Below, in pieces: positions 1 through 64,000 of a DNA stretch of 64,000 nucleotides. How positions within the stretch are numbered: the first letter of the stretch is position 1; the number at the start of each line of letters is the position of its first letter. The DNA is from Paroceanicella profunda (lineage in GTDB: Bacteria > Pseudomonadota > Alphaproteobacteria > Rhodobacterales > Rhodobacteraceae): assembly GCF_005887635.2 (NCBI RefSeq), contig NZ_CP040821.1:1-64000 (forward strand). Reading direction: 5' to 3'. The notes beneath the pieces were generated by a model that was not told where the DNA came from, did not search any database, and saw only the letters and a list, made by a program, of their open reading frames with translations. A program made the position numbers and the translations under genes.

Positions 1-1605
1 CCCACTGGGGTGGCGCCGGTGTCCCCCGCGATCATCTCCACCGCCTCCGGCGCCACGCCGAGGGTTTCGGCCACGATCTGCGCGAGGCCGCCCAGCGTGC
101 CCTGGCCCTGGTCGGTGACGGAGGTGCGGCAGGTGAGGCTGCCGTCCGGCTCCAGGCTCAACCGGCAGGTTTCCTGTGCGGCCACGCGCACCTGCGCGGC
201 CCGTAGAGCTGCGCGCCCACGCCGGTGAGCTCGACGAAGGTGGTGAGGCCGATGCCCGGTACACGCCCTCGGCGCGCAGGGCCGCCTGTTCGGCGCGCAG
301 GCCGGCATAGTCCATCTCCGCCAGCAGCATGTCGAGGCAGGCGCGGGTGGTGAGGCTCTCGAGCACAACGCCGGTCTCGGTGGGGCCGGGGGTTTCGGGC
401 GCCGCGCGGTAGTTGCGCCGGCGCATCTCGGCGGGGTCCAGCCCGCAGGCGGCGGCGGCCATGTCCAGCATCTGCTCCATGATCGCGAAGGCGATGGGCT
501 GGCCCACGCCGCGGTAAGCCCCCACCGGCGCCTTGTTCTGGAACCAGGCCCGGGCGCGGGCGGCGTAATGCGGCACGCGGTAGGCGGCGGGGGCCAACTG
601 GATGGCCTGCAGCGCATCGCCCACCGAGCCGCGCGGGTAGATCGAATAGGCGCCGAGCCCGGCGGCGAACTCGATCTCCAGCCCCAGGATGCGGCCCTCC
701 GCGTCCACCCCCAGCCGGGCCTCGGCCTGGGCCTCGCGGGCATGGGCGTCGGCGAGGAAGCTCTCCAGCCGGTCGGCGGTGAACTTCACCCGGCGCCCGG
801 TGAGCACCGCCAGCGCCACGGCGGCGATCTCGTCCGGCAGGGCGTGCAGCTTGCCACCGAAGGCCCCGCCCACGTCGGGGGCGATCACCTGCACCCGGCC
901 CAGCGGCAGGCCGAACAGGTCAGCATAGATCTGCTGCATCTGGAACGGCGCCTGGTGCGACTGGTGGACGGTGAGCCGCCCCGTGCGTCGGTCGAACCCC
1001 GCATCCACGGCCCGGCCCTCCAGGCTCACCGCCGTCTGCCGCCCGAAGGAAAAGCGGTGGCGCACCACATGCGCCGCGCCCGCCAGGGCCGCGGCGGCGT
1101 CGCCGTATGCAATGCTGCGGTCCAGCGCCTGCTGCGGCTCCCAGGCGGCGGGGTCGAAGCCCGGCTCGAAGATGTCGGGCGGCAGGATGGCGGGGTCCAG
1201 GTCCTCGAACTCCACCCAGGCAAGCTCCAGCGCGCTCTCCGCGGCGCGGCGGCTTTCGGCCAGCACGGCCACGACCGGCTCACCCTGATAGCGCACGATC
1301 TCCCCCGCCAGCGCCTGCTGCGGCGGCGAGACATGCCGGGGCAGGGCGGCGAGGCGCGTCTGCCACGGCCCGCACACCGCTGCGAGATGCTGCGCGGTGT
1401 AGACGCCGGTCACCCCCGGGGCGGCGCGGGCCTCGTCCAGCTCCGTCGCCAGGATGCGGGCATGGGCATGCGGGCTGCGCAGGAAGGCGACATGCGCGGC
1501 GCCGGCGGCGTCCAGATCGTCGGTGTAGCGGCCCAGCCCCTCCACCGTGCGGCGGGCGGAGGCGCGCGGGGCGGAGGCGCCGATCAGTGTCCGGTCAGCG
1601 GGCAT
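1..1605 (-). CDS. Molybdenum hydroxylase large (molybdopterin) subunit, CoxL/XdhB-like; 3' end outside window, two apparent frameshifts
   Basis: Catalytic Mo-cofactor subunit of a xanthine dehydrogenase/CO dehydrogenase-family hydroxylase. The reading frame opens at 1605 and overlaps the end of the small-subunit gene by 11 nt. It carries the family N-terminus (VEGLGRYTDDL) and the active-site loop VGAYRGVGQP. True form I CO dehydrogenases have AYxCSFR there, so this is a form II-type enzyme of unknown substrate. Conserved protein text switches frame twice. Near 256 the expected RGIGLTTFVEL needs one extra base. Near 198 the expected QVRVAAQET needs another. Both sites lie in G/C runs. Either this is a recent pseudogene or there are two assembly errors. 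Family identity is secure; whether it is functional is not. Confidence 0.85.
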   Translation of the reverse strand, partial: MPADRTLIGASAPRASARRTVEGLGRYTDDLDAAGAAHVAFLRSPHAHARILATELDEARAAPGVTGVYTAQHLAAVCGPWQTRLAALPRHVSPPQQALAGEIVRYQGEPVVAVLAESRRAAESALELAWVEFEDLDPAILPPDIFEPGFDPAAWEPQQALDRSIAYGDAAAALAGAAHVVRHRFSFGRQTAVSLEGRAVDAGFDRRTGRLTVHQSHQAPFQMQQIYADLFGLPLGRVQVIAPDVGGAFGGKLHALPDEIAAVALAVLTGRRVKFTADRLESFLADAHAREAQAEARLGVDAEGRILGLEIEFAAGLGAYSIYPRGSVGDALQAIQLAPAAYRVPHYAARARAWFQNKAPVGAYRGVGQPIAFAIMEQMLDMAAAACGLDPAEMRRRNYRAAPETPGPTETGVVLESLTTRACLDMLLAEMDYAGLRAEQAALRAEGVYRASASPPSSSSPAWARSSTGRAGARGRTGNLPVEPGAGRQPHLPHLRHRPGPGHAGRPRADRGRNPRRGAGGGGDDRGGHRRHPSG

Positions 1606-2116
1606 CGGCGGTCTCCTCCCGGGCGCGGATCACGTCCATCGCGGCGTCCACGATGGCCTCGTAGCCGGTGCAGCGGCAGAAGTTGCCGGAGAGCGCGGCG
1701 CGCACCGCCCCGCGCTCCGGCGCCAGCCCGGCGCCGATCGCCTCGTGCAGCGTGGCGAGCATGCCGGGGGTGCAGAAGCCGCATTGCAGCGCGTTGCGCG
1801 CCACGAAGGCCGCCTTCAGCGCCCGGCCCAGCGGGTCGTCCAGCCCCTCCACGGTGCGGACCCGGGCGCCGTCGGCCTGCACGGCGAGCATCAGGCAGCC
1901 GCGCACCGCGACGCCGTCCACCTCCAGCGTGCAGGCGCCGCACACCCCGTGCTCGCAGCCCAGGTGGGTGCCGGTGAGGCCCAGCTCGCCGCGCAGGAAA
2001 TCCGCGAGGCTGGTGCAGGCGGAGATTTCGGCATTGACGGGCCTGCCGTTCACGGCCATCTGCACGCGCACCGTTCCGGAGGCTTCGGGATCAGGGGTCA
2101 TATCGCCACATTCCAT
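1595..2116 (-). CDS. Molybdenum hydroxylase small (2Fe-2S) subunit, CoxS-like
   Basis: Iron-sulfur electron-transfer subunit of the same hydroxylase, 173 aa, the usual length. All eight cluster ligands are visible. The plant-type ferredoxin cluster uses C54, C59, C62 and C74 (CEHGVCGAC). The C-terminal cluster uses C112, C115, C147 and C149 (CGFC and CRC). It would pass electrons from the Mo centre to the FAD subunit. An in-frame ATG at 2101 is an alternative start, and neither start has a strong Shine-Dalgarno. It is transcribed away from the GntR gene, with an operator-like dyad 14-26 nt upstream. The large-subunit gene follows with overlap, whereas the FAD subunit lies apart at 3893-4783, which is an unusual split. 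Confidence 0.93.
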   Translation of the reverse strand: MECGDMTPDPEASGTVRVQMAVNGRPVNAEISACTSLADFLRGELGLTGTHLGCEHGVCGACTLEVDGVAVRGCLMLAVQADGARVRTVEGLDDPLGRALKAAFVARNALQCGFCTPGMLATLHEAIGAGLAPERGAVRAALSGNFCRCTGYEAIVDAAMDVIRAREETADAR

Positions 2117-2129
2117 TGGTCAGTCCGAC

Positions 2130-2142
2130 GTATTCCGTATAC
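2130..2142. promoter_or_regulatory. Operator-like dyad, probable GntR site A
   Basis: The top strand reads GTATTCCGTATAC, an imperfect inverted repeat of GTATAC half-sites around a central base. It matches the site at 4864-4876 at 11 of 13 positions. It sits in the only 107-nt gap between the divergent CoxS-like and GntR genes. Assignment to the adjacent GntR regulator is inferred. Confidence 0.55.
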
Positions 2143-2223
2143 TAAGAACGCAATACCCGGCCGGGGGGCGGCGTCGCAGGGGGGTGCGGCCGCGCGGAAC
2201 CGGGGGGAAACGAGAGGAAACAG

Positions 2224-2883
2224 ATGAGAAAAGCCATCGTCCGCGTCGCCGACCTGCGCCAGCAGGTCTACGACAACCTGAAGGAGCGGATCACCCGCGG
2301 CGAGTTTCCCATGGACCACAAGTTCCAGGAAATCAGCCTCAGCCTCGCGGAGGAGCTGGGCGTCTCCCGCACCCCGGTGCGCGAGGCGCTGGCCCTTCTG
2401 GTGCGGGACCGCATCCTGGTGCAGGCGGTGCGCGGCTTCCGCTTCCCGGAATTCGGGCCGGAGGAGATCGTCGAGATCACCGAGATCCGCCTGCGGCTGG
2501 AGCCCTACGCGGTGCGCCTCGCGGTGGAGGTGCTGAGCGCGGAGAAACGCACCGCACTGGCCGGGCTGATCCGCGGCGAGATCGCCCGTCACGGCGAGGC
2601 CGACACCTGGGTTGCCGCGCACCGCCGGGTGCGCGCCGCGCTGTTCGCGCCGGTGCGCAACAAGCGCCTGATCGAAGCCATAGCCCATTACGAGGACACC
2701 ATTCATTTCATGCGCGTCAACACGCTGCAGGACGCGCGCTGGCGAGGGCTCTCGGTCGGCGGATCGGCGAAACTGGCCGATGCCATCGAGGCCGGCGATG
2801 CCGGGGCCGCCGAGGCGGCCCAGGCCACGTTGCTGGGGCTGGCGCGGGATTCCTTCCTCGCCTGGAGCGCGGAGAACGCCTGA
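2224..2883 (+). CDS. GntR-family transcriptional regulator (FadR subfamily, FCD domain)
   Basis: DNA-binding regulator of 219 aa. The N-terminal winged helix-turn-helix shows the family recognition segment LAEELGVSRTPVREAL (about 41-56). A helical C-terminal ligand domain follows from about residue 75 and resembles FCD. The start at 2224 has a good ribosome binding site (GAGAGGAAAC). The gene is divergent from the hydroxylase small/large subunit genes and convergent with the TRAP-binding-protein gene. Two matching dyads, in this gene's promoter gap and at 4864-4876, suggest it controls the whole 1-6917 locus. Its ligand is probably the hydroxylase substrate or product (inference). Confidence 0.9.
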   Translation: MRKAIVRVADLRQQVYDNLKERITRGEFPMDHKFQEISLSLAEELGVSRTPVREALALLVRDRILVQAVRGFRFPEFGPEEIVEITEIRLRLEPYAVRLAVEVLSAEKRTALAGLIRGEIARHGEADTWVAAHRRVRAALFAPVRNKRLIEAIAHYEDTIHFMRVNTLQDARWRGLSVGGSAKLADAIEAGDAGAAEAAQATLLGLARDSFLAWSAENA

Positions 2884-2898
2884 GCGCCGGCCCGGGGC

Positions 2899-2926
2899 GG
2901 CCCCGGCCCCGGCCCCGGCCCCGGCC
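2899..2926. repeat. Short GGCCCC tandem repeat between convergent genes
   Basis: Four perfect GGCCCC units plus GGCC lie in the 47-nt gap between the convergent GntR and DctP genes. GGCC is self-complementary, so both transcripts could form GC-rich hairpins here. It may act as a shared termination region. No T-tract is present. Confidence 0.45.
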
Positions 2927-2930
2927 AGGC

Positions 2931-3896
2931 TCAGTCCGCCGAGAGCAGGGCGCGCAGCTTCGCGATCGGCTCCGGGCTCGCCTCGGAGAGCTCCTTCCAG
3001 TAACGGTCCGCGGCCATCTGGCGGAACTCCGGCCCGAAGTCGATCGAGGTGATGCCGGCGGCGGCCTGCGCCTCCAGGTTCTCCCGGGTCTTGTCCTTCG
3101 ACCAGCTCTCCATGTCCTTCTCGAACCAGGCGGCGGATTCGGTCAGCACCTGCTGCTGTGCGTCTGTGAGGCTCTCGTATTTCGCCTTGTTCATCAGCAC
3201 GTTGACGATGACGGAGTAGAAGCCAGGGTCCACCCGCATCCTGGTCATCTTGTCCCAGCCGAAATCCTGTATGCCCCAGACCGGCCAACCGTAGCCGTCG
3301 ATCACGCCGCGCTCCAGCGCGGTGAACACCTCGGTGGGCGCGATGGTCATGGACTCGATGCCAAGCGCCCGGAACAGCGCGCCGTAGTTCGGCTGCGCGC
3401 GGATGCGCATGCCCTTGAGGTCCTCCGGCCCGGTTATCTCCTTCGTGGTGTAGATGTGGAAGGGCACGTTCACGCCGTAGGTGGTGAGGTAGGTGGCGCC
3501 GAAGCGTTCTCCCGCCAGCTCATCGAGATAGGCATAGGCGCCGGAGGCGCGCTGCTCGGCCAGCGTCATGTCGGTGAGCAACTGCGCGTCGCCCTCGATC
3601 ATCTGGCCCTTGTAGTAGGCCGGCGGGATGGAGGCCATGTCGAGCACGCCGGTGGAGACGGCATTCGCCTGCTCGGAGGGCGGTATCGCCTCCGGCCCGC
3701 CGACGACGCGGATCTGCAGCACGCCCTTGCCCACCTCGTTCACATGGTCGACGAAGCGCTTGAACGGCTCGCCATAGGTGGTGGGCAGCGGCACGAAGAC
3801 GCCGGCCTTGAGGGTGACCTCCTCGGCGGAGGCGAGCGTGGCCGTGCTCAGCAGAGCGGCCAGGGCGGCGGCGCAGAAGCTTGCGGTGGATGTCAT
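2931..3896 (-). CDS. TRAP transporter substrate-binding protein, DctP family (orphan)
   Basis: Periplasmic solute receptor of the DctP/TeaA type, 321 aa. The first ~24 residues are a Sec signal peptide ending ASA. The body shows family features such as the segment around GMRIRAQPNY and an ALERGVIDGYGWP motif near the ligand site. The start codon overlaps the stop of the upstream FAD-subunit gene by 4 nt (ATGA), so the two are probably translationally coupled. No DctQ or DctM membrane genes lie within this locus; the nearest set is at 33958-35756 with its own receptor. Either it uses a remote permease or it works as a capture or sensing protein for the hydroxylase substrate. Confidence 0.9.
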   Translation of the reverse strand: MTSTASFCAAALAALLSTATLASAEEVTLKAGVFVPLPTTYGEPFKRFVDHVNEVGKGVLQIRVVGGPEAIPPSEQANAVSTGVLDMASIPPAYYKGQMIEGDAQLLTDMTLAEQRASGAYAYLDELAGERFGATYLTTYGVNVPFHIYTTKEITGPEDLKGMRIRAQPNYGALFRALGIESMTIAPTEVFTALERGVIDGYGWPVWGIQDFGWDKMTRMRVDPGFYSVIVNVLMNKAKYESLTDAQQQVLTESAAWFEKDMESWSKDKTRENLEAQAAAGITSIDFGPEFRQMAADRYWKELSEASPEPIAKLRALLSAD

Positions 3897-4783
3897 GCTG
3901 GGATTCCCTGTTGGTGGTTCTCGTTTTTCAGATGGTCCGGCGGGCCGTCGGCCAACCGGGGAAGGCAACGGCGCAGCAAGGCGCCGGCCTGCAGGCGGCG
4001 CACCGCGGCATGGGCCATCGGCTCCATCTCCGCGGTGACGGCGGCGGTGATCTCGGCAATGCAGGCGGCGTCGAAGGGGCGGTGGAGGGCGATCTCCCGC
4101 GCGGCCGCGCTGGGGCGCGGGCAGGGCTCTGGGCCGAAGATCACCAGGTCCAGCGCCACCGTGCGCCCGCCCTCCGCGCGCCGGCGCGCGGCCAGCCCCA
4201 CCTCCGGAAAATCGCCGTGGCGCCGGGCGATCTCGTCGAACACGAAGCGCTCGCCCGGGGCCGCCACGGGCAGGGAGACGCCGGTGAGCAGCTCGTCCTC
4301 GGCCAGATCGGTCTCGAACAGCCCGCTGTAGAAGCTGCGCGCCGGAACCGAGCGCGCCCCGCCCGGGCCGCTGATCTCCAGCAGCGCGTCGAGGGCCACG
4401 GCGCAGGCCGGCATCTCGGCGGCGGGGTCCGCGTTGGCGAGGCTGCCGCAGGTGGTGCCCCGGTTGCGGATCGCGGCGTGCGCCACATGCGGCATGGCCG
4501 CGGCCACGAGGGGGCAATGCTCGGCCACCAGCGCCGAGCCGGCGGTCTGCGCATGGCGCACCAGCGCGCCGATCAGCAGCCTGTCGCCCGCGCGGCGGAT
4601 GCTGTCGAGCCCGGGAATGCGGTTGATGTCGATGACCAGCACGGGCGCGCTCAGCCGCATCTGCAGCGTGGCGACGAGGCTCTGCCCGCCGGCGAGGATC
4701 CTCGCGCCGGGGTGCTCCGCCAGCAACCGGACCGCCTCGGCCACCGTCTCGGGGCGGGCATAGCGAAAGGGGGGCGCCTTCAT
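3893..4783 (-). CDS. Molybdenum hydroxylase FAD-binding medium subunit, CoxM-like
   Basis: FAD subunit that oxidises the reduced Fe-S subunit, 296 aa. It has the two flavin-binding signatures of the family: AGGQSL at 31-36 and IRNRGTTCGSLANADPAAE at 105-123. The latter carries Cys where a Gly or Ala is common. The start at 4783 has a good AGGAG ribosome site. This gene heads a two-gene operon with the TRAP binding protein rather than sitting with the small and large subunits. It is divergent from the ferredoxin-reductase gene across a GTATAC dyad. The shared operator suggests the two halves of the enzyme are still co-regulated. Confidence 0.92.
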   Translation of the reverse strand: MKAPPFRYARPETVAEAVRLLAEHPGARILAGGQSLVATLQMRLSAPVLVIDINRIPGLDSIRRAGDRLLIGALVRHAQTAGSALVAEHCPLVAAAMPHVAHAAIRNRGTTCGSLANADPAAEMPACAVALDALLEISGPGGARSVPARSFYSGLFETDLAEDELLTGVSLPVAAPGERFVFDEIARRHGDFPEVGLAARRRAEGGRTVALDLVIFGPEPCPRPSAAAREIALHRPFDAACIAEITAAVTAEMEPMAHAAVRRLQAGALLRRCLPRLADGPPDHLKNENHQQGIPA

Positions 4784-4863
4784 CCGGTCTCCTGCCTGGG
4801 CGTGGACCCCGCGGGCAGCGGGGAGGGGGTGGGAGATAAGGCCTTGCCGGCCGTGTCGGTTGA

Positions 4864-4876
4864 ATATACCGTATAC
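4864..4876. promoter_or_regulatory. Operator-like dyad, probable GntR site B
   Basis: The top strand reads ATATACCGTATAC. It pairs GTATAC and GTATAT half-sites and differs from site A (2130-2142) at only two positions. It lies midway between the divergent FAD-subunit and ferredoxin-reductase starts, so one bound regulator could control both. Confidence 0.55.
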
Positions 4877-4909
4877 GCAATACGTTTCAACCGAAATCCG
4901 GAGCGTTTC

Positions 4910-6172
4910 ATGGCCGAAGACACTCCCCGCAGGGACACCACGCTGGAAACCGTCGTGATCGTCGGCGCCGGGCATGCCGGAGGGCGCGCGGCGCTGCTGC
5001 TGCGCCGCCACGGATTCGCCGGGCGCATCCTGATGCTGGGCGCCGAACCCGCGCTGCCCTATGAGCGCCCGCCGCTCTCCAAGGGGTTCCTGAAGGGCAC
5101 GACCAGCGCGGCCGACATGTCCCTGCGCAGCGCGCAGGACTGGGCGGAGGCCGGCATCGAGCATATCGGCGGCTGCACCGTGACCCGGATCGACCCGGAG
5201 AGCCGCCGTGTGACCCTGGCCGACGGCCGCAGCTTCGGCTTCGACCACGCGATCTGCGCCACGGGCGGCCGGGCGCGCCCGCTGGCCCTGCCCGGGGCGG
5301 AGGCGCTGCTGATGCTGCGCGACCTTGCCGACGCGCGCGCCCTGCGCAGCCGGCTCGGCTCCTGCCGGCGGCTGCTGGTGGTCGGCGGCGGGGTGATCGG
5401 GCTCGAGGTGGCGGCCACCGCCGCCGGGTGCGGCTGCGCGGTCACGGTGCTGGAGGCGGGGCCGCGGGTGATGGCACGCGTGCTGCCGCCGGAGGCCTCC
5501 GCCTGGCTGGCCGGGCTGCATGCCGGCAACGGGGTGCAGATCCGCACCGGGGTGACACTGGAGCGCGTCCTGCCGCGCGGCACCGGCATTGCGGCGCAGA
5601 CCGCCGAAGGGGTGATCGAGGCGGATCTCGGCCTCTGCGCCATCGGCATCCTGCCGGAGCCGGGGCTGGTCTCCGGCGCGCGTCACGGTGCCTCCCACGG
5701 GCTGCTCACCGATGAATATTGCCGGGTGGAGGGCGCGGGACCCCACGTCTATGCCATTGGCGACATTGCCGAAACGCCGAACCCCGTGCTGGGCCGCCCG
5801 CTGCGGCTGGAGACATGGCGCAACGCGGAAACCCAGGCCGCCGCCGTGGCCCGCACCCTGTGCGGCACCGCCACGCCGGCCTGCGAGACCCCGTGGATGT
5901 GGACCGACCAGTTCGGCTGCAACATCCAGGTGGTCGGTGTGTGGGAGGGCCGCGGCGAGAGGCTGTGGCGCGGGGCGCCCGGCGCGCCGGGATCGGTGCT
6001 CTTCTGGCACGAGGGGGGCCGGCCCCTCGGCGCGGTGCTGATCGACGCGGGCCGCGAGCGGCGCTTCGTCGAAGGGCTGGTGGCGGCCGGGAAACCGGTG
6101 CGCCCGGAGGCCCTCGCCGACCCGGCGCAGCGGCTGAAGTCCCTGCTCCCGAGCGCCGTTCCGGCGGCCTGA
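4910..6172 (+). CDS. FAD-dependent ferredoxin/rubredoxin reductase-like oxidoreductase
   Basis: Pyridine-nucleotide-disulfide-fold flavoprotein of 420 aa. The FAD Rossmann motif VGAGHAGG is at 18-25, and a second NAD(P)H motif (VVGGGVIG) is near 150. The FAD-closing segment YAIGDIA and a C-terminal reductase domain follow. It resembles the NADH:ferredoxin reductases of aromatic dioxygenase and P450 systems. The start is supported by GGAG 5' of 4910. Bracketing it are a Mo hydroxylase and an EthD-like gene, and no ferredoxin gene is in view. It may feed electrons to a ferredoxin encoded elsewhere; its exact partner is unknown. Confidence 0.88.
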   Translation: MAEDTPRRDTTLETVVIVGAGHAGGRAALLLRRHGFAGRILMLGAEPALPYERPPLSKGFLKGTTSAADMSLRSAQDWAEAGIEHIGGCTVTRIDPESRRVTLADGRSFGFDHAICATGGRARPLALPGAEALLMLRDLADARALRSRLGSCRRLLVVGGGVIGLEVAATAAGCGCAVTVLEAGPRVMARVLPPEASAWLAGLHAGNGVQIRTGVTLERVLPRGTGIAAQTAEGVIEADLGLCAIGILPEPGLVSGARHGASHGLLTDEYCRVEGAGPHVYAIGDIAETPNPVLGRPLRLETWRNAETQAAAVARTLCGTATPACETPWMWTDQFGCNIQVVGVWEGRGERLWRGAPGAPGSVLFWHEGGRPLGAVLIDAGRERRFVEGLVAAGKPVRPEALADPAQRLKSLLPSAVPAA

Positions 6173-6221
6173 CCCGGCGGCGCCCCGCCCCTCCCCTCCC
6201 TCCCAAGCCGCAGGACCTCAC

Positions 6222-6917
6222 ATGCGCTTCACCCTCATCGCCCATGTCACCGCCACCGACCCTGCCGCGCGCCTCTCCGACGCCGGGCTCGCCCACACGC
6301 GGGAGGTGCTCGCCGCCACGCCGGGCGTGACCATGGCGAGGCTCTACACCCCGGCGACGGCGCGGGATCTCTACACCGACGACGGCCCCTCGCCGGCGCT
6401 GGCCTTCCAGCTCTACTTCGACGAGCTGACCGCGCTGGAGGCCGCCGCGGGCCCGGCCGGCCCCCTCCGGGCGCTGGCCGACGGCTGGCGGGATCTGCCG
6501 GGCGCCACGGTGGCGCACCAGGCCATGCTGGTGCGGGCCTTCCCGGTGCCCGAGCCGAAGCCGGGAGGCACGCCGGAGGCCTGTTCCTACCTCGTGCATT
6601 ACCCCGGCGCGGCGGAGGACCTGAACGCCTGGCTCACCTACTACATCGCCCATCACCCGCGGATCATGGCCACCTTCCCCGGGGTGCGCGAGATCGAGAT
6701 CCTCACCCGGGTGGACTGGTGCGACGCCCTGCCCTGGCAGCGCGTGGCCTTCATGCAGCGCAACCGGCTGATGTTCGACAGCCCCGCCGCGCTGGAAGCG
6801 GCGCTGCAATCCCCGGTGCGGCACGTGATGCGGGCGGATTTCGAGAATTTCCCGCCCTTCGAGGGCAGCAACCTGCATTTCCCGATGTTCGCGGAAACCC
6901 TGACCCTGGCCGGCTGA
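6222..6917 (+). CDS. EthD-like (dimeric alpha+beta barrel) protein, duplicated domain
   Basis: Protein of 231 aa with no signal peptide or membrane segment. The C-terminal half (about 120-231) has the look of the EthD family: a SYLVHYPG strand, a pair of histidines (AHHP), then a conserved W.R.AFM and a loop around FEGSNLHFP. The N-terminal half appears to be a divergent second copy. EthD-like proteins accompany oxygenase or reductase systems, for example with a ferredoxin reductase in ether degradation, but their chemistry is poorly understood. It lies 49 nt behind the reductase gene and probably shares its transcript. Function here is inferred from family and context only. Confidence 0.65.
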   Translation: MRFTLIAHVTATDPAARLSDAGLAHTREVLAATPGVTMARLYTPATARDLYTDDGPSPALAFQLYFDELTALEAAAGPAGPLRALADGWRDLPGATVAHQAMLVRAFPVPEPKPGGTPEACSYLVHYPGAAEDLNAWLTYYIAHHPRIMATFPGVREIEILTRVDWCDALPWQRVAFMQRNRLMFDSPAALEAALQSPVRHVMRADFENFPPFEGSNLHFPMFAETLTLAG

Positions 6918-7099
6918 ACCCGGCCCGCTCCCGCCGCTCCGCGGCCGCGCGGGCCGGAGGCGGCGCTTGCGCCACGCCCGATGCCCGTGCCCTGCGGCCG
7001 GCGCCGGAGCAGGGCGGGGTGACGGGCCGGTCCGCCGGCGCCGCCGCACGAGGCGGGGCAGCCGCGCCCCGCACGGGCCGGGCAACACGCAGGTTCGGT

Positions 7100-7123
7100 C
7101 CCGGGCGCCCTGCCGGGCCCGGG
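7100..7123. terminator. Possible hairpin between convergent genes
   Basis: CCCGGGC at 7100-7106 pairs with GCCCGGG at 7117-7123 over a 10-nt loop. It sits in the 273-nt GC-rich gap between the convergent EthD-like gene and the ABC permease gene. No T-tract follows on either strand, so this is a weak terminator call. Nothing else was recognised in the gap. Confidence 0.3.
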
Positions 7124-7190
7124 AGATGCGCGGCAGGTGTCGGAGACGGCGGGAGCGGGCCGGGTGCAGCCGGCGTGCGGGCCCGGTGGC

Positions 7191-8000
7191 TCAGCCGCTC
7201 ACCGTCATCTTGTCGATGCCGTAGATCCGGTCCACCACGATCAGCGCCACCACCGCCAGCAGCAGTTGCAGCGTGCTCAGCGCGGCGATGGAGGGGTCGA
7301 ACTGGTGCTCCATGTAGCTCAGCATCACCACCGGCAGGGTGTTCGTGTCCGCCGAGCCGAAGAAATAGCTCACCGGCAGGTTGTCGAAGGAGGTGAGGAA
7401 GGAGAACAGCGAGCCCGCCATGATGCCCGGGCGGATCAGCGGCAGGGTGACATGGCGGAACACCGCGAGCGGGTTCGCCCCGAGGATGGCCGCCGCCTCC
7501 TCATAGGCGCGCGGCACGGAGCGGTACACCCCCGCCACCGTGCGCACCACGTAAGGCAGGCACACCACCGTGTGGGTGACGAGCAGCGCGGTGAAGGAGA
7601 TGCCGATCCCCACCCAGGACAGGAAGAACAGCCCCGCGAAGCCGATCACGATCATCGGCATGGAGAGCGGCGAGAGCAGGAAGGTCATCACCGCCCCGGC
7701 CCAGCCGGCCCGGGAGCGGGCAAGGGCCAGGCAGGCCGGGATGCCGATGAGGCAGGAGAGCACGGTGGCGCCCACCGCCACCTCGAAGGACACGATCAGC
7801 GATGCGATGAACGGCTCGTATTCGAAGATGTGCCAGAACCATTTCAGCGACCAGCCGGGCACCGGAAAGGCCACGTAGGAGGCGGAGGTGAAGGAGACCA
7901 CCACCACCACCAGGATGGGGGCGAGCATGAACACGAAGAAGACCACCACGAAGGCGAGCAGGCCGAGGGAGGCCCAGTCCGGGCGGGCGATGCGGGCCAT
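7191..8000 (-). CDS. ABC transporter permease, PotC-like
   Basis: Inner-membrane permease of a spermidine/putrescine-type importer, 269 aa with about six hydrophobic segments. The first follows a short basic N-terminus (MARIARPDW). The cytoplasmic EAA loop that docks the ATPase is visible (EEAAAILGANPLAVFRHVTL). It starts 2 nt after the stop of the partner permease gene. It is the last gene of an operon running ATPase, HyuA, HyuB, binding protein, permease, permease. The substrate is probably a nitrogen heterocycle or related compound, given the hydantoinase genes in the same operon (inference). Confidence 0.93.
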   Translation of the reverse strand: MARIARPDWASLGLLAFVVVFFVFMLAPILVVVVVSFTSASYVAFPVPGWSLKWFWHIFEYEPFIASLIVSFEVAVGATVLSCLIGIPACLALARSRAGWAGAVMTFLLSPLSMPMIVIGFAGLFFLSWVGIGISFTALLVTHTVVCLPYVVRTVAGVYRSVPRAYEEAAAILGANPLAVFRHVTLPLIRPGIMAGSLFSFLTSFDNLPVSYFFGSADTNTLPVVMLSYMEHQFDPSIAALSTLQLLLAVVALIVVDRIYGIDKMTVSG

Positions 8001-8002
8001 CC

Positions 8003-8860
8003 TCAGCCTCCCTGCCGGCGCACGAGCCGGAGCTGCAGCCACAGGCAGACGAGGGCGATCACCAGCAGGATGGTGCTCATCGCGCTGGCCATGCCGAAGT
8101 CGCGCGTGGTGTTGAACTGCTGGTAGATGAGCAGCGGCAGGGTCTGCAGCCCGCCGCCCAGCAGCACCAGGGTGACGAAACTGCCGTTGGCGATCATGAA
8201 CACCAGGATCGCCCCGGTGCCCACCCCGTCGAGCGACAGCGGCAGGGTGACCTCGAAGAAGGTGCGCAGCCGCCCCGCGCCCAGCGTCTGGGCCGATTCC
8301 TCCAGCCGCCGGTCCACCCCCTGCAGCACCGAGGCGATGGAAAGCACCATGAAGGGCACCAGCACATGGACCAGGGCGGCGACGGCGATCTCCGGCGAGT
8401 TCAGCAGCCGCAGCGGCCGCTCGATCAGGCCGAGCTGGTCCACCAGCAGGTTGTTCACCAGCCCGCGCCGCGCGAACAGCACCTGCCAGCCGAAGGTGCG
8501 CATGATGATGGAGGTGAGCAGCGGCGCGATGAGGAGGAAGATCACCACTCCGGACCATTTCCCCGCCTTGCGCACCAGGAAATACGCCACCGGGTAGCCG
8601 ATCAGCGCCGAGATCAGCGTGACCCCGGCCGAGAGCGCCACCGTCTCGAAGATCACCCCGAGGTAGAAGCGGTCCGACAGCAGCTCCCCGTAGCGCGCCA
8701 GCGTGAAGCCGCCCTCCTCGCCCAGGAAGGAGCGGTTGCCGTTGTCGATGAGCGGCGCCACGAAGAACCCGGCGAGAAACAGCACCGCCGGCAGCACGAG
8801 CATCCAGGCCCGCAGCACGGGGCGCGGGCGGGGCGGGGCGGCGGGGCTCACGTCAGTCAT
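8003..8860 (-). CDS. ABC transporter permease, PotB-like
   Basis: Partner permease of 285 aa with a proline-rich cytoplasmic N-terminus and about six membrane segments. Its EAA loop is degenerate but recognisable (EESAQTLGAGRLRTFFEV). PotB-type permeases pair with PotC-type ones as a heterodimer. It lies 72 nt downstream of the binding-protein gene, with the PotC-like gene following immediately. No sign of truncation. Confidence 0.93.
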   Translation of the reverse strand: MTDVSPAAPPRPRPVLRAWMLVLPAVLFLAGFFVAPLIDNGNRSFLGEEGGFTLARYGELLSDRFYLGVIFETVALSAGVTLISALIGYPVAYFLVRKAGKWSGVVIFLLIAPLLTSIIMRTFGWQVLFARRGLVNNLLVDQLGLIERPLRLLNSPEIAVAALVHVLVPFMVLSIASVLQGVDRRLEESAQTLGAGRLRTFFEVTLPLSLDGVGTGAILVFMIANGSFVTLVLLGGGLQTLPLLIYQQFNTTRDFGMASAMSTILLVIALVCLWLQLRLVRRQGG

Positions 8861-8932
8861 GGCACGTGTCCGGAGTGAGGGCCCCGCGCCGGATGCGGCA
8901 CGGGGCAGGGGCGCGGCGGACGGCGGCGGGGC

Positions 8933-9982
8933 TCAGCCGCCGATCTCGCGGTTCCAGCGGTCCACCCATTCGTTGCGCACCTCGATGATCTGCGCGTAGG
9001 GCGGGAAGACGGTCTTCTCCCAGGGGGTCACACGGGTGGCGAGCACCTCGTCATAGGTGACGTTCTTGTTGGTGACGCCGTAGTTCATGATCTTGGCGAA
9101 CTTCGACTGGTTCTGCGCGTCGAGCACCTCGTTCACGTAGTCCCAGGCCAGCGGGTCGGCGTTCTTCGGGATCTGCACCGCGACACCGTTGAGCGAGCCG
9201 CCCTCCTCGGGGTTGATGAAGTCGATCCACTCCGCCCCGCTGTCATAGTGGTTCCAGGTGCGGCCGTCGAAGTAGATGCCGAGGTCCGCCTCGCCGGAGG
9301 AGAGGTGGTTGAAGAAATCGTTCGGGCCGCCCCAGAACACCAGGTTGTCCTTCATCTTCGCCATGGCCTCGAAGAACGGGTCGACATTGTCCACCCCGCC
9401 GCCGAGCGCCTCGGCCATCGCCCAGATCAGCATGATCGGGGTGACGGCGTAGGAGATGGAGGGTACGGAGGCGATGAACTCGCCCGCCGCCACGCGGTCC
9501 ACGAACTCCGCGAAGCTCTTCGGCGGCTCCGAGACCACCTGCTTGTTGTAGGTGATGCCGCCCACGCCGTAGTCGAAGAGCGTGCCCTTGCCCTTCACCG
9601 AGTCGGTGAACTGCTGCGGGATCTCGGCGAGGTTCGGCAGCTTCTCCACCGTGAAGTCTTCCACGAGATCGCCGTCCGCGGCCGCGAGGGCGAGGTCCGG
9701 CGTCATGATCAGCATGTCCACCGGCGGGTCGGACGGGTCCGCCTCCACCTGGGCCAGCCACTGGGCCGGGCCGCCGAGCGAGACATTGGCCTTCGCGCCG
9801 GTCTTCTCCTCGAAGGGGGCGACGAAGCAGGAGCGCACCGCCTCCTCCCACACGCCGCCGAAGGCGGTGACGGTGATCTCGCCACCGGCCGCGCGGGCCA
9901 TGCGGGGCAGGGCGCCCGCGGCGAGGGTGGTGCCAAGGGCTGCCCCGGTGCCGAGGAGCTGGCGTCGTGTCAGTGTGGTCAT
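8933..9982 (-). CDS. ABC transporter substrate-binding protein, PotD-like, Tat-exported
   Basis: Periplasmic receptor of 349 aa. The N-terminus has a twin-arginine-like signal (TRRQLLGTG) with a hydrophobic stretch and cleavage near ARA-AG, about residue 31. The mature protein begins with the family strand ITVTAFGGVWEEA. It continues with extracellular binding-protein features, including a YFDGRTW loop. The start at 9982 has a GGAGAG ribosome site. It sits between HyuB and the permeases in one operon, so it probably captures the substrate or precursor of the hydantoinase-like enzyme. Confidence 0.92.
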   Translation of the reverse strand: MTTLTRRQLLGTGAALGTTLAAGALPRMARAAGGEITVTAFGGVWEEAVRSCFVAPFEEKTGAKANVSLGGPAQWLAQVEADPSDPPVDMLIMTPDLALAAADGDLVEDFTVEKLPNLAEIPQQFTDSVKGKGTLFDYGVGGITYNKQVVSEPPKSFAEFVDRVAAGEFIASVPSISYAVTPIMLIWAMAEALGGGVDNVDPFFEAMAKMKDNLVFWGGPNDFFNHLSSGEADLGIYFDGRTWNHYDSGAEWIDFINPEEGGSLNGVAVQIPKNADPLAWDYVNEVLDAQNQSKFAKIMNYGVTNKNVTYDEVLATRVTPWEKTVFPPYAQIIEVRNEWVDRWNREIGG

Positions 9983-10032
9983 CTCGTCTCTCCGCTGTTG
10001 TGTCCTCGCCCGGGGGGGATCCCCGGAGCGCA

Positions 10033-11949
10033 TCATGTCCGCTCGAGCGCCTCGGCAAGGCGGGCGCGCGCGGCGGCGGCCTCGTTCGGTGTGGCGGCGC
10101 GGCGCGGGAAGTCCGCCGGCAGTTCGCCGCGCACGGCGGCGAACACCTGCGCCCGGGCGCGCAGCCGCGTGCCGAGCGGCAGGGCGATGAGCGCCGCGTT
10201 CAGCCGGTCCATCGCGGCCGGGGTGAAGATCGCGTCCCACGCGCTGCGCTCCGGGCCGAAGCCGCCGTCCGCCGGGCCGGAGACATAGTCCCGCGCGGCG
10301 CCGGCCTCGGTCACGAAGCCGTTCTCCACGTCGCGGGCGATGGCCTCGGGCGCGCGCAGGGCCGGGTCTCCCCAGCCGCCGGCCCCGGGGGTGAGGAAGG
10401 TCACCGTGTCCCCCGCGTTCACCTCCAGCACGTCGATCTTGCCCAAGCGGCGCTCGTCCGGCGCGCCGCGGTTCACGATCAGCGCCCCCGGGGCGCCCGG
10501 GCGGCCGCCCTGCACGCCCCAGGGGCGGAACATCAGCCGCTCTATGCCGCGGCCGAGCACGTTCGAGCCGTCGGTGAGCACCCGGAAGGTGAGCTCCATG
10601 CCGCAGCCGCCGCGCCATTGCCCGGCCCCGCCGGAATCGGGGCGGAGCGCGTAGCGCAGCACCTCGATGCCCAGCTCGGCCTCCACCGTCTCCACCGGGT
10701 TGTTGGCGAGGTTGGAGATGCCGCTGTCGCGCCCGTCCACCCCGTCATGGCCCTCGCGCGCGCCGGTGCCCCCGATCATCGGCTCGATCACCTGCACATG
10801 GCGGCCGCCGCGCCCGTCCGGCTCGGCCATCACCACGGGGATCACGCAGCCGGAGGCGGCGGCGGGCATCACCCCGGGCAGCGCCTTGCCGAAGGCCCCG
10901 TTCAGCACGTCGTTCACCCGGATGGCGGCGGCGTGGCGCACGCCCACGGCCGCGGGTTCCTGCGGGTTCACCAGCGTGCCCTCCGGCGCGGTGATGCGCA
11001 CGGCCGAGAGCAGGCCCACGTTGAGCGGCACCGTGGGGTCCAGCGTGTGGACGAGCGCGAGCACCCGCAGCGTGAGCCAGGCATGCGGCCGCCCGCGCGA
11101 GGGGATGTTCATCGCCGTGGCCACCTGCGGGTCCGTCCCCGTGAAGTCGAGATGCACCTCGCCCCCCGCGAAGGTCGCGGCCAGCGACAGGCGCACGGGC
11201 ACCGGGGTGGCGGCGTCATCGTCGAGATAGTCGGAGAAGGTATAGGTGCCCTCGGGCACCCGGGCCAGCACCGCGCGGGCCTTCTGGCCGGCATAGTCCA
11301 CCAGGTCGCCCTCTGCCGCGACCACTGTCCCGACACCGTGCTGGGCGATGGTCTGCTCCAGCCGGCGCCGCCCGGCGGCAAGGGCTGCGAGCATGGCGCG
11401 GATGTCGCCCATGTTGGCCTCCGCCGTGCGGCTGTTCGCGTCGAGGAACAGTTTCACGTCCGCGTTCATCTCGCCGCGCTTCATCAGCTTCACCGGGGGG
11501 ATGCGCAGGCCTTCCTGGAAGATCTCGGTGTTGGTGGGCGAGATGGAGGAGGGCACGCGGCCGCCCACGTCGGAGCAATGCACGAAGCACCAGCCGTAGG
11601 CCACGATCTCGCCTTCGTGGAAATAGGGCTCGATCATGTGCAGGTCGGGCAGGTGGGTGGCGAGGCCCTCGGAGCGGTAGGGGTCGTTGGTGAGGATCAC
11701 GTCGCCCGGCTCCAGCGGCCCCACGGCGGCGATGGCCGGCGCGCATTCGAGCCCGACGAAACCCGACACGCCGATGGAGCGCGGGTAGGCGAAGAAGCGC
11801 CCGTCCAGCCCGGCCAGCGCGCAGGCGAAATCCGCCGTTTCCTTCACGTAGAGGGTGCGGCCGGTGCGCTGCAGGGTGAGGCACATCTCCTCGGTGACGG
11901 CGGCGAGCTTGTTGCCGAGGATTTCCAGGGTGACCGGGTCCAGTCTCAT
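10033..11949 (-). CDS. hyuB: Hydantoinase/oxoprolinase B-type subunit
   Basis: Subunit B of an ATP-dependent hydantoinase/5-oxoprolinase/acetone carboxylase-family enzyme, 638 aa, the usual size. The N-terminus (DPVTLEILGNKLAAVTEEM) and the PGAGGWGDP segment near the C-terminus are diagnostic. With subunit A it should hydrolyse a cyclic amide, or carboxylate a ketone, at the cost of ATP. Its start overlaps the stop of hyuA by 4 nt. It lies inside an ABC importer operon, which argues for action on the imported compound. The exact substrate cannot be read from sequence. Confidence 0.93.
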   Translation of the reverse strand: MRLDPVTLEILGNKLAAVTEEMCLTLQRTGRTLYVKETADFACALAGLDGRFFAYPRSIGVSGFVGLECAPAIAAVGPLEPGDVILTNDPYRSEGLATHLPDLHMIEPYFHEGEIVAYGWCFVHCSDVGGRVPSSISPTNTEIFQEGLRIPPVKLMKRGEMNADVKLFLDANSRTAEANMGDIRAMLAALAAGRRRLEQTIAQHGVGTVVAAEGDLVDYAGQKARAVLARVPEGTYTFSDYLDDDAATPVPVRLSLAATFAGGEVHLDFTGTDPQVATAMNIPSRGRPHAWLTLRVLALVHTLDPTVPLNVGLLSAVRITAPEGTLVNPQEPAAVGVRHAAAIRVNDVLNGAFGKALPGVMPAAASGCVIPVVMAEPDGRGGRHVQVIEPMIGGTGAREGHDGVDGRDSGISNLANNPVETVEAELGIEVLRYALRPDSGGAGQWRGGCGMELTFRVLTDGSNVLGRGIERLMFRPWGVQGGRPGAPGALIVNRGAPDERRLGKIDVLEVNAGDTVTFLTPGAGGWGDPALRAPEAIARDVENGFVTEAGAARDYVSGPADGGFGPERSAWDAIFTPAAMDRLNAALIALPLGTRLRARAQVFAAVRGELPADFPRRAATPNEAAAARARLAEALERT

Positions 11950-14021
11950 GCCGCGTCCCTTTCCAGGTGGAGGTTGCCGGCGGAATCGACCCGGGCGTAC
12001 CAGCCCGGCAGGATCACCGTGGTGGTGTCGTCCTGCTCCACGATGGCCGGGCCGCAGAGCGCGTGGCCGGCGCCGAGCGCCTCGCGCCGGTAGACCGCCG
12101 CCTCCACCCAGGCGCCGCGGCGAAACAGCGGCCGGTGGCCGGTGGGCGCCGGGGCGCCGCTGCCCGCCGGCCAGTCCGGCGCGTCCAGATCGGGGGTGAG
12201 GCCGATGACGGCCAGCCGGGCGGTGCCCAGTTCCACCTCCGCCCCGGTGTCGCGGAAGCCGTAGATGCGCTCATGCTCGCGGTGGAAGGCCTGCGTGATC
12301 TCCGGCGCGGTGAGCGCCAGGCCGGCGAGCGGCACGCGCAGCTCGTAGGCCTGCCCGGCGTAGCGCATGTCGGCGGAGGCCTCCGCGCGCCGGTCGATGA
12401 TGTGCGCGCCCTCCGAGGAGAGCCAGGCCTCGCCTTCCGCGCCGAGGGCTGCGAGCGTGGCGGCGAGGCCCGCGGCACTCGCCTCGTCCAGCGGCCGGCG
12501 CAGGGAGCGGACGAAGTCGCGGCGCAGGTCGGCGCCCGCGGCACCCATGGCGCAGAAGGTGCCGGCGGCGGGCGGGATGACCACGTGGCCGATGCCCGCC
12601 TCCTCGGCCAGCAGGTTCGCGTGGGTGGGCCCGGCACCGCCGAAGGGCACGAGGGCGAAGCCCGCCGGGTCCAGCCCCCGGGCCGCGAGGGTCTTGTAGA
12701 GCTCGGTCGCCATGCCGGCGGTGGTGACGGCCAGCGCGCCTTCCGCGGCACGCTGGGGAGCGTCCGCGCCCTTCAGCCCGATGCGGGCCGCCACGCCGCC
12801 GAGCGCGGTGCGCGCCGCCGCGCCGTCCAGCCGCATGCGTCCGCCGAGGAAGCCCGCCGGGTCGATGTAGCCGAGCGCGAGGTAGCAGTCCGTCACCGCC
12901 GGTTCCGTGCCGCCACGCCCGTAGGAGACCGGGCCGGGGGCCGCGCCCGCGCTCTGCGGCCCCACCTTCAGCACGTCGTGCTCGTCCACCCAGACGACGG
13001 AGCCGCCGCCCGCGCCGATGGCGCTCACGTCGACCACCGGCAGCACGAGGGGCAGGCCGCCGATATCGGTGCGCGTGGCCAGTTCCGGCGTGCCGGAGGA
13101 GGCGATGGCGATGTCGGACGAGGTGCCGCCCATGTCGAAGGTGATGATGCTGCCCACACCCGCCGCCGCGGCGAGCCGCGCCGCCGCCATCACGCCCGAG
13201 GCCGGGCCGGAGAGCACCGTCTCCACCGGGCGCGCCGCGGCGGAGGCGAGCGAGAGCGAGCCGCCGTTCGAGGCGGTGACGAGGATCGGCGCGGTGACCC
13301 CGTCCGCCGCCAGCCCCTCCGCCAGCCCGGCGAAGTAGCGCTGCATCAGCGGCTGGATGTAGGCGTTGAGGCAGGCCACCAGCGTGCGCTCGTACTCGCG
13401 GATCTCCGGCCAGATCGCCGCGGCGGAGGTGATGTCGAGCCCGCCCGCGGCCGCCGACAGCTCCGCCGCCAGCGCCGCCTCGGCCTCCGGCGCGGCATAG
13501 CCGTTCACGCAGACGAGGGCGGCCGCCTCCACGCCGGTGGCCCGCAGCTCGGCGCCCAGCCGGGCGATCTCCTGCGCGTCGGGGGTGCGGGTCTGCCGGC
13601 CGGCCGGCGAGAAGCGCGCCCCGATCTCCAGCACCCGCAGCCGCGGGACCAGCGGGTCCTCCTTCGCCGCATGCAGGTCGAAGGAGGAGGGCATGCGCGA
13701 GCGCGCGATCTCCAGGATGTCCCGGAACCCCTCGGTGACCACGAGCGCGATGCGCGCGCCCCGGCGCTGGATGATGGCGTTCAGCCCGATCGTGGTGCCG
13801 TGCATCAGCGCGGCGATGCCCGAAGGCGCCAGTTCCGCGCGCTCCAGCAGGGCACGCAGGCCCTCGATCAGCGCGCGCGAGGGCTCCTCGGGCGTGCTCG
13901 GCTCCTTGTAGTAGACAAGGCTGCCGTCGCCGGGGCGGGCCAGAACGAAATCGGTGAAGGTTCCGCCGACATCGATGCCGATGCGGGCGCCCTGAAGGGT
14001 CATGGCAGGATCCTGGGTCAT
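11946..14021 (-). CDS. hyuA: Hydantoinase/oxoprolinase A-type subunit
   Basis: ATP-binding subunit A, 691 aa. The phosphate-binding motif IDVGGTFTDFVLA lies at about 13-25. A second nucleotide motif, FDMGGTSSDIAIA, lies mid-protein, and the family PFGGAGPTHA segment follows. The ATG at 14021 overlaps the stop of the ATPase gene (ATGA). An internal ATG at 14003 with CAGGA upstream is an equally reasonable start. The operon order ATPase-hyuA-hyuB-binding protein-permeases interleaves enzyme and transporter genes, so uptake and ring opening are expressed together. Confidence 0.93.
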   Translation of the reverse strand: MTQDPAMTLQGARIGIDVGGTFTDFVLARPGDGSLVYYKEPSTPEEPSRALIEGLRALLERAELAPSGIAALMHGTTIGLNAIIQRRGARIALVVTEGFRDILEIARSRMPSSFDLHAAKEDPLVPRLRVLEIGARFSPAGRQTRTPDAQEIARLGAELRATGVEAAALVCVNGYAAPEAEAALAAELSAAAGGLDITSAAAIWPEIREYERTLVACLNAYIQPLMQRYFAGLAEGLAADGVTAPILVTASNGGSLSLASAAARPVETVLSGPASGVMAAARLAAAAGVGSIITFDMGGTSSDIAIASSGTPELATRTDIGGLPLVLPVVDVSAIGAGGGSVVWVDEHDVLKVGPQSAGAAPGPVSYGRGGTEPAVTDCYLALGYIDPAGFLGGRMRLDGAAARTALGGVAARIGLKGADAPQRAAEGALAVTTAGMATELYKTLAARGLDPAGFALVPFGGAGPTHANLLAEEAGIGHVVIPPAAGTFCAMGAAGADLRRDFVRSLRRPLDEASAAGLAATLAALGAEGEAWLSSEGAHIIDRRAEASADMRYAGQAYELRVPLAGLALTAPEITQAFHREHERIYGFRDTGAEVELGTARLAVIGLTPDLDAPDWPAGSGAPAPTGHRPLFRRGAWVEAAVYRREALGAGHALCGPAIVEQDDTTTVILPGWYARVDSAGNLHLERDAA

Positions 14022-15118
14022 TCGGCGGGCTCCGGGGCAAGCAGCACTGCATCCTCGGCCTTCCAGCCGAGCGCGAGGCTCTCGCCGAGGCGGAAGGACA
14101 CCGCGCCGAGCGGCCCGTCGGCCTGGCGGTACACGAAAAGCTCCCGGCCAAGGGCTGGGGCCTCGACCTGGTAGGCGGCATAGGTGCCGCGGAACACGGC
14201 CCCGGTCACCCGCACGTCCAGGCGGATGTCGAGCGCCTCCGCCCCGGCGCCGAGCGCCATGCGCTCCGGCCGCACCGAGAGGCTGGCGCGGCTGCCGGGC
14301 GCGGCCCGGCCCGCGAAGGGCAGGGCCGGGGCGCCGGGGATCTCCAGCGCCGATCCTCCGGCCGCCACCCTGCCCTCGAAGATGTTCGCGGTGCCGAGGA
14401 ATTCGGCCACGAAGCGGGTGGCCGGACGGTCGTAGATCTCGCTCGGCGCACCGGTCTGCAGGATGCGGCCGGCGCGCATCACCGCCACGATGTCGCTCAT
14501 CGACAGCGCCTCCTCCTGGTCATGGGTCACCAGCAGGGTGGTGATGCCCAGCCGGGTCACCATGCCGCGGATCTCGAACTGCATGCTCTCGCGCAGCGAG
14601 CGGTCCAGCGCGCCCAGCGGCTCGTCGAGCAGCAGCACCCGGGGGTTGACCACCAGCGCGCGGGCCAGCGCCACGCGCTGCTGCTGGCCGCCGGAGAGCT
14701 GGGAGGGGTAGGCATCCCCCCGGCCGGGAAGCTGGATGAGGTCGAGCATCCGGCGCACTTCCGCGTCGCGCCCGGCCCGGCCCATGCGCGCCATGCGCAG
14801 CCCGAAGCCGATGTTCTCCGCCACCGTGCGGTGCGGGAACAGGCTGTAGTTCTGGAACACCATGCCCAGGTTGCGCCGGTGCGGCGGCAGGCCGGTCACC
14901 TCCTGCCCGCCGATGCGGATCGTGCCGCGATCCGGTGTCTCGAAGCCCGCGACCATGCGCAGCGTCGTGGTCTTGCCGCAGCCCGAGGGCCCGAGCAGCG
15001 ACACCAGCGCCCCGGCCGGCAGGGTGAGGTCGAGATCGGCCACGGCCACCGTGCCGCCATAGCTCCTGGCGATGCCGTCAAGCACGAGCCCGGCGGGCTG
15101 GGCGGAACTATCCAACAT
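14018..15118 (-). CDS. ABC transporter ATPase, PotA-like
   Basis: ATPase energising the PotBCD-like importer, 366 aa. Walker A is GPSGCGKTT, the signature is LSGGQQQRVALARAL, and Walker B is VLLLDEPLGALD. The switch histidine is in LLVTHDQEEAL. A C-terminal TOBE-like regulatory domain follows from about residue 245. The start at 15118 is chosen for its GGAGG site; an open frame extends 29 codons further upstream but lacks family similarity. It is the first gene of the operon, 71 nt from a perfect LacI-type palindrome. Confidence 0.93.
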   Translation of the reverse strand: MLDSSAQPAGLVLDGIARSYGGTVAVADLDLTLPAGALVSLLGPSGCGKTTTLRMVAGFETPDRGTIRIGGQEVTGLPPHRRNLGMVFQNYSLFPHRTVAENIGFGLRMARMGRAGRDAEVRRMLDLIQLPGRGDAYPSQLSGGQQQRVALARALVVNPRVLLLDEPLGALDRSLRESMQFEIRGMVTRLGITTLLVTHDQEEALSMSDIVAVMRAGRILQTGAPSEIYDRPATRFVAEFLGTANIFEGRVAAGGSALEIPGAPALPFAGRAAPGSRASLSVRPERMALGAGAEALDIRLDVRVTGAVFRGTYAAYQVEAPALGRELFVYRQADGPLGAVSFRLGESLALGWKAEDAVLLAPEPAE

Positions 15119-15188
15119 GGCCCGGGCCTCCGGCGGAGCGGGTCTGCGATGGGGCTGGCACGCGGATTTCACCTTCCTCACTGTGGTT

Positions 15189-15200
15189 TGTAGCGCTACA
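15189..15200. promoter_or_regulatory. LacI-family operator palindrome
   Basis: TGTAGCGCTACA is a perfect 12-bp palindrome with the central CG typical of LacI/GalR-family operators. It lies in the 250-nt divergent region between the ABC/hyu operon and the LacI-type regulator. A minus-strand TTGACA at 15226-15221 is a possible -35 for the operon, which places the operator just beyond the -10 region. The -10 itself is weak. Confidence 0.75.
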
Positions 15201-15368
15201 GTCACCGTGAATCAGACAAGTGTCAACTGGTCAGCGCGGCGGGGGGCCGAAAGGAATGGCGAGACTGCGGCACGTCGGGCCGGGAGAAAGCGGGGTCGGC
15301 ACCACCCGCCGGGCGATGCTTCGCGGCCCGGGCCGTGCCTTCTCCCGGAGCGGCGGGGAGGCCAGCGC

Positions 15369-16367
15369 ATGAGCGGCGCCGGACGCGCGACGATGCAGCA
15401 GGTGGCCGAGGCCGCCGGCGTCTCGCCGATGACGGTGTCCAACACCTTCCGCTACCCCGAGCGCGTGCAGGAGGAGACCCGCGCGCGCGTGCTCGCCGCG
15501 GCCGACGCCCTGGGCTACGTGCCCAATCTCGCGGCCGGCCACCTCGCCTCCGGGTCCAGCCGGGTGGTGGGGGCGATCATCCCCTCGATCCGCAACTCCA
15601 GCTTCTACCGCTACGTGCGCGGGTTGCAGGACGCCGCCGCCGCGCGGGGCCACGAGGTGCTGCTCTCGCTCGCCGACGACCCGGACCAGGAACTGGCCGC
15701 GGTGCGCACCTTCATGGGCTGGCGGGCGGCCGGCATCGTGCTGGTGGGCAACGAGCACCGGGCGGAGACGGCGGCGCTGCTGCGCGCCGCGCGCATGCCC
15801 ACGGTCGAGACCTGGGTGCGCCGCGCGCCGATCGACATGTGCGTGGGCTTCTCCGTGGAGGAGGCCACCCGGCAGATGACCCGCCATCTGGTGCGCCGGG
15901 GCCGGCGCGCCATCGGCTTCATCGGCTATTCCGGCGGGGTGGCGCGGCGCTTCGCGGACCGGCTGGCCGCCTTCCGCGACGAGCTGTCCCGCCACGGCCT
16001 CGCCCCCGGCCCGGATTACATGGCCAGCGAGGCGGACGGCTTCGCCGCCGGCAAGCAGGCCCTCGCGGCCCTCATCGCGCAGGCTCCCCGGCTCGACGGG
16101 GTGATCTGCGCCACGGATGTCATCGCCGGCGGGGTGATCTTCGACTGCCACCGCCGCGGCATCTCGGTGCCGGGAGATCTCGCGGTCACCGGCTGGGGCG
16201 ATTACGAGATCGCCGCGGAGATCCTCCCCAGCCTCACCACGGTCCGCCCGCATTCCTATGACATGGGCCACACCGCGATCGAGCTGCTGCTCACCCCGCG
16301 CGAGGCGGACACCGCCCCCGCCCCGCGCGACGTGGGCTTCGAGCTGATCTGCCGCGACAGCACCTGA
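15369..16367 (+). CDS. LacI-family transcriptional regulator
   Basis: Repressor of 332 aa. The N-terminal helix-turn-helix and hinge are clear (TMQQVAEAAGVSPMTVSNTF at about 8-27, then YVPNLAAGHLASGSS). A periplasmic-binding-protein-like effector domain fills the remainder. The start has a strong GGGGAGG ribosome site. It is divergent from the PotABCD/hyuAB operon, with a perfect operator palindrome between them. The simplest reading is repression of that operon and autoregulation, relieved by the imported compound. Confidence 0.93.
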   Translation: MSGAGRATMQQVAEAAGVSPMTVSNTFRYPERVQEETRARVLAAADALGYVPNLAAGHLASGSSRVVGAIIPSIRNSSFYRYVRGLQDAAAARGHEVLLSLADDPDQELAAVRTFMGWRAAGIVLVGNEHRAETAALLRAARMPTVETWVRRAPIDMCVGFSVEEATRQMTRHLVRRGRRAIGFIGYSGGVARRFADRLAAFRDELSRHGLAPGPDYMASEADGFAAGKQALAALIAQAPRLDGVICATDVIAGGVIFDCHRRGISVPGDLAVTGWGDYEIAAEILPSLTTVRPHSYDMGHTAIELLLTPREADTAPAPRDVGFELICRDST

Positions 16368-16670
16368 CCCTCCCCGGCAGCGCCCCGCCCCTCCGCCCCG
16401 CCCCTCCGCGCGCACGGCACCCGGATCGCCGGACCGGTCATCCCGAACGATGCGTTCCGCGGCGAAGACTTGTCCTCCCCCGCGAGACCCGGTGGGCGGG
16501 CGGGCTGCCACTGGGGACGTGGTCCGGGTGCCGGGCGGGCCGGGGGCGGGGCATTCGGTGAAGGCCGCGCGGCCCCGGCCAGCGCGGCGGAGGAAGACGG
16601 TGCGCAGTGGCCGCCTTCGGGTGGGCACGTCCTCTCTCCCGCATCAGGGGCGCGGCGCCGCGACACCGAT

Positions 16671-16686
16671 CGGCGGAATTCCGCCG
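16671..16686. promoter_or_regulatory. 16-bp perfect palindrome upstream of the TAXI operon
   Basis: CGGCGGAATTCCGCCG reads the same on both strands. It ends 7 nt before a possible -35 (TTGAGC). It could be a binding site for a dimeric regulator. No regulator gene is adjacent on this transcript, so the binder is unknown. Confidence 0.45.
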
Positions 16687-16693
16687 CTTGCTG

Positions 16694-16722
16694 TTGAGCG
16701 TGCGCGGCAGGCCGGTTAATCA
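16694..16722 (+). promoter_or_regulatory. Possible promoter of the TAXI-TRAP operon
   Basis: TTGAGC (16694-16699) and TAATCA (16717-16722) are separated by 17 nt, a sigma70-like arrangement. The -10 is a poor match. It lies about 50 nt upstream of the binding-protein start. Confidence 0.35.
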
Positions 16723-16773
16723 TGGGACACCGACAGGCACTCGATGCCCAACGTCCATCAAGGGGATATCCGC

Positions 16774-17784
16774 ATGACCTTCGCCCGTCTCAGAACCCTC
16801 GGCACGGCCCTGGCCGCCGCCGTGCTCGTGGCCGGTTCCGCCGCCGCCCAGGCGCCGCAGTTCTTCCGCATCGGCACCGGTGGCACCGCCGGCACCTACT
16901 ACCCGATCGGCGGCCTGATCGCGAACGCGATCTCCAACCCGCCGGGCTCGCGCCCCTGCGCCGAGGGCGGCTCCTGCGGCGTGGAAGGCCTGATCGCCAC
17001 CGCGCTGGCCGCGAACGGCTCGGTCGCCAACGTGAACGCCATCGGCGCCGGCACGCTGGAATCGGGCTTCTCGCAGTCCGACGTCGCCACCTGGGCGCAG
17101 ACCGGCACCGGCATCTGGGAAGGCCGCCCGCCGGTTGAGAAGCTGCGCGCCATCGCCAACCTCTACCCCGAGAGCATCCACCTCGTGGCCGCCGCCGGCG
17201 CCGGCATCAAGAGCGTGGCCGACCTGAAGGGCAAGCGCGTCTCGCTCGACGAGCCGGGCTCCGGCACGCTGGTCGACGCCCGCATCATCCTGGGCGCCTA
17301 CGGGCTGAGCGAGGATGACATCGACGCCGCCTTCCTCAAGCCCGACCAGGCCGCGGACCGGATGCGGGACGGCGCGATGGACGCGTTCTTCTTCGTCGGC
17401 GGCTTCCCGGCCGGCGCCATCGCCGAGCTGGCCTCCCAGGCCGACGTGACCCTGGTGCCGATCTCGGGCGCCGAGGCGGAGGGCATCACCTCCAAATACA
17501 CGTTCTTCGCCTCCCAGACCGTACCCGGCGGCACCTATGAGGGCGTTCCGGAGGACACGCAGACCCTCGCTGTGGGCGCGCAGTGGGTCACCAGCGCCGA
17601 CCAGCCGGAAGAGCTGATCTACGAGATCACCAAGGCGCTGTGGAACGCGAACACCCGCAAGCTGCTCGACAACGGCCATTCCAAGGGCAAGGAAATCACC
17701 GAGGCCACCGCGCTGGACGGTGTGGGCATCCCGCTGCACCCGGGGGCCGAGCGCTTCTACAAGGAAGCCGGCCTGCTGAAGTAA
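16774..17784 (+). CDS. TAXI-family TRAP transporter solute-binding protein
   Basis: Periplasmic receptor of 336 aa. A signal peptide ends near residue 25 (SAAAQA). The TAXI signature follows at once (FRIGTGGTAGTYYPIGG). DLKGKRVSLDEPGSGT is the usual central segment. The start at 16774 is preferred over an ATG 30 nt upstream because AGGGG precedes it at a good distance. It is separated from the fused permease gene by 91 nt containing a strong hairpin. TAXI systems import organic acids or amino acids such as glutamate; the substrate here cannot be told. Confidence 0.93.
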   Translation: MTFARLRTLGTALAAAVLVAGSAAAQAPQFFRIGTGGTAGTYYPIGGLIANAISNPPGSRPCAEGGSCGVEGLIATALAANGSVANVNAIGAGTLESGFSQSDVATWAQTGTGIWEGRPPVEKLRAIANLYPESIHLVAAAGAGIKSVADLKGKRVSLDEPGSGTLVDARIILGAYGLSEDDIDAAFLKPDQAADRMRDGAMDAFFFVGGFPAGAIAELASQADVTLVPISGAEAEGITSKYTFFASQTVPGGTYEGVPEDTQTLAVGAQWVTSADQPEELIYEITKALWNANTRKLLDNGHSKGKEITEATALDGVGIPLHPGAERFYKEAGLLK

Positions 17785-17813
17785 GCGCGGCCGCGCACCA
17801 AGATCCCGACCCT

Positions 17814-17841
17814 GCGGCCCGCGCCATCCCGCGCGGGCCGC
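17814..17841 (+). terminator. Intercistronic hairpin between receptor and permease
   Basis: GCGGCCCGCGC (17814-17824) pairs perfectly with GCGCGGGCCGC (17831-17841) over a 6-nt loop. There is no U-tract. Such hairpins commonly stabilise the receptor message and reduce read-through into the permease, giving more receptor than permease. Partial attenuation is the likeliest role. Confidence 0.55.
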
Positions 17842-17875
17842 TTGCGCTGCCTCCAGTCGAAAAGGCCTCAGAGAG

Positions 17876-20011
17876 ATGGCAACCGATCCCTCGCGTCCCT
17901 CCGGGGCAGATGACCCGCATGCCCCGGGGGCACAGGCCTCCGCGCAGGCCGATGCCGCGGCGCGTGACGCCGCGCTCACCGAGGCCCAGATGAAGGAGCT
18001 GGAGGAGCGCTTCGACCCCGAAGTGCGCTTCCGCCCGCTCGGGCCCACGCTGGGCGTGGTGGCAGCCGCGCTGCTGTTCGTCCTCGCCTGCTACCATTAC
18101 TACACCGCCGGCTTCGGCATTCCGCGCGCGGCCACGCACCGCGGCACCCATCTCGCCTTCACGCTGGCGCTCACCTTCCTCGCCTTCGCGGCCTGGGGCC
18201 GGGGCGAGGCGCGGCGCAGCAGCCTGCTCGCGCCCCTCGGCCTGCCGCTCATCGACTGGGTGCTGGCGCTCGCCGGCGCCGCCGCCGCCCTCTACGTGCC
18301 CTGGATCTTCGACGACCTCGCCTTCCGCGTGGGCAACCCGCTGCCGATCGACGTGTGGATGGGCACCATCCTCATCGTGGTGCTGCTGGAGGCCACGCGC
18401 CGCGCCATGGGCTGGCCGCTGCCGGTGATCGCGCTGTGCTTCCTCGCCTATGCCTATTTCGGCCGCTCCATGCCCGGCGTGCTCACCCATCCGGGCGCGG
18501 ACTGGACCGGCATCGTGAACCACCTCTACCTCACCTCGCAGGGCATCTACGGCACCGCGCTGGGGGTGATCTCCACCTACGTGTTCCACTTCGTGCTGTT
18601 CGGGGTGCTCGCCACGCGCATCGGGCTGGGGCAGCTCTTCATCGACCTCGCCTCGGCGCTGGCCGGGCGCTACGCCGGCGGGCCGGCGAAGGTGTCGGTG
18701 ATCTCCTCGGCCATGCTGGGCTCGATCTCCGGCTCCTCCATCGCCAACACGGTCACCACCGGCGCGCTCACCATCCCGGCGATGATCCGCATCGGCTATC
18801 CGCGCCACTTCGCCGCCGCGGTGGAGGCCGCCTCCTCCACCGGCGGGCAGATCACCCCGCCGGTGATGGGCGCCGTGGCCTTCCTGATGATCGAATACCT
18901 GGGCGTGCCGCTCACCACCATCCTCACCGCGGCGCTGGTGCCGGCCTTCATGCATTTCTTCGGCGTGCTGGTGCAGGTGCACCTGGAGGCCCGCCGCCGC
19001 GGCCTGCGCGGCCTCACCAAGGCGGAGCTGCCGGACGCCTGGGCGGTGTTCCGGCGCGACTGGCTCACCACCATCCCGCTCATCCTGCTGGTGGCGGTGC
19101 TGCTCTCGGGGCGCACGCCCTACTCGGCGGCGTTCTGGGGCATCACCTCCTGCATCGGGGTGCTGATCATCCAGAACGTGATGCGTCATCCGCTGCGCGA
19201 GGCGGCGAAGCGCGTGGCGCGCGAAGTGTTCGACGGCTTCGTGCTGGGCGCGAAATTCTCGCTCTCCGTCACCGCCGCGGCGGCGCTGGTCGGCGTGATC
19301 ATCGGCGTGGTGACGCTGACGGGCGTGGGCTTCAAGATCGCCTACATGGTGACCTCGGTGGCGGCGGACTGGGCCGGCACGGTCTCCACCTGGCTGGCGG
19401 TGCTGCCCTTCGAGATCATGGACACCATGACCCTCACCCTGCTGTTCACGCTGATCATGACCGCCTTCGTGTGCATCCTGATGGGCTGCGGCATCCCCAC
19501 CACGGCGAACTACCTCATCATGATCGCGGTGGCCGCCCCCATCCTCTCCATGCTGGGGGTGCAGCCGCTGGTGGCGCATTTCTTCGTGTTCTACTACGGG
19601 GTGCTGGCGGACATCACGCCACCCGTGGCACTGGCGGCCTACGCCGCCGCCGGCATCGCGAACGCGAACGCGTTCAAGGCCGGCAACACCGCCTTCCGGC
19701 TGGGCATGGGCAAGGCGCTGGTGCCCTTCGTCTTCGTGTTCTCGCCCTCGCTGCTGCTGGTAACGGACGGGTTCACCTGGGGGCAGTTCTTCCTCGCCAC
19801 CGGCGGGGCGATGCTGGGGATCTGGGCGCTCTCCGCCGCCTTCGCGGACTGGCTATTCGGCCCGCTCTACGCGGTGGAGCGCGCGCTGCTGGGCATCGCG
19901 GCCATCCTGCTGGTGGCGCCGGACCTCGTGGCCACGCTCATCGGCCTCGCGCTGATCGCGCCCATCGCGGCGCGGCAGCTTCTGGCCCGGGGCCCGGCAA
20001 GCCCGGCCTGA
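17876..20011 (+). CDS. TRAP transporter fused permease (4TM/12TM), TAXI type
   Basis: Single polypeptide of 711 aa joining the small DctQ-like and large DctM-like membrane subunits, as is normal for TAXI systems. A soluble N-terminus of about 55 residues precedes many hydrophobic segments. The DctM-type core motif GSISGSSIANTVTTGALTIP is near 280-300, and a second conserved region, MGCGIPTTANYLIM, is near 540. It uses an ion gradient to import the solute delivered by the preceding receptor. The gene ends just before the hipBA promoter. Confidence 0.95.
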   Translation: MATDPSRPSGADDPHAPGAQASAQADAAARDAALTEAQMKELEERFDPEVRFRPLGPTLGVVAAALLFVLACYHYYTAGFGIPRAATHRGTHLAFTLALTFLAFAAWGRGEARRSSLLAPLGLPLIDWVLALAGAAAALYVPWIFDDLAFRVGNPLPIDVWMGTILIVVLLEATRRAMGWPLPVIALCFLAYAYFGRSMPGVLTHPGADWTGIVNHLYLTSQGIYGTALGVISTYVFHFVLFGVLATRIGLGQLFIDLASALAGRYAGGPAKVSVISSAMLGSISGSSIANTVTTGALTIPAMIRIGYPRHFAAAVEAASSTGGQITPPVMGAVAFLMIEYLGVPLTTILTAALVPAFMHFFGVLVQVHLEARRRGLRGLTKAELPDAWAVFRRDWLTTIPLILLVAVLLSGRTPYSAAFWGITSCIGVLIIQNVMRHPLREAAKRVAREVFDGFVLGAKFSLSVTAAAALVGVIIGVVTLTGVGFKIAYMVTSVAADWAGTVSTWLAVLPFEIMDTMTLTLLFTLIMTAFVCILMGCGIPTTANYLIMIAVAAPILSMLGVQPLVAHFFVFYYGVLADITPPVALAAYAAAGIANANAFKAGNTAFRLGMGKALVPFVFVFSPSLLLVTDGFTWGQFFLATGGAMLGIWALSAAFADWLFGPLYAVERALLGIAAILLVAPDLVATLIGLALIAPIAARQLLARGPASPA

Positions 20012-20073
20012 CCCCGGGGGCGGGCAGGGGCGGGGCCGGGAGACCGGCCACGCCCATACGCCTTCGCGCATAA

Positions 20074-20104
20074 GTCAACTTTATACGTCTCTCCGTATAT
20101 TGAC
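20074..20104. promoter_or_regulatory. Dyad operator overlapping the hipBA -35
   Basis: Two nested inverted repeats lie here. TATACG (20082-20087) pairs with CGTATA (20094-20099), and GTCAA (20074-20078) pairs with TTGAC (20100-20104). The right arm is also the promoter -35. HipB-type antitoxins repress their own operon at such dyads, so this is the probable HipB site. Confidence 0.6.
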
Positions 20105-20128
20105 GGCTCATGCGCGACGGCGTATCAT
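20100..20128 (+). promoter_or_regulatory. hipBA promoter
   Basis: TTGACG (20100-20105), a 17-nt spacer, and TATCAT (20123-20128) form one of the best sigma70-like promoters in the window. Transcription would start near 20135, leaving a very short leader before the GAGAGGAG ribosome site of hipB. Confidence 0.65.
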
Positions 20129-20149
20129 CCTCGTGAGAGGAGCCCCGGC

Positions 20150-20401
20150 ATGGACCAGGTTTACCGCACCCCGCAACAGATCGGCGCCGCCCTGCGCCGC
20201 CGCCGACGCCTGCTCGGGCTGAGCCAGGCCGAGCTTGGCGCGCGCACCGGCCTGCGGCAGGCCACGGTCTCCTCGGTGGAGGCGGGGGAGGCCGGCACCC
20301 GGCTGGCCACGCTGTGCGAGCTGATGGCGGCGCTGGACCTCGACTTCGCCCTGCGCCCGCGCGCCGAGGATGACGGGCCCTCCCTCGAAACCCTGTTCTG
20401 A
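20150..20401 (+). CDS. hipB: HipB-like antitoxin, XRE helix-turn-helix
   Basis: Small DNA-binding antitoxin of 83 aa. An XRE-type helix-turn-helix spans about residues 10-65 (LGLSQAELGARTGLRQATVSSVEAGE), followed by a short acidic tail. HipB proteins bind and inhibit HipA and repress the operon. It has a strong ribosome site (GAGAGGAG), a consensus-like promoter and a dyad operator upstream. The hipA start is 4 nt after its stop, so the pair is co-translated. Confidence 0.92.
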   Translation: MDQVYRTPQQIGAALRRRRRLLGLSQAELGARTGLRQATVSSVEAGEAGTRLATLCELMAALDLDFALRPRAEDDGPSLETLF

Positions 20402-20405
20402 CGGC

Positions 20406-21734
20406 ATGGCCCGCCGCCCAGCCCATGCCCCGCTCGCGGTGATGATCAACGGCCGCCGCGTCGGCCGGCTCAGCCGCGCGGCCTCCGGCGCGGTGAGCTT
20501 TTCCTATGACCCGGGCTGGCTGGGCTGGGCTGCGGCCTTCCCGGTGTCGCTCTCCCTGCCGCTGCGCGAGGAAGGCTACGCCGGCGCCCCGGTGCTCGCG
20601 GTGTTCGACAACCTGCTGCCGGATGCCGAGCCGGTCCGCCGCCGGGTGGCCGAACGGGTCGGCGCGGCGGGAACCGACCCGTTCAGCCTGCTCGCCGCCC
20701 TTGGCGCGGATTGCGTGGGCGCGCTGCAGTTCCTGCCGGAGGACCGCGCCGCCGGGCCCGTCGGCGCCGTCTCCGGCCGCGCCGTGACGGAGGCGGAGAT
20801 CGCGCAGGTGCTGCGCAACCTCGCCAGCGCACCGCTCGGGCTGGACCCGGACGCGGAGTTCCGCATCTCCCTCGCCGGGGCGCAGGAGAAGACGGCGCTG
20901 CTGCGCGCCGGCGGGCGCTGGATGATCCCGCAGAGCACCACGGCCACCACCCACATCCTCAAGCCGCAGATCGGCGCGCTGCCCCAGGGCATCGACCTCA
21001 GCGACAGCGTGGAGAACGAGTTCCTCTGCCTCCGGCTCGCCTCCGCACTCGGCCTGCCGGTGGCCCGGGCCGAGATCGCCGATTTCGAGGAGGTCCGCAC
21101 CCTGGTGGTGGAGCGCTTCGACCGGCTGCACGCGGCGGACGGGCGGCTGCTGCGCCTGCCGCAGGAGGATTTCTGCCAGGCGCTCGGCGTGCCGCCGGCG
21201 CGCAAGTACCAGTCCGAGGGCGGGCCGGGCCTGGTGGAGATGCTGCGCCTGCTGCTGGGCGCCGACCGGCCGGAGGCCGACCGGCTGCAGCTTCTGCGCG
21301 CGGCCATGGTGTTCTGGCTGCTCGGCGCCACCGACGGGCACGCGAAGAACTTCAGCCTGTTCCTGCGCCCCGGCGGGCGCTTCGGCCTCACGCCGCTCTA
21401 CGACGTGCTGAGCGCGGAGCCCGCCCGCGCGGCCGGCGCCCTGCGCCAGCGGCAGTTCCGGCTGGCCATGTCGGCCGGGCGCAGGCGGCACTACCTGGTC
21501 GACGAGATCATGCCCCGGCACTTCGCGCAGACCGCCGCGGAGGCCGGGCTCGGCCCGCGCCTGCTCCGCCCCCTAGTCGAGGAACTGGCCGACACGGGCC
21601 CCGCCCGGGCGGAGGCGGCGGTGGCCGCCCTGCCGCCGGGCTTTCCCGCCTCCCTCGCCACCGCGGTGCTGGACGGGCTGACCCGCCGCAGCGCGCGGCT
21701 GGCCCTGCCGGAGGGTGCGCGCGCCGGCGGATGA
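20406..21734 (+). CDS. hipA: HipA-like serine/threonine kinase toxin
   Basis: Type II toxin kinase of 442 aa. An N-terminal HipA-like domain ends near residue 110. The kinase core follows with ISLAGAQEKTAL (glycine-rich loop region), HILKPQ (ATP-binding lysine region), catalytic ATDGHAKNF (Asp and Asn) and a metal-binding YDVLS. HipA kinases phosphorylate a tRNA synthetase or similar target and cause dormancy. All key residues appear present, so it is probably active. The start at 20406 is the first ATG after hipB; an open frame beginning 12 codons earlier lies inside hipB. Confidence 0.92.
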   Translation: MARRPAHAPLAVMINGRRVGRLSRAASGAVSFSYDPGWLGWAAAFPVSLSLPLREEGYAGAPVLAVFDNLLPDAEPVRRRVAERVGAAGTDPFSLLAALGADCVGALQFLPEDRAAGPVGAVSGRAVTEAEIAQVLRNLASAPLGLDPDAEFRISLAGAQEKTALLRAGGRWMIPQSTTATTHILKPQIGALPQGIDLSDSVENEFLCLRLASALGLPVARAEIADFEEVRTLVVERFDRLHAADGRLLRLPQEDFCQALGVPPARKYQSEGGPGLVEMLRLLLGADRPEADRLQLLRAAMVFWLLGATDGHAKNFSLFLRPGGRFGLTPLYDVLSAEPARAAGALRQRQFRLAMSAGRRRHYLVDEIMPRHFAQTAAEAGLGPRLLRPLVEELADTGPARAEAAVAALPPGFPASLATAVLDGLTRRSARLALPEGARAGG

Positions 21735-21872
21735 GCCCGGCAGCGGCCACAGGATTTGACCGGGCCCCGCCGCGCCCTAGTCTCCTGCTGGCGCGGGCCG
21801 ACCGGCCTGCGCGCCGGGGCGGACCCCTCGCGACGCCGCCCCGGACAGAACCGATACAGGGAGAGACCATCC

Positions 21873-22748
21873 ATGCCGCTCCGCCATACCCCCCGCGCCG
21901 CGATGCGCAACGGCGTCCTTGGCCTGCTCGGCCTGGCCACGCTGGGCGCCTGCGACGCGAGCAACGTGAACGCGGTGAACGCCGCGATGACCGGGGCTGC
22001 CGTTCTGGCGCAGGGCGATGCCACGGTGTCCGAGCAGCGCGAACTCGGCCAGGCCGCCACGAAGGAGACGCTGCAGGACTACACCCGCAGCCCGGACCGC
22101 AAGCTGGAAGGCAAGCTCACCCGCATCGTCGAGGGCATCGCGCAGGCCAACGGGCTCGACACCTTCCCCTGGCAGGTGGTGCTGCTGAAATCCGGCGAGG
22201 TGAACGCCTTCACCCCCGGCGGCGGCTACATCTTCGTGGAGGACGGGATCATCGCCCAGGCCCGCACCGAGGCGATGATGGCCATGGTGCTCGCGCATGA
22301 GATGGCGCATGTGCAGAAGGCCCACCCGGCCGACGGCATGCGCGACCGCACCGCCATCGTGGCCGGGTCCAGCGCGCTCTCCGCCTATCTGGGCGGGCAG
22401 GGCAGCGGGCTCACCTCCGCCGCCGTGGACCAGGCGATGCAATATGTCACCCTCGCCGCGGTGAACGGCTACGGCCGCGACAAGGAGACCGAGGCGGATG
22501 ACATCGGCTTCGGCTATTACGTGAAGGCCGGCTACATGCCCTCGGCGGCGCCGCGCATCTTCCAGCGCTTCGCCAAGCTCAACGGCACGCAGCCCGCGCT
22601 CACCCATTTCTTCCACGGCAGCCACCCACAGTCCGCCGACCGGGCGAAGCGCATCCAGCAGCTGGTCAACCAGCTTCCCGCCGGGCGCCGCAACAGCGGC
22701 ATCAACCAGACCGACGAGTGGCAGCGCCTCACCGGCGCCTACCGCTGA
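21873..22748 (+). CDS. M48-family metalloprotease, lipoprotein
   Basis: Periplasmic zinc metalloprotease of 291 aa. The zinc motif HEMAH lies in VLAHEMAHVQ, and the downstream zinc glutamate lies in KETEADDIGF. A signal peptide ends in a lipobox (TLGAC), so it should be a lipoprotein. Related M48 proteases (LoiP/BepA type) take part in outer-membrane protein quality control. ATG 21873 is taken as the start; an ATG at 21903 would also retain the lipobox. It is convergent with acvB, with only 3 nt between the two stops. Confidence 0.9.
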   Translation: MPLRHTPRAAMRNGVLGLLGLATLGACDASNVNAVNAAMTGAAVLAQGDATVSEQRELGQAATKETLQDYTRSPDRKLEGKLTRIVEGIAQANGLDTFPWQVVLLKSGEVNAFTPGGGYIFVEDGIIAQARTEAMMAMVLAHEMAHVQKAHPADGMRDRTAIVAGSSALSAYLGGQGSGLTSAAVDQAMQYVTLAAVNGYGRDKETEADDIGFGYYVKAGYMPSAAPRIFQRFAKLNGTQPALTHFFHGSHPQSADRAKRIQQLVNQLPAGRRNSGINQTDEWQRLTGAYR

Positions 22749-22751
22749 GGC

Positions 22752-24290
22752 CTATTCGCCGGGGGTGTGCGGGTCCACGCTCCCGGCGGGTGACGCCACC
22801 GGGAGAACCGAGCCGCCACCCGCCTGCGAGGCGCGCGTGCCCTGCCGGTGCTCCAGCCCGTCGAGAACCCGCAGGGCGAGGGCGGTGTAATCCCCGTCGA
22901 AATGGTGGCCGCCGTCGGTGCGGATCACTTCCGCGCCGCTGCCCTCCAGCGCGGGGCAGGGCGAATCCTCCTCCTCCACGCCGTAGACGCACTGCACCTT
23001 CTCCGCCGGCAGCGCGGCCAGCGCCGCGGCCACCGGCGTCGCGGCCTCGGAGGTGGTGCCCAGCCAGCCGGAAACGGTGATCTCCCAGTCCGCCTCATGC
23101 GCGAGGCCGAGCAGCGAGACCTGCACCACCCGGTCCCGCAACCGGGGGGGCAGGGCGGCATAGACATCCGGCAGCACCCCGGCGCCGAAGGAATAGCCGA
23201 TCAGCACCACCCGGTGCGTGCCCCAGAGCGCGGAATAGCGCCCCACGATGCGGGTGATGTCCTGCGCGGTCTCCTCCGGCGTGCGCCGGCTCCAGAAGTA
23301 GCGCAGCGCGTCGAGCCCGACCACCGGCACCCCGCGCGACTGCAGCTCGCCCGCGATGGTCTTGTCGAGGTCGCGCCAGCCGCCGTCACCGGAGATCACG
23401 ATGGCCATCGCGTCATGGGTGGGCGTGGTGGGCAGGGCGGCGAGGGGCAGCCGGGTCATGCTCTCGTCGAGCCGGGCCAGCGCCGCGTCGATCTCGCTGC
23501 CCAGCGAGGCCACGGCAGAGCCGGGGGTCTCCACCCGCTGGTAGGTGGCGCCCTCCGAATCGAGCGCGGCCACGCGCGCCGCGCTGTCGGCCGGCGCATC
23601 GCCGCCCAGCACCACGGTGAGCGGGGCCGGCAGCGCGCCGGAGGGCAGCTCGAAATGCCCGGCGCCGGGCCCGGCGGCCCGTGGCGCCTCGGTGCACAGG
23701 CGCGCCGGGCTGCCCCAGTCCGCCGCCGGGTTGGCCGCCAGCGCGGCGCCGATCGTGGCGTCCGGGGTCTGGGCCAGCATGTCGAGCACCAGCGCCCCGC
23801 CGGCGCCCAGCCCGGCCACCACCGGCCCGGCGAAGGTGTCGGCCCCGGTCTGCCGGGCGATCTGGTGGCTGGAGCGCTCGATGTCGGAGACGAGATAGGC
23901 ACAGTCTCCCGTCACGGCGCGGATCTTGGCGAGATAGGTCGGAAGGTCCACCTCCACCACCGCGGCGCCACTGCCGGTGAGCCGGGCCGCGAGCCCGGTC
24001 TCCTCCGTGCCCCAGCCAGCGGCGCCGGAAAACAGGTAGACCGTGCCGCGCGCGGCCCCCTCCGGCAGGCCGACCCTGGCGCCGTCGAGCAGCCCGAGAT
24101 CGACATCCGCCGCCCGCGCCGCGCCCCCCTGGCCGGCGGCAAGGCCGAGCCCGAGCGCCAGGGCGAGCCCGCGCAGCCCCGTGCGCAGCCCCGTGCGCGC
24201 CCACGCGCGCATCCTCGGGCCGGTCCGCGCACAGGCACGGCCGGGGCCGGAGCAGCCCCCGGGGCACGGGGTCTGAGACGAATCAGTCAT
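22752..24290 (-). CDS. acvB: AcvB/VirJ-family periplasmic lysyl-phosphatidylglycerol hydrolase
   Basis: Secreted alpha/beta-hydrolase-like protein of 512 aa. The C-terminal VirJ half shows the nucleophile elbow GYSFGAG and the preceding ISGDGGWRDLDK segment. The N-terminal AcvB half is an additional related domain. In Agrobacterium AcvB hydrolyses lysyl-phosphatidylglycerol made by LpiA/MprF, and here it overlaps mprF by 8 nt, the same pairing. The start at 24290 has a GAGGAGGG site but gives a long N-tail. ATG 24212 would give a cleaner signal peptide (MRAWARTG...AARA) but has poor ribosome-site spacing. Confidence 0.88.
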   Translation of the reverse strand: MTDSSQTPCPGGCSGPGRACARTGPRMRAWARTGLRTGLRGLALALGLGLAAGQGGAARAADVDLGLLDGARVGLPEGAARGTVYLFSGAAGWGTEETGLAARLTGSGAAVVEVDLPTYLAKIRAVTGDCAYLVSDIERSSHQIARQTGADTFAGPVVAGLGAGGALVLDMLAQTPDATIGAALAANPAADWGSPARLCTEAPRAAGPGAGHFELPSGALPAPLTVVLGGDAPADSAARVAALDSEGATYQRVETPGSAVASLGSEIDAALARLDESMTRLPLAALPTTPTHDAMAIVISGDGGWRDLDKTIAGELQSRGVPVVGLDALRYFWSRRTPEETAQDITRIVGRYSALWGTHRVVLIGYSFGAGVLPDVYAALPPRLRDRVVQVSLLGLAHEADWEITVSGWLGTTSEAATPVAAALAALPAEKVQCVYGVEEEDSPCPALEGSGAEVIRTDGGHHFDGDYTALALRVLDGLEHRQGTRASQAGGGSVLPVASPAGSVDPHTPGE

Positions 24291-27054
24291 GGGCAGGGCC
24301 CTCCTCGAACTCATGTACCGGCACCACCGCGCCCTGCGGGCCCGCGGCGATGAGGCGTGCGGCGTCGAACAGTACCAGCGCCGGGTCCAGCCCCCCCGAC
24401 ACCGCGAGATATCGGGCACGCCATTCCGGCTGGAACCGTGCCTTGAATCCACGCAATCCCTTGAAATTGTAAAAACGGCTGCCGTGTTCGTAGATCACCC
24501 GGCCCAGCCGCTGCCACGTGGGGGCGACCACGCTGTCGGACATTCCCGACAGCGGCGCCATGCCCAGGCCGAGCCAGTGCAGCCCCTCGCCGGAGAGGAT
24601 CTGCGCGAGGCGAAGGAACAGGAATTCCATGCCGATGGCGGGCATGTCGCCACCGTGGCGCATCAGGTCGACGGCAGCTTCCGAGCCCTCTCCGGTCTCC
24701 ATCAGGGTGACGAAGGCGAGGATCTCCTCGCCGCGTCGCAGCAGGGCAACCCGTTGGCCCAGAACGTATCCGGGCAGGAACGCGCCCAGGGAAAATCCCT
24801 TCTCCGCCCCGCCGCGCGTGGCCAGCCAGGCCGCGGAAATCTCCGACAGCTCCGCCATCACCGCGCCGGCGCCGCCCCGGGGCAGCAGCTCCACGGCGAG
24901 CCCGTCGCGCTCGCCCCGGCGCAGGGCGTAACGGCGGTCCTTCTGCGCCGGGCCCTCCAGGGTGAAGGCGGTGAGGTCGAGGCGCGCCTCCTCGCCGATC
25001 TTCAGGCAGGCAAGCCCGACATCGGCGTAGAGCGCCAGGGTGTCGCCGGTCACCTGATAGAAGGCGGCGCGGCCGCCGGCGCGCCGGGCGGTCTCCACGA
25101 AGTCCCACACCAGCCCGGGCCAGGCGTCTCCCGCGCCGAAGGGCCCGAACAGCGCGATCCAGGACCGGCCCTGCCGGCCGTACATCACGAAGGCCCGGCC
25201 GTCGTCGGAGAACATCAGCCGCTTGTCGCCCAGCCGCAGCAGCGCTGCCTCCGCCGCGGGCTGACCGGCCGCGATGGCAAGGGCGCGGGCGCATTCCGCC
25301 CCCGAGGCGGGGCCGCCCTGCGCGCTCGCCCCCGGGCGCAGCAGCATCCACAGGCCGGCGAAACCGCAGACCAGCCCGGCGCCCACCAGCGCGCGCAGCC
25401 CGCGCGGCACCTCGGCGGAGAGCTCGAACCGCGCCCAGCTTTCCACCCCGAATTCGGAATGGTCATGCACGAACAGCAGGATGGCGAGCGCGCTCACCAG
25501 CACGCAGGCGATGGCCGCGAACCAGCGCGGCGACAGGGTCTGGTTCAGGATCGCGGCCGGCCGGTCGAAGCTGCGCCGCGCCGCGAGCAGCAGCAGGATG
25601 AACAGCGCCAGCGCCGCGGCCTCGTAAAGCGCGAAGGCCTTGAGCACCGAGAGCACCAGCGCCACCGAGGCCGCGGCCAGCGCCACCGCCCGCGCCCCGT
25701 CCAGCCGGTAGGCGAGGCCCCGCGCCGAGAGCATCAGCACCGCCCCCAGCACGCTGGCGAAGAAATGCGCGCCCTCCAGCAGCGGCAGCGGCAGGTGGCG
25801 GGCCAGCCAGGCCAGGTCCACGCTGCGCGCCGGCGTGACGGCGGAGAACACCAGCATCGCCCCCAGCAGCAGCGAGAAGGCCGCCAGCAGTTGCGGCGCC
25901 AGCCCGGCGAAGGCCCGGGCCGCGAGCCGCAGCGCCGGGCTGGCGGAGAGGCGGTTCGCCTCCGCCACCACCACCCCCGCGCAGGCCAGGATGATCGGCG
26001 CCGCGTAGTAGATCAGCCGGTAGAGGGTCAGCGCCGCGAGCAGTTGCGACACCGGGGTGCCGGAGCTCGACAGCCCGGCGAGCAGAACCGCCTCGAACAC
26101 GCCCAGCCCGGCGGGCACATGGCTGGTGACCCCGATGGTGAGCGCCACCGCGAACAGCGGCACGAAGGCGGGGTAGGAGATGGTGCCCGGCGGCAGCAGC
26201 ACCCAGACCACGCCGGACACCGCGAGGATATCCGCCGCCGCAACCAGCATCTGCCGCGCCAGCAGCCCCCGTCCGGGCAGGCGCACCGGCCCGGCGATGT
26301 GCAGCCGCCGGCACAGCCCGCCGCGCAGCTCGATGCCGTGGCCCCCCAGCGCGAGCACCGCGAGGGCGAGGCCGAAGGCCGCGGCCCCCACCGCCTGCAG
26401 CAGCGGCGTGGAGATCCCCAGCGCCGGGGCCATCTCGGAGGCGGCGAACACGGCCCCGAGCCCCGCCGTCAGCAGCAGGCCCAGCCCGAAGGCGAAGGTG
26501 ACGAGCGCCACCAGCCGTGCCACCTCGGAGGCACCGATGCCCAGCGGCAGGTAGAAGCGCAGCCGCACCGCGGCGCCGCTCAGCGGCCCGAAGCCCACGG
26601 ACTGGGCAATGGCGAAGGCGGCGAAGGCCCCCGGCGCCACGTCCCGCCAGCGCCGGGGCACGCCGAGCGAGGCCAGCGCGGTGACATCGTAGAGCGTGAG
26701 CGCCACGTAGCTCAGCGCCGTGAGGCCGACCGCGAGCCCCAGCCGCCAGCCCGGCGTGGCCAGCAAGGCCGCGACGACCATGTGGTAATCGGCCTCCGCC
26801 GCGAGCCCGCGCAGCGCGAAGCCCCCCGCGCAGAGCAGGATCAGGATGGCCGGAATCAGCAGGTAGTTGCGGTGCGCCGCAATCCAGGCCCGCAGGCCCG
26901 TGGCCGCACCCTCCGCCGGCTCCGGCTCCGCTCCGGCGCCGGGAGGCAGGCCCGGGGCCGCGGGGGCGGCGGGGATATCGTCAAGGGCGCCGGCGCCGGC
27001 GGTGGCCGGGGCTGCGGGCCGGGAAGACGGGCGCGGGCCGGTCTTGTCCTGCAT
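24283..27054 (-). CDS. mprF: Bifunctional lysylphosphatidylglycerol synthetase/flippase, MprF (LpiA)
   Basis: Membrane protein of 923 aa. A soluble proline/alanine-rich N-tail of about 50 residues precedes roughly a dozen hydrophobic segments (about 65-580), the flippase part. The C-terminal cytoplasmic synthase domain follows (about 590-923), with segments such as FVMYGRQGRSWIALFGP and GDMPAIGMEFLFLR. It transfers lysine from lysyl-tRNA to phosphatidylglycerol, lowering surface charge and raising acid and cationic-peptide resistance. It is followed with overlap by acvB, the hydrolase that tunes the same lipid. A 16-bp palindrome lies 115 nt upstream of the start. Confidence 0.94.
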   Translation of the reverse strand: MQDKTGPRPSSRPAAPATAGAGALDDIPAAPAAPGLPPGAGAEPEPAEGAATGLRAWIAAHRNYLLIPAILILLCAGGFALRGLAAEADYHMVVAALLATPGWRLGLAVGLTALSYVALTLYDVTALASLGVPRRWRDVAPGAFAAFAIAQSVGFGPLSGAAVRLRFYLPLGIGASEVARLVALVTFAFGLGLLLTAGLGAVFAASEMAPALGISTPLLQAVGAAAFGLALAVLALGGHGIELRGGLCRRLHIAGPVRLPGRGLLARQMLVAAADILAVSGVVWVLLPPGTISYPAFVPLFAVALTIGVTSHVPAGLGVFEAVLLAGLSSSGTPVSQLLAALTLYRLIYYAAPIILACAGVVVAEANRLSASPALRLAARAFAGLAPQLLAAFSLLLGAMLVFSAVTPARSVDLAWLARHLPLPLLEGAHFFASVLGAVLMLSARGLAYRLDGARAVALAAASVALVLSVLKAFALYEAAALALFILLLLAARRSFDRPAAILNQTLSPRWFAAIACVLVSALAILLFVHDHSEFGVESWARFELSAEVPRGLRALVGAGLVCGFAGLWMLLRPGASAQGGPASGAECARALAIAAGQPAAEAALLRLGDKRLMFSDDGRAFVMYGRQGRSWIALFGPFGAGDAWPGLVWDFVETARRAGGRAAFYQVTGDTLALYADVGLACLKIGEEARLDLTAFTLEGPAQKDRRYALRRGERDGLAVELLPRGGAGAVMAELSEISAAWLATRGGAEKGFSLGAFLPGYVLGQRVALLRRGEEILAFVTLMETGEGSEAAVDLMRHGGDMPAIGMEFLFLRLAQILSGEGLHWLGLGMAPLSGMSDSVVAPTWQRLGRVIYEHGSRFYNFKGLRGFKARFQPEWRARYLAVSGGLDPALVLFDAARLIAAGPQGAVVPVHEFEEGPAHD

Positions 27055-27168
27055 CGTGGTCTGTCCCTTCGTCTCACGAGCCGGCAGGCCCCGCGCCGGC
27101 GGGGCACTGCGTAGCAGACAATTCCCGGCCCGGCGAGACGGCTCACGAGCCGATCACCAAGTCTTTAA

Positions 27169-27184
27169 CATAAGGTACCTTATG
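27169..27184. promoter_or_regulatory. 16-bp perfect palindrome upstream of mprF
   Basis: CATAAGGTACCTTATG is perfectly self-complementary and AT-rich against its surroundings. It lies between the end of the acyltransferase cassette (27215) and the mprF start (27054). With no loop it looks like a protein-binding site rather than a terminator. It may control acid- or stress-induced mprF-acvB expression; the binder is unknown. Confidence 0.5.
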
Positions 27185-27214
27185 GGGACGTTCGCCGGGA
27201 GGGCGCGGCGGGGC

Positions 27215-28618
27215 TCAGCCCGCCGCAGGCGCGCGCGGGCGCCGCGCGAACACCCCGAACCAGCGGTTCCGGAAGGCAATGTTCTCCGGCCGGCCGGTGA
27301 AGATCCGCTCGATCTCGCGGGCGTAGAACTGCGCCCATCGCTGGCGGTAGGCGCGGTATTTCTCGCCCGGCAGCTTCTGCGGCCCCTCCACGACGCGCGG
27401 CACGAAGACGCCGCCGTCGAAGACATAGGTGAGGAAGGCGTTGTAGCAGCCGGATTCGTAGGCGAGGAAGGCCGCGCCCTCGCCGATGTCCAGCGTGTGG
27501 CCGAGCACGGAGATGGCCAGGCGCGACTCGCCCCAGTGCCCGTCCGGGGCCATCAGGAGCTGGCCGCCGTCCTCGATCATCCGCAGCGCGGAGAACAGCG
27601 CCGCGCGCGGGTTGTCCGCGATCGAGATCATCCCCGGCGCATATTGCGCGGAGTTGCTGCGCTGGATCTGGATGCCGGTCTCGAAGATGCGCTGGAAGTT
27701 CAGCCGCACCATGGTGAGGTGCCCGGCGTGGAAGGTGGAGAACAGCACGCCCCTGTCGCGCGGCACGACGCTGGTGATCTCGCGCGCGCGCTCCAGCGGC
27801 GTGCTCTCGTAGACGTCGCGGGAGAAGTATTCGGGAACCGGCGCGCGCCCGGAGATGAAGCCCGCGGTGATCGCATCCTGGAAGATGTGGTCCGCCGCGC
27901 AGGCGAAGCGCACCCGCGACACCCAGGCCTCGCGGTGGATGCGCGGGTTGTCGCGGTGCGGGAACAGCGCGGCGACGAGGCGCGGGTCCGGGTCGATCCG
28001 GGGCATCATCGCGCGCGCCCGCTCGACGAACCCCTCCCGGGGGTCGTCGGCCACCGGGGCATATTTCAGCGCCGCCAGCCCGAAGATGGAGGCGGGCGGA
28101 ATAGGGTGGAACCGGTTGATGTAGTCGAGCACGCCGAAGCGGGCCTCCGCCCCGCCGGCGCGCTGCGCGGCCATGATGTCCTCCACCTCGGCACTGCGCC
28201 CCAGCCGTGCCGCCGTCACCAGCGCCACGCCCGCGGCGTGCACGCTGGAGAAGGTCTCCGCCGGGGTGCGCAGGAGCAGCTCCAGCAGCACCTCCCGGCA
28301 GTCCTCCTGCTCGAAGCGCCGGCGCAGCAGCGCCATGAACTGCGGGTCGGAGATCCGCCGCGCCGGCACCCGGCCCAGCACGGAGGCGAGGTGTTTCGGG
28401 TCGGTCCGCCCCACCCGCTTCGCGGCGCGCAGCACCTCCTCGAAGCGCTTCAGCGTTTCGCCGACCTGCGGCGGAACCGGAAGCGCGTCCTCGGTCTCGT
28501 CGGTCTCCGTGTCGATGTCGGGTCCTGCTGCCATCTCCGCGGCCTCCCCTGCGCGCGCGGCATCGTGCGAAGCGATGCGCGCATCCGTGCCGGGCGCGTC
28601 GCCCGGTCCCCCGCTCAT
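27215..28618 (-). CDS. LpxL/HtrB-like (LPLAT superfamily) acyltransferase domain protein
   Basis: Protein of 467 aa without an obvious signal peptide. The C-terminal half resembles lipid A-type acyltransferases. A histidine block (FSTFHAGHLTMVRLNFQRIF) is followed by LLMAPDGHWG and then a GEGAAFLAYESGC segment, in the order of the LpxL active-site region. The first ~230 residues are unfamiliar and helical. The gene is the last of a five-gene cassette, overlapping the VOC gene by 4 nt. An acyltransferase next to a dedicated ACP suggests it takes its acyl group from that ACP and moves it to a lipid or sugar acceptor (inference). Confidence 0.6.
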   Translation of the reverse strand: MSGGPGDAPGTDARIASHDAARAGEAAEMAAGPDIDTETDETEDALPVPPQVGETLKRFEEVLRAAKRVGRTDPKHLASVLGRVPARRISDPQFMALLRRRFEQEDCREVLLELLLRTPAETFSSVHAAGVALVTAARLGRSAEVEDIMAAQRAGGAEARFGVLDYINRFHPIPPASIFGLAALKYAPVADDPREGFVERARAMMPRIDPDPRLVAALFPHRDNPRIHREAWVSRVRFACAADHIFQDAITAGFISGRAPVPEYFSRDVYESTPLERAREITSVVPRDRGVLFSTFHAGHLTMVRLNFQRIFETGIQIQRSNSAQYAPGMISIADNPRAALFSALRMIEDGGQLLMAPDGHWGESRLAISVLGHTLDIGEGAAFLAYESGCYNAFLTYVFDGGVFVPRVVEGPQKLPGEKYRAYRQRWAQFYAREIERIFTGRPENIAFRNRWFGVFARRPRAPAAG

Positions 28619-29082
28619 TTCGGCGGCTCCCGGGTTTCGGGCAGCACCGGCAAGAGTTCGATGAACTCCACGATCACGCCGCGGGTGTGCGCCGGGTGGA
28701 GGAAGTTGCACAGGAACGGCCCCGCGCCGCGCATGTGCCGGCTCTCCAGCAGGCCCTTGCCCCGGGCCTGCAGCGTGTCGCGCACCAGGTCGAGGCTGGG
28801 CACGGTGAAGGCCACGTGGTGCAGCCCGCCCGCGCCCTTGTTGAAGCTGGCCAGCGGCCCGCCGCTGGGGATGATGAATTCCACCGGCGAGCCGCCGGGC
28901 GCGGCCCGGGTGAAGATGCACTCCACCGACCAGGCCTCCACCCGGCCGCGGGAGGTCTCCTCCAGGCCCAGCAGCGCCATCATCTCCTCCGCGTCGCGGA
29001 TGTCCGGGAACACGATGCCGACATGGTGCAGCTCGCCCACCTGCACGCCTTCCGGCAAGCCCACGGCGCCGATGGGGCTCAT
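28615..29082 (-). CDS. VOC-family protein, methylmalonyl-CoA epimerase/glyoxalase-like
   Basis: Small metalloenzyme-like protein of 155 aa with two beta-alpha-beta-beta-beta units. Likely metal ligands are the His in LHHVGIVF, the His in LHHVAFTV, and the Glu in VEFII and VEFIE. This is the layout of methylmalonyl-CoA epimerase and glyoxalase I. The start at 29082 overlaps the methyltransferase stop (ATGA), and its own stop overlaps the acyltransferase start. In this cassette it may epimerise or rearrange an acyl-ACP or acyl-CoA intermediate; no direct evidence shows which. Confidence 0.85.
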   Translation of the reverse strand: MSPIGAVGLPEGVQVGELHHVGIVFPDIRDAEEMMALLGLEETSRGRVEAWSVECIFTRAAPGGSPVEFIIPSGGPLASFNKGAGGLHHVAFTVPSLDLVRDTLQARGKGLLESRHMRGAGPFLCNFLHPAHTRGVIVEFIELLPVLPETREPPK

Positions 29083-30047
29083 CGCGGGCACCGCGCGACG
29101 AGAATGTAGGTGACCGGCAGCTCGAGGCGCAGCGCGCGCTCCAGGCTCTCGCCCGCGGCGGGGAAGGCCCGCGTCTCCACCAGCTCCAGCCCGGCGGCGG
29201 CGACCAGCGCCTCCACCTCCTCCTGCGCGCGCACGAGGTAGAGATGGTCCGGCGCCGGGGCGTTGGCGGGCACGTTGATCCACACGAGCCCGCCGGGCGC
29301 GAGCAGACCGCGGATCACCTCGATGGCGAGGCCCGGCTCCTCCAGGTGCTCCAGCACCTCGGAGAAGGCGATGGAGGTGAAACGCCCGGCATGGGCGGCG
29401 CGCATCTCGGCGTCATAGAAGTTGCAGCGGGTGAGGCGCACGCGGTCCGCATGGCCCAGCAGGCCCAGCACCTCGCGGGTGTGGGCGATGGAGGTCTCGG
29501 AGATGTCCCAGGCGTCGATGCTGCCGAAGCGGCCCGATTCGATGGCGAGGCGCAGCAGCAGCCCGTGGCCCGGCCCGATCTCCAGATGCGCGCCGCCCGC
29601 CGGCAGGCCGGCGAGATGCGTGTCTGCGAAATGGGTCATCGCGTTCACGTGGTTGAGCCAGATGCAGTCCGACACCAGCAGCCCGTCCATGTAGCGCGCC
29701 ATCATCGCGCGGTTGGCGTAGACGTCGCGCTCGGCCTCCGCGAAGGAGGACAGCCGGTAGCGGCCCTCGCGGCGGAAGAACAGCTCCTCCGGGAACACGA
29801 TCTCCTCCACGAAGTAGCGGTAGTCCTGCGCGTAGCTCTCCAGGCTGCGGCCGGTGCCGGCCACAAGCCGCAAGATGAGGTCGGCCACGCGCTCGGCGGT
29901 GGCGACCATGCCGGGGCTGCGGGCGGCGAAGCTGCGGCGCAGGTATTTCGCATGGGCAGGATAGGCGGCTTCCACCGCCTCGACCACGCGGCGGGTGGCC
30001 GGGCCCATGCCGGCCTCCACCTCCGGAAGGGTTTCGAGTTCGGTCAT
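29079..30047 (-). CDS. Class I SAM-dependent methyltransferase
   Basis: Methyltransferase of 322 aa. A helical N-terminal domain of about 140 residues precedes the Rossmann core. Motif I is LEIGPGHGLLLRLA, the acidic residue after strand 2 lies in DAWDISE, and the post-motif segment is FSEVLEHLEEP. O- or C-methylation cannot be told apart from sequence. It lies 54 nt behind the FkbH-like gene and overlaps the VOC gene. In known methoxymalonyl-ACP pathways an O-methyltransferase accompanies FkbH, which makes O-methylation of an ACP-bound glyceryl unit a reasonable hypothesis. Confidence 0.88.
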   Translation of the reverse strand: MTELETLPEVEAGMGPATRRVVEAVEAAYPAHAKYLRRSFAARSPGMVATAERVADLILRLVAGTGRSLESYAQDYRYFVEEIVFPEELFFRREGRYRLSSFAEAERDVYANRAMMARYMDGLLVSDCIWLNHVNAMTHFADTHLAGLPAGGAHLEIGPGHGLLLRLAIESGRFGSIDAWDISETSIAHTREVLGLLGHADRVRLTRCNFYDAEMRAAHAGRFTSIAFSEVLEHLEEPGLAIEVIRGLLAPGGLVWINVPANAPAPDHLYLVRAQEEVEALVAAAGLELVETRAFPAAGESLERALRLELPVTYILVARCPR

Positions 30048-30101
30048 GTGCGTGCCTCCTGTGTCAGGTTGGCGGGCTGGCCCTCTCCGGGGTGTCCCGC
30101 G

Positions 30102-32069
30102 TCAGTGTCGGCCGGTCTCGTCCACGATGTCCATCGGAAGATCGTCGGGGGGCTGCCAGCCGGCGAGGTCGAGATGCCACAGCGTCTCGCCCTCCGTCGC
30201 GCCGGGCCCGCCGGAGGTGAAGCCGAGGGCCGGGTAATGTCCGCGCACCAGCGCGTTTTTCGGCGTGGGGATGTAGCGCCCGGTGAGCCGCTCCGCCCCC
30301 GCCGCGCGCGCCGCGCCGGCGAGGACGGCGAGCACGGCCTCCTCCACCCGGCGCTTGAGCACCCGGCAGCTCATCAGCCAGGTGTCGATCACCCAGTCGG
30401 GCCCCCGCGCCTCGGCGATCACCACGCCGATCATGCCGTTGTCGCCGAAGCGGTCGGCCAGGCGTGCCTGCAGGGTGAACCAGCCGGGCGCGGCGGTGAG
30501 GGCGGCCACCTCCGCCTCGGAGCGCCGGCGGGTGGTGAGGTTGAACTGGTTGGACTTGTTGATGAGCTGGGCGATGCGCGCCCGCCTCTCCGCGTCGAAG
30601 GGCCTGAGGGTGCAGACCATGTCGAGCGAGCGCAGGTAGGCGCCCATGTCCGAGGTGGTGGCCTCCAGCCGCAGCCGTTCCGCCCGGCCGGCGTAGAGTG
30701 CCGCGCGCCCCGCGTCCTCGGCGCCGAAGGCGGTGGTGTCGAAATAGCCCGTCGCCATCAGCGTGGGCGCGTAGAGCGCCGGGTCCTCGGGCAGCTCCGG
30801 CACCATCACCTGCGGGCACTCGGCGCGCACCTGGGCGCGCTCGGCCGGGTTGTCGTCAAGGAACACCAGCGCGTCGAGGCCGATGTCGAGGGTCTCGGCA
30901 ATGGCGCGCAGGTTCGCGGCCTTGTCGGTCCAGTTCGCCTGGAAGACGGTGATGTGCTCCTCGCGCAGCAGCATGTCCGGGTGCTCGCGGAAGGCGCGGC
31001 GGGCCACGGCGTCGTCGTTCTTCGAGGCGACGGCCAGCAGCACGCCGCGCGCCCTCAGCTCCAGCGCCAGGCGCTGCACGGCCAGGTGCGCCTCGCCCCG
31101 GGCCGAGCCCTGCCCCAGCACCAGCCCGTCCACGCCGTCATCGCCGATCACCCCGCCCCAGAGCGTGTTGTCGAGGTCCAGCACCAGGCACTTGGCGGTG
31201 AGGCCGCGCGCGGCCGCGAGCGTGCGCACCACCCATTCGGCATGCAGCGGGATCGCGTCCGGGCTGAAGGGCAGCTTGGAGCCGTGCCAGTGCTGCGGGT
31301 CCTCCCAGCGCGCCAGCCCCCAGGCGCCGGCCAGCGCGGCGATGTCGACCAGCACGATGTCGCCGCCCGCCGCCCAGTCCGCCAGCGCGGCATTGAGCGC
31401 GGCGACCATGGCCGCCGGGCTGCCCGGGTGAAGCCGGTCGAACCCGCCCAGGAACGGCAGCGCGGGCGGCACGACGCTCTGCATCAGCACCGGGCCGGAG
31501 AGGCTCTGCCGCAGCCCCGCCACCAGCCCGCGCAGGGTGCCGAGCGCGGCTGCCACCCGCTCCGCCGCGGCCTCCGCGACGGGTTCGAACCCGTCGAGCC
31601 CGAGCATCCGGCGATCGGGGGCGACCAGCGCCGCGGAGGCCGCGGCGGCGTGCAGGGCGCTGCCCGGGTCCAGCGCCTCGCCCATCGCGGTGCCGTATTC
31701 TGTTCCGATCACCCGCACCCGCAAGCCCCGGCGCAGGGCGGTGGCGGTGATGGCCGGGCCGAGCAGCGAGAGCGTGCCGTCCCCCAGGAGCGCGAGGCGC
31801 AGCGGCTCCGGCAGGCCCGGCCCGTCGGGCAGCGCGTCCACCAGCCGAGCGAGGCGGGCAAGCTGCGGTTCATCCAGCGCGTGCAGCGACAGGGCGCGCA
31901 GCGCCTGCCAGTCCGCCGGCCCGGCCGCGCCCGCCTTCAGCCGGCCGCGGATCTCCGAAATCCCGGCGCGCAGGTCCGGGGGCGGCGGGCGCAGCCAGCC
32001 GAGTTCGAGCGGGGCGGCGGGCCCGGGGGGCGGATGGCGGGACATCAGGCTCGGCCCCTGATCCGTCAT
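30102..32069 (-). CDS. FkbH-like HAD-IIIC family enzyme (glyceryl-ACP type)
   Basis: Protein of 655 aa with the typical three-part architecture. An N-terminal SGNH-like region (about 1-275) is followed by a HAD-IIIC domain with DLDNTLWGGVIGDDG (about 285-300, nucleophile Asp), ASKND and FLDDNPAER. A C-terminal GNAT-like domain ends the protein. FkbH proteins dephosphorylate 1,3-bisphosphoglycerate and load the glyceryl unit on an ACP. All HAD motifs are intact. Its start overlaps the ACP stop by 4 nt, so carrier and loading enzyme are made together. No polyketide synthase lies nearby. Confidence 0.92.
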   Translation of the reverse strand: MTDQGPSLMSRHPPPGPAAPLELGWLRPPPPDLRAGISEIRGRLKAGAAGPADWQALRALSLHALDEPQLARLARLVDALPDGPGLPEPLRLALLGDGTLSLLGPAITATALRRGLRVRVIGTEYGTAMGEALDPGSALHAAAASAALVAPDRRMLGLDGFEPVAEAAAERVAAALGTLRGLVAGLRQSLSGPVLMQSVVPPALPFLGGFDRLHPGSPAAMVAALNAALADWAAGGDIVLVDIAALAGAWGLARWEDPQHWHGSKLPFSPDAIPLHAEWVVRTLAAARGLTAKCLVLDLDNTLWGGVIGDDGVDGLVLGQGSARGEAHLAVQRLALELRARGVLLAVASKNDDAVARRAFREHPDMLLREEHITVFQANWTDKAANLRAIAETLDIGLDALVFLDDNPAERAQVRAECPQVMVPELPEDPALYAPTLMATGYFDTTAFGAEDAGRAALYAGRAERLRLEATTSDMGAYLRSLDMVCTLRPFDAERRARIAQLINKSNQFNLTTRRRSEAEVAALTAAPGWFTLQARLADRFGDNGMIGVVIAEARGPDWVIDTWLMSCRVLKRRVEEAVLAVLAGAARAAGAERLTGRYIPTPKNALVRGHYPALGFTSGGPGATEGETLWHLDLAGWQPPDDLPMDIVDETGRH

Positions 32070-32317
32070 GCGATTTTGGTCGCGACCCGGTCCACGAGTT
32101 CGCCCACGTCCCGCAGTTCCGCAATCTCGTCGCTGGCGAAGCGGAAGCCGAAACTGCGCTCGATACTTGTGAGAATACGGACATGCTGCAGGCTGTCCCA
32201 GCCTTCCACGTCATCTGCGGTGGTCTCTCTCGTGATACTTTCGGGCGAAAGATCGTCGAGATCGAGCACATCGACGATTATTTCGGAAATCTTGCCCAGC
32301 AATGCTTCAGTATCCAC
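32066..32317 (-). CDS. Acyl carrier protein
   Basis: Carrier protein of about 83 aa. The phosphopantetheine site is the serine in EGWDSLQHV, preceded by an acidic helix 1 and followed by the usual helix 2 and 3 segments. A GTG at 32317 is chosen as start because it gives the normal ACP length and AGGAG lies 12 nt upstream, a slightly long spacing; no ATG is suitably placed. It is the first gene of the cassette and is coupled to the FkbH-like gene by an ATGA overlap. It is probably a dedicated carrier for the glyceryl-derived unit rather than the fatty-acid ACP. Confidence 0.88.
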   Translation of the reverse strand: MDTEALLGKISEIIVDVLDLDDLSPESITRETTADDVEGWDSLQHVRILTSIERSFGFRFASDEIAELRDVGELVDRVATKIA

Positions 32318-32805
32318 GTTTGAACCTGTCTCCTGACCTTCGGATAGGTGTGAACCCAAACATAGATTGCCCCTGTTTGCCAGAAGAATCCCGTCGCGCC
32401 CCGCCTGTTGCCGCAGCCTCCGCGACCGGCCTGCCGGAGCCCGGGAGGAGACCTCCCGCCGCCCGCACGCCCTGCCCCGCCACCCGGCCCGCGCCCGGCC
32501 TTTCGCAGGGCGCGGCGCCCCCCGACGGCACGGCGTGGCCGCAAACCTCCCCCCGGTGCCGGCCGGGCCCTGCGCCGCGCCACGGACCTCCGGGCGGACC
32601 TGGAACTCCGTGGGGGCGGTTCCGGGCGAAGGGGCGGGGAGAGCGGCGCCGGAGGCAGGGATCCCGGCCCGGAGGCGTTGCCTCAAAGGCGCACCGCGCC
32701 GCGCGGCGCGCCCGCCGGCCTGCGGGCGTTTGACAGGGGTGCGGCGCGTTTCTACCTTGGCGCCCGGCCCATTTCAGGGCGCTCAACGGGGACAAGGGGA
32801 CAGGT
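32318..32805. other. Divergent intergenic region between the ACP cassette and the TRAP operon
   Basis: This 488-nt gap has an AT-richer left end (about 32318-32390), probably the ACP promoter, where no clear -35/-10 pair stands out. The middle is very GC-rich with no believable gene. The right end carries the TRAP promoter listed separately. Confidence 0.5.
32730..32758 (+). promoter_or_regulatory. Probable promoter of the dctPQM operon
   Basis: A perfect -35 TTGACA (32730-32735) is followed after 17 nt by TACCTT (32753-32758), a weak -10. It lies 47 nt upstream of the dctP start. Confidence 0.5.
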
Positions 32806-33882
32806 ATGGGGATGATCGGCTTGGGGTTCATCGCAGGCACGGGCGGCAGGGCACGACAGGGGGCCCGGGGTTTCGGACGGCTGGCGGCGCCGGTGCTCGG
32901 GCTCGTGCTGGGCTCGGCCTTCGCGGCAGGCGCGCTCGCGGCGGAGTACACGATCAAGATCGGCCATCTGGAATCGACCGCGCAGTCGCGGCACATCCAC
33001 CTGGAGCTGGTTGCCGAACTGGTGGCGGAGCGCACCGAGGGCGCGGTGGAATTCCAGATCTTCCCGCAGGGCCAGCTCGGCTCGCAGCGCGAGATGACCG
33101 AGGGCGTGCAGCTCGGCACGCTGGAGGCCACGGTCTCGCCGGCGGCCTTCCTGGGCGGGTTCAACCCGGCGGTGTCGGTTCTCGACATCCCGTTCCTGCT
33201 GCCCGATGACGACGCGAAGGCGCAGACCCTGCGCGAGGGCCCGTTCGGCAAGGCGCTGTGCGACAGCTTCAACAGCCGCGGCGTGACCTGCATCGGCCTG
33301 TGGCCCAACGGCCGCAAGAGCTTCACCTCCAACAAGCCCATCGACACGCTGGCCGATTTCTCCGGGCAGAAGTTCCGGGTGATGGATTCCAGCATCCTCA
33401 TCGAGCAGTTCAGGGCGCTCGGCGCCTCGGCCATCGCCCTGCCCTTCGGCGAGCTCTACACCGCGCTGCAGACCGGCGTGGTGGACGGGGAGGAGAACCC
33501 GCTCGACACCATCCGCAACATGAAGTTCTACGAGGTGCAGAAGCACCTGCTGGTCTCCGACCACGGTGCGATGGAGGACGTGATCCTGTTCAACCCGGCG
33601 TTCTGGGCCTCGCTGCCGGAGGAATACCAGCAGATCATCACCGGCGCCTTCGAGGAGGTGATCCCGGACCTCATCGCCCACAAGGCCGCCGCCGTGGCCG
33701 ATGCGCGCAAGGTGATCGAGGACGCCGGCCTGGAGGTGACCGAGCTCACCCCCGAGCAGAAATCCGCCTTCCGCGAGGCCATGTACCCCGCCGCGCGCGC
33801 GGCCTACCTGGAGCGCGCGGGGGATGAGGGAGCGGCGTTGATCTCCGCCTACGAGACCGCCTACAAGGCGCTCGACAACTGA
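32806..33882 (+). CDS. dctP: TRAP transporter substrate-binding protein, DctP
   Basis: Periplasmic receptor of 358 aa with a long signal peptide ending near residue 46 (AGALAAE). The mature part has the DctP hallmarks: IKIGHLESTAQSRH at the start, the segment GQKFRVMDSSI, and LQTGVVDGEENPL, whose region contacts the carboxylate ligand. The start could instead be the ATG two codons later; AAGGGGACAGGT precedes both. It heads a dctPQM operon and should bind a C4-dicarboxylate, sugar acid or other organic acid. Confidence 0.93.
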   Translation: MGMIGLGFIAGTGGRARQGARGFGRLAAPVLGLVLGSAFAAGALAAEYTIKIGHLESTAQSRHIHLELVAELVAERTEGAVEFQIFPQGQLGSQREMTEGVQLGTLEATVSPAAFLGGFNPAVSVLDIPFLLPDDDAKAQTLREGPFGKALCDSFNSRGVTCIGLWPNGRKSFTSNKPIDTLADFSGQKFRVMDSSILIEQFRALGASAIALPFGELYTALQTGVVDGEENPLDTIRNMKFYEVQKHLLVSDHGAMEDVILFNPAFWASLPEEYQQIITGAFEEVIPDLIAHKAAAVADARKVIEDAGLEVTELTPEQKSAFREAMYPAARAAYLERAGDEGAALISAYETAYKALDN

Positions 33883-33957
33883 CCGGCCCGGCGGGCGGGC
33901 GCCTCCCGCCCGCCGGCCCCGTGCCGGACCCTGCCGCTTCCGGCCCGGAGACCCGAT

Positions 33958-34476
33958 GTGACAGCCCTCACCGCCCTGCGCCTTGCCGAGCGCTCCGCCC
34001 TCGTGGCGATCTTCCTCACCATGGTGGGGCTGTTCGCGCTGAACGTGGCGGCCCGGCAATGGGGCGGCGACCTCGCGACCGACCTCGCCTGGATCGACGA
34101 GGCGGTGCGCATCCTGAACCTGTTCCTGGTGTTCCTCGCCGCCGGCCTCGCGCTGGAGCGCGGCCGCCACGTGAGCGTGCACACCTGGCGTGACAGGCTG
34201 GCCGCGCGCACCCGCCTGCCGCTGCGCAGGGTGATCGACGCGCTGGGGCTGGTGTTCTCGCTCTACGTCGCCTGGCTGGGGCTGAAGATGACGCTGTTCG
34301 TGTTCGCCACCGGCCAGCGCAGCCCCACGCTGGGCCTTGCGATGGGCTGGATCTACGTGGCGCCCACGGCCGGCTTCGCGCTGCTCGCGCTGCGCTACGG
34401 GCTGAACCTTGCCGGGGTGACGGACCGCTACGCCACCCAGGCGGCGGCGGAAGCCTCCGCGGAGGAGGCGGCATGA
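33958..34476 (+). CDS. dctQ: TRAP transporter small permease, DctQ
   Basis: Small membrane subunit of 172 aa with four hydrophobic segments. The DctQ-type motif WIDEAVRILNLFLVFLAAG and the following GRHVSVH are clear. The start is a GTG at 33958; the ATG two bases earlier runs into a stop immediately. GGAG lies 11 nt upstream. It connects the receptor to the large permease DctM, whose start overlaps its stop by 4 nt. Confidence 0.92.
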   Translation: MTALTALRLAERSALVAIFLTMVGLFALNVAARQWGGDLATDLAWIDEAVRILNLFLVFLAAGLALERGRHVSVHTWRDRLAARTRLPLRRVIDALGLVFSLYVAWLGLKMTLFVFATGQRSPTLGLAMGWIYVAPTAGFALLALRYGLNLAGVTDRYATQAAAEASAEEAA

Positions 34477-35756
34477 TCCTGCTCGGTGTCGTGATCCTGG
34501 CCGCCCTCGCCCTGCTGGTGGCGGGGTTCGAGATGATCCTGGTGCTCGGCGTGCCGGCGCTGATGGTCAAGCAGTTCTTCTTCGCCTCCCTGCCGGACCC
34601 GGTGGTGGTGCAGAAGATCCTCGGCGGCATCAACCATTCCACCCTGCTCGCCATCCCGTTCTTCATCCTGGCCGCCGAGCTGATGGGCGACGGGCAGATC
34701 GCCCTGCGCCTCACCGGGCTGGTGAAGGCGCTGCTGGGCCACCTGCGCGGCGGCATGGGCTACACGGCGATCGGGGGGGCGATGGCCTTCGGCTCGGTCT
34801 CCGGCTCCGCCCCCGCCACCGTGGCGGCCATGGGGCGGATCGTCTACCCGGAGCTGCGCGCGGCCCGGTTCTCGGAGACATTCTCGCTGGGGCTGATCGC
34901 GTCTAGCGCCGAGACCGCCCTGCTCATCCCGCCCTCCATCACTCTGATCATCTACGGCTGGATGACCGGCACCTCCGTGGCGGCGCTGTTCGTGGGCGGG
35001 CTGGCGGTGGGCATCGTGCTCGGCCTCGCCTTCGCGGTGATGGCGGCCATCGCAGCCCGCCGGGCGGGCAACACCCGCGGCCCCGCGCCGCGCCTGCGCG
35101 ACATCCTCGCCGCCCTGCGCCGGGCGGGCTGGGCGCTGGGGATGCCGGCAATCATCCTGGGCGGCATCTACGGCGGCATCTTCACCCCCACCGAGGCCGC
35201 GGCGGTGAGCGTGGTCTATGCCATCCTGGTGGAGGGGTTCATCTACCGCGAGCTCAGCCTCGCCCGGCTCGCCGCCCTTACCGAGCGCGCCGCGATCTCC
35301 ACCGCCACCATCTTCATCCTGCTGGCGATGGGCGGGCTGCTGTCCTATTTCATCACGCTCGCGCAGGTGCCGGGCAGCATCATCGCCGGGCTGCAGGCCA
35401 TCGACGCCGGGCCGCTGATGTTCCTGCTGGTGGTCAACGTGACCTTCTTCATCGCCGGCATGTTCATCGACCCGAATTCCGCGCTGCTGATCCTGGTGCC
35501 GCCGCTCTACCCGGTGTCGCAGGCGCTCGGCATCGACCCGGTGCATTTCGGGCTGATCGTGACGCTGAACATCTCGATCGGGATGATCACGCCACCCTTC
35601 GGGCTAGACCTGTTCGTGGCCTCCTCCTCGCTCGGCAAGCCGGTGATGACCATCGTCTCGGGCATCTGGCCCTTCGTCTTCACCAATATCGTGGTGCTGC
35701 TGATCGTCACCTACGTGCCCGGCATCTCCACCTTCCTGCCGCACCTGCTGCTCTGA
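34473..35756 (+). CDS. dctM: TRAP transporter large permease, DctM
   Basis: Ion-coupled membrane transporter subunit of 427 aa with about a dozen hydrophobic segments. Family motifs include AFGSVSGSAPATVAAMGRI near 106-124 and a PPSITLIIYG segment. A second symmetric half contains MFIDPNSALLILVPPLYPV. It completes the dctPQM transporter begun at 32806. A hairpin with a short T-run follows its stop and probably ends the transcript. Confidence 0.95.
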   Translation: MILLGVVILAALALLVAGFEMILVLGVPALMVKQFFFASLPDPVVVQKILGGINHSTLLAIPFFILAAELMGDGQIALRLTGLVKALLGHLRGGMGYTAIGGAMAFGSVSGSAPATVAAMGRIVYPELRAARFSETFSLGLIASSAETALLIPPSITLIIYGWMTGTSVAALFVGGLAVGIVLGLAFAVMAAIAARRAGNTRGPAPRLRDILAALRRAGWALGMPAIILGGIYGGIFTPTEAAAVSVVYAILVEGFIYRELSLARLAALTERAAISTATIFILLAMGGLLSYFITLAQVPGSIIAGLQAIDAGPLMFLLVVNVTFFIAGMFIDPNSALLILVPPLYPVSQALGIDPVHFGLIVTLNISIGMITPPFGLDLFVASSSLGKPVMTIVSGIWPFVFTNIVVLLIVTYVPGISTFLPHLLL

Positions 35757-35757
35757 G

Positions 35758-35784
35758 CGCCCCGCCCGCGCCCGGGGCGGGTTT
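35758..35784 (+). terminator. Terminator after dctPQM
   Basis: CGCCCCG (35758-35764) can pair with CGGGGCG (35773-35779). Alternatively CCCGCCC (35761-35767) pairs with GGGCGGG (35775-35781). Either stem runs into TTT. It begins 2 nt after the dctM stop. The T-run is short but the placement is convincing. Confidence 0.55.
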
Positions 35785-35873
35785 CACCTGAATGCCATTG
35801 CCGCGTCACGGGCCTGTCACCTGACGGGTCCAGACGATGATCCGAACAGATCGGACGGCATCGGCGCTTTCAC

Positions 35874-36650
35874 ATGAACACAACCGAGCGGCAGAATGAC
35901 ATCGTGACCCTGATCCGCGAACGCGGCCTCCAGGGCATCGACAGGCTGGCGGAGCATTTCGCCGTCACCCCGCAGACCATCCGCCGCGACGTGAACGCGC
36001 TGTGCGACGCCAACATCCTGCGCCGCCGCCACGGCGGGGCGGAGCTGCTGCAGGCCGCCACCAACTCGCCCTACGACAGCCGGCGCATCACCAACCTCGC
36101 GGCCAAGCGCCGGGTGGGGGCGGCGGTGGCGGGGCTGATCCCCAACCACGCCTCGGTGATGCTGGGCATCGGCACCACGCCCGAGCAGGTGGCCCTCGCC
36201 CTTGCCGGGCATGACGACCTCACGGTCATCACCAACAATCTCAATGTGGCCATGGCGCTTTCGGCCAACCGCTCGAACCGGGTGGTGATCGCCGGCGGCA
36301 CCCTGCGCCTTCCGGACCGCGACCTGCTGGGCCCGGAGGCGGAGGCGCTGTTCCGCGGCTACCGGGCCGATTTCGGCGTGTTCGGCGTGGGCGGCATCGA
36401 TGCCGACGGCACCCTGCTGGACTTCGACCGTGCCGAGGTGAGCGCCCGCGAGGCCCTGCGCGAGAGCTGCCGGCATGCCGTTCTGGTCGCCGACCTCTCC
36501 AAGTTCGGCCGGGCCGCCCCCGCGCATGGCGGCGCGCTCGGCAGCGCCGACACGCTGGTGCTGGACGCCACGCCGCCCGCGGCCCTCGCCGCCCTGGCGG
36601 CGGAAGCCGGCGTGCGCGTGCTGCTGCCCGAAGGCGAGGCGGTGGCATGA
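35874..36650 (+). CDS. DeoR/GlpR-family transcriptional regulator
   Basis: Repressor of 258 aa. The N-terminal DeoR helix-turn-helix is plain (HFAVTPQTIRRDVNALC at about 28-44, then RRRHGGA). The sugar-phosphate sensor domain has GIGTTPEQVA, ITNNLNVA, and the C-terminal LVADLSKFGR segment. Ligands are usually phosphorylated sugars or polyols. It is the first gene of an operon with the ABC importer, overlapping the ATPase gene by 4 nt. A small inverted repeat (TCCGA-N5-TCGGA, 35841-35855) lies just upstream and could be its operator. Confidence 0.93.
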   Translation: MNTTERQNDIVTLIRERGLQGIDRLAEHFAVTPQTIRRDVNALCDANILRRRHGGAELLQAATNSPYDSRRITNLAAKRRVGAAVAGLIPNHASVMLGIGTTPEQVALALAGHDDLTVITNNLNVAMALSANRSNRVVIAGGTLRLPDRDLLGPEAEALFRGYRADFGVFGVGGIDADGTLLDFDRAEVSAREALRESCRHAVLVADLSKFGRAAPAHGGALGSADTLVLDATPPAALAALAAEAGVRVLLPEGEAVA

Positions 36651-37759
36651 GCGCCTTTCTCGAGCTGGACGGGCTGACCCGGGACTGGGGCGCCGGCACC
36701 GGGGTGCGCGAGCTCTCCCTCAGCGTGGAGCGCGGCGCGTTCGTGGTGCTGCTCGGCCCCTCGGGCTGCGGCAAGTCCACCACGCTGCGCCTCGTCGCGG
36801 GGCTGGAGCGCGCGGATGCGGGCGCGGTGCGCATCGCGGGGCGCGATGTCACCCATGCGCCGCCCTCGGCGCGCGGGCTGTCGATGGTCTTCCAGTCCTA
36901 CGCGCTGTTCCCGCATCTCTCGGTGGCCGAGAACATCACCTTCGGGCTGCGCGTGCGCCGCGTGGGCCGGGCGGAGCGAGACCGGCTGCTGGCGCAGGCG
37001 CTGGAGACCACCGGGCTCTCGGGGCTGGAGGGCCGCCGTCCGGCCCAGCTCTCCGGCGGGCAGCGCCAGCGCGTGGCGCTTGCGCGGGCCATCGTCTCCG
37101 ACCACCCTTTATGCCTGATGGACGAGCCGCTCTCCAACCTCGACGCGAAGCTGCGCCACGCGGTGCGGCAGGACATCCGCGCCCTGCAGCGCCGGCTCGG
37201 CCTCACCGTGCTCTACGTGACCCATGACCAGACCGAGGCGATGGGCATGGCGGACCGGGTGGTGCTGATGAAGGGCGGGCGCATCGAGCAGGCCGCAGCC
37301 CCGGAGGTGCTCTACGAGCGCCCGGCCACCGGCTTCGCCGCCACTTTCCTCGGCGCGCCCCCGATGGCGCTGCTGCCCGTCACCGCCCTGCCCGGCGCGC
37401 TGCGCCCGGCCGGGGCCCTGCCTCCGGGCGCGGTGCTGGGCGTGCGCCCGGAGGCGATCGCACTTGCCGAACCGGGGCCCGGAACGCTGGCCGCCACGGT
37501 GGAGAGCGCGGAATTCCTCGGCGCGGAGACGCTGGTCTACCTCGCCTGCGGGGCGGAGGCCGGCCATGCCCGGCTCATCGCCCGCCTGCCCGGCCGGGGG
37601 GCGCCGCGCCCCGGCGCGGCCGTGGGCCTGAGTTGGCCCGCCGCCGCGGCGCATGTGTTCGAGAGCCCCGAGGGGCCCCGCCTGCCCGTTTCCACACCCG
37701 TTTCTCCGCCCACGCCATCCCACCGAATGTCCGAGCGACAGAAGGACCTGCTCCCATGA
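36647..37759 (+). CDS. ABC transporter ATPase, UgpC/MalK-like
   Basis: ATPase of a carbohydrate- or glycerol-phosphate-type importer, 370 aa. Walker A is GPSGCGKST, the signature is LSGGQRQRVALARAI, Walker B is LCLMDEPLSNLD, and the switch histidine is in LYVTHDQTEAM. A C-terminal TOBE domain follows from about residue 240. It is translationally coupled to both its neighbours by ATGA overlaps, with the DeoR gene upstream and the binding protein downstream. Confidence 0.94.
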   Translation: MSAFLELDGLTRDWGAGTGVRELSLSVERGAFVVLLGPSGCGKSTTLRLVAGLERADAGAVRIAGRDVTHAPPSARGLSMVFQSYALFPHLSVAENITFGLRVRRVGRAERDRLLAQALETTGLSGLEGRRPAQLSGGQRQRVALARAIVSDHPLCLMDEPLSNLDAKLRHAVRQDIRALQRRLGLTVLYVTHDQTEAMGMADRVVLMKGGRIEQAAAPEVLYERPATGFAATFLGAPPMALLPVTALPGALRPAGALPPGAVLGVRPEAIALAEPGPGTLAATVESAEFLGAETLVYLACGAEAGHARLIARLPGRGAPRPGAAVGLSWPAAAAHVFESPEGPRLPVSTPVSPPTPSHRMSERQKDLLP

Positions 37760-39021
37760 CCCACCGGTTCCTCAAGGCGGCCCTCATCGGCGCCGCCGGC
37801 GCCTGCGCCGCCCTGCCCGCCGCCGCCGATACCGACCTCACGATGTACTACCCGATCTCGGTCGGCGGCGCGCTCAGCGGCGTGATCGACGGGTTCATCT
37901 CCGGCTTCGAGGCCGAGAACCCGGATATCCACGTGAACGCCATCTACGCCGGCAATTACGACGACACCCGCGTGCGCACCCTCTCGGCCATCATGGCGGG
38001 CGAGCCGGCGCAGCTCTCGGTGCTGTTCTCCATCGATGTCTACGAGCTGATGGAGCAGGACCTGATCGTGCCCTTCGACGAGGTTGCCACCAGCCCGGAA
38101 GACAAGGCCTGGCTGAAGAGCTTCTACCCCGCGCTGATGGCCAACGGCACGGTGGACGGCCATGTCTGGGGCGTGCCCTTCCAGCGCTCGACCATCGTGC
38201 TCTACTACAACAAGGACATGTTCCGCGAGGCCGGGCTCGACCCCGAGACGCCCCCCGCCAGCTGGGACGAGATGCTCGCCGACGCGAAGGCCCTGCGCAA
38301 GGATGACCGCTGGGGCCTGATGGTGCCCTCCACCGGCTATCCCTACTGGATGTTCCAGGCCTTCGCGATCCAGAACGGCCAGGAGCTGATGTCCGCCGAC
38401 GGCACCGAGACCTATTTCGACACCCCCGCCGCCGTGGAGGCGCTCACCTTCTGGCGCGACCTCTCGGCCGTGCATGACGTGATGCCGGGCGGCACCACCG
38501 AATGGGGCACCCTGCGCCAGTCCTTCCTGCAGGGCCAGACGGCGATGATGTGGCACACCACAGGCAACCTCACCGCGGTGCGCGACGGCGCGGATTTCGA
38601 CTTCGGCGTGGCGATGCTGCCGGCCCACACCCGGCCCGGCTCGCCCACGGGGGGCGGCAACTTCTACCTGTTCAAGGGCGCGACGCCGGAGGAGCAGCAG
38701 GCCTCCCTCAAGCTCATCCGCTACATGACCGCGCCGGAGCGCGCCGCCGAATGGTCCATCGCCACCGGCTACGTGGGCATCTCGCCCGCCGCCTACGACA
38801 CGCCGGCCCTGAAGGACTACAGCGCGGACTTCCCCCAGGCCGTGGTGGCGCGTGACCAGTTGGAGGTGGCGGTGCCCGAGCTCTCCACCTACGAGACCGG
38901 CCGGGTGCGCGAGGCGCTGAACTCCGCCGTGCAATCCGCGCTCACCGGCACCCGCCAGCCGAAGGACGCCCTGGAGGACGCCCAGGCCACCGCCGAGCGC
39001 CTGCTGCGCCCCTTCCGCTGA
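37756..39021 (+). CDS. ABC transporter substrate-binding protein, UgpB-like
   Basis: Periplasmic receptor of 421 aa, family 1 extracellular binding protein. The signal peptide ends near AAAD at about residue 23. The mature sequence has the expected FISGFEAENPDIHVNAIY opening and a GVPFQRSTIVLYYNKDMF segment, typical of UgpB-like receptors of glycerol-3-phosphate, sugars or related solutes. Its start overlaps the ATPase stop. A 374-nt non-coding gap separates it from the permeases. Confidence 0.93.
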   Translation: MTHRFLKAALIGAAGACAALPAAADTDLTMYYPISVGGALSGVIDGFISGFEAENPDIHVNAIYAGNYDDTRVRTLSAIMAGEPAQLSVLFSIDVYELMEQDLIVPFDEVATSPEDKAWLKSFYPALMANGTVDGHVWGVPFQRSTIVLYYNKDMFREAGLDPETPPASWDEMLADAKALRKDDRWGLMVPSTGYPYWMFQAFAIQNGQELMSADGTETYFDTPAAVEALTFWRDLSAVHDVMPGGTTEWGTLRQSFLQGQTAMMWHTTGNLTAVRDGADFDFGVAMLPAHTRPGSPTGGGNFYLFKGATPEEQQASLKLIRYMTAPERAAEWSIATGYVGISPAAYDTPALKDYSADFPQAVVARDQLEVAVPELSTYETGRVREALNSAVQSALTGTRQPKDALEDAQATAERLLRPFR

Positions 39022-39395
39022 ACGGCCGGGCGGGGCTCCTCCGGACGCTCCGCCTCCCGGCCCGCACGGGCACGGGCCTGGGCTTCCCGCACGGGCTCCC
39101 TGCCCGCTCACCGCTGCCCCGGCCTCCGGGCCGGGGTCTCGCGGCCGGACCGACCCCGTCGCCGCCACCGCTCCCGGCCGACAGGCGCCTTGCCAGATGC
39201 GCCCCGCCCGGCCCCCGCGCGCCGAGGCCCGTCCACCGCGCCGCCGGTACCGTTTCCGCCACCGGCCCGGGCTGCTCCGGCAGCCCCGGCCCCTGCATCT
39301 CGACGCCCCGCATCCCGAACCGGGGCCCCCGCCGCCCCGGCCCCCGCGCCGGGGCCTCACCCCGCCCAAGCATCCTACAGCCCAGGAGCCGCGCG
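39022..39395. other. Non-coding gap inside the Ugp-like operon, with a hairpin
   Basis: No gene is apparent. Just after the receptor stop, GGCCGGG (39024-39030) can pair with CCCGGCC (39056-39062), a hairpin that may hold receptor expression above that of the permeases. The rest is a low-complexity C-rich stretch with no site I could recognise. The gap is long for an operon of this type. Confidence 0.45.
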
Positions 39396-40301
39396 ATGAC
39401 CCAGACCCCGGACCATGCCCGGAACCATGATCGCCGCCGCATGGCGCTCTACGGCTGGATGCTGGCCTCGCCGGCGCTGATCCTGCTCACGGTCTTCGCC
39501 TTCCTGCCCGCCGGCCACGCGCTGTGGCAGAGCCTGTTCACCCGCACCACCTCGCGCCGCCCGGCGCGCTTCGCCGGGCTCGACAATTACATCTACCTGT
39601 TCGAGGACCCCACTTTCCTCAAGGTGGTGCACAACAACCTCCTCTACGCCGCCGTCACCATCCCGGCCTCCATCGCCATCGCGCTGGTGATGGCGCTCTG
39701 GGCCAATCAGGCGCTGCGCGGCCGGGCCTTCCTGCGCACCGCCTTCTTCGTGCCCACCATGCTGCCGATGATCGCGGCGGCGAACCTGTGGCTGTTCTTC
39801 TACACCCCCGACATCGGGCTGATCGACCGCATCACCGGCCTGTTCGGCGCCGCCCCGGTGAACTGGCTGGGCCAGCCCGACACCGCGCTCTGGGCGGTGA
39901 TCGCCGTGTCGGTGTGGAAGGAGGCGGGCTTCTTCATGGTCTTCTACCTCGCCGCCCTGCAGACCATCCCGCCCGACCTGCGCGAGGCCGCCGCCATCGA
40001 GGGCGCCTCCCGCGCCACCTACCTGCGCCGGGTGCTGCTGCCCCTGCTGATGCCCACCACGCTGTTCATCCTGGTGAATGCGCTGATCAACTCGGTGAAG
40101 CTCATCGACCATCTGTTCATCCTCACCAAGGGCGGGCCGGACAACGCCTCCAAGCTGCTGCTCTACTGGATATGGGAGACCGCCTTCTCCTATTTCGACC
40201 GGCCCGCCGCCGCCGCCCTCACCTGCCTCGTGCTGCTGGTGCTCGGCCTCATCGCCGTGGCGCAGTTCCGCGGGCTCGACCGGAGGATCCACTACCGATG
40301 A
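39396..40301 (+). CDS. ABC transporter permease, UgpA/MalF-like
   Basis: Inner-membrane permease of 301 aa with about six hydrophobic segments after a short basic N-terminus. The ATPase-docking EAA loop reads REAAAIEGASRATYLRRVLLP. It is the sugar-type permease A of the importer whose ATPase and receptor lie upstream. The partner permease gene overlaps its stop by 4 nt. Confidence 0.94.
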   Translation: MTQTPDHARNHDRRRMALYGWMLASPALILLTVFAFLPAGHALWQSLFTRTTSRRPARFAGLDNYIYLFEDPTFLKVVHNNLLYAAVTIPASIAIALVMALWANQALRGRAFLRTAFFVPTMLPMIAAANLWLFFYTPDIGLIDRITGLFGAAPVNWLGQPDTALWAVIAVSVWKEAGFFMVFYLAALQTIPPDLREAAAIEGASRATYLRRVLLPLLMPTTLFILVNALINSVKLIDHLFILTKGGPDNASKLLLYWIWETAFSYFDRPAAAALTCLVLLVLGLIAVAQFRGLDRRIHYR

Positions 40302-41128
40302 CCGCCCGCGCCCTCACGCCTCCGGCCCTCACCCTCACGCTCGACACACTGGGCGCCTGGGTGCTGGCCCTCGTCTGGATCGCGCCGCTGGGCTTCGCGG
40401 CCTGGGCGGCCGTCCACTCCCCCACCGACGCGGTGGGCTTCCGGCTCTCCGCCCCGCTCACGCTGTCGAACTTCGCCACCGCCTGGGAGGGCACGCCCTG
40501 GCTGCGCTACTTCCTCAACAGCTTCGCGCTGGTGAGCACGGTGCTGGCCGGGCAGTTCCTGCTCTGCACGCTGGCGGGCTTCGCCTTCGCGCGCTTCGCC
40601 TTCCCGGGGCGCGAGCTGGTGTTCTACGCTGTGCTGCTGCAGCTCTTCATCCTGCCCGAGGTGCTGATCGTGGACAATTACGCCATCGCCTCGGCGCTGG
40701 GGCTGTTCGACACCATCCTCGGGATCGGCCTGCCCTACATGGCCTCGGCCTTCGGCATCTTCCTGATGCGCCAGGCCTTCCGCCAGGTGCCGGTGGAGCT
40801 GGAGGAGGCCGCCCGCATCGAGGGCTGCGGCTGGGCGGGCGTGCTGTGGCGGGTCTACATCCCGGCCGCGAAACCCACCTACCTCGCCTACGCGCTCGTC
40901 TCGGTGGCGACGCACTGGAACAATTTCCTCTGGCCGCTGGTGATCACCAACTCGGCCGAGACCCGCCCCCTCACCGTGGGCCTGTCGCTGTTCGCAGCCC
41001 CCGAAAGCGGGGTGAACATCGCGGTGATCTCGGCCGCCACGCTGATGACCGTGGCGCCGCTGCTGCTGGCCTTCCTGATCTTCCAGCGCCAGTTCATCCA
41101 GGCCTTCCTGCGCGCCGGCATCCGCTGA
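40298..41128 (+). CDS. ABC transporter permease, UgpE/MalG-like
   Basis: Second permease of the importer, 276 aa with about six membrane segments. The EAA loop is EEAARIEGCGWAGVLWRVYIP. The ATG at 40298 overlaps the preceding gene's stop (ATGA). It ends the DeoR-ABC operon. The catabolic operon at 41393-45432 is convergent with it across a 264-nt GC-rich gap, so the substrate imported may be the one degraded there (inference). Confidence 0.94.
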   Translation: MTARALTPPALTLTLDTLGAWVLALVWIAPLGFAAWAAVHSPTDAVGFRLSAPLTLSNFATAWEGTPWLRYFLNSFALVSTVLAGQFLLCTLAGFAFARFAFPGRELVFYAVLLQLFILPEVLIVDNYAIASALGLFDTILGIGLPYMASAFGIFLMRQAFRQVPVELEEAARIEGCGWAGVLWRVYIPAAKPTYLAYALVSVATHWNNFLWPLVITNSAETRPLTVGLSLFAAPESGVNIAVISAATLMTVAPLLLAFLIFQRQFIQAFLRAGIR

Positions 41129-41392
41129 GCGCAGGGGCGCAGCCGCAGGCCCGGCAGCGCCCTCCTGAAGGCGCGGGTCATCGCGGCGGGATGAACGGGG
41201 GTCGGGCTGGCTGGCGTCCCGCATCCCCGCGCCGGCGGCCCTGCGGCCGGGGCGCGGGAAGCCGCTCAGGAGGGGGCTGCTGCCCGGTCACCCGGAGGGG
41301 CAGGGCGGCCAGCGGGGACGGGCCGAAGCCCCGCCACGGGTCTCACCGCACGCCCCCGACGCGCTGCGCCGCCTCCGGAGGGGCGCCGGCGC

Positions 41393-42388
41393 TCAGGGGG
41401 TGAACAGCCCCGCGCTCTGGCCCAGCCGGCTCACGATGGCGGCAACCACGCGCAGGGTGGGGGCCGGCACGCCGGCCGCGCGGGCGAAGGCGAGGGGCGC
41501 GAGCACGATCTCGCCCACCTCCATCGGCCGGCCCGCCTCGTAATCCTGCAGGATGGAGGCGCGGTGCACCGGCAGGTTGGCCAGCACCGCCTGCGGGTCG
41601 ATCAGCCCGTCGAGCGGGAAGCCCCAGGCCCGGGCGATGGCCATCCCCTCGCCCATCATGTCGAGGAAGACGGCCGAGAGCTCCGGGTCCTCCCGGGTCT
41701 CGGCGCTCACCGAGCGGGTGGCGAGGCCGAGGGCGGAGCCGCACATGTTGAGCAGCAGCTTGCGCCACACCACCTGGCGGATGTCGCCGGGGGTCTCCGA
41801 GCCGATGCCCGCCCCCTCCAGCGTGGCGCGCAGGGCGGCGATGCGCGCATCGCCCGCGCCGCCGGTGGCCGGGCCGAGGGTGAGCGCGTTGCGTGCAGGC
41901 GTGGTGTTCACCACCACGCCGGGGCGGCTCACCTCGTTGCCGGAGTAGATCACCCCGCCCACCACCTGCTCCGGCGCCATCTGCGCCAGCAGGGCCGGGC
42001 CGCGGCGGAAGAGCGCGAGGTCGGGCAGCGCCGCCGGCGCGCCCTCGGGCGCGGGGCTGAGCGGATACCACCAGGGCATGCCGTTCTGCGGGAAGACCAC
42101 CAGCGTCTCCGGCCCGATCAGCGGCGCCAGCGCGCCGGCCAGCCCGTCCAGCCCCGGGGCCTTCACGCCGACGATGAGCACGTCCTGCACGCCCAGCTCC
42201 GCGCCGCTGGCCGCCGCGCGCGGCCGGGCCTCGAGCACGGTCTCGCCGGCCTCCAGCCGCAGGCCGTTCGCCAGGATCGCCTCGAGATGCGGGCCGCGCG
42301 CGATGACCGACACGTCATGCCCGGCGCGTGCCAGCCGCACGGCAAAGTTTCCGCCGGTGGCCCCGGCGCCGAAGATGCAGATGCGCAT
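41393..42388 (-). CDS. Ketopantoate reductase (PanE/ApbA)-family oxidoreductase
   Basis: NADPH-dependent 2-oxoacid reductase of 331 aa. The Rossmann motif CIFGAGATGG lies at residues 4-13. The C-terminal helical domain carries RKLLLNMCGSALGLATR, matching the PanE substrate-binding region. The start at 42388 has a strong GGAGGGGG site. It is the last gene of a catabolic operon with an enolase-superfamily dehydratase, an SDR and a 2-hydroxyacid dehydrogenase. It therefore probably reduces a pathway 2-oxo acid rather than making pantothenate. Confidence 0.88.
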   Translation of the reverse strand: MRICIFGAGATGGNFAVRLARAGHDVSVIARGPHLEAILANGLRLEAGETVLEARPRAAASGAELGVQDVLIVGVKAPGLDGLAGALAPLIGPETLVVFPQNGMPWWYPLSPAPEGAPAALPDLALFRRGPALLAQMAPEQVVGGVIYSGNEVSRPGVVVNTTPARNALTLGPATGGAGDARIAALRATLEGAGIGSETPGDIRQVVWRKLLLNMCGSALGLATRSVSAETREDPELSAVFLDMMGEGMAIARAWGFPLDGLIDPQAVLANLPVHRASILQDYEAGRPMEVGEIVLAPLAFARAAGVPAPTLRVVAAIVSRLGQSAGLFTP

Positions 42389-42448
42389 GATGTCCCCCTC
42401 CTGTTCGCAGGGCAGATACTGCACCGGGCCCGCGCCCGGAGGAACCCC

Positions 42449-43417
42449 TCAGCGCACCCGGTTCTCCAGCGGCGCGCCCTCGGCCAGCCGCGCCACGTTC
42501 GCGGCCATCGCCTCCGCCCGCCGCGCCACGGTGCCATGCGTCCAGCCGGACATGTGCGGCGACAGCACCACATTGTCGAGCGTGTGGAACGGCAGGGTGG
42601 CGGGATGCGGGTTCGGGTTCTCCGGCGAGGGGTAGACATACCAGGTGTCGAGGATCGCCCCGGCGATGCGCCCGGCCTGCAGCGCCTCGAACAGCGGCTG
42701 CTCCGCGATCACCGCGCCGCGGCCCACGTTCACGATCACCCCCTCGGGGCGCATGGCGGCAAGGGCCTCCGCCCCCACGAGCCCGCGGGTGCTTTCCGCC
42801 AGCGGCAGGGTGTTCACGATGATGTCGGCGGCCGCCATGAAGGCCGGCAGATCGGTGAGCGGCATGGCCGCCGAGACCGGCGCCTCCGCCGCCACCGGGC
42901 TGCGGTTCGCCACCACCACCGTCATGCCGAAGGCCGCGGCGCGCGCCGCCACCGCCTTGCCGATGTGCCCGTAGCCCAGGATGCCGATGGTCTGCGCGCC
43001 CAGTTCGGTGCGCAGGCCGGAGGGGCCGCCGGCCCAGTATGTCCAGTCGCCCCGGCGCAGGCGGGCGTCGGCATCGGCCAGCGGCACGTGGCGGGCGAGC
43101 AGGGCTGCCATCACGTATTCGGCGATGGCGGCCTCGTGGCCGAAGCAGTTGCACACCGGGGTGGCCTCCGGCAGGCAGGCGAAGTCGATCCCGTCATAGC
43201 CCGCCCCGGGCACGTGGAACAGCTTCAGCCCCGGGCCCACCGGCAGGCCGGCCTGCAGGCGGGCGCCCACGATGACATCGGCGCCCGCATAGGCGGCGCG
43301 CTGCACGTCCGTCTCCAGCACGTCCGGCAGGTGGGTGATGTCGTGGCCCGCGCCCAGGTGCTCCCGGAAGCCGGGCAGGAAGGTGAGGGCGTTGTTGCCG
43401 TGAAAGACGATGTTCAT
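42449..43417 (-). CDS. D-isomer-specific 2-hydroxyacid dehydrogenase
   Basis: NAD-dependent dehydrogenase of 322 aa. The nucleotide motif GILGYGHIGKAVA lies near 143-155. The catalytic Arg is in NVGRGAVI, the Glu is likely in the PSPEN region, and the His is in LSPHMSGWTHG. It interconverts a 2-hydroxy and a 2-oxo acid. ATG 43417 has GGGAG upstream. It sits between the SDR and PanE-like genes in one operon, consistent with sugar-acid catabolism. Confidence 0.9.
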   Translation of the reverse strand: MNIVFHGNNALTFLPGFREHLGAGHDITHLPDVLETDVQRAAYAGADVIVGARLQAGLPVGPGLKLFHVPGAGYDGIDFACLPEATPVCNCFGHEAAIAEYVMAALLARHVPLADADARLRRGDWTYWAGGPSGLRTELGAQTIGILGYGHIGKAVAARAAAFGMTVVVANRSPVAAEAPVSAAMPLTDLPAFMAAADIIVNTLPLAESTRGLVGAEALAAMRPEGVIVNVGRGAVIAEQPLFEALQAGRIAGAILDTWYVYPSPENPNPHPATLPFHTLDNVVLSPHMSGWTHGTVARRAEAMAANVARLAEGAPLENRVR

Positions 43418-43454
43418 GGGAGCTCCCGCAGGGTCATATGTCTCGGCGCGGCGC

Positions 43455-44222
43455 TCACAGCACCACACTCATGCCGCCGTCGACGAACAGCGTCTGGCCG
43501 TTCACGTAGCCGGAGGCGGCGGAGGAAAGGAAGATGGCCGCGCCCACCAGCTCGTCCGGCCGGCCCCAGCGCCGGGCCGGGGTGCGGCCCTTCACCCAGC
43601 CGTCGAAGGCCGCGTCCGAGACCAGGGCCGCGTTCATGTCGGTGAGCATGTAGCCCGGGGCGATGGCGTTGGCCTGCACGCCCTTCTCGCCCCATTCCGC
43701 GGCCATGGCGCGGGTGAGCATCTTGATGCCGCCCTTCGCCACCGTGTAGGGCGCCACCGTGGCGCGGGCGAGCTCGGAGGTGAGCGAGCCGATGTTGACC
43801 ACCTTGCCCTCCCCGCGCGGCACCATGCGCCGTGCCGCCTCGCGCCCCACCAGGAAGGCGGAGGTGAGATTGGTGTCGATGACGCGGCGCCAGTCCGCCG
43901 TCTCCAGCTCCAGCATCGGCTTGCGGAACTGGATTCCGGCGTTGTTGACCAGGATGTCGATGGCGAGGCCGGCGGCGTCGAACCCCTCGAAGGCCGCCAT
44001 CACCGCGGGTTCGTCGGTCACGTCGAAGGCGGAGGTGAGCACGTCGAGCCCGGCCGCGCGCAGCTCCGCCGCCGCCGCTTCCAGCCGCTCCAGCGACACG
44101 CCGTTGAGGACGATGCGCGCGCCGGCCCGGCCGAGGCCCTCCGCGATGGCCCGTCCCAGCCCGCGCGACGAGCCGGTGACCAGCGCCGTGCGCCCGGCGA
44201 GGGAGAAAAGTTCGGTGGACAT
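43455..44222 (-). CDS. Short-chain dehydrogenase/reductase (gluconate 5-dehydrogenase-like)
   Basis: Classical SDR of 255 aa. The cofactor motif is TGSSRGLGRAIA at about 15-26, NNAG follows, and the active-site Ser and YTVAK pair (Tyr and Lys) are present. The C-terminus FVDGGMSVVL is standard. The sequence style is that of gluconate 5-dehydrogenase and similar sugar-acid oxidoreductases. It starts 10 nt after the enolase-superfamily gene ends, so the two are one transcript. Confidence 0.9.
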   Translation of the reverse strand: MSTELFSLAGRTALVTGSSRGLGRAIAEGLGRAGARIVLNGVSLERLEAAAAELRAAGLDVLTSAFDVTDEPAVMAAFEGFDAAGLAIDILVNNAGIQFRKPMLELETADWRRVIDTNLTSAFLVGREAARRMVPRGEGKVVNIGSLTSELARATVAPYTVAKGGIKMLTRAMAAEWGEKGVQANAIAPGYMLTDMNAALVSDAAFDGWVKGRTPARRWGRPDELVGAAIFLSSAASGYVNGQTLFVDGGMSVVL

Positions 44223-44232
44223 GTGAGGCTCC

Positions 44233-45432
44233 TCAGGGGGTCGAGACGCGGGAGGTGAGGTCGGGGCGCTCGAAGAAGGCGGGCAGCAGCTCCACCCCCA
44301 GCCCCGGGCCTTCCATCGGATAGACATAGCCGCCCTCGATGCGCGGCATGGCGGTCACCAGTTCGTTGTACCAGCCGCGGTAGAAGGCGCGCACGCTCTC
44401 CTGGATCAGCGTGTTGGGCTGGCTGAACGAGGCGTGGATGCCGGCGATGAACCCCACCGGGCCGATGCAGTCATGCGGGGCGAAGGGCCGGTGATAGGTG
44501 TCGGCCAACGCCGCGATCTTGCGGGCCTCGGTGAGCCCGCCTGTCCAGCACAGATCCACCATCACCACGTGGGCCGCGTCGCGGTCCAGCATGTCCTTGT
44601 AGGGGAAGCGGGTGCCCAGGGTCTCGCTCGCGCAGGTCCAGACCGGGGTGGAGCGGGCGTATTCGGCCAGCGCCTGGGGGGAGTTCATCCGGATCGGGTC
44701 CTCGAACCACATCGGGTCGTAGGGCTCCAGCGCCTTCGCGATGCGCTTCGCCGTGGGCAGGTTCCACAGCGAGTGGAATTCCACCATGATCTCCATCCGG
44801 TCGCCCACCGCGCGGCGGATCGCCTCGAAGGGCTTCAGCGCGTCCTTCAGCTGCTGCGTGGAGATGAACTGGCCCTTGTTCTCGATCGCGGCCGGGTCGA
44901 AGGGCCAGATCTTCATCGCGGTGATGCCGCTGTCGAGCAGGCTCTCGGCCAGTTCGGCGGGGCGGTTCATGAAACCGTCGAGGTCCTCATAGGGTCCGTC
45001 GCTCTCGCCGAGGTTCCAGGTGGAGACCGGCTTGATGTTGCTGGTGCGCACATAGCGCGTGCCGGCGCAGGTGTTGTAGACGCGCACGCGCTCCCAGCAC
45101 TGGCCGCCCAGCATCTGGTGCACCGGCAGGCCGCAGAGCTTGCCGAAGATGTCCCACAGCGCGATGTCGATGGCCGAGGCCGCCCGCGTCTCCACCCCGG
45201 TGGAGGATTGCGCCATCGGCAGGTTCAGCATCTCGCGGTGCAGCGCCTCGATGTGCAGCGGGTTCTGCCCCAGCAGGCGCCCGGCCAGCGTGTCATGGAT
45301 ATGCGCCTCCACGGCGCCGGCGCCGTAGAAGGTCTCGCCCAGCCCGGTGATGCCGGCATCCGTCTCGACATGCACCCAGAGGACATTGGCGAATTCCTGC
45401 ACCCGGAAGGTGCGGATGGCGGTGATCTTCAT
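44233..45432 (-). CDS. Mandelate racemase/muconate lactonizing enzyme-family (enolase superfamily) protein
   Basis: Enolase-superfamily enzyme of 399 aa, most likely an acid-sugar dehydratase. An N-terminal capping domain is followed by a barrel with GITAMKIWPFDP (base-strand Lys), IMVEFHSLWN (first metal ligand strand), WFEDPI (second) and CASETLGT (third). A histidine in PFAPHDCIGP is in place for acid/base chemistry. It abstracts the alpha proton of a carboxylate. First gene of its operon, divergent from a GntR regulator across a TCGTGA/TCACGA dyad. The exact sugar acid is unknown. Confidence 0.9.
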   Translation of the reverse strand: MKITAIRTFRVQEFANVLWVHVETDAGITGLGETFYGAGAVEAHIHDTLAGRLLGQNPLHIEALHREMLNLPMAQSSTGVETRAASAIDIALWDIFGKLCGLPVHQMLGGQCWERVRVYNTCAGTRYVRTSNIKPVSTWNLGESDGPYEDLDGFMNRPAELAESLLDSGITAMKIWPFDPAAIENKGQFISTQQLKDALKPFEAIRRAVGDRMEIMVEFHSLWNLPTAKRIAKALEPYDPMWFEDPIRMNSPQALAEYARSTPVWTCASETLGTRFPYKDMLDRDAAHVVMVDLCWTGGLTEARKIAALADTYHRPFAPHDCIGPVGFIAGIHASFSQPNTLIQESVRAFYRGWYNELVTAMPRIEGGYVYPMEGPGLGVELLPAFFERPDLTSRVSTP

Positions 45433-45520
45433 GTGGCGGCCCCTGTCGGGCGGCCCGGCGCCGGATGGCTGGTGATCATGGTTTCCTCCCACGTGTCGCC
45501 GCGGTTTTCGAAGTGACATT

Positions 45521-45536
45521 TCGTGAAATATCACGA
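45521..45536. promoter_or_regulatory. GntR operator dyad
   Basis: TCGTGA (45521-45526) and TCACGA (45531-45536) form a perfect 6-bp inverted repeat with a 4-bp AT spacer. It overlaps a second dyad, ATATC-N2-GATAT (45528-45539). This is the only AT-rich stretch between the divergent enolase-superfamily and GntR genes. The likely binder is the adjacent GntR protein. Confidence 0.6.
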
Positions 45537-45603
45537 TATATCCATGGCAGGCCCAAATGATTCATGCAAGGGCTCAGTTGAGGGCAGGGTGAGGAGGCGG
45601 GCC

Positions 45604-46326
45604 ATGGCGAAGGACGGAGCGGGCGCGGCGGATCCGGCAGCGCAACTGCCGCAGGCGGAGCGCGCCTATCGTCGCATCGAGGCCGCCATCGTCACCTGCG
45701 CGCTGCGCCCGGGCAGCTTCCAGCGCATCCAGGATCTCGCGGCGCTGGCCGGCACCGGCCGCACCCCGGTGCACCAGGCGGTGAGCCGGCTGGCCGCCGA
45801 CACGCTGCTCGACGTCCTGCCCCGGCAGGGGCTGCTGGTCGCGCCGGTGGAGCTGGGCCGCTGCCGGGTGCTGCTGGGCCTGCGCCGCGAGGTGGAGCGC
45901 TTCGCCATCGGCCTGGCCGCCGCGCGTGCCACCGAGGGCCAGCGCAGCCACATGCGCCACCTCGCCGGCGCCCTGCGCGCGGCGGGCGACACGCTGGATC
46001 TCGCGGATTTCAACGCCTTCGACACCCGCATCGACGCGGTGGTGCTGGAGGCCTGTGGCGAGCCCTTTCTCGAGAACACCCTGCGGCCGCTGCACTCGGT
46101 GTTCCGCCGGGTCGGCTGGATCTGGCACGGGCTGGCCACGCCCGGCCCGGACCCCGCGGCCTCCGTCAGCGCGCATCTCGACGTGCTGGACGCCCTGGCC
46201 GACGGGCGGGGCGAGGCGGCCGCCGCCGCCTCGGACGCGCTGGTCGACCTGGTGGGCCGGATGATCGACGGCCTGTCCCTCGGTGCCCCGCCCGCCCTGC
46301 TCGACAGCCGGATCGAGCGCTACTGA
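45604..46326 (+). CDS. GntR-family transcriptional regulator (FCD type)
   Basis: Regulator of 240 aa. The N-terminal winged helix is divergent but recognisable (FQRIQDLAALAGTGRTPVHQ, about 40-59). An all-helical C-terminal effector domain has DFNAFDTRID in place of the usual D..FH motif. The start at 45604 has GAGGAGG seven bases upstream. Two in-frame ATGs further up (45523, 45544) would lie within or just beyond the operator dyad and lack ribosome sites. It is divergent from the sugar-acid operon and presumably represses it. Confidence 0.87.
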   Translation: MAKDGAGAADPAAQLPQAERAYRRIEAAIVTCALRPGSFQRIQDLAALAGTGRTPVHQAVSRLAADTLLDVLPRQGLLVAPVELGRCRVLLGLRREVERFAIGLAAARATEGQRSHMRHLAGALRAAGDTLDLADFNAFDTRIDAVVLEACGEPFLENTLRPLHSVFRRVGWIWHGLATPGPDPAASVSAHLDVLDALADGRGEAAAAASDALVDLVGRMIDGLSLGAPPALLDSRIERY

Positions 46327-46742
46327 GCAGGCCGGCAGGGGCGGGCCCCCGCCGTCGCGCGCCACGCCGCCGCCCCGCCAGGCCCCGCCGCCGCCCCGCC
46401 ACTGCGGCCTCGCGCGGTGCCTCACCCCATGCGGCCCGCCGCCCCCCGCATACCGCAGCGGCCCCGCGTACCTCACCACCGTCAGTCAGGGGCCTTGACC
46501 TGCCCCCCGGCCGCCCTCACCTGCCGCGACCAGCCAAAACGCGCCACCCCCCCGCACTCCCGCTACAAAGGAAGCCGCGCTCGCCGGCCCGGGAGGCACC
46601 CGTACCCGCAGAGCGCCCGGGACGGCCCTGCCTGCCGGGCGCCGGCACGCCTTGCCGCACTGTCGGCCCACCGCTGGTGTTGCACTGCACAGCCACGCTT
46701 TGCCGCAGCCCGTCCGGCGCATTCGCTGCTAGACTGCGCGCC
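46327..46742. other. Non-coding gap before the copper-delivery genes
   Basis: This is a 416-nt C-rich low-complexity stretch. No gene, tRNA-like fold or clear operator was seen. A promoter for 46743-48234 must lie in its right half, but I could not identify one. Confidence 0.4.
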
Positions 46743-47111
46743 ATGAGGCATACCTCGCCCAAAGCCGCGGCTGCGCGGCTGGCCGTCCTGGCCGCCGTGA
46801 TCTACGCGATCGCGGTGCATGCCCTGCTGGCGGGCGCTGCCCAGGCCGCAATGGCGGCCGCGGCACCCGGCGTGCTGTGCCTGTCCGCCGATGAGGGCGC
46901 CCCGCTTCCCGCCGGGGCCGGCGGGAGCTGCTGCGACACGCTGTGCAAGTCCGTCTGCGCCAACGGCGCGGCCGACCTGCCGGCGCCCGGCGGGCTGGCC
47001 CGGCCCGTGGTGCAGGCCCGGCCCGTCGCCGGCGCCCTGCCGGAGCGCGTGCTTCCCGGGCGGCGCGACACCTGCCTGCCCCGGCCCCGCGGCCCGCCCG
47101 CCGCGGCCTGA
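46743..47111 (+). CDS. Small Cys-rich exported or membrane-anchored protein, hypothetical
   Basis: Predicted protein of 122 aa. A basic N-terminus and a hydrophobic segment (about 12-36) act as signal peptide or anchor. A cysteine cluster (CCDTLCKSVC, about 62-71) follows, after an isolated Cys in VLCLS. The tail is proline/arginine-rich and looks disordered. It resembles the loosely defined DUF2946-type proteins found by copper genes, but I cannot confirm membership. It lies 74 nt before a PCuAC gene and a Sco gene, so a role in periplasmic copper binding is likely (inference). Confidence 0.6.
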   Translation: MRHTSPKAAAARLAVLAAVIYAIAVHALLAGAAQAAMAAAAPGVLCLSADEGAPLPAGAGGSCCDTLCKSVCANGAADLPAPGGLARPVVQARPVAGALPERVLPGRRDTCLPRPRGPPAAA

Positions 47112-47185
47112 CGCCACCCCCCGCAGGAAACGCCCCTGCCCGGCCGAACCGACGCCGGGCCAAGTTCGCATGACGGAGACACCGC

Positions 47186-47647
47186 ATGACACGCCTCCCC
47201 CGCCTCGTCCTCGCAGCCGCCCTGAGCGCGGCGCTGCCCGGCCTCGCCCTCGCCGGGCCCGTCACCGCCTCCGGCGCCTGGGTCCGCGCCACGCCGCCGG
47301 GCGCCATGGCTGCCGGCGGCTTCCTCACCCTCCACAACCCCGGCCCCGGCGATGACCGCCTGGTGGGCGCGCGCAGCCCCGCCGCCGCCCGGGTGGAGCT
47401 GCACGGCATGGAGATGTCCGGCGGCGTGATGCGCATGCACCCGCTGGCCGAGGGCCTGCCGCTGCCCGCCGGGGCCACCGTGGCCCTCGCCCCCGGCGGC
47501 GCGCATATCATGATGATGGACCTCGCCGCACCGGTGGTCGTCGGCGCGCCGGTGCCGGTCACGCTCATCCTGGACAGCGGCGCCGAGATCGCCGTGCAGA
47601 TGCAGGTGGTGCCCCCCGGCGCGCCGAAGCCGGCGGAGGCGCAGTGA
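47186..47647 (+). CDS. Periplasmic copper chaperone PCuAC
   Basis: Copper(I) chaperone of 153 aa. A signal peptide ends at LALAG, about residue 23. The Met/His copper motif is visible as HGMEMSGGVMRM followed by GAHIMMM, which fits H-M-x(n)-M-x(n)-H-x-M. PCuAC delivers Cu(I) to the CuA site of cytochrome c oxidase together with Sco. The Sco gene begins inside its stop codon (TGATG), so the two are co-translated. Confidence 0.92.
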   Translation: MTRLPRLVLAAALSAALPGLALAGPVTASGAWVRATPPGAMAAGGFLTLHNPGPGDDRLVGARSPAAARVELHGMEMSGGVMRMHPLAEGLPLPAGATVALAPGGAHIMMMDLAAPVVVGAPVPVTLILDSGAEIAVQMQVVPPGAPKPAEAQ

Positions 47648-48234
47648 TGTCGCGCGCCCGCATGGCCCTCGCCGCCCTCACCCTGGCGCTGGCCGGGGTG
47701 GCGGGCACGCTGCTCTGGGTCACCCTGCGCGGCGAGGACGTGGGCACCGCCAGCGTGGGCGGCCCCTTCACCCTCACCGACGAGACCGGTCGCACCGTGA
47801 CCGAGGCCGATTTCGAAGGCCGCCCCACGGTGATCTTCTTCGGCTTCACCTTCTGCCCGGATGTCTGCCCCACCACGCTCTACGAGCTCACCCTGCTGAT
47901 GCAGGACCTCGGCGAGGACGCGGACAAGGTGAACTGGCTCTTCGTCTCCGTGGACAGCGCGCGCGACACGCCCGAGCAACTGGCCCAATACACCTCCGCC
48001 TTCGACAGCCGCATCCTCGGCCTCTCGGGCACTGAGGCGCAGATCGCGGCCATCGCGAAGCAGTATTTCGTCTACTACAAGCGCGTGCCGCTGGAGGGCG
48101 GAGACTACACGATGGAACACACCGCGACCGTCTTCCTGATGGATTCCGGGAATCACCTGTTCGGCACCATCGGTTATGGCGAGGCCCCGGCCATGGCCCT
48201 GTCCAAGCTCCGTCGCCTCGTGCGCGACGGCTGA
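47647..48234 (+). CDS. SCO1/SenC-family copper/thiol-redox protein
   Basis: Membrane-anchored thioredoxin-fold protein of 195 aa. An N-terminal hydrophobic anchor spans about 5-27. The copper-binding CPDVC lies in FTFCPDVCPTT, and the conserved histidine lies in MEHTATVFLMD. It metallates or reduces the CuA centre of cytochrome oxidase with PCuAC. ATG 47647 overlaps the PCuAC stop; a GTG one codon upstream is possible. A long inverted repeat follows the stop. Confidence 0.94.
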   Translation: MSRARMALAALTLALAGVAGTLLWVTLRGEDVGTASVGGPFTLTDETGRTVTEADFEGRPTVIFFGFTFCPDVCPTTLYELTLLMQDLGEDADKVNWLFVSVDSARDTPEQLAQYTSAFDSRILGLSGTEAQIAAIAKQYFVYYKRVPLEGGDYTMEHTATVFLMDSGNHLFGTIGYGEAPAMALSKLRRLVRDG

Positions 48235-48243
48235 GCCGCGGGG

Positions 48244-48334
48244 GCGGCCCTTTTCGCGGTCGCGGGGTGGGCCGCGCAGGGGGCGCCGCCCGCTCCGGCC
48301 TCTCCGGGGTGGGAGCGACCGGGAAAAGGGCCGC
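48244..48334. repeat. 20-bp inverted repeat downstream of sco
   Basis: Arms at 48244-48263 and 48315-48334 are complementary at 19 of 20 positions (left arm begins GCGGCCCTTTTC). They enclose a 51-nt GC-rich loop. The right arm ends in AAAAGGGCCGC, so on transcription the stem is strong but lacks a U-tract after it. It may be a large terminator/attenuator or a remnant of a small inverted-repeat element. Confidence 0.6.
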
Positions 48335-48398
48335 CTCCGCGACTGGACGCGCCCGCCGTTGCGGCGCACAAAGGGGTGGAAGCCGCCCGGGAGCCCGC

Positions 48399-48530
48399 AT
48401 GCGCAAGTCCGACTTCGAGACAGGGACGGGAGCCGCCGCTCCGCCCGCAGGTGCCGCGCGCCGTGGCGTGGCGGCCCCTGCCCTCAACCTGCTGCAGGCC
48501 GGGGCCAGCCCCCGGAAGGAACGCCCATGA
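48399..48530 (+). CDS. Possible 43-aa leader ORF overlapping the ghrA-like start
   Basis: A short frame beginning MRKSDFETG has GGGAG five bases upstream of its ATG. It ends in a TGA that overlaps the next gene's ATG by 4 nt (ATGA), the coupling arrangement seen throughout this window. Its composition (Ala/Pro/Gly/Arg-rich) gives no family clue. It could be a translated leader or chance. Confidence 0.25.
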   Translation: MRKSDFETGTGAAAPPAGAARRGVAAPALNLLQAGASPRKERP

Positions 48531-49459
48531 GCATCGTCGTCCACTGCCCCGATCCCGCCGAGACCGCCGAGTGGCGCGACCGTCTCGCCGCCCTGATGCC
48601 CGAAGCCCGGGTCGAGGCGCTGGAGGCCGCCGCGGCCCCGGAGGCCGTGCGCTACGCCGTGGTCTGGCAGCCCGGCACCGGCCGGCTGGCGCGGTTTCCG
48701 GGGCTGCGCGCCATCGTCTCGCTCGGCGCGGGGATCGACCATGTGCTGGCCGACCGCGCCCTGCCCGCGCATGTGCCGATCATCCGCACCGTGGGGCGCG
48801 ACCTCACTCAGCGGATGCGCGAATACGTGGCCCTGCACGTGCTGCGCCACCACCGCGAGATGCCCGCCCTCGCCGCCGCGCAGGCCGCGGCGCGCTGGCA
48901 GCAGATCGTGCCGCCGCCCGCCACCGGCCGGCGCGTGGGGGTGATGGGGCTGGGCAATCTCGGCGCGGCGGCGGCGCGCAGCCTGGCCGCGCTCGGCTTC
49001 GACACCGCCGGCTGGGCGCGCAGCGCGCGCGAGATCGAGGGCGTTGCCTGTTTCGCCGGCGCGGGCGAGTTGGGCGCGTTCCTCGCCCGTTCCGAGATCC
49101 TCGTCTGCCTGCTGCCGCTCACCGACGCGACCGCCGACATCCTGAACGCCGGGCTGTTCGCCCGGCTGCCGCATGGCGCGAGCCTGGTGAACGCCGGGCG
49201 CGGCGGCCACCTGGTGGAGGAGGACCTGCTCGCCGCCCTCGACAGCGGGCGGATCTCCCACGCGACCCTGGACGTGTTCCGCCAGGAACCGCTGCCGGCC
49301 GGGCATCCGTTCTGGCGCCATCCCGGTGTCACCGTCACGCCGCACATCGCCTCGATGATCGACCCGGAGACCGGCGGCCGCATCGTGGCCGCCAACATCC
49401 GTGCCTTCGAGCGGGATGGCACGGTGGCCGATCTCGCAGACGCCGCACGGGGCTACTGA
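48527..49459 (+). CDS. Glyoxylate/hydroxypyruvate reductase-like (GhrA-type) 2-hydroxyacid dehydrogenase
   Basis: NAD(P)-dependent reductase of 310 aa. The nucleotide motif GVMGLGNLGAAAA is near 140-152. The catalytic Arg is in NAGRGGHLVEEDL, Glu is in FRQEPLP, and His is in VTPHIAS. The sequence pattern, including the short N-terminal domain, matches GhrA rather than classical D-lactate enzymes. It reduces glyoxylate or hydroxypyruvate, or another 2-oxo acid. GGAAGGA precedes the ATG at 48527. It is preceded by a possible leader ORF and stands apart from other catabolic genes. Confidence 0.88.
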   Translation: MSIVVHCPDPAETAEWRDRLAALMPEARVEALEAAAAPEAVRYAVVWQPGTGRLARFPGLRAIVSLGAGIDHVLADRALPAHVPIIRTVGRDLTQRMREYVALHVLRHHREMPALAAAQAAARWQQIVPPPATGRRVGVMGLGNLGAAAARSLAALGFDTAGWARSAREIEGVACFAGAGELGAFLARSEILVCLLPLTDATADILNAGLFARLPHGASLVNAGRGGHLVEEDLLAALDSGRISHATLDVFRQEPLPAGHPFWRHPGVTVTPHIASMIDPETGGRIVAANIRAFERDGTVADLADAARGY

Positions 49460-49899
49460 GCCCCGCGGAGGCCCGCACGGGCGCCGGCCGGTTCGCGCTC
49501 CCCCGCGCGGCCCCTTTCCCGGACAGTCCCGCGCGTCCTTGCGGCGAAGCCTTCAGCCCCGGGCCGGATCGACCGGGAACCGGGCCGCCGGCGGCGACCG
49601 CGGCGGACCGACCGATGTACTTCAGCGAGCCGGGCAGCGGCAGCACCAGCCGGGAGTCGCCCCCCTGTGCACGGCCCTGGCACCCGGCATCCCGGCAGCA
49701 TAGCCGCGGGGGCCCGCCACGCCGGCGGGGCCGTCAGGGCGAAGGGATGCCCGTCCGGGTCCGCACCCCCGACATCCGGGGGCGGGAGGGCGGATGTCGC
49801 GTGGTGCGCCCTCGTGTCGCCTCACGCGCCCCGGCGGCCGCAGCGCGCGAGGGCGGGCAACCCGGCGCTCCGCGCAGGGCTCGGCCCGCCTGCCCGGGG
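49460..49899. other. Non-coding gap between convergent genes
   Basis: A 440-nt stretch between the GhrA-like and HpcH/HpaI-like genes, which converge here. Only GC-rich low-complexity sequence was seen. I found no gene, clear terminator or RNA fold. Confidence 0.4.
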
Positions 49900-50673
49900 T
49901 CAACCCAGCCGCGCACGCCATTCCGCGGCGCGGGCGCGGGCGCCGCGCTGGAGCAGCGAGAGGTCCAGGTCGACGGCCACGAAGCGGGCGCCCGCCTCCA
50001 CCGCCTCGGCGGCGAAGGCCTGGTCCAGCGTCAGCACCCCCGGCGGCAGGCCGGCGGCGGAGATGCGGCGGATGGCGTCAAGCACCGCCGCCTTCACCTC
50101 CGGGTGGCCGGTCTCGCCCGGGTGGCCCAGGCTGGCGGCGAGATCGGCGGGCCCGACGAAGATGCCGTCCACCCCCTCCACCGCCGCGATCGCCTCGATC
50201 TCCCCCAGGGCCTCGGCGGTCTCGACCTGCAGCAGCAGGCAGATTTCCTCGCCGGCGCGGCGGTGGTAGCCGGCGATGGTGCCGTAGCCGCTGGCCCGGG
50301 TCATGCCCGCCACGCCGCGGATGCCGGCGGGCGGATAGCGCACGGCGGCCACCGCGGCGCGCGCCTCCTCCGCGCTCTGGATATAGGGGATGAGCAGGCT
50401 CCGGGCGCCGCAGTCGAGCGCCTTCTTGATCTCCACCACGTCCAGCGAGGCGGGCCGCACCACGGCGGAGACCGGGGCGGGTGCGAGCGCGCGCAGGAGC
50501 GGCAGGGTTCCCAGCACGTCCATCGGGGAATGCTCGGTGTCCAGCAGCATCCAGTCATAGCCGGTCGCGCCGAGCATCTCGGCCACGGTCGGGTCCGGAA
50601 TCGTGCACCAGAGGCCGATCTGGGTGTGGCCGGCGCGCAGCGCGGCCTTGAAGGCATTCTTCGGCAAGTCCAT
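49900..50673 (-). CDS. HpcH/HpaI-family aldolase (2-oxo-3-deoxy acid aldolase-like)
   Basis: Class II, metal-dependent pyruvate aldolase of 257 aa. Family features are LLDTEHSPMD (about 42-51), LLQVETAEAL with the metal Glu, and FVGPADLAASLG with the second metal ligand. It splits a 4-hydroxy-2-oxo acid to pyruvate (or the reverse). It is the last gene of an operon with a type II dehydroquinase and a Gfo/Idh/MocA oxidoreductase. Its substrate is probably a sugar-derived or ring-cleavage 2-oxo acid. Confidence 0.92.
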   Translation of the reverse strand: MDLPKNAFKAALRAGHTQIGLWCTIPDPTVAEMLGATGYDWMLLDTEHSPMDVLGTLPLLRALAPAPVSAVVRPASLDVVEIKKALDCGARSLLIPYIQSAEEARAAVAAVRYPPAGIRGVAGMTRASGYGTIAGYHRRAGEEICLLLQVETAEALGEIEAIAAVEGVDGIFVGPADLAASLGHPGETGHPEVKAAVLDAIRRISAAGLPPGVLTLDQAFAAEAVEAGARFVAVDLDLSLLQRGARARAAEWRARLG

Positions 50674-50762
50674 CGGGGGGGTCCTTCGGTCAGGGTCGGT
50701 GACGGCGCCCTCGGGCACCGGAGAGCGCCGCGGTGGGCGGCACGCGGCAGGTGGCGAGAGGT

Positions 50763-51851
50763 TCAGGGCAGGCCGGCCCGCTCCGGGGAGGGCCCCGCGC
50801 CGCCCTCCGCCGCGGCGCGGCCCTGCGGCGTGACCGGGGTGCCGCTGGCCGCGGCCTGCTTCACCGCCTCGACCACGGCGAGCGTGGCCAGCCCCTCGCG
50901 CCCGGAGACCAGCGGCGCCTCCTCGCCGCGGATCACCCGGGCGAACTGGCCGACCTGGCGCAGGAGCGGGTCTCCCGCCTCCGGCCAGGCTGCCATGCGG
51001 GCGGAAATCGGCGCCCACCAGTCGCGCTTGCCCTCGTCGTGCCAGAGGCGGTTGAGCGGCATCTCCAGGCTGCCCGCGGTGCCGCCGATGAAGTAGCAGG
51101 GCGCGTCGGTGCGCGGATAGGCCGGGTTCTCGCCGGTGGTCATCTCCCAGGACCAGGGCGCGGGAATGGTGTCGGAGATGTTGACCGTTCCCAGCGCGCC
51201 GCTGGCGAAGCGCAGCAGGATGACGGCGCTCTCCTCCACCGCGTTGCCGCGGATGGCGGAGCTTTCCATCGCCTGCACGCTGTCGATCTCGCCCAGCAGG
51301 TGGCGCATCAGGTCAATGTCGTGCGAGAGGTTGAGGTAGACCGGCCCGGCCCCGGGCGCGCGCCGCCAGGCGGTGTCGAAATAGGGGTCGGGCTTGCAGA
51401 TCCAGTACATCACATGGGCGGAGACGGGACGGCCGATCTCTCCCGCCGCGATCCGCGCCCGGGCGGCGGCCACGATCGGGTTGTGCCCGCGGTGATGCCC
51501 GGTGAGCAGGGGCACGCCGGCCGCCTCCGCCGCCTCGACCAGCCGGCGGGCGCCGGCGATGTCGGTCGCGAGCGGCTTTTCCACCAGCACGGGCAGGCCG
51601 GCGGCGATGCAGGCCAGCCCGCCGGGCACGTGATGGGTGTTCGGCGTGGCGAGGATCACCCCGTCCGGGCGCGGCCCGGCGAGCAGCGCCTCCAGGTCGG
51701 GCAGGTGCGGCACACCCATCCGCTGCGCGAGCGCGGCAGCCTCCGGCGCGGGGTCCACCAGCGCCGAGAGGCGCACCCCGGGCGCGGCCAGCACGGCCTC
51801 TGCGTGGCGCCGACCGATCAGCCCGGCGCCGACGACGGCAATATCGGTCAT
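50763..51851 (-). CDS. Gfo/Idh/MocA-family oxidoreductase
   Basis: NAD(P)-dependent dehydrogenase of 362 aa. The Rossmann motif VVGAGLIGRRHAEA is at 6-19. The conserved VEKPLATD (catalytic Lys) is near 95-102, and NLSHDIDLMRHLLG in the C-terminal domain carries the active-site His region. Members oxidise sugars, inositols, shikimate-like rings and imines. It lies 33 nt behind aroQ. GGAGGAAAGGGAG lies before the ATG. The pairing with a dehydroquinase suggests a quinate- or shikimate-like ring as substrate (inference). Confidence 0.92.
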   Translation of the reverse strand: MTDIAVVGAGLIGRRHAEAVLAAPGVRLSALVDPAPEAAALAQRMGVPHLPDLEALLAGPRPDGVILATPNTHHVPGGLACIAAGLPVLVEKPLATDIAGARRLVEAAEAAGVPLLTGHHRGHNPIVAAARARIAAGEIGRPVSAHVMYWICKPDPYFDTAWRRAPGAGPVYLNLSHDIDLMRHLLGEIDSVQAMESSAIRGNAVEESAVILLRFASGALGTVNISDTIPAPWSWEMTTGENPAYPRTDAPCYFIGGTAGSLEMPLNRLWHDEGKRDWWAPISARMAAWPEAGDPLLRQVGQFARVIRGEEAPLVSGREGLATLAVVEAVKQAAASGTPVTPQGRAAAEGGAGPSPERAGLP

Positions 51852-51884
51852 CTTGTTCTCCCTTTCCTCCCCTCGCCCGGCGCC

Positions 51885-52319
51885 TCAGCCGAGCAGCGAA
51901 CACACCCTCCGCACCGCGGCCGCGTACCCCTCGATGCCCAGCCCGGCGATCACCCCGTCGGCGCGCAGGCTCACGTAGGAGTGGTGGCGGAAGGCCTCGC
52001 GCTTGTGGACGTTGGAGATATGCACCTCGATCACCGGCGCCTCGAAGGCGTTGAGCGCGTCGAGGATCGCCACGGACGTGTGGGTATAGGCCGCCGGGTT
52101 GATCACGATGGCGCAGGCCGCGTGCCGGGCCTCGTGGATCCAGTCGATGATCTGGCCCTCGTGGTTGGACTGCAGCAGGCGGATGTCGAAACCCTCGGCA
52201 CAGTTGGCCCGGCAGAGGTCCTCCACCGTCTTCAGCGTGTCATGCCCGTAGATCTCGGGCTGGCGCTGGCCGAGCAGGTTCAGGTTCGGGCCGTTGAGAA
52301 CGTAGATGGTCCTGGTCAC
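51885..52319 (-). CDS. aroQ: Type II 3-dehydroquinate dehydratase
   Basis: Dodecameric type II dehydroquinase subunit of 144 aa, the normal length. All family blocks are present: [18 protein letters not shown] (catalytic loop with Arg and Tyr), [30 protein letters not shown], and [19 protein letters not shown] (catalytic His). It interconverts 3-dehydroquinate and 3-dehydroshikimate. A GTG at 52319 is the only start giving the normal N-terminus. It heads a catabolic-looking operon, which favours a quinate/shikimate degradation role over, or besides, aromatic biosynthesis. Confidence 0.93.
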
Positions 52320-52547
52320 TTGGGGTCTCGCTGTGCTGGGAGGGCCGGGGGAAAGACAGGGGAGGCCGGTGCCCGTGGGGCCCGGGCGTCCTGCCGGTCG
52401 CGTCCTGGTGCGGAGCTGTGGCGCGGGCTCTTGGCGAGCACTGGTGGCACCGTGCGGTTTCCTTCCTCCCCCCGTGGGGTTTCGGGCGAGGATGGCCCGG
52501 ATCGCGCGAACAGGCAAGACCCCGCGCCCCGCACCGAAAACCCGCCA

Positions 52548-52717
52548 CCGGGAGCACCGGGAGCACCGGGAGCACCGGGAGCACCGGGAGCACCGGGAGC
52601 ACCGGGAGCACCGGGAGCACCGGGAGCACCGGGAGCACCGGGAGCACCGGGAGCACCGGGAGCACCGGGAGCACCGGGAGCACCGGGAGCACCGGGAGCA
52701 CCGGGAGCACCGGGAGC
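52548..52717. repeat. 9-bp minisatellite, 18 perfect copies plus a partial
   Basis: The unit CCGGGAGCA is repeated without a single change from 52548 to 52709, then an 8-nt partial copy ends at 52717. It lies in the 535-nt gap between the divergently placed aroQ start (52319) and esterase stop (52855). Because the unit is nine bases, all six frames stay open and read as Gly-Ala-Pro and other tripeptide repeats, but no start signal or family supports coding. The perfect copies imply recent expansion and probable length variation. The rest of the gap shows nothing else. Confidence 0.95.
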
Positions 52718-52854
52718 CGGTTCGGCCCGTGCGGTCAACCCCCTTTCCTTCCGCCCGGGCGGGGCGGTTGCGCGCCCGGGCAACAGCCCCCCGGGCCGGG
52801 GCTCGCATCGGCCCCGGGCCGGGGTGCGAGCCATCCGGGCCCGGGCGGGCGCGG

Positions 52855-53718
52855 TCAGCGGCTATCCGGCGGCACGCTCCCCGTGCCCGGGCCGGCCGGG
52901 GTTTCGGCCAGCAGGCCGACGGCGCGGGACAGCATCGCCGGGATCACGCTGCCGTGGCCCTCGCCCTCGAACAGGCGGAACCGCACGTCCAGGCCCGGCA
53001 CCGCCGCGAGCCGGGCGGCCGCGTCGCGGGCCCGCGCCACCATGTGGCGCTCCTGCAGCCGGGCGAGGCGCTCGGCGTCGGGCGGCGCGCCGGGGCGCGC
53101 GCGCGCGATGGCGGCGTCCTCCTCGTCGCCCGCGCTCAGCATGAGGCACACCGGGCGGGGCGGGCGCAGCGCGTCGAGCCCGGCGAAGACCGCCTCCGGG
53201 TCCACCCAGATCGAGGGGCTGCTCGCCACCACGTGGCTGAAGAGGCCCGGCCTGTCGGCCAGCGCGCGCAGGGCGAAATAGCCGCCGAAGGAATGGCCCA
53301 GCAGCATCCGGCGCTCCGGGTCCAGCCGGTAGGCGTCCGCCAGGGCCGGCAGCAGGTCATGCTCGAGAAACCGCAGCGTCGCCGCCCGGCCCGGCCCACT
53401 GGAAGCCGGGCCGGTGAGGTCGGTGGTGCGGCGGTGCATGTCCACCCAGTCCGGCGTGGGATAGCCGAGGCCGGCGACGATGGTGGCGGGCAGGCCGGTG
53501 TCGGCGCGCGCGCCGGTCTGCAGCCGGACCACGTCGCGCAGGGTGCCGAAGGTGAAGCCCGCATCCGGCGCCACGATCAGCGCGTAGCCCGCGGGCGGGG
53601 GCGGCTCGTCCGGCAGGCAGAGGACGAGGCGCAGGGCACCGCCGGGGGCATCGATGCAGCCCGAGGCGGTGCCCGGCAGGAAGGCGGCCTGCGCGCCGCC
53701 GGAACCGGGCAGGCGCAT
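52855..53718 (-). CDS. Alpha/beta-hydrolase esterase, IroE/Fes-like (siderophore esterase type)
   Basis: Putative esterase of 287 aa of the esterase D type. The nucleophile elbow is [12 protein letters not shown] (Ser), an Asp is likely in the SAGDEED region, and the catalytic His is in GEGHGSVIP. No signal peptide is visible, so it is probably cytoplasmic. Its ATG overlaps the stop of a TonB-dependent siderophore receptor (TGATG). This pairing points to hydrolysis of an imported ferric siderophore ester to release iron (inference from context). Confidence 0.85.
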
Positions 53719-55850
53719 CAGAACCGGGTGGTCAGCGTGAGGCTGGCGTTGCGCGGCGCACCGTAGAAGTTGAACACCGAGGTGGAGCCGACGCGGGAGT
53801 AGTATTGCTTGTCGAACACGTTGTTCACGTTGAGCTGGAGGGCGACGGTCTCGGTGATGTCGTAGGAGGCCATCAGGTCGACCACACCATAGCCCGGCGC
53901 CTCGATCCCGCGCGAGGAGAAACTGGACATCGCGGTGAAGCCGCCGCCCACCGAGACGTCCTTCAGCACGCCGGTGTCGAAGCTGTACTTCGTCCAGACC
54001 CGCAGCATGTGCTCGGGCGTGTAGGTGGAGAAATCCTCGCCGTCGCTCGCACCGTTGAGGTATTCGGTGTCGGTGTAGGTGTAGCCGCCGGCGAGCTGCC
54101 AGCCGGGCAGGATCTCGCCGGAGGCCTCCAGCTCGATCCCGCGGGAGCGGACCTTCTCCTGGGCCACGTAATCTCCCGTCACCGGGTCGGCCACGGCGCG
54201 GTTCGTGTCCTCCAGGTTGAAGAAGGCGAGCGAGGCGTTCAGCCCGTTGGAGAACTCGAACTTCGCGCCGACCTCCACCTGCCAGCCCTCGCGCGGGTCC
54301 AGCATCGCGCCGTTGCGGTCCCGCTCGGTCTGCGGCTGGAAGATCTCGGTGTAGCTGGTGTAGAGGGTCGCCCAGTCGTTCACGTCGTAGGTGGCGCCGA
54401 GATAGGGCGTGAAATGCCCGTTGATGTCCTGCTCGTCGGAGCGGGTGCCGGTGGCGTTGTCGGTCACATGCGCGTCGTACCAGGTGAGCCGGCCGCCGCC
54501 GATCAGGGTGACATCCCGGAAGGGCGACAGGCGCAGCTGGGTGTAGAGCCCGTACTGGTTCGAGCTGCTGTCGTCGTCCGAAGACCAGGTCACGTCCGGG
54601 GCGGGCACGCCGGAGACATCCCAGTCGGTGAGGGTGTAGGTGCCGGCGATGGAGCCGCGGGCCTGCTTCAGCGTGCTGTCCACATTCTGGTAGTCGGCCC
54701 CGACGATCACGTTGCCGCGCAGTCCGGCGAGCGTGTAGGGCAGGCTGGTGTAGACGTCGAGGGCCAGCGACTGCTCCTGGTAGTCGCGCGCCAGCCAGGA
54801 CAGGCCGTTCACGTTGCCGTCCGCGTCGGCGGCGGAGCCGGCATAGGCGTAGAGGAAGTCCACGTCGCGGTCCGAGAAGCGCCCGGAAGCCTTCACGAAG
54901 CCGCCGCCGTCGAAGCGGTGCTCGAACTCGGCCATGTAGTCGGTGACCGTGTTGTCGAAGTCGTTCCAGTCCGCCGCGGTGGTGGTGTCGGGGTCGAGGT
55001 CGAGCAGGTTGCCGTCCGCGTCGGTGGGCAGGCCGTTGAAGGGCGCGATGTCGCGCTCCATGTGGCTCAGGCTCAGGGTGAGCGTGGTGGCCGGGCTGAA
55101 ATCATAGGCCACGGTGCCGTAGCCCTGGAGGACGCCGTTCTCCTGCTTGTCCACGAAGCCGTCACCGTTCTCGTAGGCGAAGACGCCGCGGGCGCGCAGG
55201 CTGCCGCTGTCGTTCAGCGCGCCGGTGATGTCGGCCTCGCCCCGGCCGCGGCCGAAGGTGTTGCCGGTGGCGCTCACGTAGCCGCCGAAATCCGCACTGG
55301 CCTGCTTGAGGCGCATGTTCACCGAGCCCGCCGGCTCCCCCCGCCCGGCGAAGAGGCCCGAGGGGCCCTTCAGGATCTCGATATGATCGACGATCGAGAG
55401 GTCCGGCTGGGTGCCGTAGATGGAGGAGAGCGGCGCCGGCAGGCCGTTGAAATAGAGGTAGTCGAACTCGAACCCGCGCGAGAAGATCGAGGAGCGGCCG
55501 TTGTCATTGTCCAGCACCAGGATGCCCGGGGTCTGGCGCAGCGCGGTGTCGAGCGAGGTGTAGTCGCCGTCCTCGATGCGCTGGCGGGTGACGACGGTGG
55601 TCGACTGCGGGATCTCGCGCGGCGCCAGCGCCTCCTTCTCACCCACGGAGATCAGCCCGGTGGCGTAGCTGCCGGTGTCCTCGGTCTCGTAGCTCGGGCT
55701 GGTGACGACGATGCCCTCCAGCGGGATCACGTCCTGCTCTTCCGGCGCATCGGCGGTCTGGGCGCAGAGCGGCGCGGCCGCCAGCGCGGAACTGGCCAGA
55801 AGCGCCGCACGCAGCGGCAGGCGGAGGCGGCGGGCAACGGATCGGGTCAT
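53718..55850 (-). CDS. TonB-dependent siderophore receptor
   Basis: Outer-membrane ferric-siderophore receptor of 710 aa. The signal peptide ends near PLCAQ. A TonB box-like IVVTSP segment, a plug domain (QSTTVVTRQRIEDG, then EILKGPSGLFAGRGEPAGSVN) and a beta-barrel ending in Phe (TLTTRF) follow. The start at 55850 is preferred because AAGGA lies six bases upstream; ATGs at 55856 and 55883 are less well placed. It shares an operon with the esterase and is divergent from a PchR-like activator. No permease for ferric siderophore is in view. Confidence 0.95.
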   Translation of the reverse strand: MTRSVARRLRLPLRAALLASSALAAAPLCAQTADAPEEQDVIPLEGIVVTSPSYETEDTGSYATGLISVGEKEALAPREIPQSTTVVTRQRIEDGDYTSLDTALRQTPGILVLDNDNGRSSIFSRGFEFDYLYFNGLPAPLSSIYGTQPDLSIVDHIEILKGPSGLFAGRGEPAGSVNMRLKQASADFGGYVSATGNTFGRGRGEADITGALNDSGSLRARGVFAYENGDGFVDKQENGVLQGYGTVAYDFSPATTLTLSLSHMERDIAPFNGLPTDADGNLLDLDPDTTTAADWNDFDNTVTDYMAEFEHRFDGGGFVKASGRFSDRDVDFLYAYAGSAADADGNVNGLSWLARDYQEQSLALDVYTSLPYTLAGLRGNVIVGADYQNVDSTLKQARGSIAGTYTLTDWDVSGVPAPDVTWSSDDDSSSNQYGLYTQLRLSPFRDVTLIGGGRLTWYDAHVTDNATGTRSDEQDINGHFTPYLGATYDVNDWATLYTSYTEIFQPQTERDRNGAMLDPREGWQVEVGAKFEFSNGLNASLAFFNLEDTNRAVADPVTGDYVAQEKVRSRGIELEASGEILPGWQLAGGYTYTDTEYLNGASDGEDFSTYTPEHMLRVWTKYSFDTGVLKDVSVGGGFTAMSSFSSRGIEAPGYGVVDLMASYDITETVALQLNVNNVFDKQYYSRVGSTSVFNFYGAPRNASLTLTTRF

Positions 55851-55930
55851 GGGCATTCCTTGCGCGGGGAGTAGTTGATTCATTTTGTAGACTTTCGTAC
55901 TCTCCCGGGAGTCTCACCGCCAGCCGCGGA

Positions 55931-55971
55931 CCTTTGCCAGATCGCCGAATGCCTTTGCGAAATCGTCAAAT
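55931..55971. promoter_or_regulatory. Tandem direct repeats, probable AraC (PchR-like) binding sites
   Basis: CCTTTGCCAGATCGCCGAAT (55931-55950) and CCTTTGCGAAATCGTCAAAT (55952-55971) agree at 16 of 20 positions. They are spaced 21 bp apart, two helical turns. This is how AraC-family proteins bind, head-to-tail on one face. They lie between the receptor and the AraC-like gene. A CTCCCGGGAG palindrome (55902-55911) lies 20 nt to the left. Confidence 0.6.
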
Positions 55972-56029
55972 CGCCGGTCCGCACGCCAGGCACCATGCTT
56001 CCGACACCAGTTCGAGAGGAGGGTCCGCC

Positions 56030-57001
56030 TTGGCCAATCCGATACCGCTGGCGCGCATCGCGCGCAGCGCCCACCTGTCGGGACGCGATTTCCGCGCCTC
56101 GCAGCCCGCCGGGGCGCCTCTCTCCGGCCGGCATTCCATGACCGAGCTGCGCCGCGGCCTCGCGGTGCACACGCTCGACGCGCGCACCACCGAGTATTTC
56201 GAGACCCGCGTCACCCGGGCGCCCGGGCTGGTGCTGCACTGCTTCACGGCGGGCGAGGCGCGCGCCTCGCTGGGCGGGGTGCCGATGGGGCTGGGCCGGG
56301 CACCGGGCGCGCCGGTGCGCGTGGTGCTCACCGCGCTCACCGAGCCCGCGCCCTTCGTGCGCCGTGCCGAGCCGGGCGACTACATGCGCAAGGTCAACAT
56401 CAAGCTCAGCCCGGAGTGGATGGCCGGCAACGGGTTCGACCTGGCCGGGGCCGGCCAGCACGCGCTGCGCGCCCGGCTGGCCGCGCCCTTCACCCGGCTC
56501 TCCTGGGAGGCCGACGCCGAGACGCTGGCGGCCTTCGAGCGCCTCGCCACGCTGGAAGACGGGGACTTCCCCTGCCTGCGGCTGGAGCGCGAGGCGCTGA
56601 CCCTGGGCCTGGTGGCCCGGGCGATGGCACGGATCGGCGACGCCCCGCCCGAGCGCGACGCCCTGCTGCGCCCGCATGAGCGCGCACGCCTCGCCCGCAT
56701 GGAGGCCTGCGTGGCCGAGAGCAGCGGCCCCCTGCCCGGCCTTGCCGAGATCGCGGCGGAGGGCGGCGTGAGCCTGTCGACCATGCGCCGCCTGTTCCAC
56801 GCGGCGCATGGCACCAGCGTGGTGTCCTGGGCCCGGGCCGAGCGGCTGGACCGCGCCCGCGCGGCGCTGGAGCGCGAGACGGTCACCGTCTCGCAGGCCG
56901 CGGCGCTGGCCGGTTACGGCAGCCCGGCGAACTTCGCCACCGCCTTCCGCCGCCAGTTCGGCGTCGCCCCCTCCGACATCCGCCGCACCCGCGCCGGCTG
57001 A
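56030..57001 (+). CDS. AraC-family transcriptional regulator, PchR-like
   Basis: Regulator of 323 aa. The N-terminal sensor domain starts around GLAVHTLDA and is followed by a C-terminal pair of helix-turn-helix motifs (LAEIAAEGGVSLSTMRRLF, then VSQAAALAGYGSPANFATAF). PchR-type activators sense internalised ferric siderophore and turn on their receptor. A TTG at 56030 is taken as start because GAGAGGAGGG precedes it; ATG 56138 is an alternative with no ribosome site. It is divergent from the siderophore receptor across tandem repeats. Confidence 0.88.
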   Translation: MANPIPLARIARSAHLSGRDFRASQPAGAPLSGRHSMTELRRGLAVHTLDARTTEYFETRVTRAPGLVLHCFTAGEARASLGGVPMGLGRAPGAPVRVVLTALTEPAPFVRRAEPGDYMRKVNIKLSPEWMAGNGFDLAGAGQHALRARLAAPFTRLSWEADAETLAAFERLATLEDGDFPCLRLEREALTLGLVARAMARIGDAPPERDALLRPHERARLARMEACVAESSGPLPGLAEIAAEGGVSLSTMRRLFHAAHGTSVVSWARAERLDRARAALERETVTVSQAAALAGYGSPANFATAFRRQFGVAPSDIRRTRAG

Positions 57002-57110
57002 GCCGGCAGACACTCCCGGCGCTCTCGCGGACGGGAAGCGGCCCCGCCCCCCGGGGCTTCCACCATCGCTCCGGGCCGCCGCGCGGGAGGTGAGTGCGGC
57101 GCCTCCGGTC

Positions 57111-57151
57111 GGCCCCCACCGGGGTCGCCTTCGGGCATCCCGGTGGGGGCC
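57111..57151. terminator. Strong hairpin between convergent AraC and MarR genes
   Basis: GGCCCCCACCGGG (57111-57123) pairs perfectly with CCCGGTGGGGGCC (57139-57151) over 15 nt. An overlapping alternative stem, CCTTCGGGC (57128-57136) with GCCCGAAGG (57149-57157), is also possible. It lies in the 392-nt gap between convergent genes and could terminate both. No T-tract is present. Nothing else was recognised in that gap. Confidence 0.5.
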
Positions 57152-57393
57152 CGAAGGGCTCGCGGTGCCGGTCGGACCGGGTCTTGCGCAGGGCCCCGTC
57201 GCCTTGGGTTGCCGGGGCGAGGTGCTCTCCGGACCGTATCCGCGTCTGCCGCCCGGTCGCGTGCGGACAGGACGGGAGGGGGCGTTGCACCGCATCCAAG
57301 CACACCCCCGGAGCCCGCATGCGCCCGGTTCCGGCGGCGCGCGCGCGATTTATGGTCAAACCGACGGCCCGGCGGCGCGAGGCGCGCCCGCCG

Positions 57394-57936
57394 TCAGCCG
57401 CGGGTTTCGCCGTCGGTGTCGATGTCCAGCCCGGCGGAAATGTCGCGCAGCGTGGCGAGGAAGGCGGCCTTGCGCTCCGGCCCGACGATCTCGTCCAGGC
57501 GGCGGAAATGCGCCTGCGCCTTCTGCGCCATCCGGGCGTAGACCTTCTCTCCCGCCGGTGTGACGTAGCTTGCGTAGGAGCGCCGGTCGCCCTCCAGCCG
57601 TTCGCGGCGGATGATGCCCCGGTCCTCCAGCTGGCGCAGGGCGCTGGTGACGCTGGACTTGTCGCGCCCGCTCACCCGGCCCAGCTCCACCTGGGTGAGG
57701 CCCGGGTTGCCCACGATGAGCGAGAGCAGCGCGAAGCTGCCGGGCTTGAGCTGGTCCGCGCCCAGCGTGCGGGAGAAATCCGCGAAGGAGGCCTCGAAGG
57801 CGTGACGCAGGTAGAAGCCGATGAACTCCGCCATCGGGCCGAGATCGACCACGCGCCCGGAGGGGGCACGTGCGGCCGGAGGCTCCGGCCCGACGTCGGG
57901 CGGCCTCGGTATGTCCTTCGCGATCTTCCCGGTCAT
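57394..57936 (-). CDS. MarR-family transcriptional regulator
   Basis: Winged-helix regulator of 180 aa. The recognition helix region is LTQVELGRVSGRDKSSVTSALRQLE... trimmed: key positions are SSVTSAL at about 94-100, followed by the wing with GDRRSY. Helical ends would form the dimer. It lies 63 nt behind the FMN-dependent dehydrogenase gene and probably shares its transcript. MarR proteins of this type respond to aromatic acids. It likely represses the mandelate-like module through the divergent region near 59305-59346. Confidence 0.92.
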   Translation of the reverse strand: MTGKIAKDIPRPPDVGPEPPAARAPSGRVVDLGPMAEFIGFYLRHAFEASFADFSRTLGADQLKPGSFALLSLIVGNPGLTQVELGRVSGRDKSSVTSALRQLEDRGIIRRERLEGDRRSYASYVTPAGEKVYARMAQKAQAHFRRLDEIVGPERKAAFLATLRDISAGLDIDTDGETRG

Positions 57937-57999
57937 GCGCGCGGGGTCTCCCTTCCGGCCTGGTCTCGTGGGGGGCTGGGCAGGTCCTGTCCAGCCCGG

Positions 58000-59136
58000 T
58001 CAGTCATGCCCCGGCAGCGCGGTGAGGCCGGTCTGGGCCAGGGCGGATTCCAGCTCGGCCGCCAGCAGGGCGAACAGGGCCTCGGCCCCCTCCGCCCCCC
58101 GCGCCGCCACGGCGAAGAGGAACGGCCGGCCGAGAAACACGAAATCCGCCCCGGCGTTCAGGGCCTTGAGGATATCCTCGCCGCTGCGCACGCCGCCGTC
58201 CAGCGCCAGCGGCACCTGCGTGCCGACCCGGTCGCGCACCGCGCGGATGGCCGTCAGCGGGGCGGGGGCGGAGTCAAGCTGCCGCCCGCCGTGGTTCGAG
58301 ACCACCACCGCGTCGGCGCCCTCGCCCACGGCCCGGGCCGCGTCCTCGGGGTTCAGGATGCCCTTCACCACCATCCGCCCGCTCCAGCGCTGCCGCAGCC
58401 GGGCGAGCAGCGCCCAGTCCAGCCGGCCCGAGCTCTGCCCCGCCATCAGCTCGGCAAGCGAGCGCGCGTTCGCCCCGGGCGCCGCGTAGCGCTCCAGGTT
58501 GGCAAAGCGCGGCGCCCCGGCGCGCGCCATCGCCAGCGACCAGGCGGGATGCGTGAGCAGGTCCAGCACCATGCGCGGGCCGGGCCGCAGCGGCAGGCCG
58601 AAGCCGTTGCGCAGGTCGCGCAGCCGCTTGCCCGGGCGCGGCACGTCGACGGTGACCACGAGATCCGTGTAGCCCGCCGCCTCGGCCCGGGCGACCAGAT
58701 CGTCGGTGATCTCCGCGGACCGCCCGACATAGAGCTGGAACATGCCGGAGCCCGGCGCGACCTGCTTCAGCGCCTCCAGCGTGTCGGTGGAGGGGGTGGA
58801 GGCGACATAGGGCACGCCGTGCCGCTCCGCCGCCGCGGCGAGGATCCGGTCCACCCCCGGCCAGGCGATGCCCGCGAGCCCGATGGGCGGAATGCCGAAG
58901 GGCAGGCGCCACTCCCGCCCCAGGAAGGACCGGGCGGTGGAGATCGGCGCTTCGGTGTTCACCAGGGCGCGCGGCATCAGCAGCGCCTCGGTGAAGGCGG
59001 CGCGGTTGCGGGCGAGCCCGGCCTCGGTGCCCGCGCCGCCGTCGATGAAATCGAAGGCGAAGCGCGGCATGCGGGCGCGGGCGGCGGCGCGGTAGGCCTC
59101 AGCCGATTCGGGCGCGCGGCGGGTGAAGAGGCTCAT
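58000..59136 (-). CDS. FMN-dependent alpha-hydroxyacid dehydrogenase/oxidase (mandelate dehydrogenase-like)
   Basis: Flavoenzyme of 378 aa in the L-lactate/mandelate dehydrogenase and glycolate oxidase family. An N-terminal FDFIDGGAG segment and the active-site SNHGGRQLD with catalytic His are present. The FMN phosphate segment ALDGGVRSGEDILKAL and GRPFLF follow. It oxidises an L-2-hydroxy acid to the 2-oxo acid. The start at 59136 has GGGAGAG upstream. The neighbouring decarboxylase and aldehyde dehydrogenase match the next two steps of the mandelate pathway, so an aryl 2-hydroxy acid is a likely substrate. Confidence 0.92.
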   Translation of the reverse strand: MSLFTRRAPESAEAYRAAARARMPRFAFDFIDGGAGTEAGLARNRAAFTEALLMPRALVNTEAPISTARSFLGREWRLPFGIPPIGLAGIAWPGVDRILAAAAERHGVPYVASTPSTDTLEALKQVAPGSGMFQLYVGRSAEITDDLVARAEAAGYTDLVVTVDVPRPGKRLRDLRNGFGLPLRPGPRMVLDLLTHPAWSLAMARAGAPRFANLERYAAPGANARSLAELMAGQSSGRLDWALLARLRQRWSGRMVVKGILNPEDAARAVGEGADAVVVSNHGGRQLDSAPAPLTAIRAVRDRVGTQVPLALDGGVRSGEDILKALNAGADFVFLGRPFLFAVAARGAEGAEALFALLAAELESALAQTGLTALPGHD

Positions 59137-59304
59137 GACGGCTCTCTCCCGCAGGGACCGGGCGCGGACGGGCAGTGCGGGCCCCGGCCCGGCGCTCCGC
59201 GGCGGTGGCGCCGCACGGGCGGGGCGCAGGCGCGCGGGCCTGCGGCGATGATCCTGTCGGGCATGGGCGCTCCTCCCGGACTGCCTGTCGGTCGATGGCC
59301 GATC

Positions 59305-59346
59305 TCTCATGAGATTGTTGACATAGAGATCGTTATGTGTCCAACT
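59305..59346. promoter_or_regulatory. AT-rich divergent promoter/operator of the mandelate-like module
   Basis: A perfect TCTCATGAGA palindrome (59305-59314) is followed by TTGACA (59318-59323). GTTGACATA also faces a related inverted half, TATGTGTCCAAC, around 59335-59346. The whole 391-nt gap (59137-59527) between the divergent genes is otherwise GC-rich and featureless. This is the plausible MarR-controlled promoter; no good -10 was found. Confidence 0.4.
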
Positions 59347-59527
59347 TTTTTGCGGACCAGGGCCCCGCGACCTGGCCCGAGCCGAAGCTCCGCCGACAGG
59401 CGCGCCCCCGGACCCTGCACGCGTCTCCGCCCTTCCGGCGGGGCGCCGCGGCAGGCCCGGGGCCCGCCATGCGCCGAACGACCTCCCGGCATGGGCCGGG
59501 CCAGAACACTCCAGGGTAGGAAAACCA

Positions 59528-60973
59528 ATGGACCTTCACCTTCTCATCGGCGGCGACGCCACGCCCGCCGAAGACGCCCGCACCTTCGAGCGCCGCGACC
59601 CGGTGACGGGCGCGCTCGCCACCCGGGCCGCGGCCGCGCGCAAGGCGGATGTGGACCGCGCCGTGGAAGCCGCCGCCGCCGCCTTCCCCGCCTGGTCGCA
59701 GACCGGGCCGGGCGCGCGCCGCGCCATCCTGCTCAAGGCCGCCGACCTGCTGGAGGCCCGCACCCCCGAGTTCATCGAGACCGGCATCGCGGAGACCGGC
59801 GCCACCGGTCCCTGGCTGGGCTTCAACGTGGCCTTCGCCGCCGGCATCCTGCGCGAGGCCGCGGCGATGACCACCCAGGTGAAGGGCGAGGTGGTGCCCT
59901 CCGACAAGCCGGGCACCCTGGCGATGGCCTACCGCCAGCCGGTGGGCGTGCTGGTGGGCATGGCGCCGTGGAACGCGCCTGTCATCCTCGGGATGCGCGC
60001 CGTCGCGATGCCCATCGCCTGCGGCAACACCGTGGTGCTGAAGGCCTCCGAGATGTGCCCGCGCCTGCACGTGATGATCGGCGAGACGCTGGAGCAGGCC
60101 GGCCTGCCGAAGGGGGTGATCAACGTCGTCACCCACGCGGCGGAGGACGCGCCGGAGGTGGTCGCCGCCCTGGTGGAGCACCCGAAGGTGAAGCGCGTCA
60201 ACTTCACCGGCTCCACCCGCGTGGGCCGCATCATCGCCGAGCTGGCCGCCCGCCACCTCAAGCCGGTGCTGCTGGAGCTGGGCGGCAAGGCGCCGATGCT
60301 GGTGCTCGACGACGCGGACCTGGACGGCGCGGTGAACGCCGCCGCCTTCGGCGCCTTCATGAACCAGGGCCAGATCTGCATGTCCACCGAGCGCATCATC
60401 GTCGATGAGACCGTGGCCGACGCCTTCGTGGAGAAATTCGCCGCGAAGGCCGCCGCCCTGCCCTTCGGAAACCCGCGCGAGCACGTGGTGCTCGGCTCCG
60501 TGGTGAATCGCGCCACGGTGGAACGGGTGGACATGCTCATCGCCGACGCGCTGGCGCAGGGTGCCACCTGCGTGGCGGGCGGCGCCACCGACAGCACCAT
60601 CATGCCGGCGACGGTGATCGACGGGGTGACCCCGGACATGAAGCTCTTCCGCGAGGAATCCTTCGGCCCCGTGGTCTGCGTGGTGCGCGCGCGCGACACC
60701 GAGCACGCGATCGCGCTTGCGAACGACACCGAGTACGGCCTCTCCTCCTCGGTGTTCGGCGCAGACGTCACCCGGGCCATGGCGGTGGCGCGGCGCATCG
60801 AGGCCGGCATCTGCCACGTGAACGGCCCCACCGTGCAGGACGAGGCGCAGATGCCCTTCGGCGGCATGAAGGCCTCCGGCTACGGTCGCTTCGGCGGCTC
60901 GGCGGCCATCGACGAATTCACCGAGCTCCGCTGGATCACCCTCGAGGATCCGGCGCAGCATTACCCGTTCTGA
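59528..60973 (+). CDS. Aldehyde dehydrogenase (benzaldehyde/salicylaldehyde dehydrogenase-like)
   Basis: NAD(P)-dependent aldehyde dehydrogenase of 481 aa. Family residues are the Asn in APWNAP, the general-base Glu in LELGGKAP, the catalytic Cys in NQGQICMST, and EESFGPV further on. The sequence style is that of aromatic aldehyde dehydrogenases such as vanillin or salicylaldehyde dehydrogenase. It overlaps the ThDP enzyme gene (TGATG), so the aldehyde made by that decarboxylase is probably its substrate. First gene of the rightward half of the module. Confidence 0.93.
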   Translation: MDLHLLIGGDATPAEDARTFERRDPVTGALATRAAAARKADVDRAVEAAAAAFPAWSQTGPGARRAILLKAADLLEARTPEFIETGIAETGATGPWLGFNVAFAAGILREAAAMTTQVKGEVVPSDKPGTLAMAYRQPVGVLVGMAPWNAPVILGMRAVAMPIACGNTVVLKASEMCPRLHVMIGETLEQAGLPKGVINVVTHAAEDAPEVVAALVEHPKVKRVNFTGSTRVGRIIAELAARHLKPVLLELGGKAPMLVLDDADLDGAVNAAAFGAFMNQGQICMSTERIIVDETVADAFVEKFAAKAAALPFGNPREHVVLGSVVNRATVERVDMLIADALAQGATCVAGGATDSTIMPATVIDGVTPDMKLFREESFGPVVCVVRARDTEHAIALANDTEYGLSSSVFGADVTRAMAVARRIEAGICHVNGPTVQDEAQMPFGGMKASGYGRFGGSAAIDEFTELRWITLEDPAQHYPF

Positions 60974-62709
60974 TGGTGACCGGCATGGACGGGAGCGACA
61001 CCAGCGGGGCGGCCGGGGCCACCCTCACCGCCGGCGGGGCGATCTTCACGCGGCTGAAGGCGCTCGGCATCGACTACGTGTTCACCAATTCGGGCACGGA
61101 CTTCCCCCCCATCATCGAGGGGCTGGCGGAGGCGACGGCGAAGGGCATCGACCTGCCGCGCGCCCTCGTCATCCCGCATGAACACGCGGCGATGGGCATG
61201 GCGCACGGCTATTACCTGATCTCCGGCACGCCGCAGGCGGTGATGCTGCACACCAACGTGGGCCTGTCGAACGGCGCCACCGGGGCCATCAACGCCGCCT
61301 GCGAGCACATCCCCATGCTGCTGATGTCCGGCCGCACCCCGGTGACGGAGCAGGGCCGGTTCGGCGCGCGCACCGTGCCCATCGGCTGGGGGCAGGAGAT
61401 GCGCGACCAGTCCGCGCTGGTGCGCGAGGCCTGCAAGTGGGAGTACGAGTTGAAGTTCCCCGAGCAGATCGGCGGCCTTCTGGACCGCGCGCAGGCCATC
61501 GCCTCCTCCACGCCGAAGGGGCCGGTCTACCTCTCGCTGCCACGCGAGGTGCTGTGCGAGCCCTGCCCTTCGGAGGGGCTTGAGGCCCCGGCGAGCATGG
61601 CGCCGGTGGCGCTCGCCCCCGAGCCGGGCGCGCTGGCCGAGGCCGCCCGGCTGCTGGCCGGCGCGCAGGCCCCGCTGGTGATCGCGCAGCGCGGCGCGGG
61701 GGATGCGGCCAGCTTCGCCGCCTTCTCCGCCTGGGCGCAGGACTGGGGCATCGCGGTGAGCAGCTGGTGGGCCACGCATCTCGCCCTGCCCACCGACCAC
61801 CCCTGCCACGTGGGCGCCGACCCGGGGCCGGCGCTGGCGGCGGCCGACGTGATCGTGGTGCTCGACTGCCTCGCGCCCTGGTGGCCGGACATGCACCACC
61901 CGAACCCGGCCGCGAAGGTGATCCACATCGGCCCGGACCCGCTGTTCTCGCGCTTCCCGGTGCGCAACTTCCGCTCCGACCTTGCCCTGGCGGGGGAGAG
62001 CGCGGTCACCCTGCCCGCGCTCTTCGCCGCCATGGCCGGCCTGACGCGGGACGAGAGCGCCATCGCCGCCCGCCGCGCCCGCCTGGCGGGGGAGACGGCC
62101 GTCGCCCGCGCCCGGATGCGCGAGGCGATCACCGCCTCCGCCACCCGGGGCATCACGAAGGAATTCGTGAGCCAGTGCCTCGGCACGGCGCTGGAGGGCG
62201 AGACCTCCAGCGTCTTCTCCGAACTGGGCACCAAGCTGGGGCCGCTGGAGCGGCGCGAGCACCGCTCCTGGTTCCAGGAGCCGCATTCGGGCGGGCTCGG
62301 CTGGTCCTTCCCCTGCGCGCTCGGCGCGAAGCTGGCGGAGCCGGGGCGCACCTGCGTGGCCACGATGGGCGACGGCTCCTACATGTTCGCCAACCCCACC
62401 GCCTGCCACCAGATCGCCGAGGCGCTGGAACTGGGCATCCTGGTGCTGATCCTCAACAACGAGGAATGGGGGGCGGTGCGCGGCTCCGTCGTCGGGCTCT
62501 ACCCGGAGGGGCACGCGGCGAAGGCCAACGAGATGCCGCTCACCGCGCTGAAGCCCTCGCCGGACTTCTGCTCCACCGCCCGCGCCAGCCGCGCCTGGGC
62601 CCGGCGGGTGACGGAGGCGGACGCCCTGCCCGGCCTGCTGGCCGAGGCGCTGGAGGTGACGCGGAGCGGCAGGCTCGCCCTGCTCGACATCCGCATCCTG
62701 CCCGACTGA
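60973..62709 (+). CDS. ThDP-dependent decarboxylase, benzoylformate decarboxylase/acetolactate synthase-like
   Basis: Thiamine-diphosphate enzyme of 578 aa. The N-terminal catalytic Glu is in PHEHAAMGMAHGY. The C-terminal ThDP/Mg motif begins MGDGSYMF and closes with NNEEWG about 28 residues later. Full-length domain order (Pyr, central, PP) is intact. By context it decarboxylates the 2-oxo acid formed by the FMN enzyme, as benzoylformate decarboxylase does in the mandelate pathway. ATG 60973 lies within the previous stop codon; an ATG at 60985 is possible. It is convergent with the partial binding protein. Confidence 0.9.
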   Translation: MVTGMDGSDTSGAAGATLTAGGAIFTRLKALGIDYVFTNSGTDFPPIIEGLAEATAKGIDLPRALVIPHEHAAMGMAHGYYLISGTPQAVMLHTNVGLSNGATGAINAACEHIPMLLMSGRTPVTEQGRFGARTVPIGWGQEMRDQSALVREACKWEYELKFPEQIGGLLDRAQAIASSTPKGPVYLSLPREVLCEPCPSEGLEAPASMAPVALAPEPGALAEAARLLAGAQAPLVIAQRGAGDAASFAAFSAWAQDWGIAVSSWWATHLALPTDHPCHVGADPGPALAAADVIVVLDCLAPWWPDMHHPNPAAKVIHIGPDPLFSRFPVRNFRSDLALAGESAVTLPALFAAMAGLTRDESAIAARRARLAGETAVARARMREAITASATRGITKEFVSQCLGTALEGETSSVFSELGTKLGPLERREHRSWFQEPHSGGLGWSFPCALGAKLAEPGRTCVATMGDGSYMFANPTACHQIAEALELGILVLILNNEEWGAVRGSVVGLYPEGHAAKANEMPLTALKPSPDFCSTARASRAWARRVTEADALPGLLAEALEVTRSGRLALLDIRILPD

Positions 62710-62731
62710 GGGCGCGGCCCGCGAGGCAGGC

Positions 62732-62766
62732 GCGGCCCCGGTTGCGCCTGCCCGTTCCGGGGCCGC
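62732..62766 (+). terminator. Hairpin after the ThDP enzyme gene
   Basis: GCGGCCCCGG (62732-62741) pairs perfectly with CCGGGGCCGC (62757-62766) over 15 nt. An overlapping alternative stem pairs GCAGGCGC (62726-62733) with GCGCCTGC (62744-62751). It lies 22 nt after the stop in the 443-nt convergent gap (62710-63152), which shows no gene. No T-tract follows. Confidence 0.45.
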
Positions 62767-63152
62767 ACCCGGCACCCGAGGCGCATGAGACGATATGCGA
62801 GGCCCGGGGTCCGGGGCAGGCCGCCCGCCACGCCAGTGCCGGTGGTCTGCCCTTCACCCGCGCCCTGCGCACCGCCGGTTCCGGTGCCCGGGTGCGCGCC
62901 GTGCGAGGCGCCTTCGCCGATGCGCTGCGCCTTCCGTGAGCCATCGGTGGCCGATGCGCCATCCGCGCCGGCTGGGTGTCGCCGCCCGGCATCCGCTGCG
63001 CGACGCGTGCGCCGCAAGGCGCGGGAGGCCCCTGCACGATGCGTGAGGTGGCGCGCGTCCGCACGTCCGGTTTCCGACGGGAGCCGCCGGGCGCCCGCAC
63101 AGACGGCCCGCCCGGTGTTCCGCACGCGGCCTCGGCGCCTGCCCGGGTGCCG

Positions 63153-64000
63153 CTAGCGTTCCCCGCGCATCGTCCAGAAGAAGATGCGCAGCTTGCGGCT
63201 GGCCTTCGCGCCGGGGAAGGTGGCCTCGAAGGCCTCGTCCAGCAGCGAGGGCGACAGCAGGATCTTGCTGCTCAGCGCCTGCAGGAAGTCGAGCTTGAGG
63301 GCGCCGCGCTCCGGCGCGTCCGACACGAAGATGGCGTAGCGCTCGTCGGTGTAGGTCTCGCGCGCGTCCTCCCAGGTGCAGCCGCCGATGTCGTCCAGCA
63401 TCGCCTTCACGATCTCGAAATCCCCGACGTAATAGCTCAGCTCGCCCCTGCAGAAGGCCTGCGCCAGGTCGCGGTGGGTGTCGAAGAGCACGATGCCGCC
63501 GGTGTCCCCGCAACCGTCGCCGCTGCCGCAGGGCGCTGTGCTGCGGTGCTGCAGGTCGTAGAGCTGCTTCTTCAGGTCCTCGCGGTATTGCGGCCACTCG
63601 CCGGCGCGCAGGATCGCCTCGATCCCGTCATATTGCGAGGTGGTGTTGCCCACCACGCCCACCTTCAGCCCGGTGCCCCCCTCCCCGACCCGCCGCGCGT
63701 AGGTGACCCCGGAGAGGTAGACGGGCGGCGAGGCGAGATGGTCGGTCAGCCGGGTGCGGGTGATGGTGGCCGGGTCGCACAGGATGTCGATCCCCCCCGC
63801 CTTCAGCGCGTCGAACCGGGTGCGCGCGGTGATCGGCACGGCCTCGACGGTGAAACGGTGGCGGCGCTGGACATCGACCAGAGTGCCGTCGCACAGCCGC
63901 ACCACGTAGCCGCTGTAGCCCTGCCGGTGCAGCGGCCCGTCCCAGTCGCTCGCCGGCCCCGAGGGCAGCCGGTAGGAGAAGGGCTTCGCATCCTCGCGCA
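63153..64000 (-). CDS. Amino-acid-type ABC transporter substrate-binding protein (SBP_bac_3-like), 5' part outside window
   Basis: Partial periplasmic receptor; the C-terminal 281 residues are seen and the frame runs off the right edge. The family pattern is visible: PLHRQGYSGYVVRLCDG, ITARTRFDALKAGGIDILC with the ligand-binding segment, then YTDERYAIFV near the C-terminus. An unusual insertion with two cysteines (CGSGDGCGD) occurs mid-protein and may form a disulfide. It would bind a polar amino acid or similar solute. Neighbouring transporter genes, if any, lie outside the window. Confidence 0.8.
   Translation of the reverse strand, partial: REDAKPFSYRLPSGPASDWDGPLHRQGYSGYVVRLCDGTLVDVQRRHRFTVEAVPITARTRFDALKAGGIDILCDPATITRTRLTDHLASPPVYLSGVTYARRVGEGGTGLKVGVVGNTTSQYDGIEAILRAGEWPQYREDLKKQLYDLQHRSTAPCGSGDGCGDTGGIVLFDTHRDLAQAFCRGELSYYVGDFEIVKAMLDDIGGCTWEDARETYTDERYAIFVSDAPERGALKLDFLQALSSKILLSPSLLDEAFEATFPGAKASRKLRIFFWTMRGER

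Follow-up and report, generated by a model that had tools for sequence, protein, structure and literature searches.

The question raised by this locus was which product an FkbH-type enzyme and an acyl carrier protein (ACP) might serve when they are encoded next to an acyltransferase rather than a polyketide synthase. The genes form a five-gene operon, running from 32317 to 27215 on the minus strand of the window, the whole 64,000-nucleotide stretch of Paroceanicella profunda DNA that was analyzed. The features, in order of transcription, are as follows.

32066..32317, minus strand: ACP, 83 aa; GTG start, attachment serine in WDSL, PF00550 (PP-binding) 31.8 bits, cut-off 20.8
30102..32069, minus strand: FkbH-type HAD-IIIC enzyme, 655 aa; LDLDNTLW motif, TIGR01686 292.2 bits, cut-off 146.65, PF21211 (FkbH_N) 29.0 bits, cut-off 27
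30048..30101, minus strand: 54-nt gap between the FkbH and methyltransferase genes, the sole non-overlapping junction
29079..30047, minus strand: class I SAM methyltransferase (MT), 322 aa; PF13489 (Methyltransf_23) 42.3 bits, cut-off 27, family-specific N-terminal part
28615..29082, minus strand: VOC/methylmalonyl-CoA-epimerase-like protein, 155 aa; PF13669 (Glyoxalase_4) 61.5 bits, cut-off 27
27215..28618, minus strand: LPLAT-fold acyltransferase, putatively VexE-type, 467 aa; N-terminal half helical, LPLAT domain at the C terminus, H297 and D359 as predicted dyad

ATGA overlaps were present at the ACP/FkbH, MT/VOC and VOC/LPLAT junctions, and a scan for promoters and terminators across the operon gave no signal above chance. 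These coordinates agree with the original prediction, which described one unit with overlaps at three of four junctions. Its ACP with a DSL serine, FkbH-like HAD-IIIC enzyme, SAM methyltransferase and VOC/epimerase-like protein were all recovered by the motifs and the profile scores listed above. The same five-gene order, which it had proposed to look for elsewhere, was found in locus L102 of G196, the only further genome compared from this genus, together with the identical three overlaps. Because this sister genome preserves order and overlaps, the operon is real and not a chance arrangement. Amino acid identities between the two loci were 93% for ACP, 81% for FkbH, 94% for MT, 97% for VOC and 77% for LPLAT. 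The corresponding NG86 dN/dS values were 0.04, 0.30, 0.15, 0.06 and 0.39, the last being the highest among nine genes compared, while YN00 values for ACP, FkbH, MT and MprF were 0.05-0.08. An interpretation of the LPLAT as a relic was not favoured, since the gene is retained in the sister species at this NG86 value with its dyad intact.

The acyltransferase had no Pfam match. Its fold was recognized from a predicted model based on an 11-sequence alignment (pLDDT 75), which matched the PatA/LpxM fold and superseded a 6-sequence model (pLDDT 60, poor at residues 298-364) that matched nothing in the PDB at an E-value of 0.001 or lower. Searching PDB sequences with the profile of the LPLAT returned a chance match only. 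Protein searches with one and with four sequences reached two and four proteins, respectively, the window's own included, and more distant kin were reached through FkbH loci and genome searches. Six LPLATs from such cassettes were scanned with NCBIfam; the VexE model was the sole match in five of them, with 21-31 bits, and that of locus L036 had no match. The window protein scored 28.3 bits, far under the equivalog cut-off of 1200, which counts against the reading preferred here.

Among the 11 aligned LPLATs, the His was conserved in all, the dyad acid was Asp in 10 and Glu in one, and no protein carried the acid of the HX4D/E motif. In the window protein H297 is kept, T302 occupies the HX4D/E acid site, and D359, the equivalent of PatA E200, is kept; D359 was matched to VexE D532 indirectly, through an alignment with VexE-like proteins in place of VexE. 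VexE is likewise reported to have lost the HX4D/E acid and to retain His and Asp (PMC9597891). A PF03279 search of the window genome detected two other genes, with HFGNWE and HLGNWE motifs, and not the cassette enzyme, which thus differs from LpxL and LpxM in lacking both the family match and the HX4D/E motif. Because the PF03279 match and the HX4D/E acid are missing and the His-Asp pair is retained, the enzyme is assigned as a putative VexE-type (ACP to nucleotide sugar) and not a true LpxL (ACP to lipid A) acyltransferase. The earlier description as LpxL-like is therefore correct for the fold and incorrect for the sequence family; likewise, the lack of relationship to LpxL that had been named as a refutation was found for the family and not for the fold.

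The resemblance to VexE of the Vi capsule comprises a helical N-terminal part followed by the LPLAT domain, and the same retained and lost residues. VexE also uses an ACP-dependent donor, transferring from beta-hydroxyacyl-ACP to UDP-GlcNAc, and in the window an ACP gene lies in the same operon. The window enzyme differs in its length (467 aa against a 656-position model), in lying outside an ABC-export capsule locus, and in its adjacent ACP and FkbH. The VexE/TPR-type proteins of loci L106, L107, L128 and L129 are longer, and the stretches fetched for these loci contained no FkbH match; the short contigs L130 and L131 were left out of this judgement.

The usual partner of the gene set was analyzed in 80 related FkbH loci. 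A DltB/AlgI-like MBOAT cluster was detected in 45, an LPLAT in two and both in none; a locus was labelled MBOAT when a cluster member lay anywhere in the fetched stretch, at a distance of at most about 10 kb from FkbH, and cluster counts are approximate because the genes of the relatives were predicted by a codon-usage caller of our own in place of a standard annotator. The complete set of ACP, FkbH, MT, MBOAT, SGNH-like partner and VOC was present in five of the 80. The MBOAT of one such locus, L021, scored 88.7 bits with PF03062 and 170.9 bits with DltB TIGR04091, under the cut-off of 375 of the latter. A C-terminal FxYxxF was found in 36 of 48 MBOATs, and this is the acyl-shuttle motif described in PMC12148441. 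The window MT belonged to a cluster of 16 loci, window included. In a plasmid collection, MT retrieved one match, on Tistrella mobilis pTM1, where HAD-IIIC, MT, ACP, MBOAT and a hypothetical gene are grouped together, and LPLAT retrieved none.

In this data set, MBOAT and LPLAT were mutually exclusive. In the ten genomes behind cassette loci, LPLAT was missing from all eight with an MBOAT. The window genome had no PF03062 match, and no MBOAT was found in G196, G914 or G915, the absence being weak evidence in the latter two because they are MAGs and possibly incomplete. Genome G736 had one MBOAT, 3.3 Mb from its cassette in contig coordinates; LPLAT occurred in one of the 39 genomes of that genus, namely G736. 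The exchange of MBOAT for LPLAT was also seen in three further loci, from an alphaproteobacterium, a Pseudolabrys MAG and a gammaproteobacterial MAG. FkbH, ACP and MT were present in all five LPLAT loci of the window type; VOC was found in only three of the five, which counts against the preferred reading. Since many relatives pair the same gene set with MBOAT and an SGNH-like protein, the LPLAT seems to replace the usual output enzyme. The original view of an LPLAT-fold enzyme as likely end-user is upheld. The gene set itself is common, though little noticed, and normally accompanies a membrane acyl exporter; the window cassette is a rare version of it.

For the FkbH phylogeny, L008, L019, L020 and rows shorter than 480 aa were removed beforehand. 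The first tree took 61 of the remaining 85 rows, namely the ones labelled MBOAT, LPLAT, MT or VOC and five named ones, and a second tree contained 37 hand-picked rows. The trees agreed, L127 being absent from the larger. The LPLAT-linked FkbHs of the window, L102 and L127 grouped together (100/94), adjoined by the full six-gene MBOAT loci L021, L022 and L023 (99/94). L036 and L056, also LPLAT-linked, fell in a separate clade with MBOAT loci L052 and L054 (100/99), suggesting at least two FkbH origins of the exchange. The nearest loci differed between the FkbH and MT trees. Both trees proposed originally were thus built; FkbH nests beside MBOAT-linked loci, and LPLAT nodes lacked strong support. 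The window copy was the only FkbH over the TIGR01686 cut-off in its genome.

The surroundings of the other LPLAT loci pointed to polysaccharides in two of three: L036 is flanked by glycosyltransferases, sulfotransferases and an FkbM protein, and L056 by Poly_export, a DegT aminotransferase, a GDP-mannose dehydratase and a glycosyltransferase. The window cassette itself is neighboured by transporters and catabolic genes (strong Pfam matches), and no glycan genes were seen near it, which counts against a glycan-precursor reading. Two Poly_export genes are located elsewhere in the genome, on contigs C1 and C5.

The VOC protein has H, E, H and E at the presumed positions of its metal ligands, which were chosen by alignment to 1jc4 and 3oa4. 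Of 13 aligned proteins, that of the window included, 12 share them, and L085 has Gln at the third. The score with methylmalonyl-CoA epimerase TIGR03081 was 56.4 bits, under the cut-off of 114.95. The Glu that is presumably the catalytic base of that epimerase was recognized by eye in the window protein and was missing from most relatives, which counts against an epimerase step.

Glyceryl loading from 1,3-bisphosphoglycerate onto an ACP is an activity of the FkbH family. We infer every chemical step and the acceptor of the following pathway. Probably, a small, perhaps methylated, glycerate unit is loaded on the carrier protein and passed to a sugar-acylating enzyme. FkbH, the predicted loading enzyme of the ACP, would make a small hydroxyacyl thioester, most likely glyceryl from glycolytic bisphosphoglycerate. 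The VOC protein, a predicted C-2 epimerase of acyl-ACP, may invert the unit, and the MT, predicted to O-methylate the ACP-bound unit, may add a methyl ether. Through H297 and D359, the LPLAT would pass the unit to a cytoplasmic acceptor, acylating a hydroxyl or amine on either a sugar nucleotide or a lipid-linked sugar. The same donor module would, in relatives, supply the MBOAT/SGNH-like pair, and this pair would export the group through the inner membrane in the manner of Dlt. The window lineage appears to have lost this export pair and to have the LPLAT in its stead, which would place the acylation step ahead of export. The best explanation as a whole, to which we give an even chance, is that MT and VOC modify a glyceryl-type donor on the ACP and that a sugar or glycolipid precursor receives the unit in the cytoplasm. 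A C3 donor is a jump for a VexE-type enzyme, because VexE prefers C14 donors.

Di-O-methylglyceric acid is reported on Campylobacter flagellin (PMC3958885), and cj1302 is described as an FkbH-domain gene and cj1301 as an annotated epimerase (PMC7099621). By analogy, a di-O-methylglyceroyl flagellar glycan pathway of this kind may be a lead for the cassette chemistry.

The donor preference of VexE for beta-hydroxymyristoyl-ACP (PMC9597891) and the VexE-type proteins in the capsule ABC-export loci L106 and L129 would fit an LPLAT that, like VexE, uses long-chain 3-hydroxyacyl-ACP for a lipid anchor, the FkbH unit being a separate glycan modification by an unlinked transferase. We regard this as unlikely, as FkbH, ACP and MT accompany the LPLAT in every locus of its type, no capsule ABC exporter (vexA-D type) was seen beside the window cassette, and the enzyme lies where relatives have an MBOAT, in a genome without one. 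Similarly improbable is the original proposal that an ordinary envelope-lipid acyltransferase places the ACP-bound unit on lipid A or a phospholipid. It drew on the neighbouring mprF-acvB, and this adjacency was confirmed and is kept in the sister species; the link is one of adjacency only, and no MprF or AcvB relatives were found in the sequence fetched around the other three LPLAT loci. The lack of a Pfam match, the two other genes retrieved with PF03279 and the missing HX4D/E acid also argue against it.

FkbH, AsmN and Tmn16 represent the loading sets for methoxymalonyl-ACP or glyceryl-ACP, which share FkbH, a stand-alone ACP and a methyltransferase with the cassette. The cassette could accordingly yield a diffusible small molecule or an extender unit for polyketides, for instance methoxymalonyl-ACP, since methoxymalonyl-ACP pathways contain FkbH, an O-methyltransferase and an ACP. 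Methoxymalonyl-ACP sets have dehydrogenases and a PKS, whereas the window operon has VOC and an acyltransferase instead. It has no acyl-CoA or hydroxyacyl-CoA dehydrogenase, and Pfam scans of 48 of the 53 called window genes detected neither a PKS nor an NRPS (five small genes lay outside the scan, and most scans reported strong matches alone, E up to 1e-8 or 1e-6). The original statement that a ketosynthase is missing thus holds for these 48 genes, and no enclosing polyketide cluster was seen among the annotated part of the relatives' locus genes. An extender product is very unlikely.

The preferred reading, a glyceryl-type donor transferred in the cytoplasm, can be compared with Dlt (DltC-DltB-DltD), PatA/PatB and AlgI/J/X, which the relatives resemble in the carrier protein and DltB/AlgI-like MBOAT, often with an SGNH-like second protein. 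In Dlt, loading is performed by an adenylation enzyme, whereas in FkbH cassettes it is predicted for FkbH. Dlt-like systems use an MBOAT, while the window genome lacks one and has the LPLAT. A Dlt-like trait of the window is the carrier-protein gene overlapping that of the predicted loading enzyme. Non-Dlt MBOAT/SGNH systems are reported to lack a carrier protein (PMC12148441); the FkbH loci, which possess one, seem to form an additional MBOAT/SGNH class. In open-licence literature, nothing was found on FkbH with ACP and methyltransferase in Alphaproteobacteria, FkbH with MBOAT appeared only for the aeruginosin/suomilide natural products, and no HAD-IIIC work was tied to an acyltransferase, ACP or MBOAT among the matches listed.

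More tentatively, and at somewhat less than even probability, the cassettes may represent a widespread bacterial 'glyceryl Dlt', in which an FkbH, ACP, MT and VOC donor module has an exchangeable output, MBOAT/SGNH-like outside and, at least twice, VexE-type LPLAT inside. It may explain glycerate esters on polysaccharides such as L-glyceryl on gellan, VOC giving the D-to-L inversion; a passage of a gellan review names an activity and no gene for the glyceryl step (PMC9737242). If true, this would join FkbH enzymes, associated with polyketide assembly, with envelope acylation by MBOAT/SGNH machines. It would also provide a testable candidate for the route of glycerate esters onto bacterial surface polymers, and a natural case in which a periplasmic acylation output was seemingly replaced by a cytoplasmic one.

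The five cassette genes were read as open reading frames in the window, which corresponds to bases 1-64000 of contig C4 (189,758 bases) in the 5.47 Mb genome of P. profunda (G000):

32317 down to 27215, minus strand: ACP, FkbH, methyltransferase (MT), VOC protein and LPLAT-fold acyltransferase

The description of this region as a single five-gene unit was confirmed by its coordinates, overlaps, domain matches and conservation in the sister species. ATGA overlaps were found at three of the four junctions, and the FkbH-MT spacing was 54 nt. The ACP, FkbH, class I methyltransferase and VOC protein were identified by Pfam and NCBIfam, with FkbH scoring 292 bits against an NCBIfam family cut-off of 146.65. 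Only one gene of G000 exceeded this cut-off; one more match, at 20.6 bits, lay far under it. The fifth protein, the LPLAT, had no match in the Pfam scan and matched NCBIfam VexE, the Vi capsule LPLAT, weakly (28 bits). The sole other genome of the genus examined (G196) encoded all five genes with order and overlaps identical to the window. The NG86 dN/dS values between the two species were 0.04 for ACP, 0.30 for FkbH, 0.15 for MT, 0.06 for VOC and 0.39 for LPLAT, and those of four flanking genes were 0.10-0.33. The nearest LPLAT and FkbH proteins besides the window's own were from Oceanicella sp. SM1341. The ACP gene (32066-32317) has a G+C content of 0.56 within a 0.73 region, the adjoining FkbH gene being 0.75; the sister-species ACP gene (locus L102, 11338-11586) has 0.57.

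Among the 53 window genes called, 48 were scanned with Pfam, mostly with strong matches alone displayed. These 48 included no ketosynthase or NRPS module. Among the neighbouring genes are those for TRAP and ABC transporters, regulators and dehydrogenases, together with mprF and the gene of a VirJ/AcvB protein. A HipA-like kinase gene (20406-21734; HipA_C and Couple_hipA) near mprF-acvB is kept in the sister species. No glycan genes were present among the 48 scanned genes, and therefore the acceptor here is not readable from the neighbourhood. Two Poly_export genes of G000 are located on contigs C1 and C5.

The commoner form of the cassette among relatives is the one with an MBOAT. Genome contigs were scanned with an 18-sequence FkbH alignment and the best 80 of at least 571 confirmed stretches were retained; genes were predicted by a codon-usage caller and their proteins clustered. 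Of these 80 loci, 69 contained the ACP cluster, 45 the MBOAT cluster, 14 the MT cluster and 10 the VOC protein. ACP, FkbH, MT, MBOAT, a second partner and VOC occurred all together in five of the 80 (L021, L022, L023, L025 and L039). The order ACP-FkbH-MT-MBOAT-partner-VOC was displayed by L021 (Phenylobacterium), L023 (Sphingomonas, with one additional gene) and L039 (Novosphingobium), and the MT gene was inverted or placed elsewhere in L022 and L025. In L016, from the same family as the window, the six genes were distributed on two strands. FkbH, ACP and MBOAT form a common gene group: the 45 of the 80 loci (L021-L100) with an MBOAT in the region surrounding FkbH come from Proteobacteria, Acidobacteria and others.

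The L021 MBOAT matched PF03062 (88.7 bits), and its sole NCBIfam match was DltB (170.9 bits, against a cut-off of 375). Its partner (cluster 8) had no match in the Pfam scan and is labelled SGNH-like solely for its position and a GNSR motif; a different MBOAT partner (cluster 11) matched Lipase_GDSL_2 and ALGX, both under cut-off. Among 48 clustered MBOATs (45 from the 80 loci plus L016, L017 and L018), 36 have FxYxxF as their exact C-terminal ending, a number that rises to 39 for [FV]xYxxF; four of the remaining nine end in VYKxF and five have no tail, some of these five being cut or miscalled. FxYxxF is described in PMC12148441 as an acyl-shuttle motif shown acylated in the peptidoglycan enzyme PatA. 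The same source states that, Dlt apart, MBOAT/SGNH systems have no carrier protein (PMC12148441), to which the FkbH loci, with their carrier protein, appear to be an exception. None of the open-licence papers listed in literature searches dealt with FkbH in envelope or polysaccharide acylation.

A cluster-12 gene directly adjoins FkbH in L018, L027, L028, L035, L047, L081 and L098. The one scanned protein, from L027, is a short-chain dehydrogenase, so that in some cases the unit handled may be an oxidised or reduced one.

The solved structures closest to the VOC protein include methylmalonyl-CoA epimerases, which invert the configuration of acyl thioesters at the alpha carbon. FkbH enzymes use D-configured bisphosphoglycerate. 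Gellan is described as bearing L-glyceryl (PMC9737242). We infer that inversion of glyceryl-ACP would explain the membership of the VOC gene in the set. The putative metal-binding residues H, E, H, E were kept in 12 of 13 aligned VOC proteins, L085 having Gln at the third position. A Glu at the position that we take to be the catalytic base of the epimerase was seen by eye in the window protein and is missing from most relatives. Cluster 21 is a separate, second subfamily of VOC proteins and occurs with FkbH in L017, L045, L085 and L094; H, E, H, E is present in three of the four, the exception again being L085 with Gln at the third position.

The LPLAT was found with FkbH, ACP and MT in five loci, the window and:

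L102: sister species
L036: Pseudolabrys MAG (genome G914)
L056: gammaproteobacterial MAG (genome G915)
L127: alphaproteobacterium G736

Three of these loci (window, L102 and L127) also have the VOC gene, which was not detected in L036 or L056. None of the best 80 of at least 571 FkbH loci contained MBOAT and LPLAT together. A genome search with PF03062 gave no match in G000, G196, G914 or G915, the absence carrying less weight for the last two, which are MAGs and may be incomplete; G736 had one match, 3.3 Mb from the cassette in contig coordinates. A search of ten genomes with cassette loci detected the LPLAT in both LPLAT genomes but gave no match in the eight MBOAT genomes. These results suggest that the LPLAT is a substitute for the MBOAT output.

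In genomes sampled from broader taxa, each count including G000, the LPLAT was rare: it was detected in one of 196 genomes of the order (G000 itself, in a single-sequence search), three of 385 of the class and seven of 398 of the phylum. One of the seven non-G000 genomes of the class and phylum searches carries the cassette (G736); G275, G438, G853 and G912 encode longer VexE/TPR-type proteins with no FkbH match within the fetched stretch, and the matches in G644 and G699 lie on short contigs. The longer VexE-like proteins of L106, L128 and L129 scored 440-725 bits to the VexE model, under its cut-off of 1200, and the genes in L106 and L129 adjoin VexC- and VexD-like capsule export genes. In L107 (an alphaproteobacterium), a TPR-LPLAT gene (7248-9341) is directly followed by a gene at ~9230-10675 for a putative adenylate-forming ligase; the two are perhaps another donor-loading pair.

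In the FkbH tree (37 rows), the window, L102 and L127 formed one group (100/94) beside the MBOAT loci L021, L022 and L023 (99/94), both within a clade of 14 rows (100/99), 11 of whose 14 loci have a VOC gene. L036 and L056 grouped elsewhere (100/98), with the MBOAT loci L054 and L052 (100/99), and the strongly supported branches require the LPLAT label to have changed at least twice. A 61-row tree, in which L127 was not among the rows, was concordant. The MT tree also had MBOAT and LPLAT rows intermixed and differed in detail: the window MT clustered with those of L036 and of L025, an MBOAT locus (98/95), and L127 with L056 (92/91, not strongly supported). Its labels clustered no more strongly than in many shuffles, 53-70 of 500 being as low, or 153-162 of 500 without L127. 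In the LPLAT tree, the cassette proteins lay on one side and four VexE/TPR types on the other (91/96, not strongly supported and with one long branch). Module exchange is the simplest reading of this tree pattern.

Nine flanking proteins scanned at L036 included two glycosyltransferases, three sulfotransferases and one FkbM methyltransferase; ten at L056 included a polysaccharide export protein, a sugar aminotransferase, a GDP-mannose dehydratase, a glycosyltransferase and a GSCFA protein. The original interpretation is partly supported: the cassette reads as a module that supplies a carrier-protein-bound acyl donor, and its unusual output is better termed VexE-type than LpxL-type.
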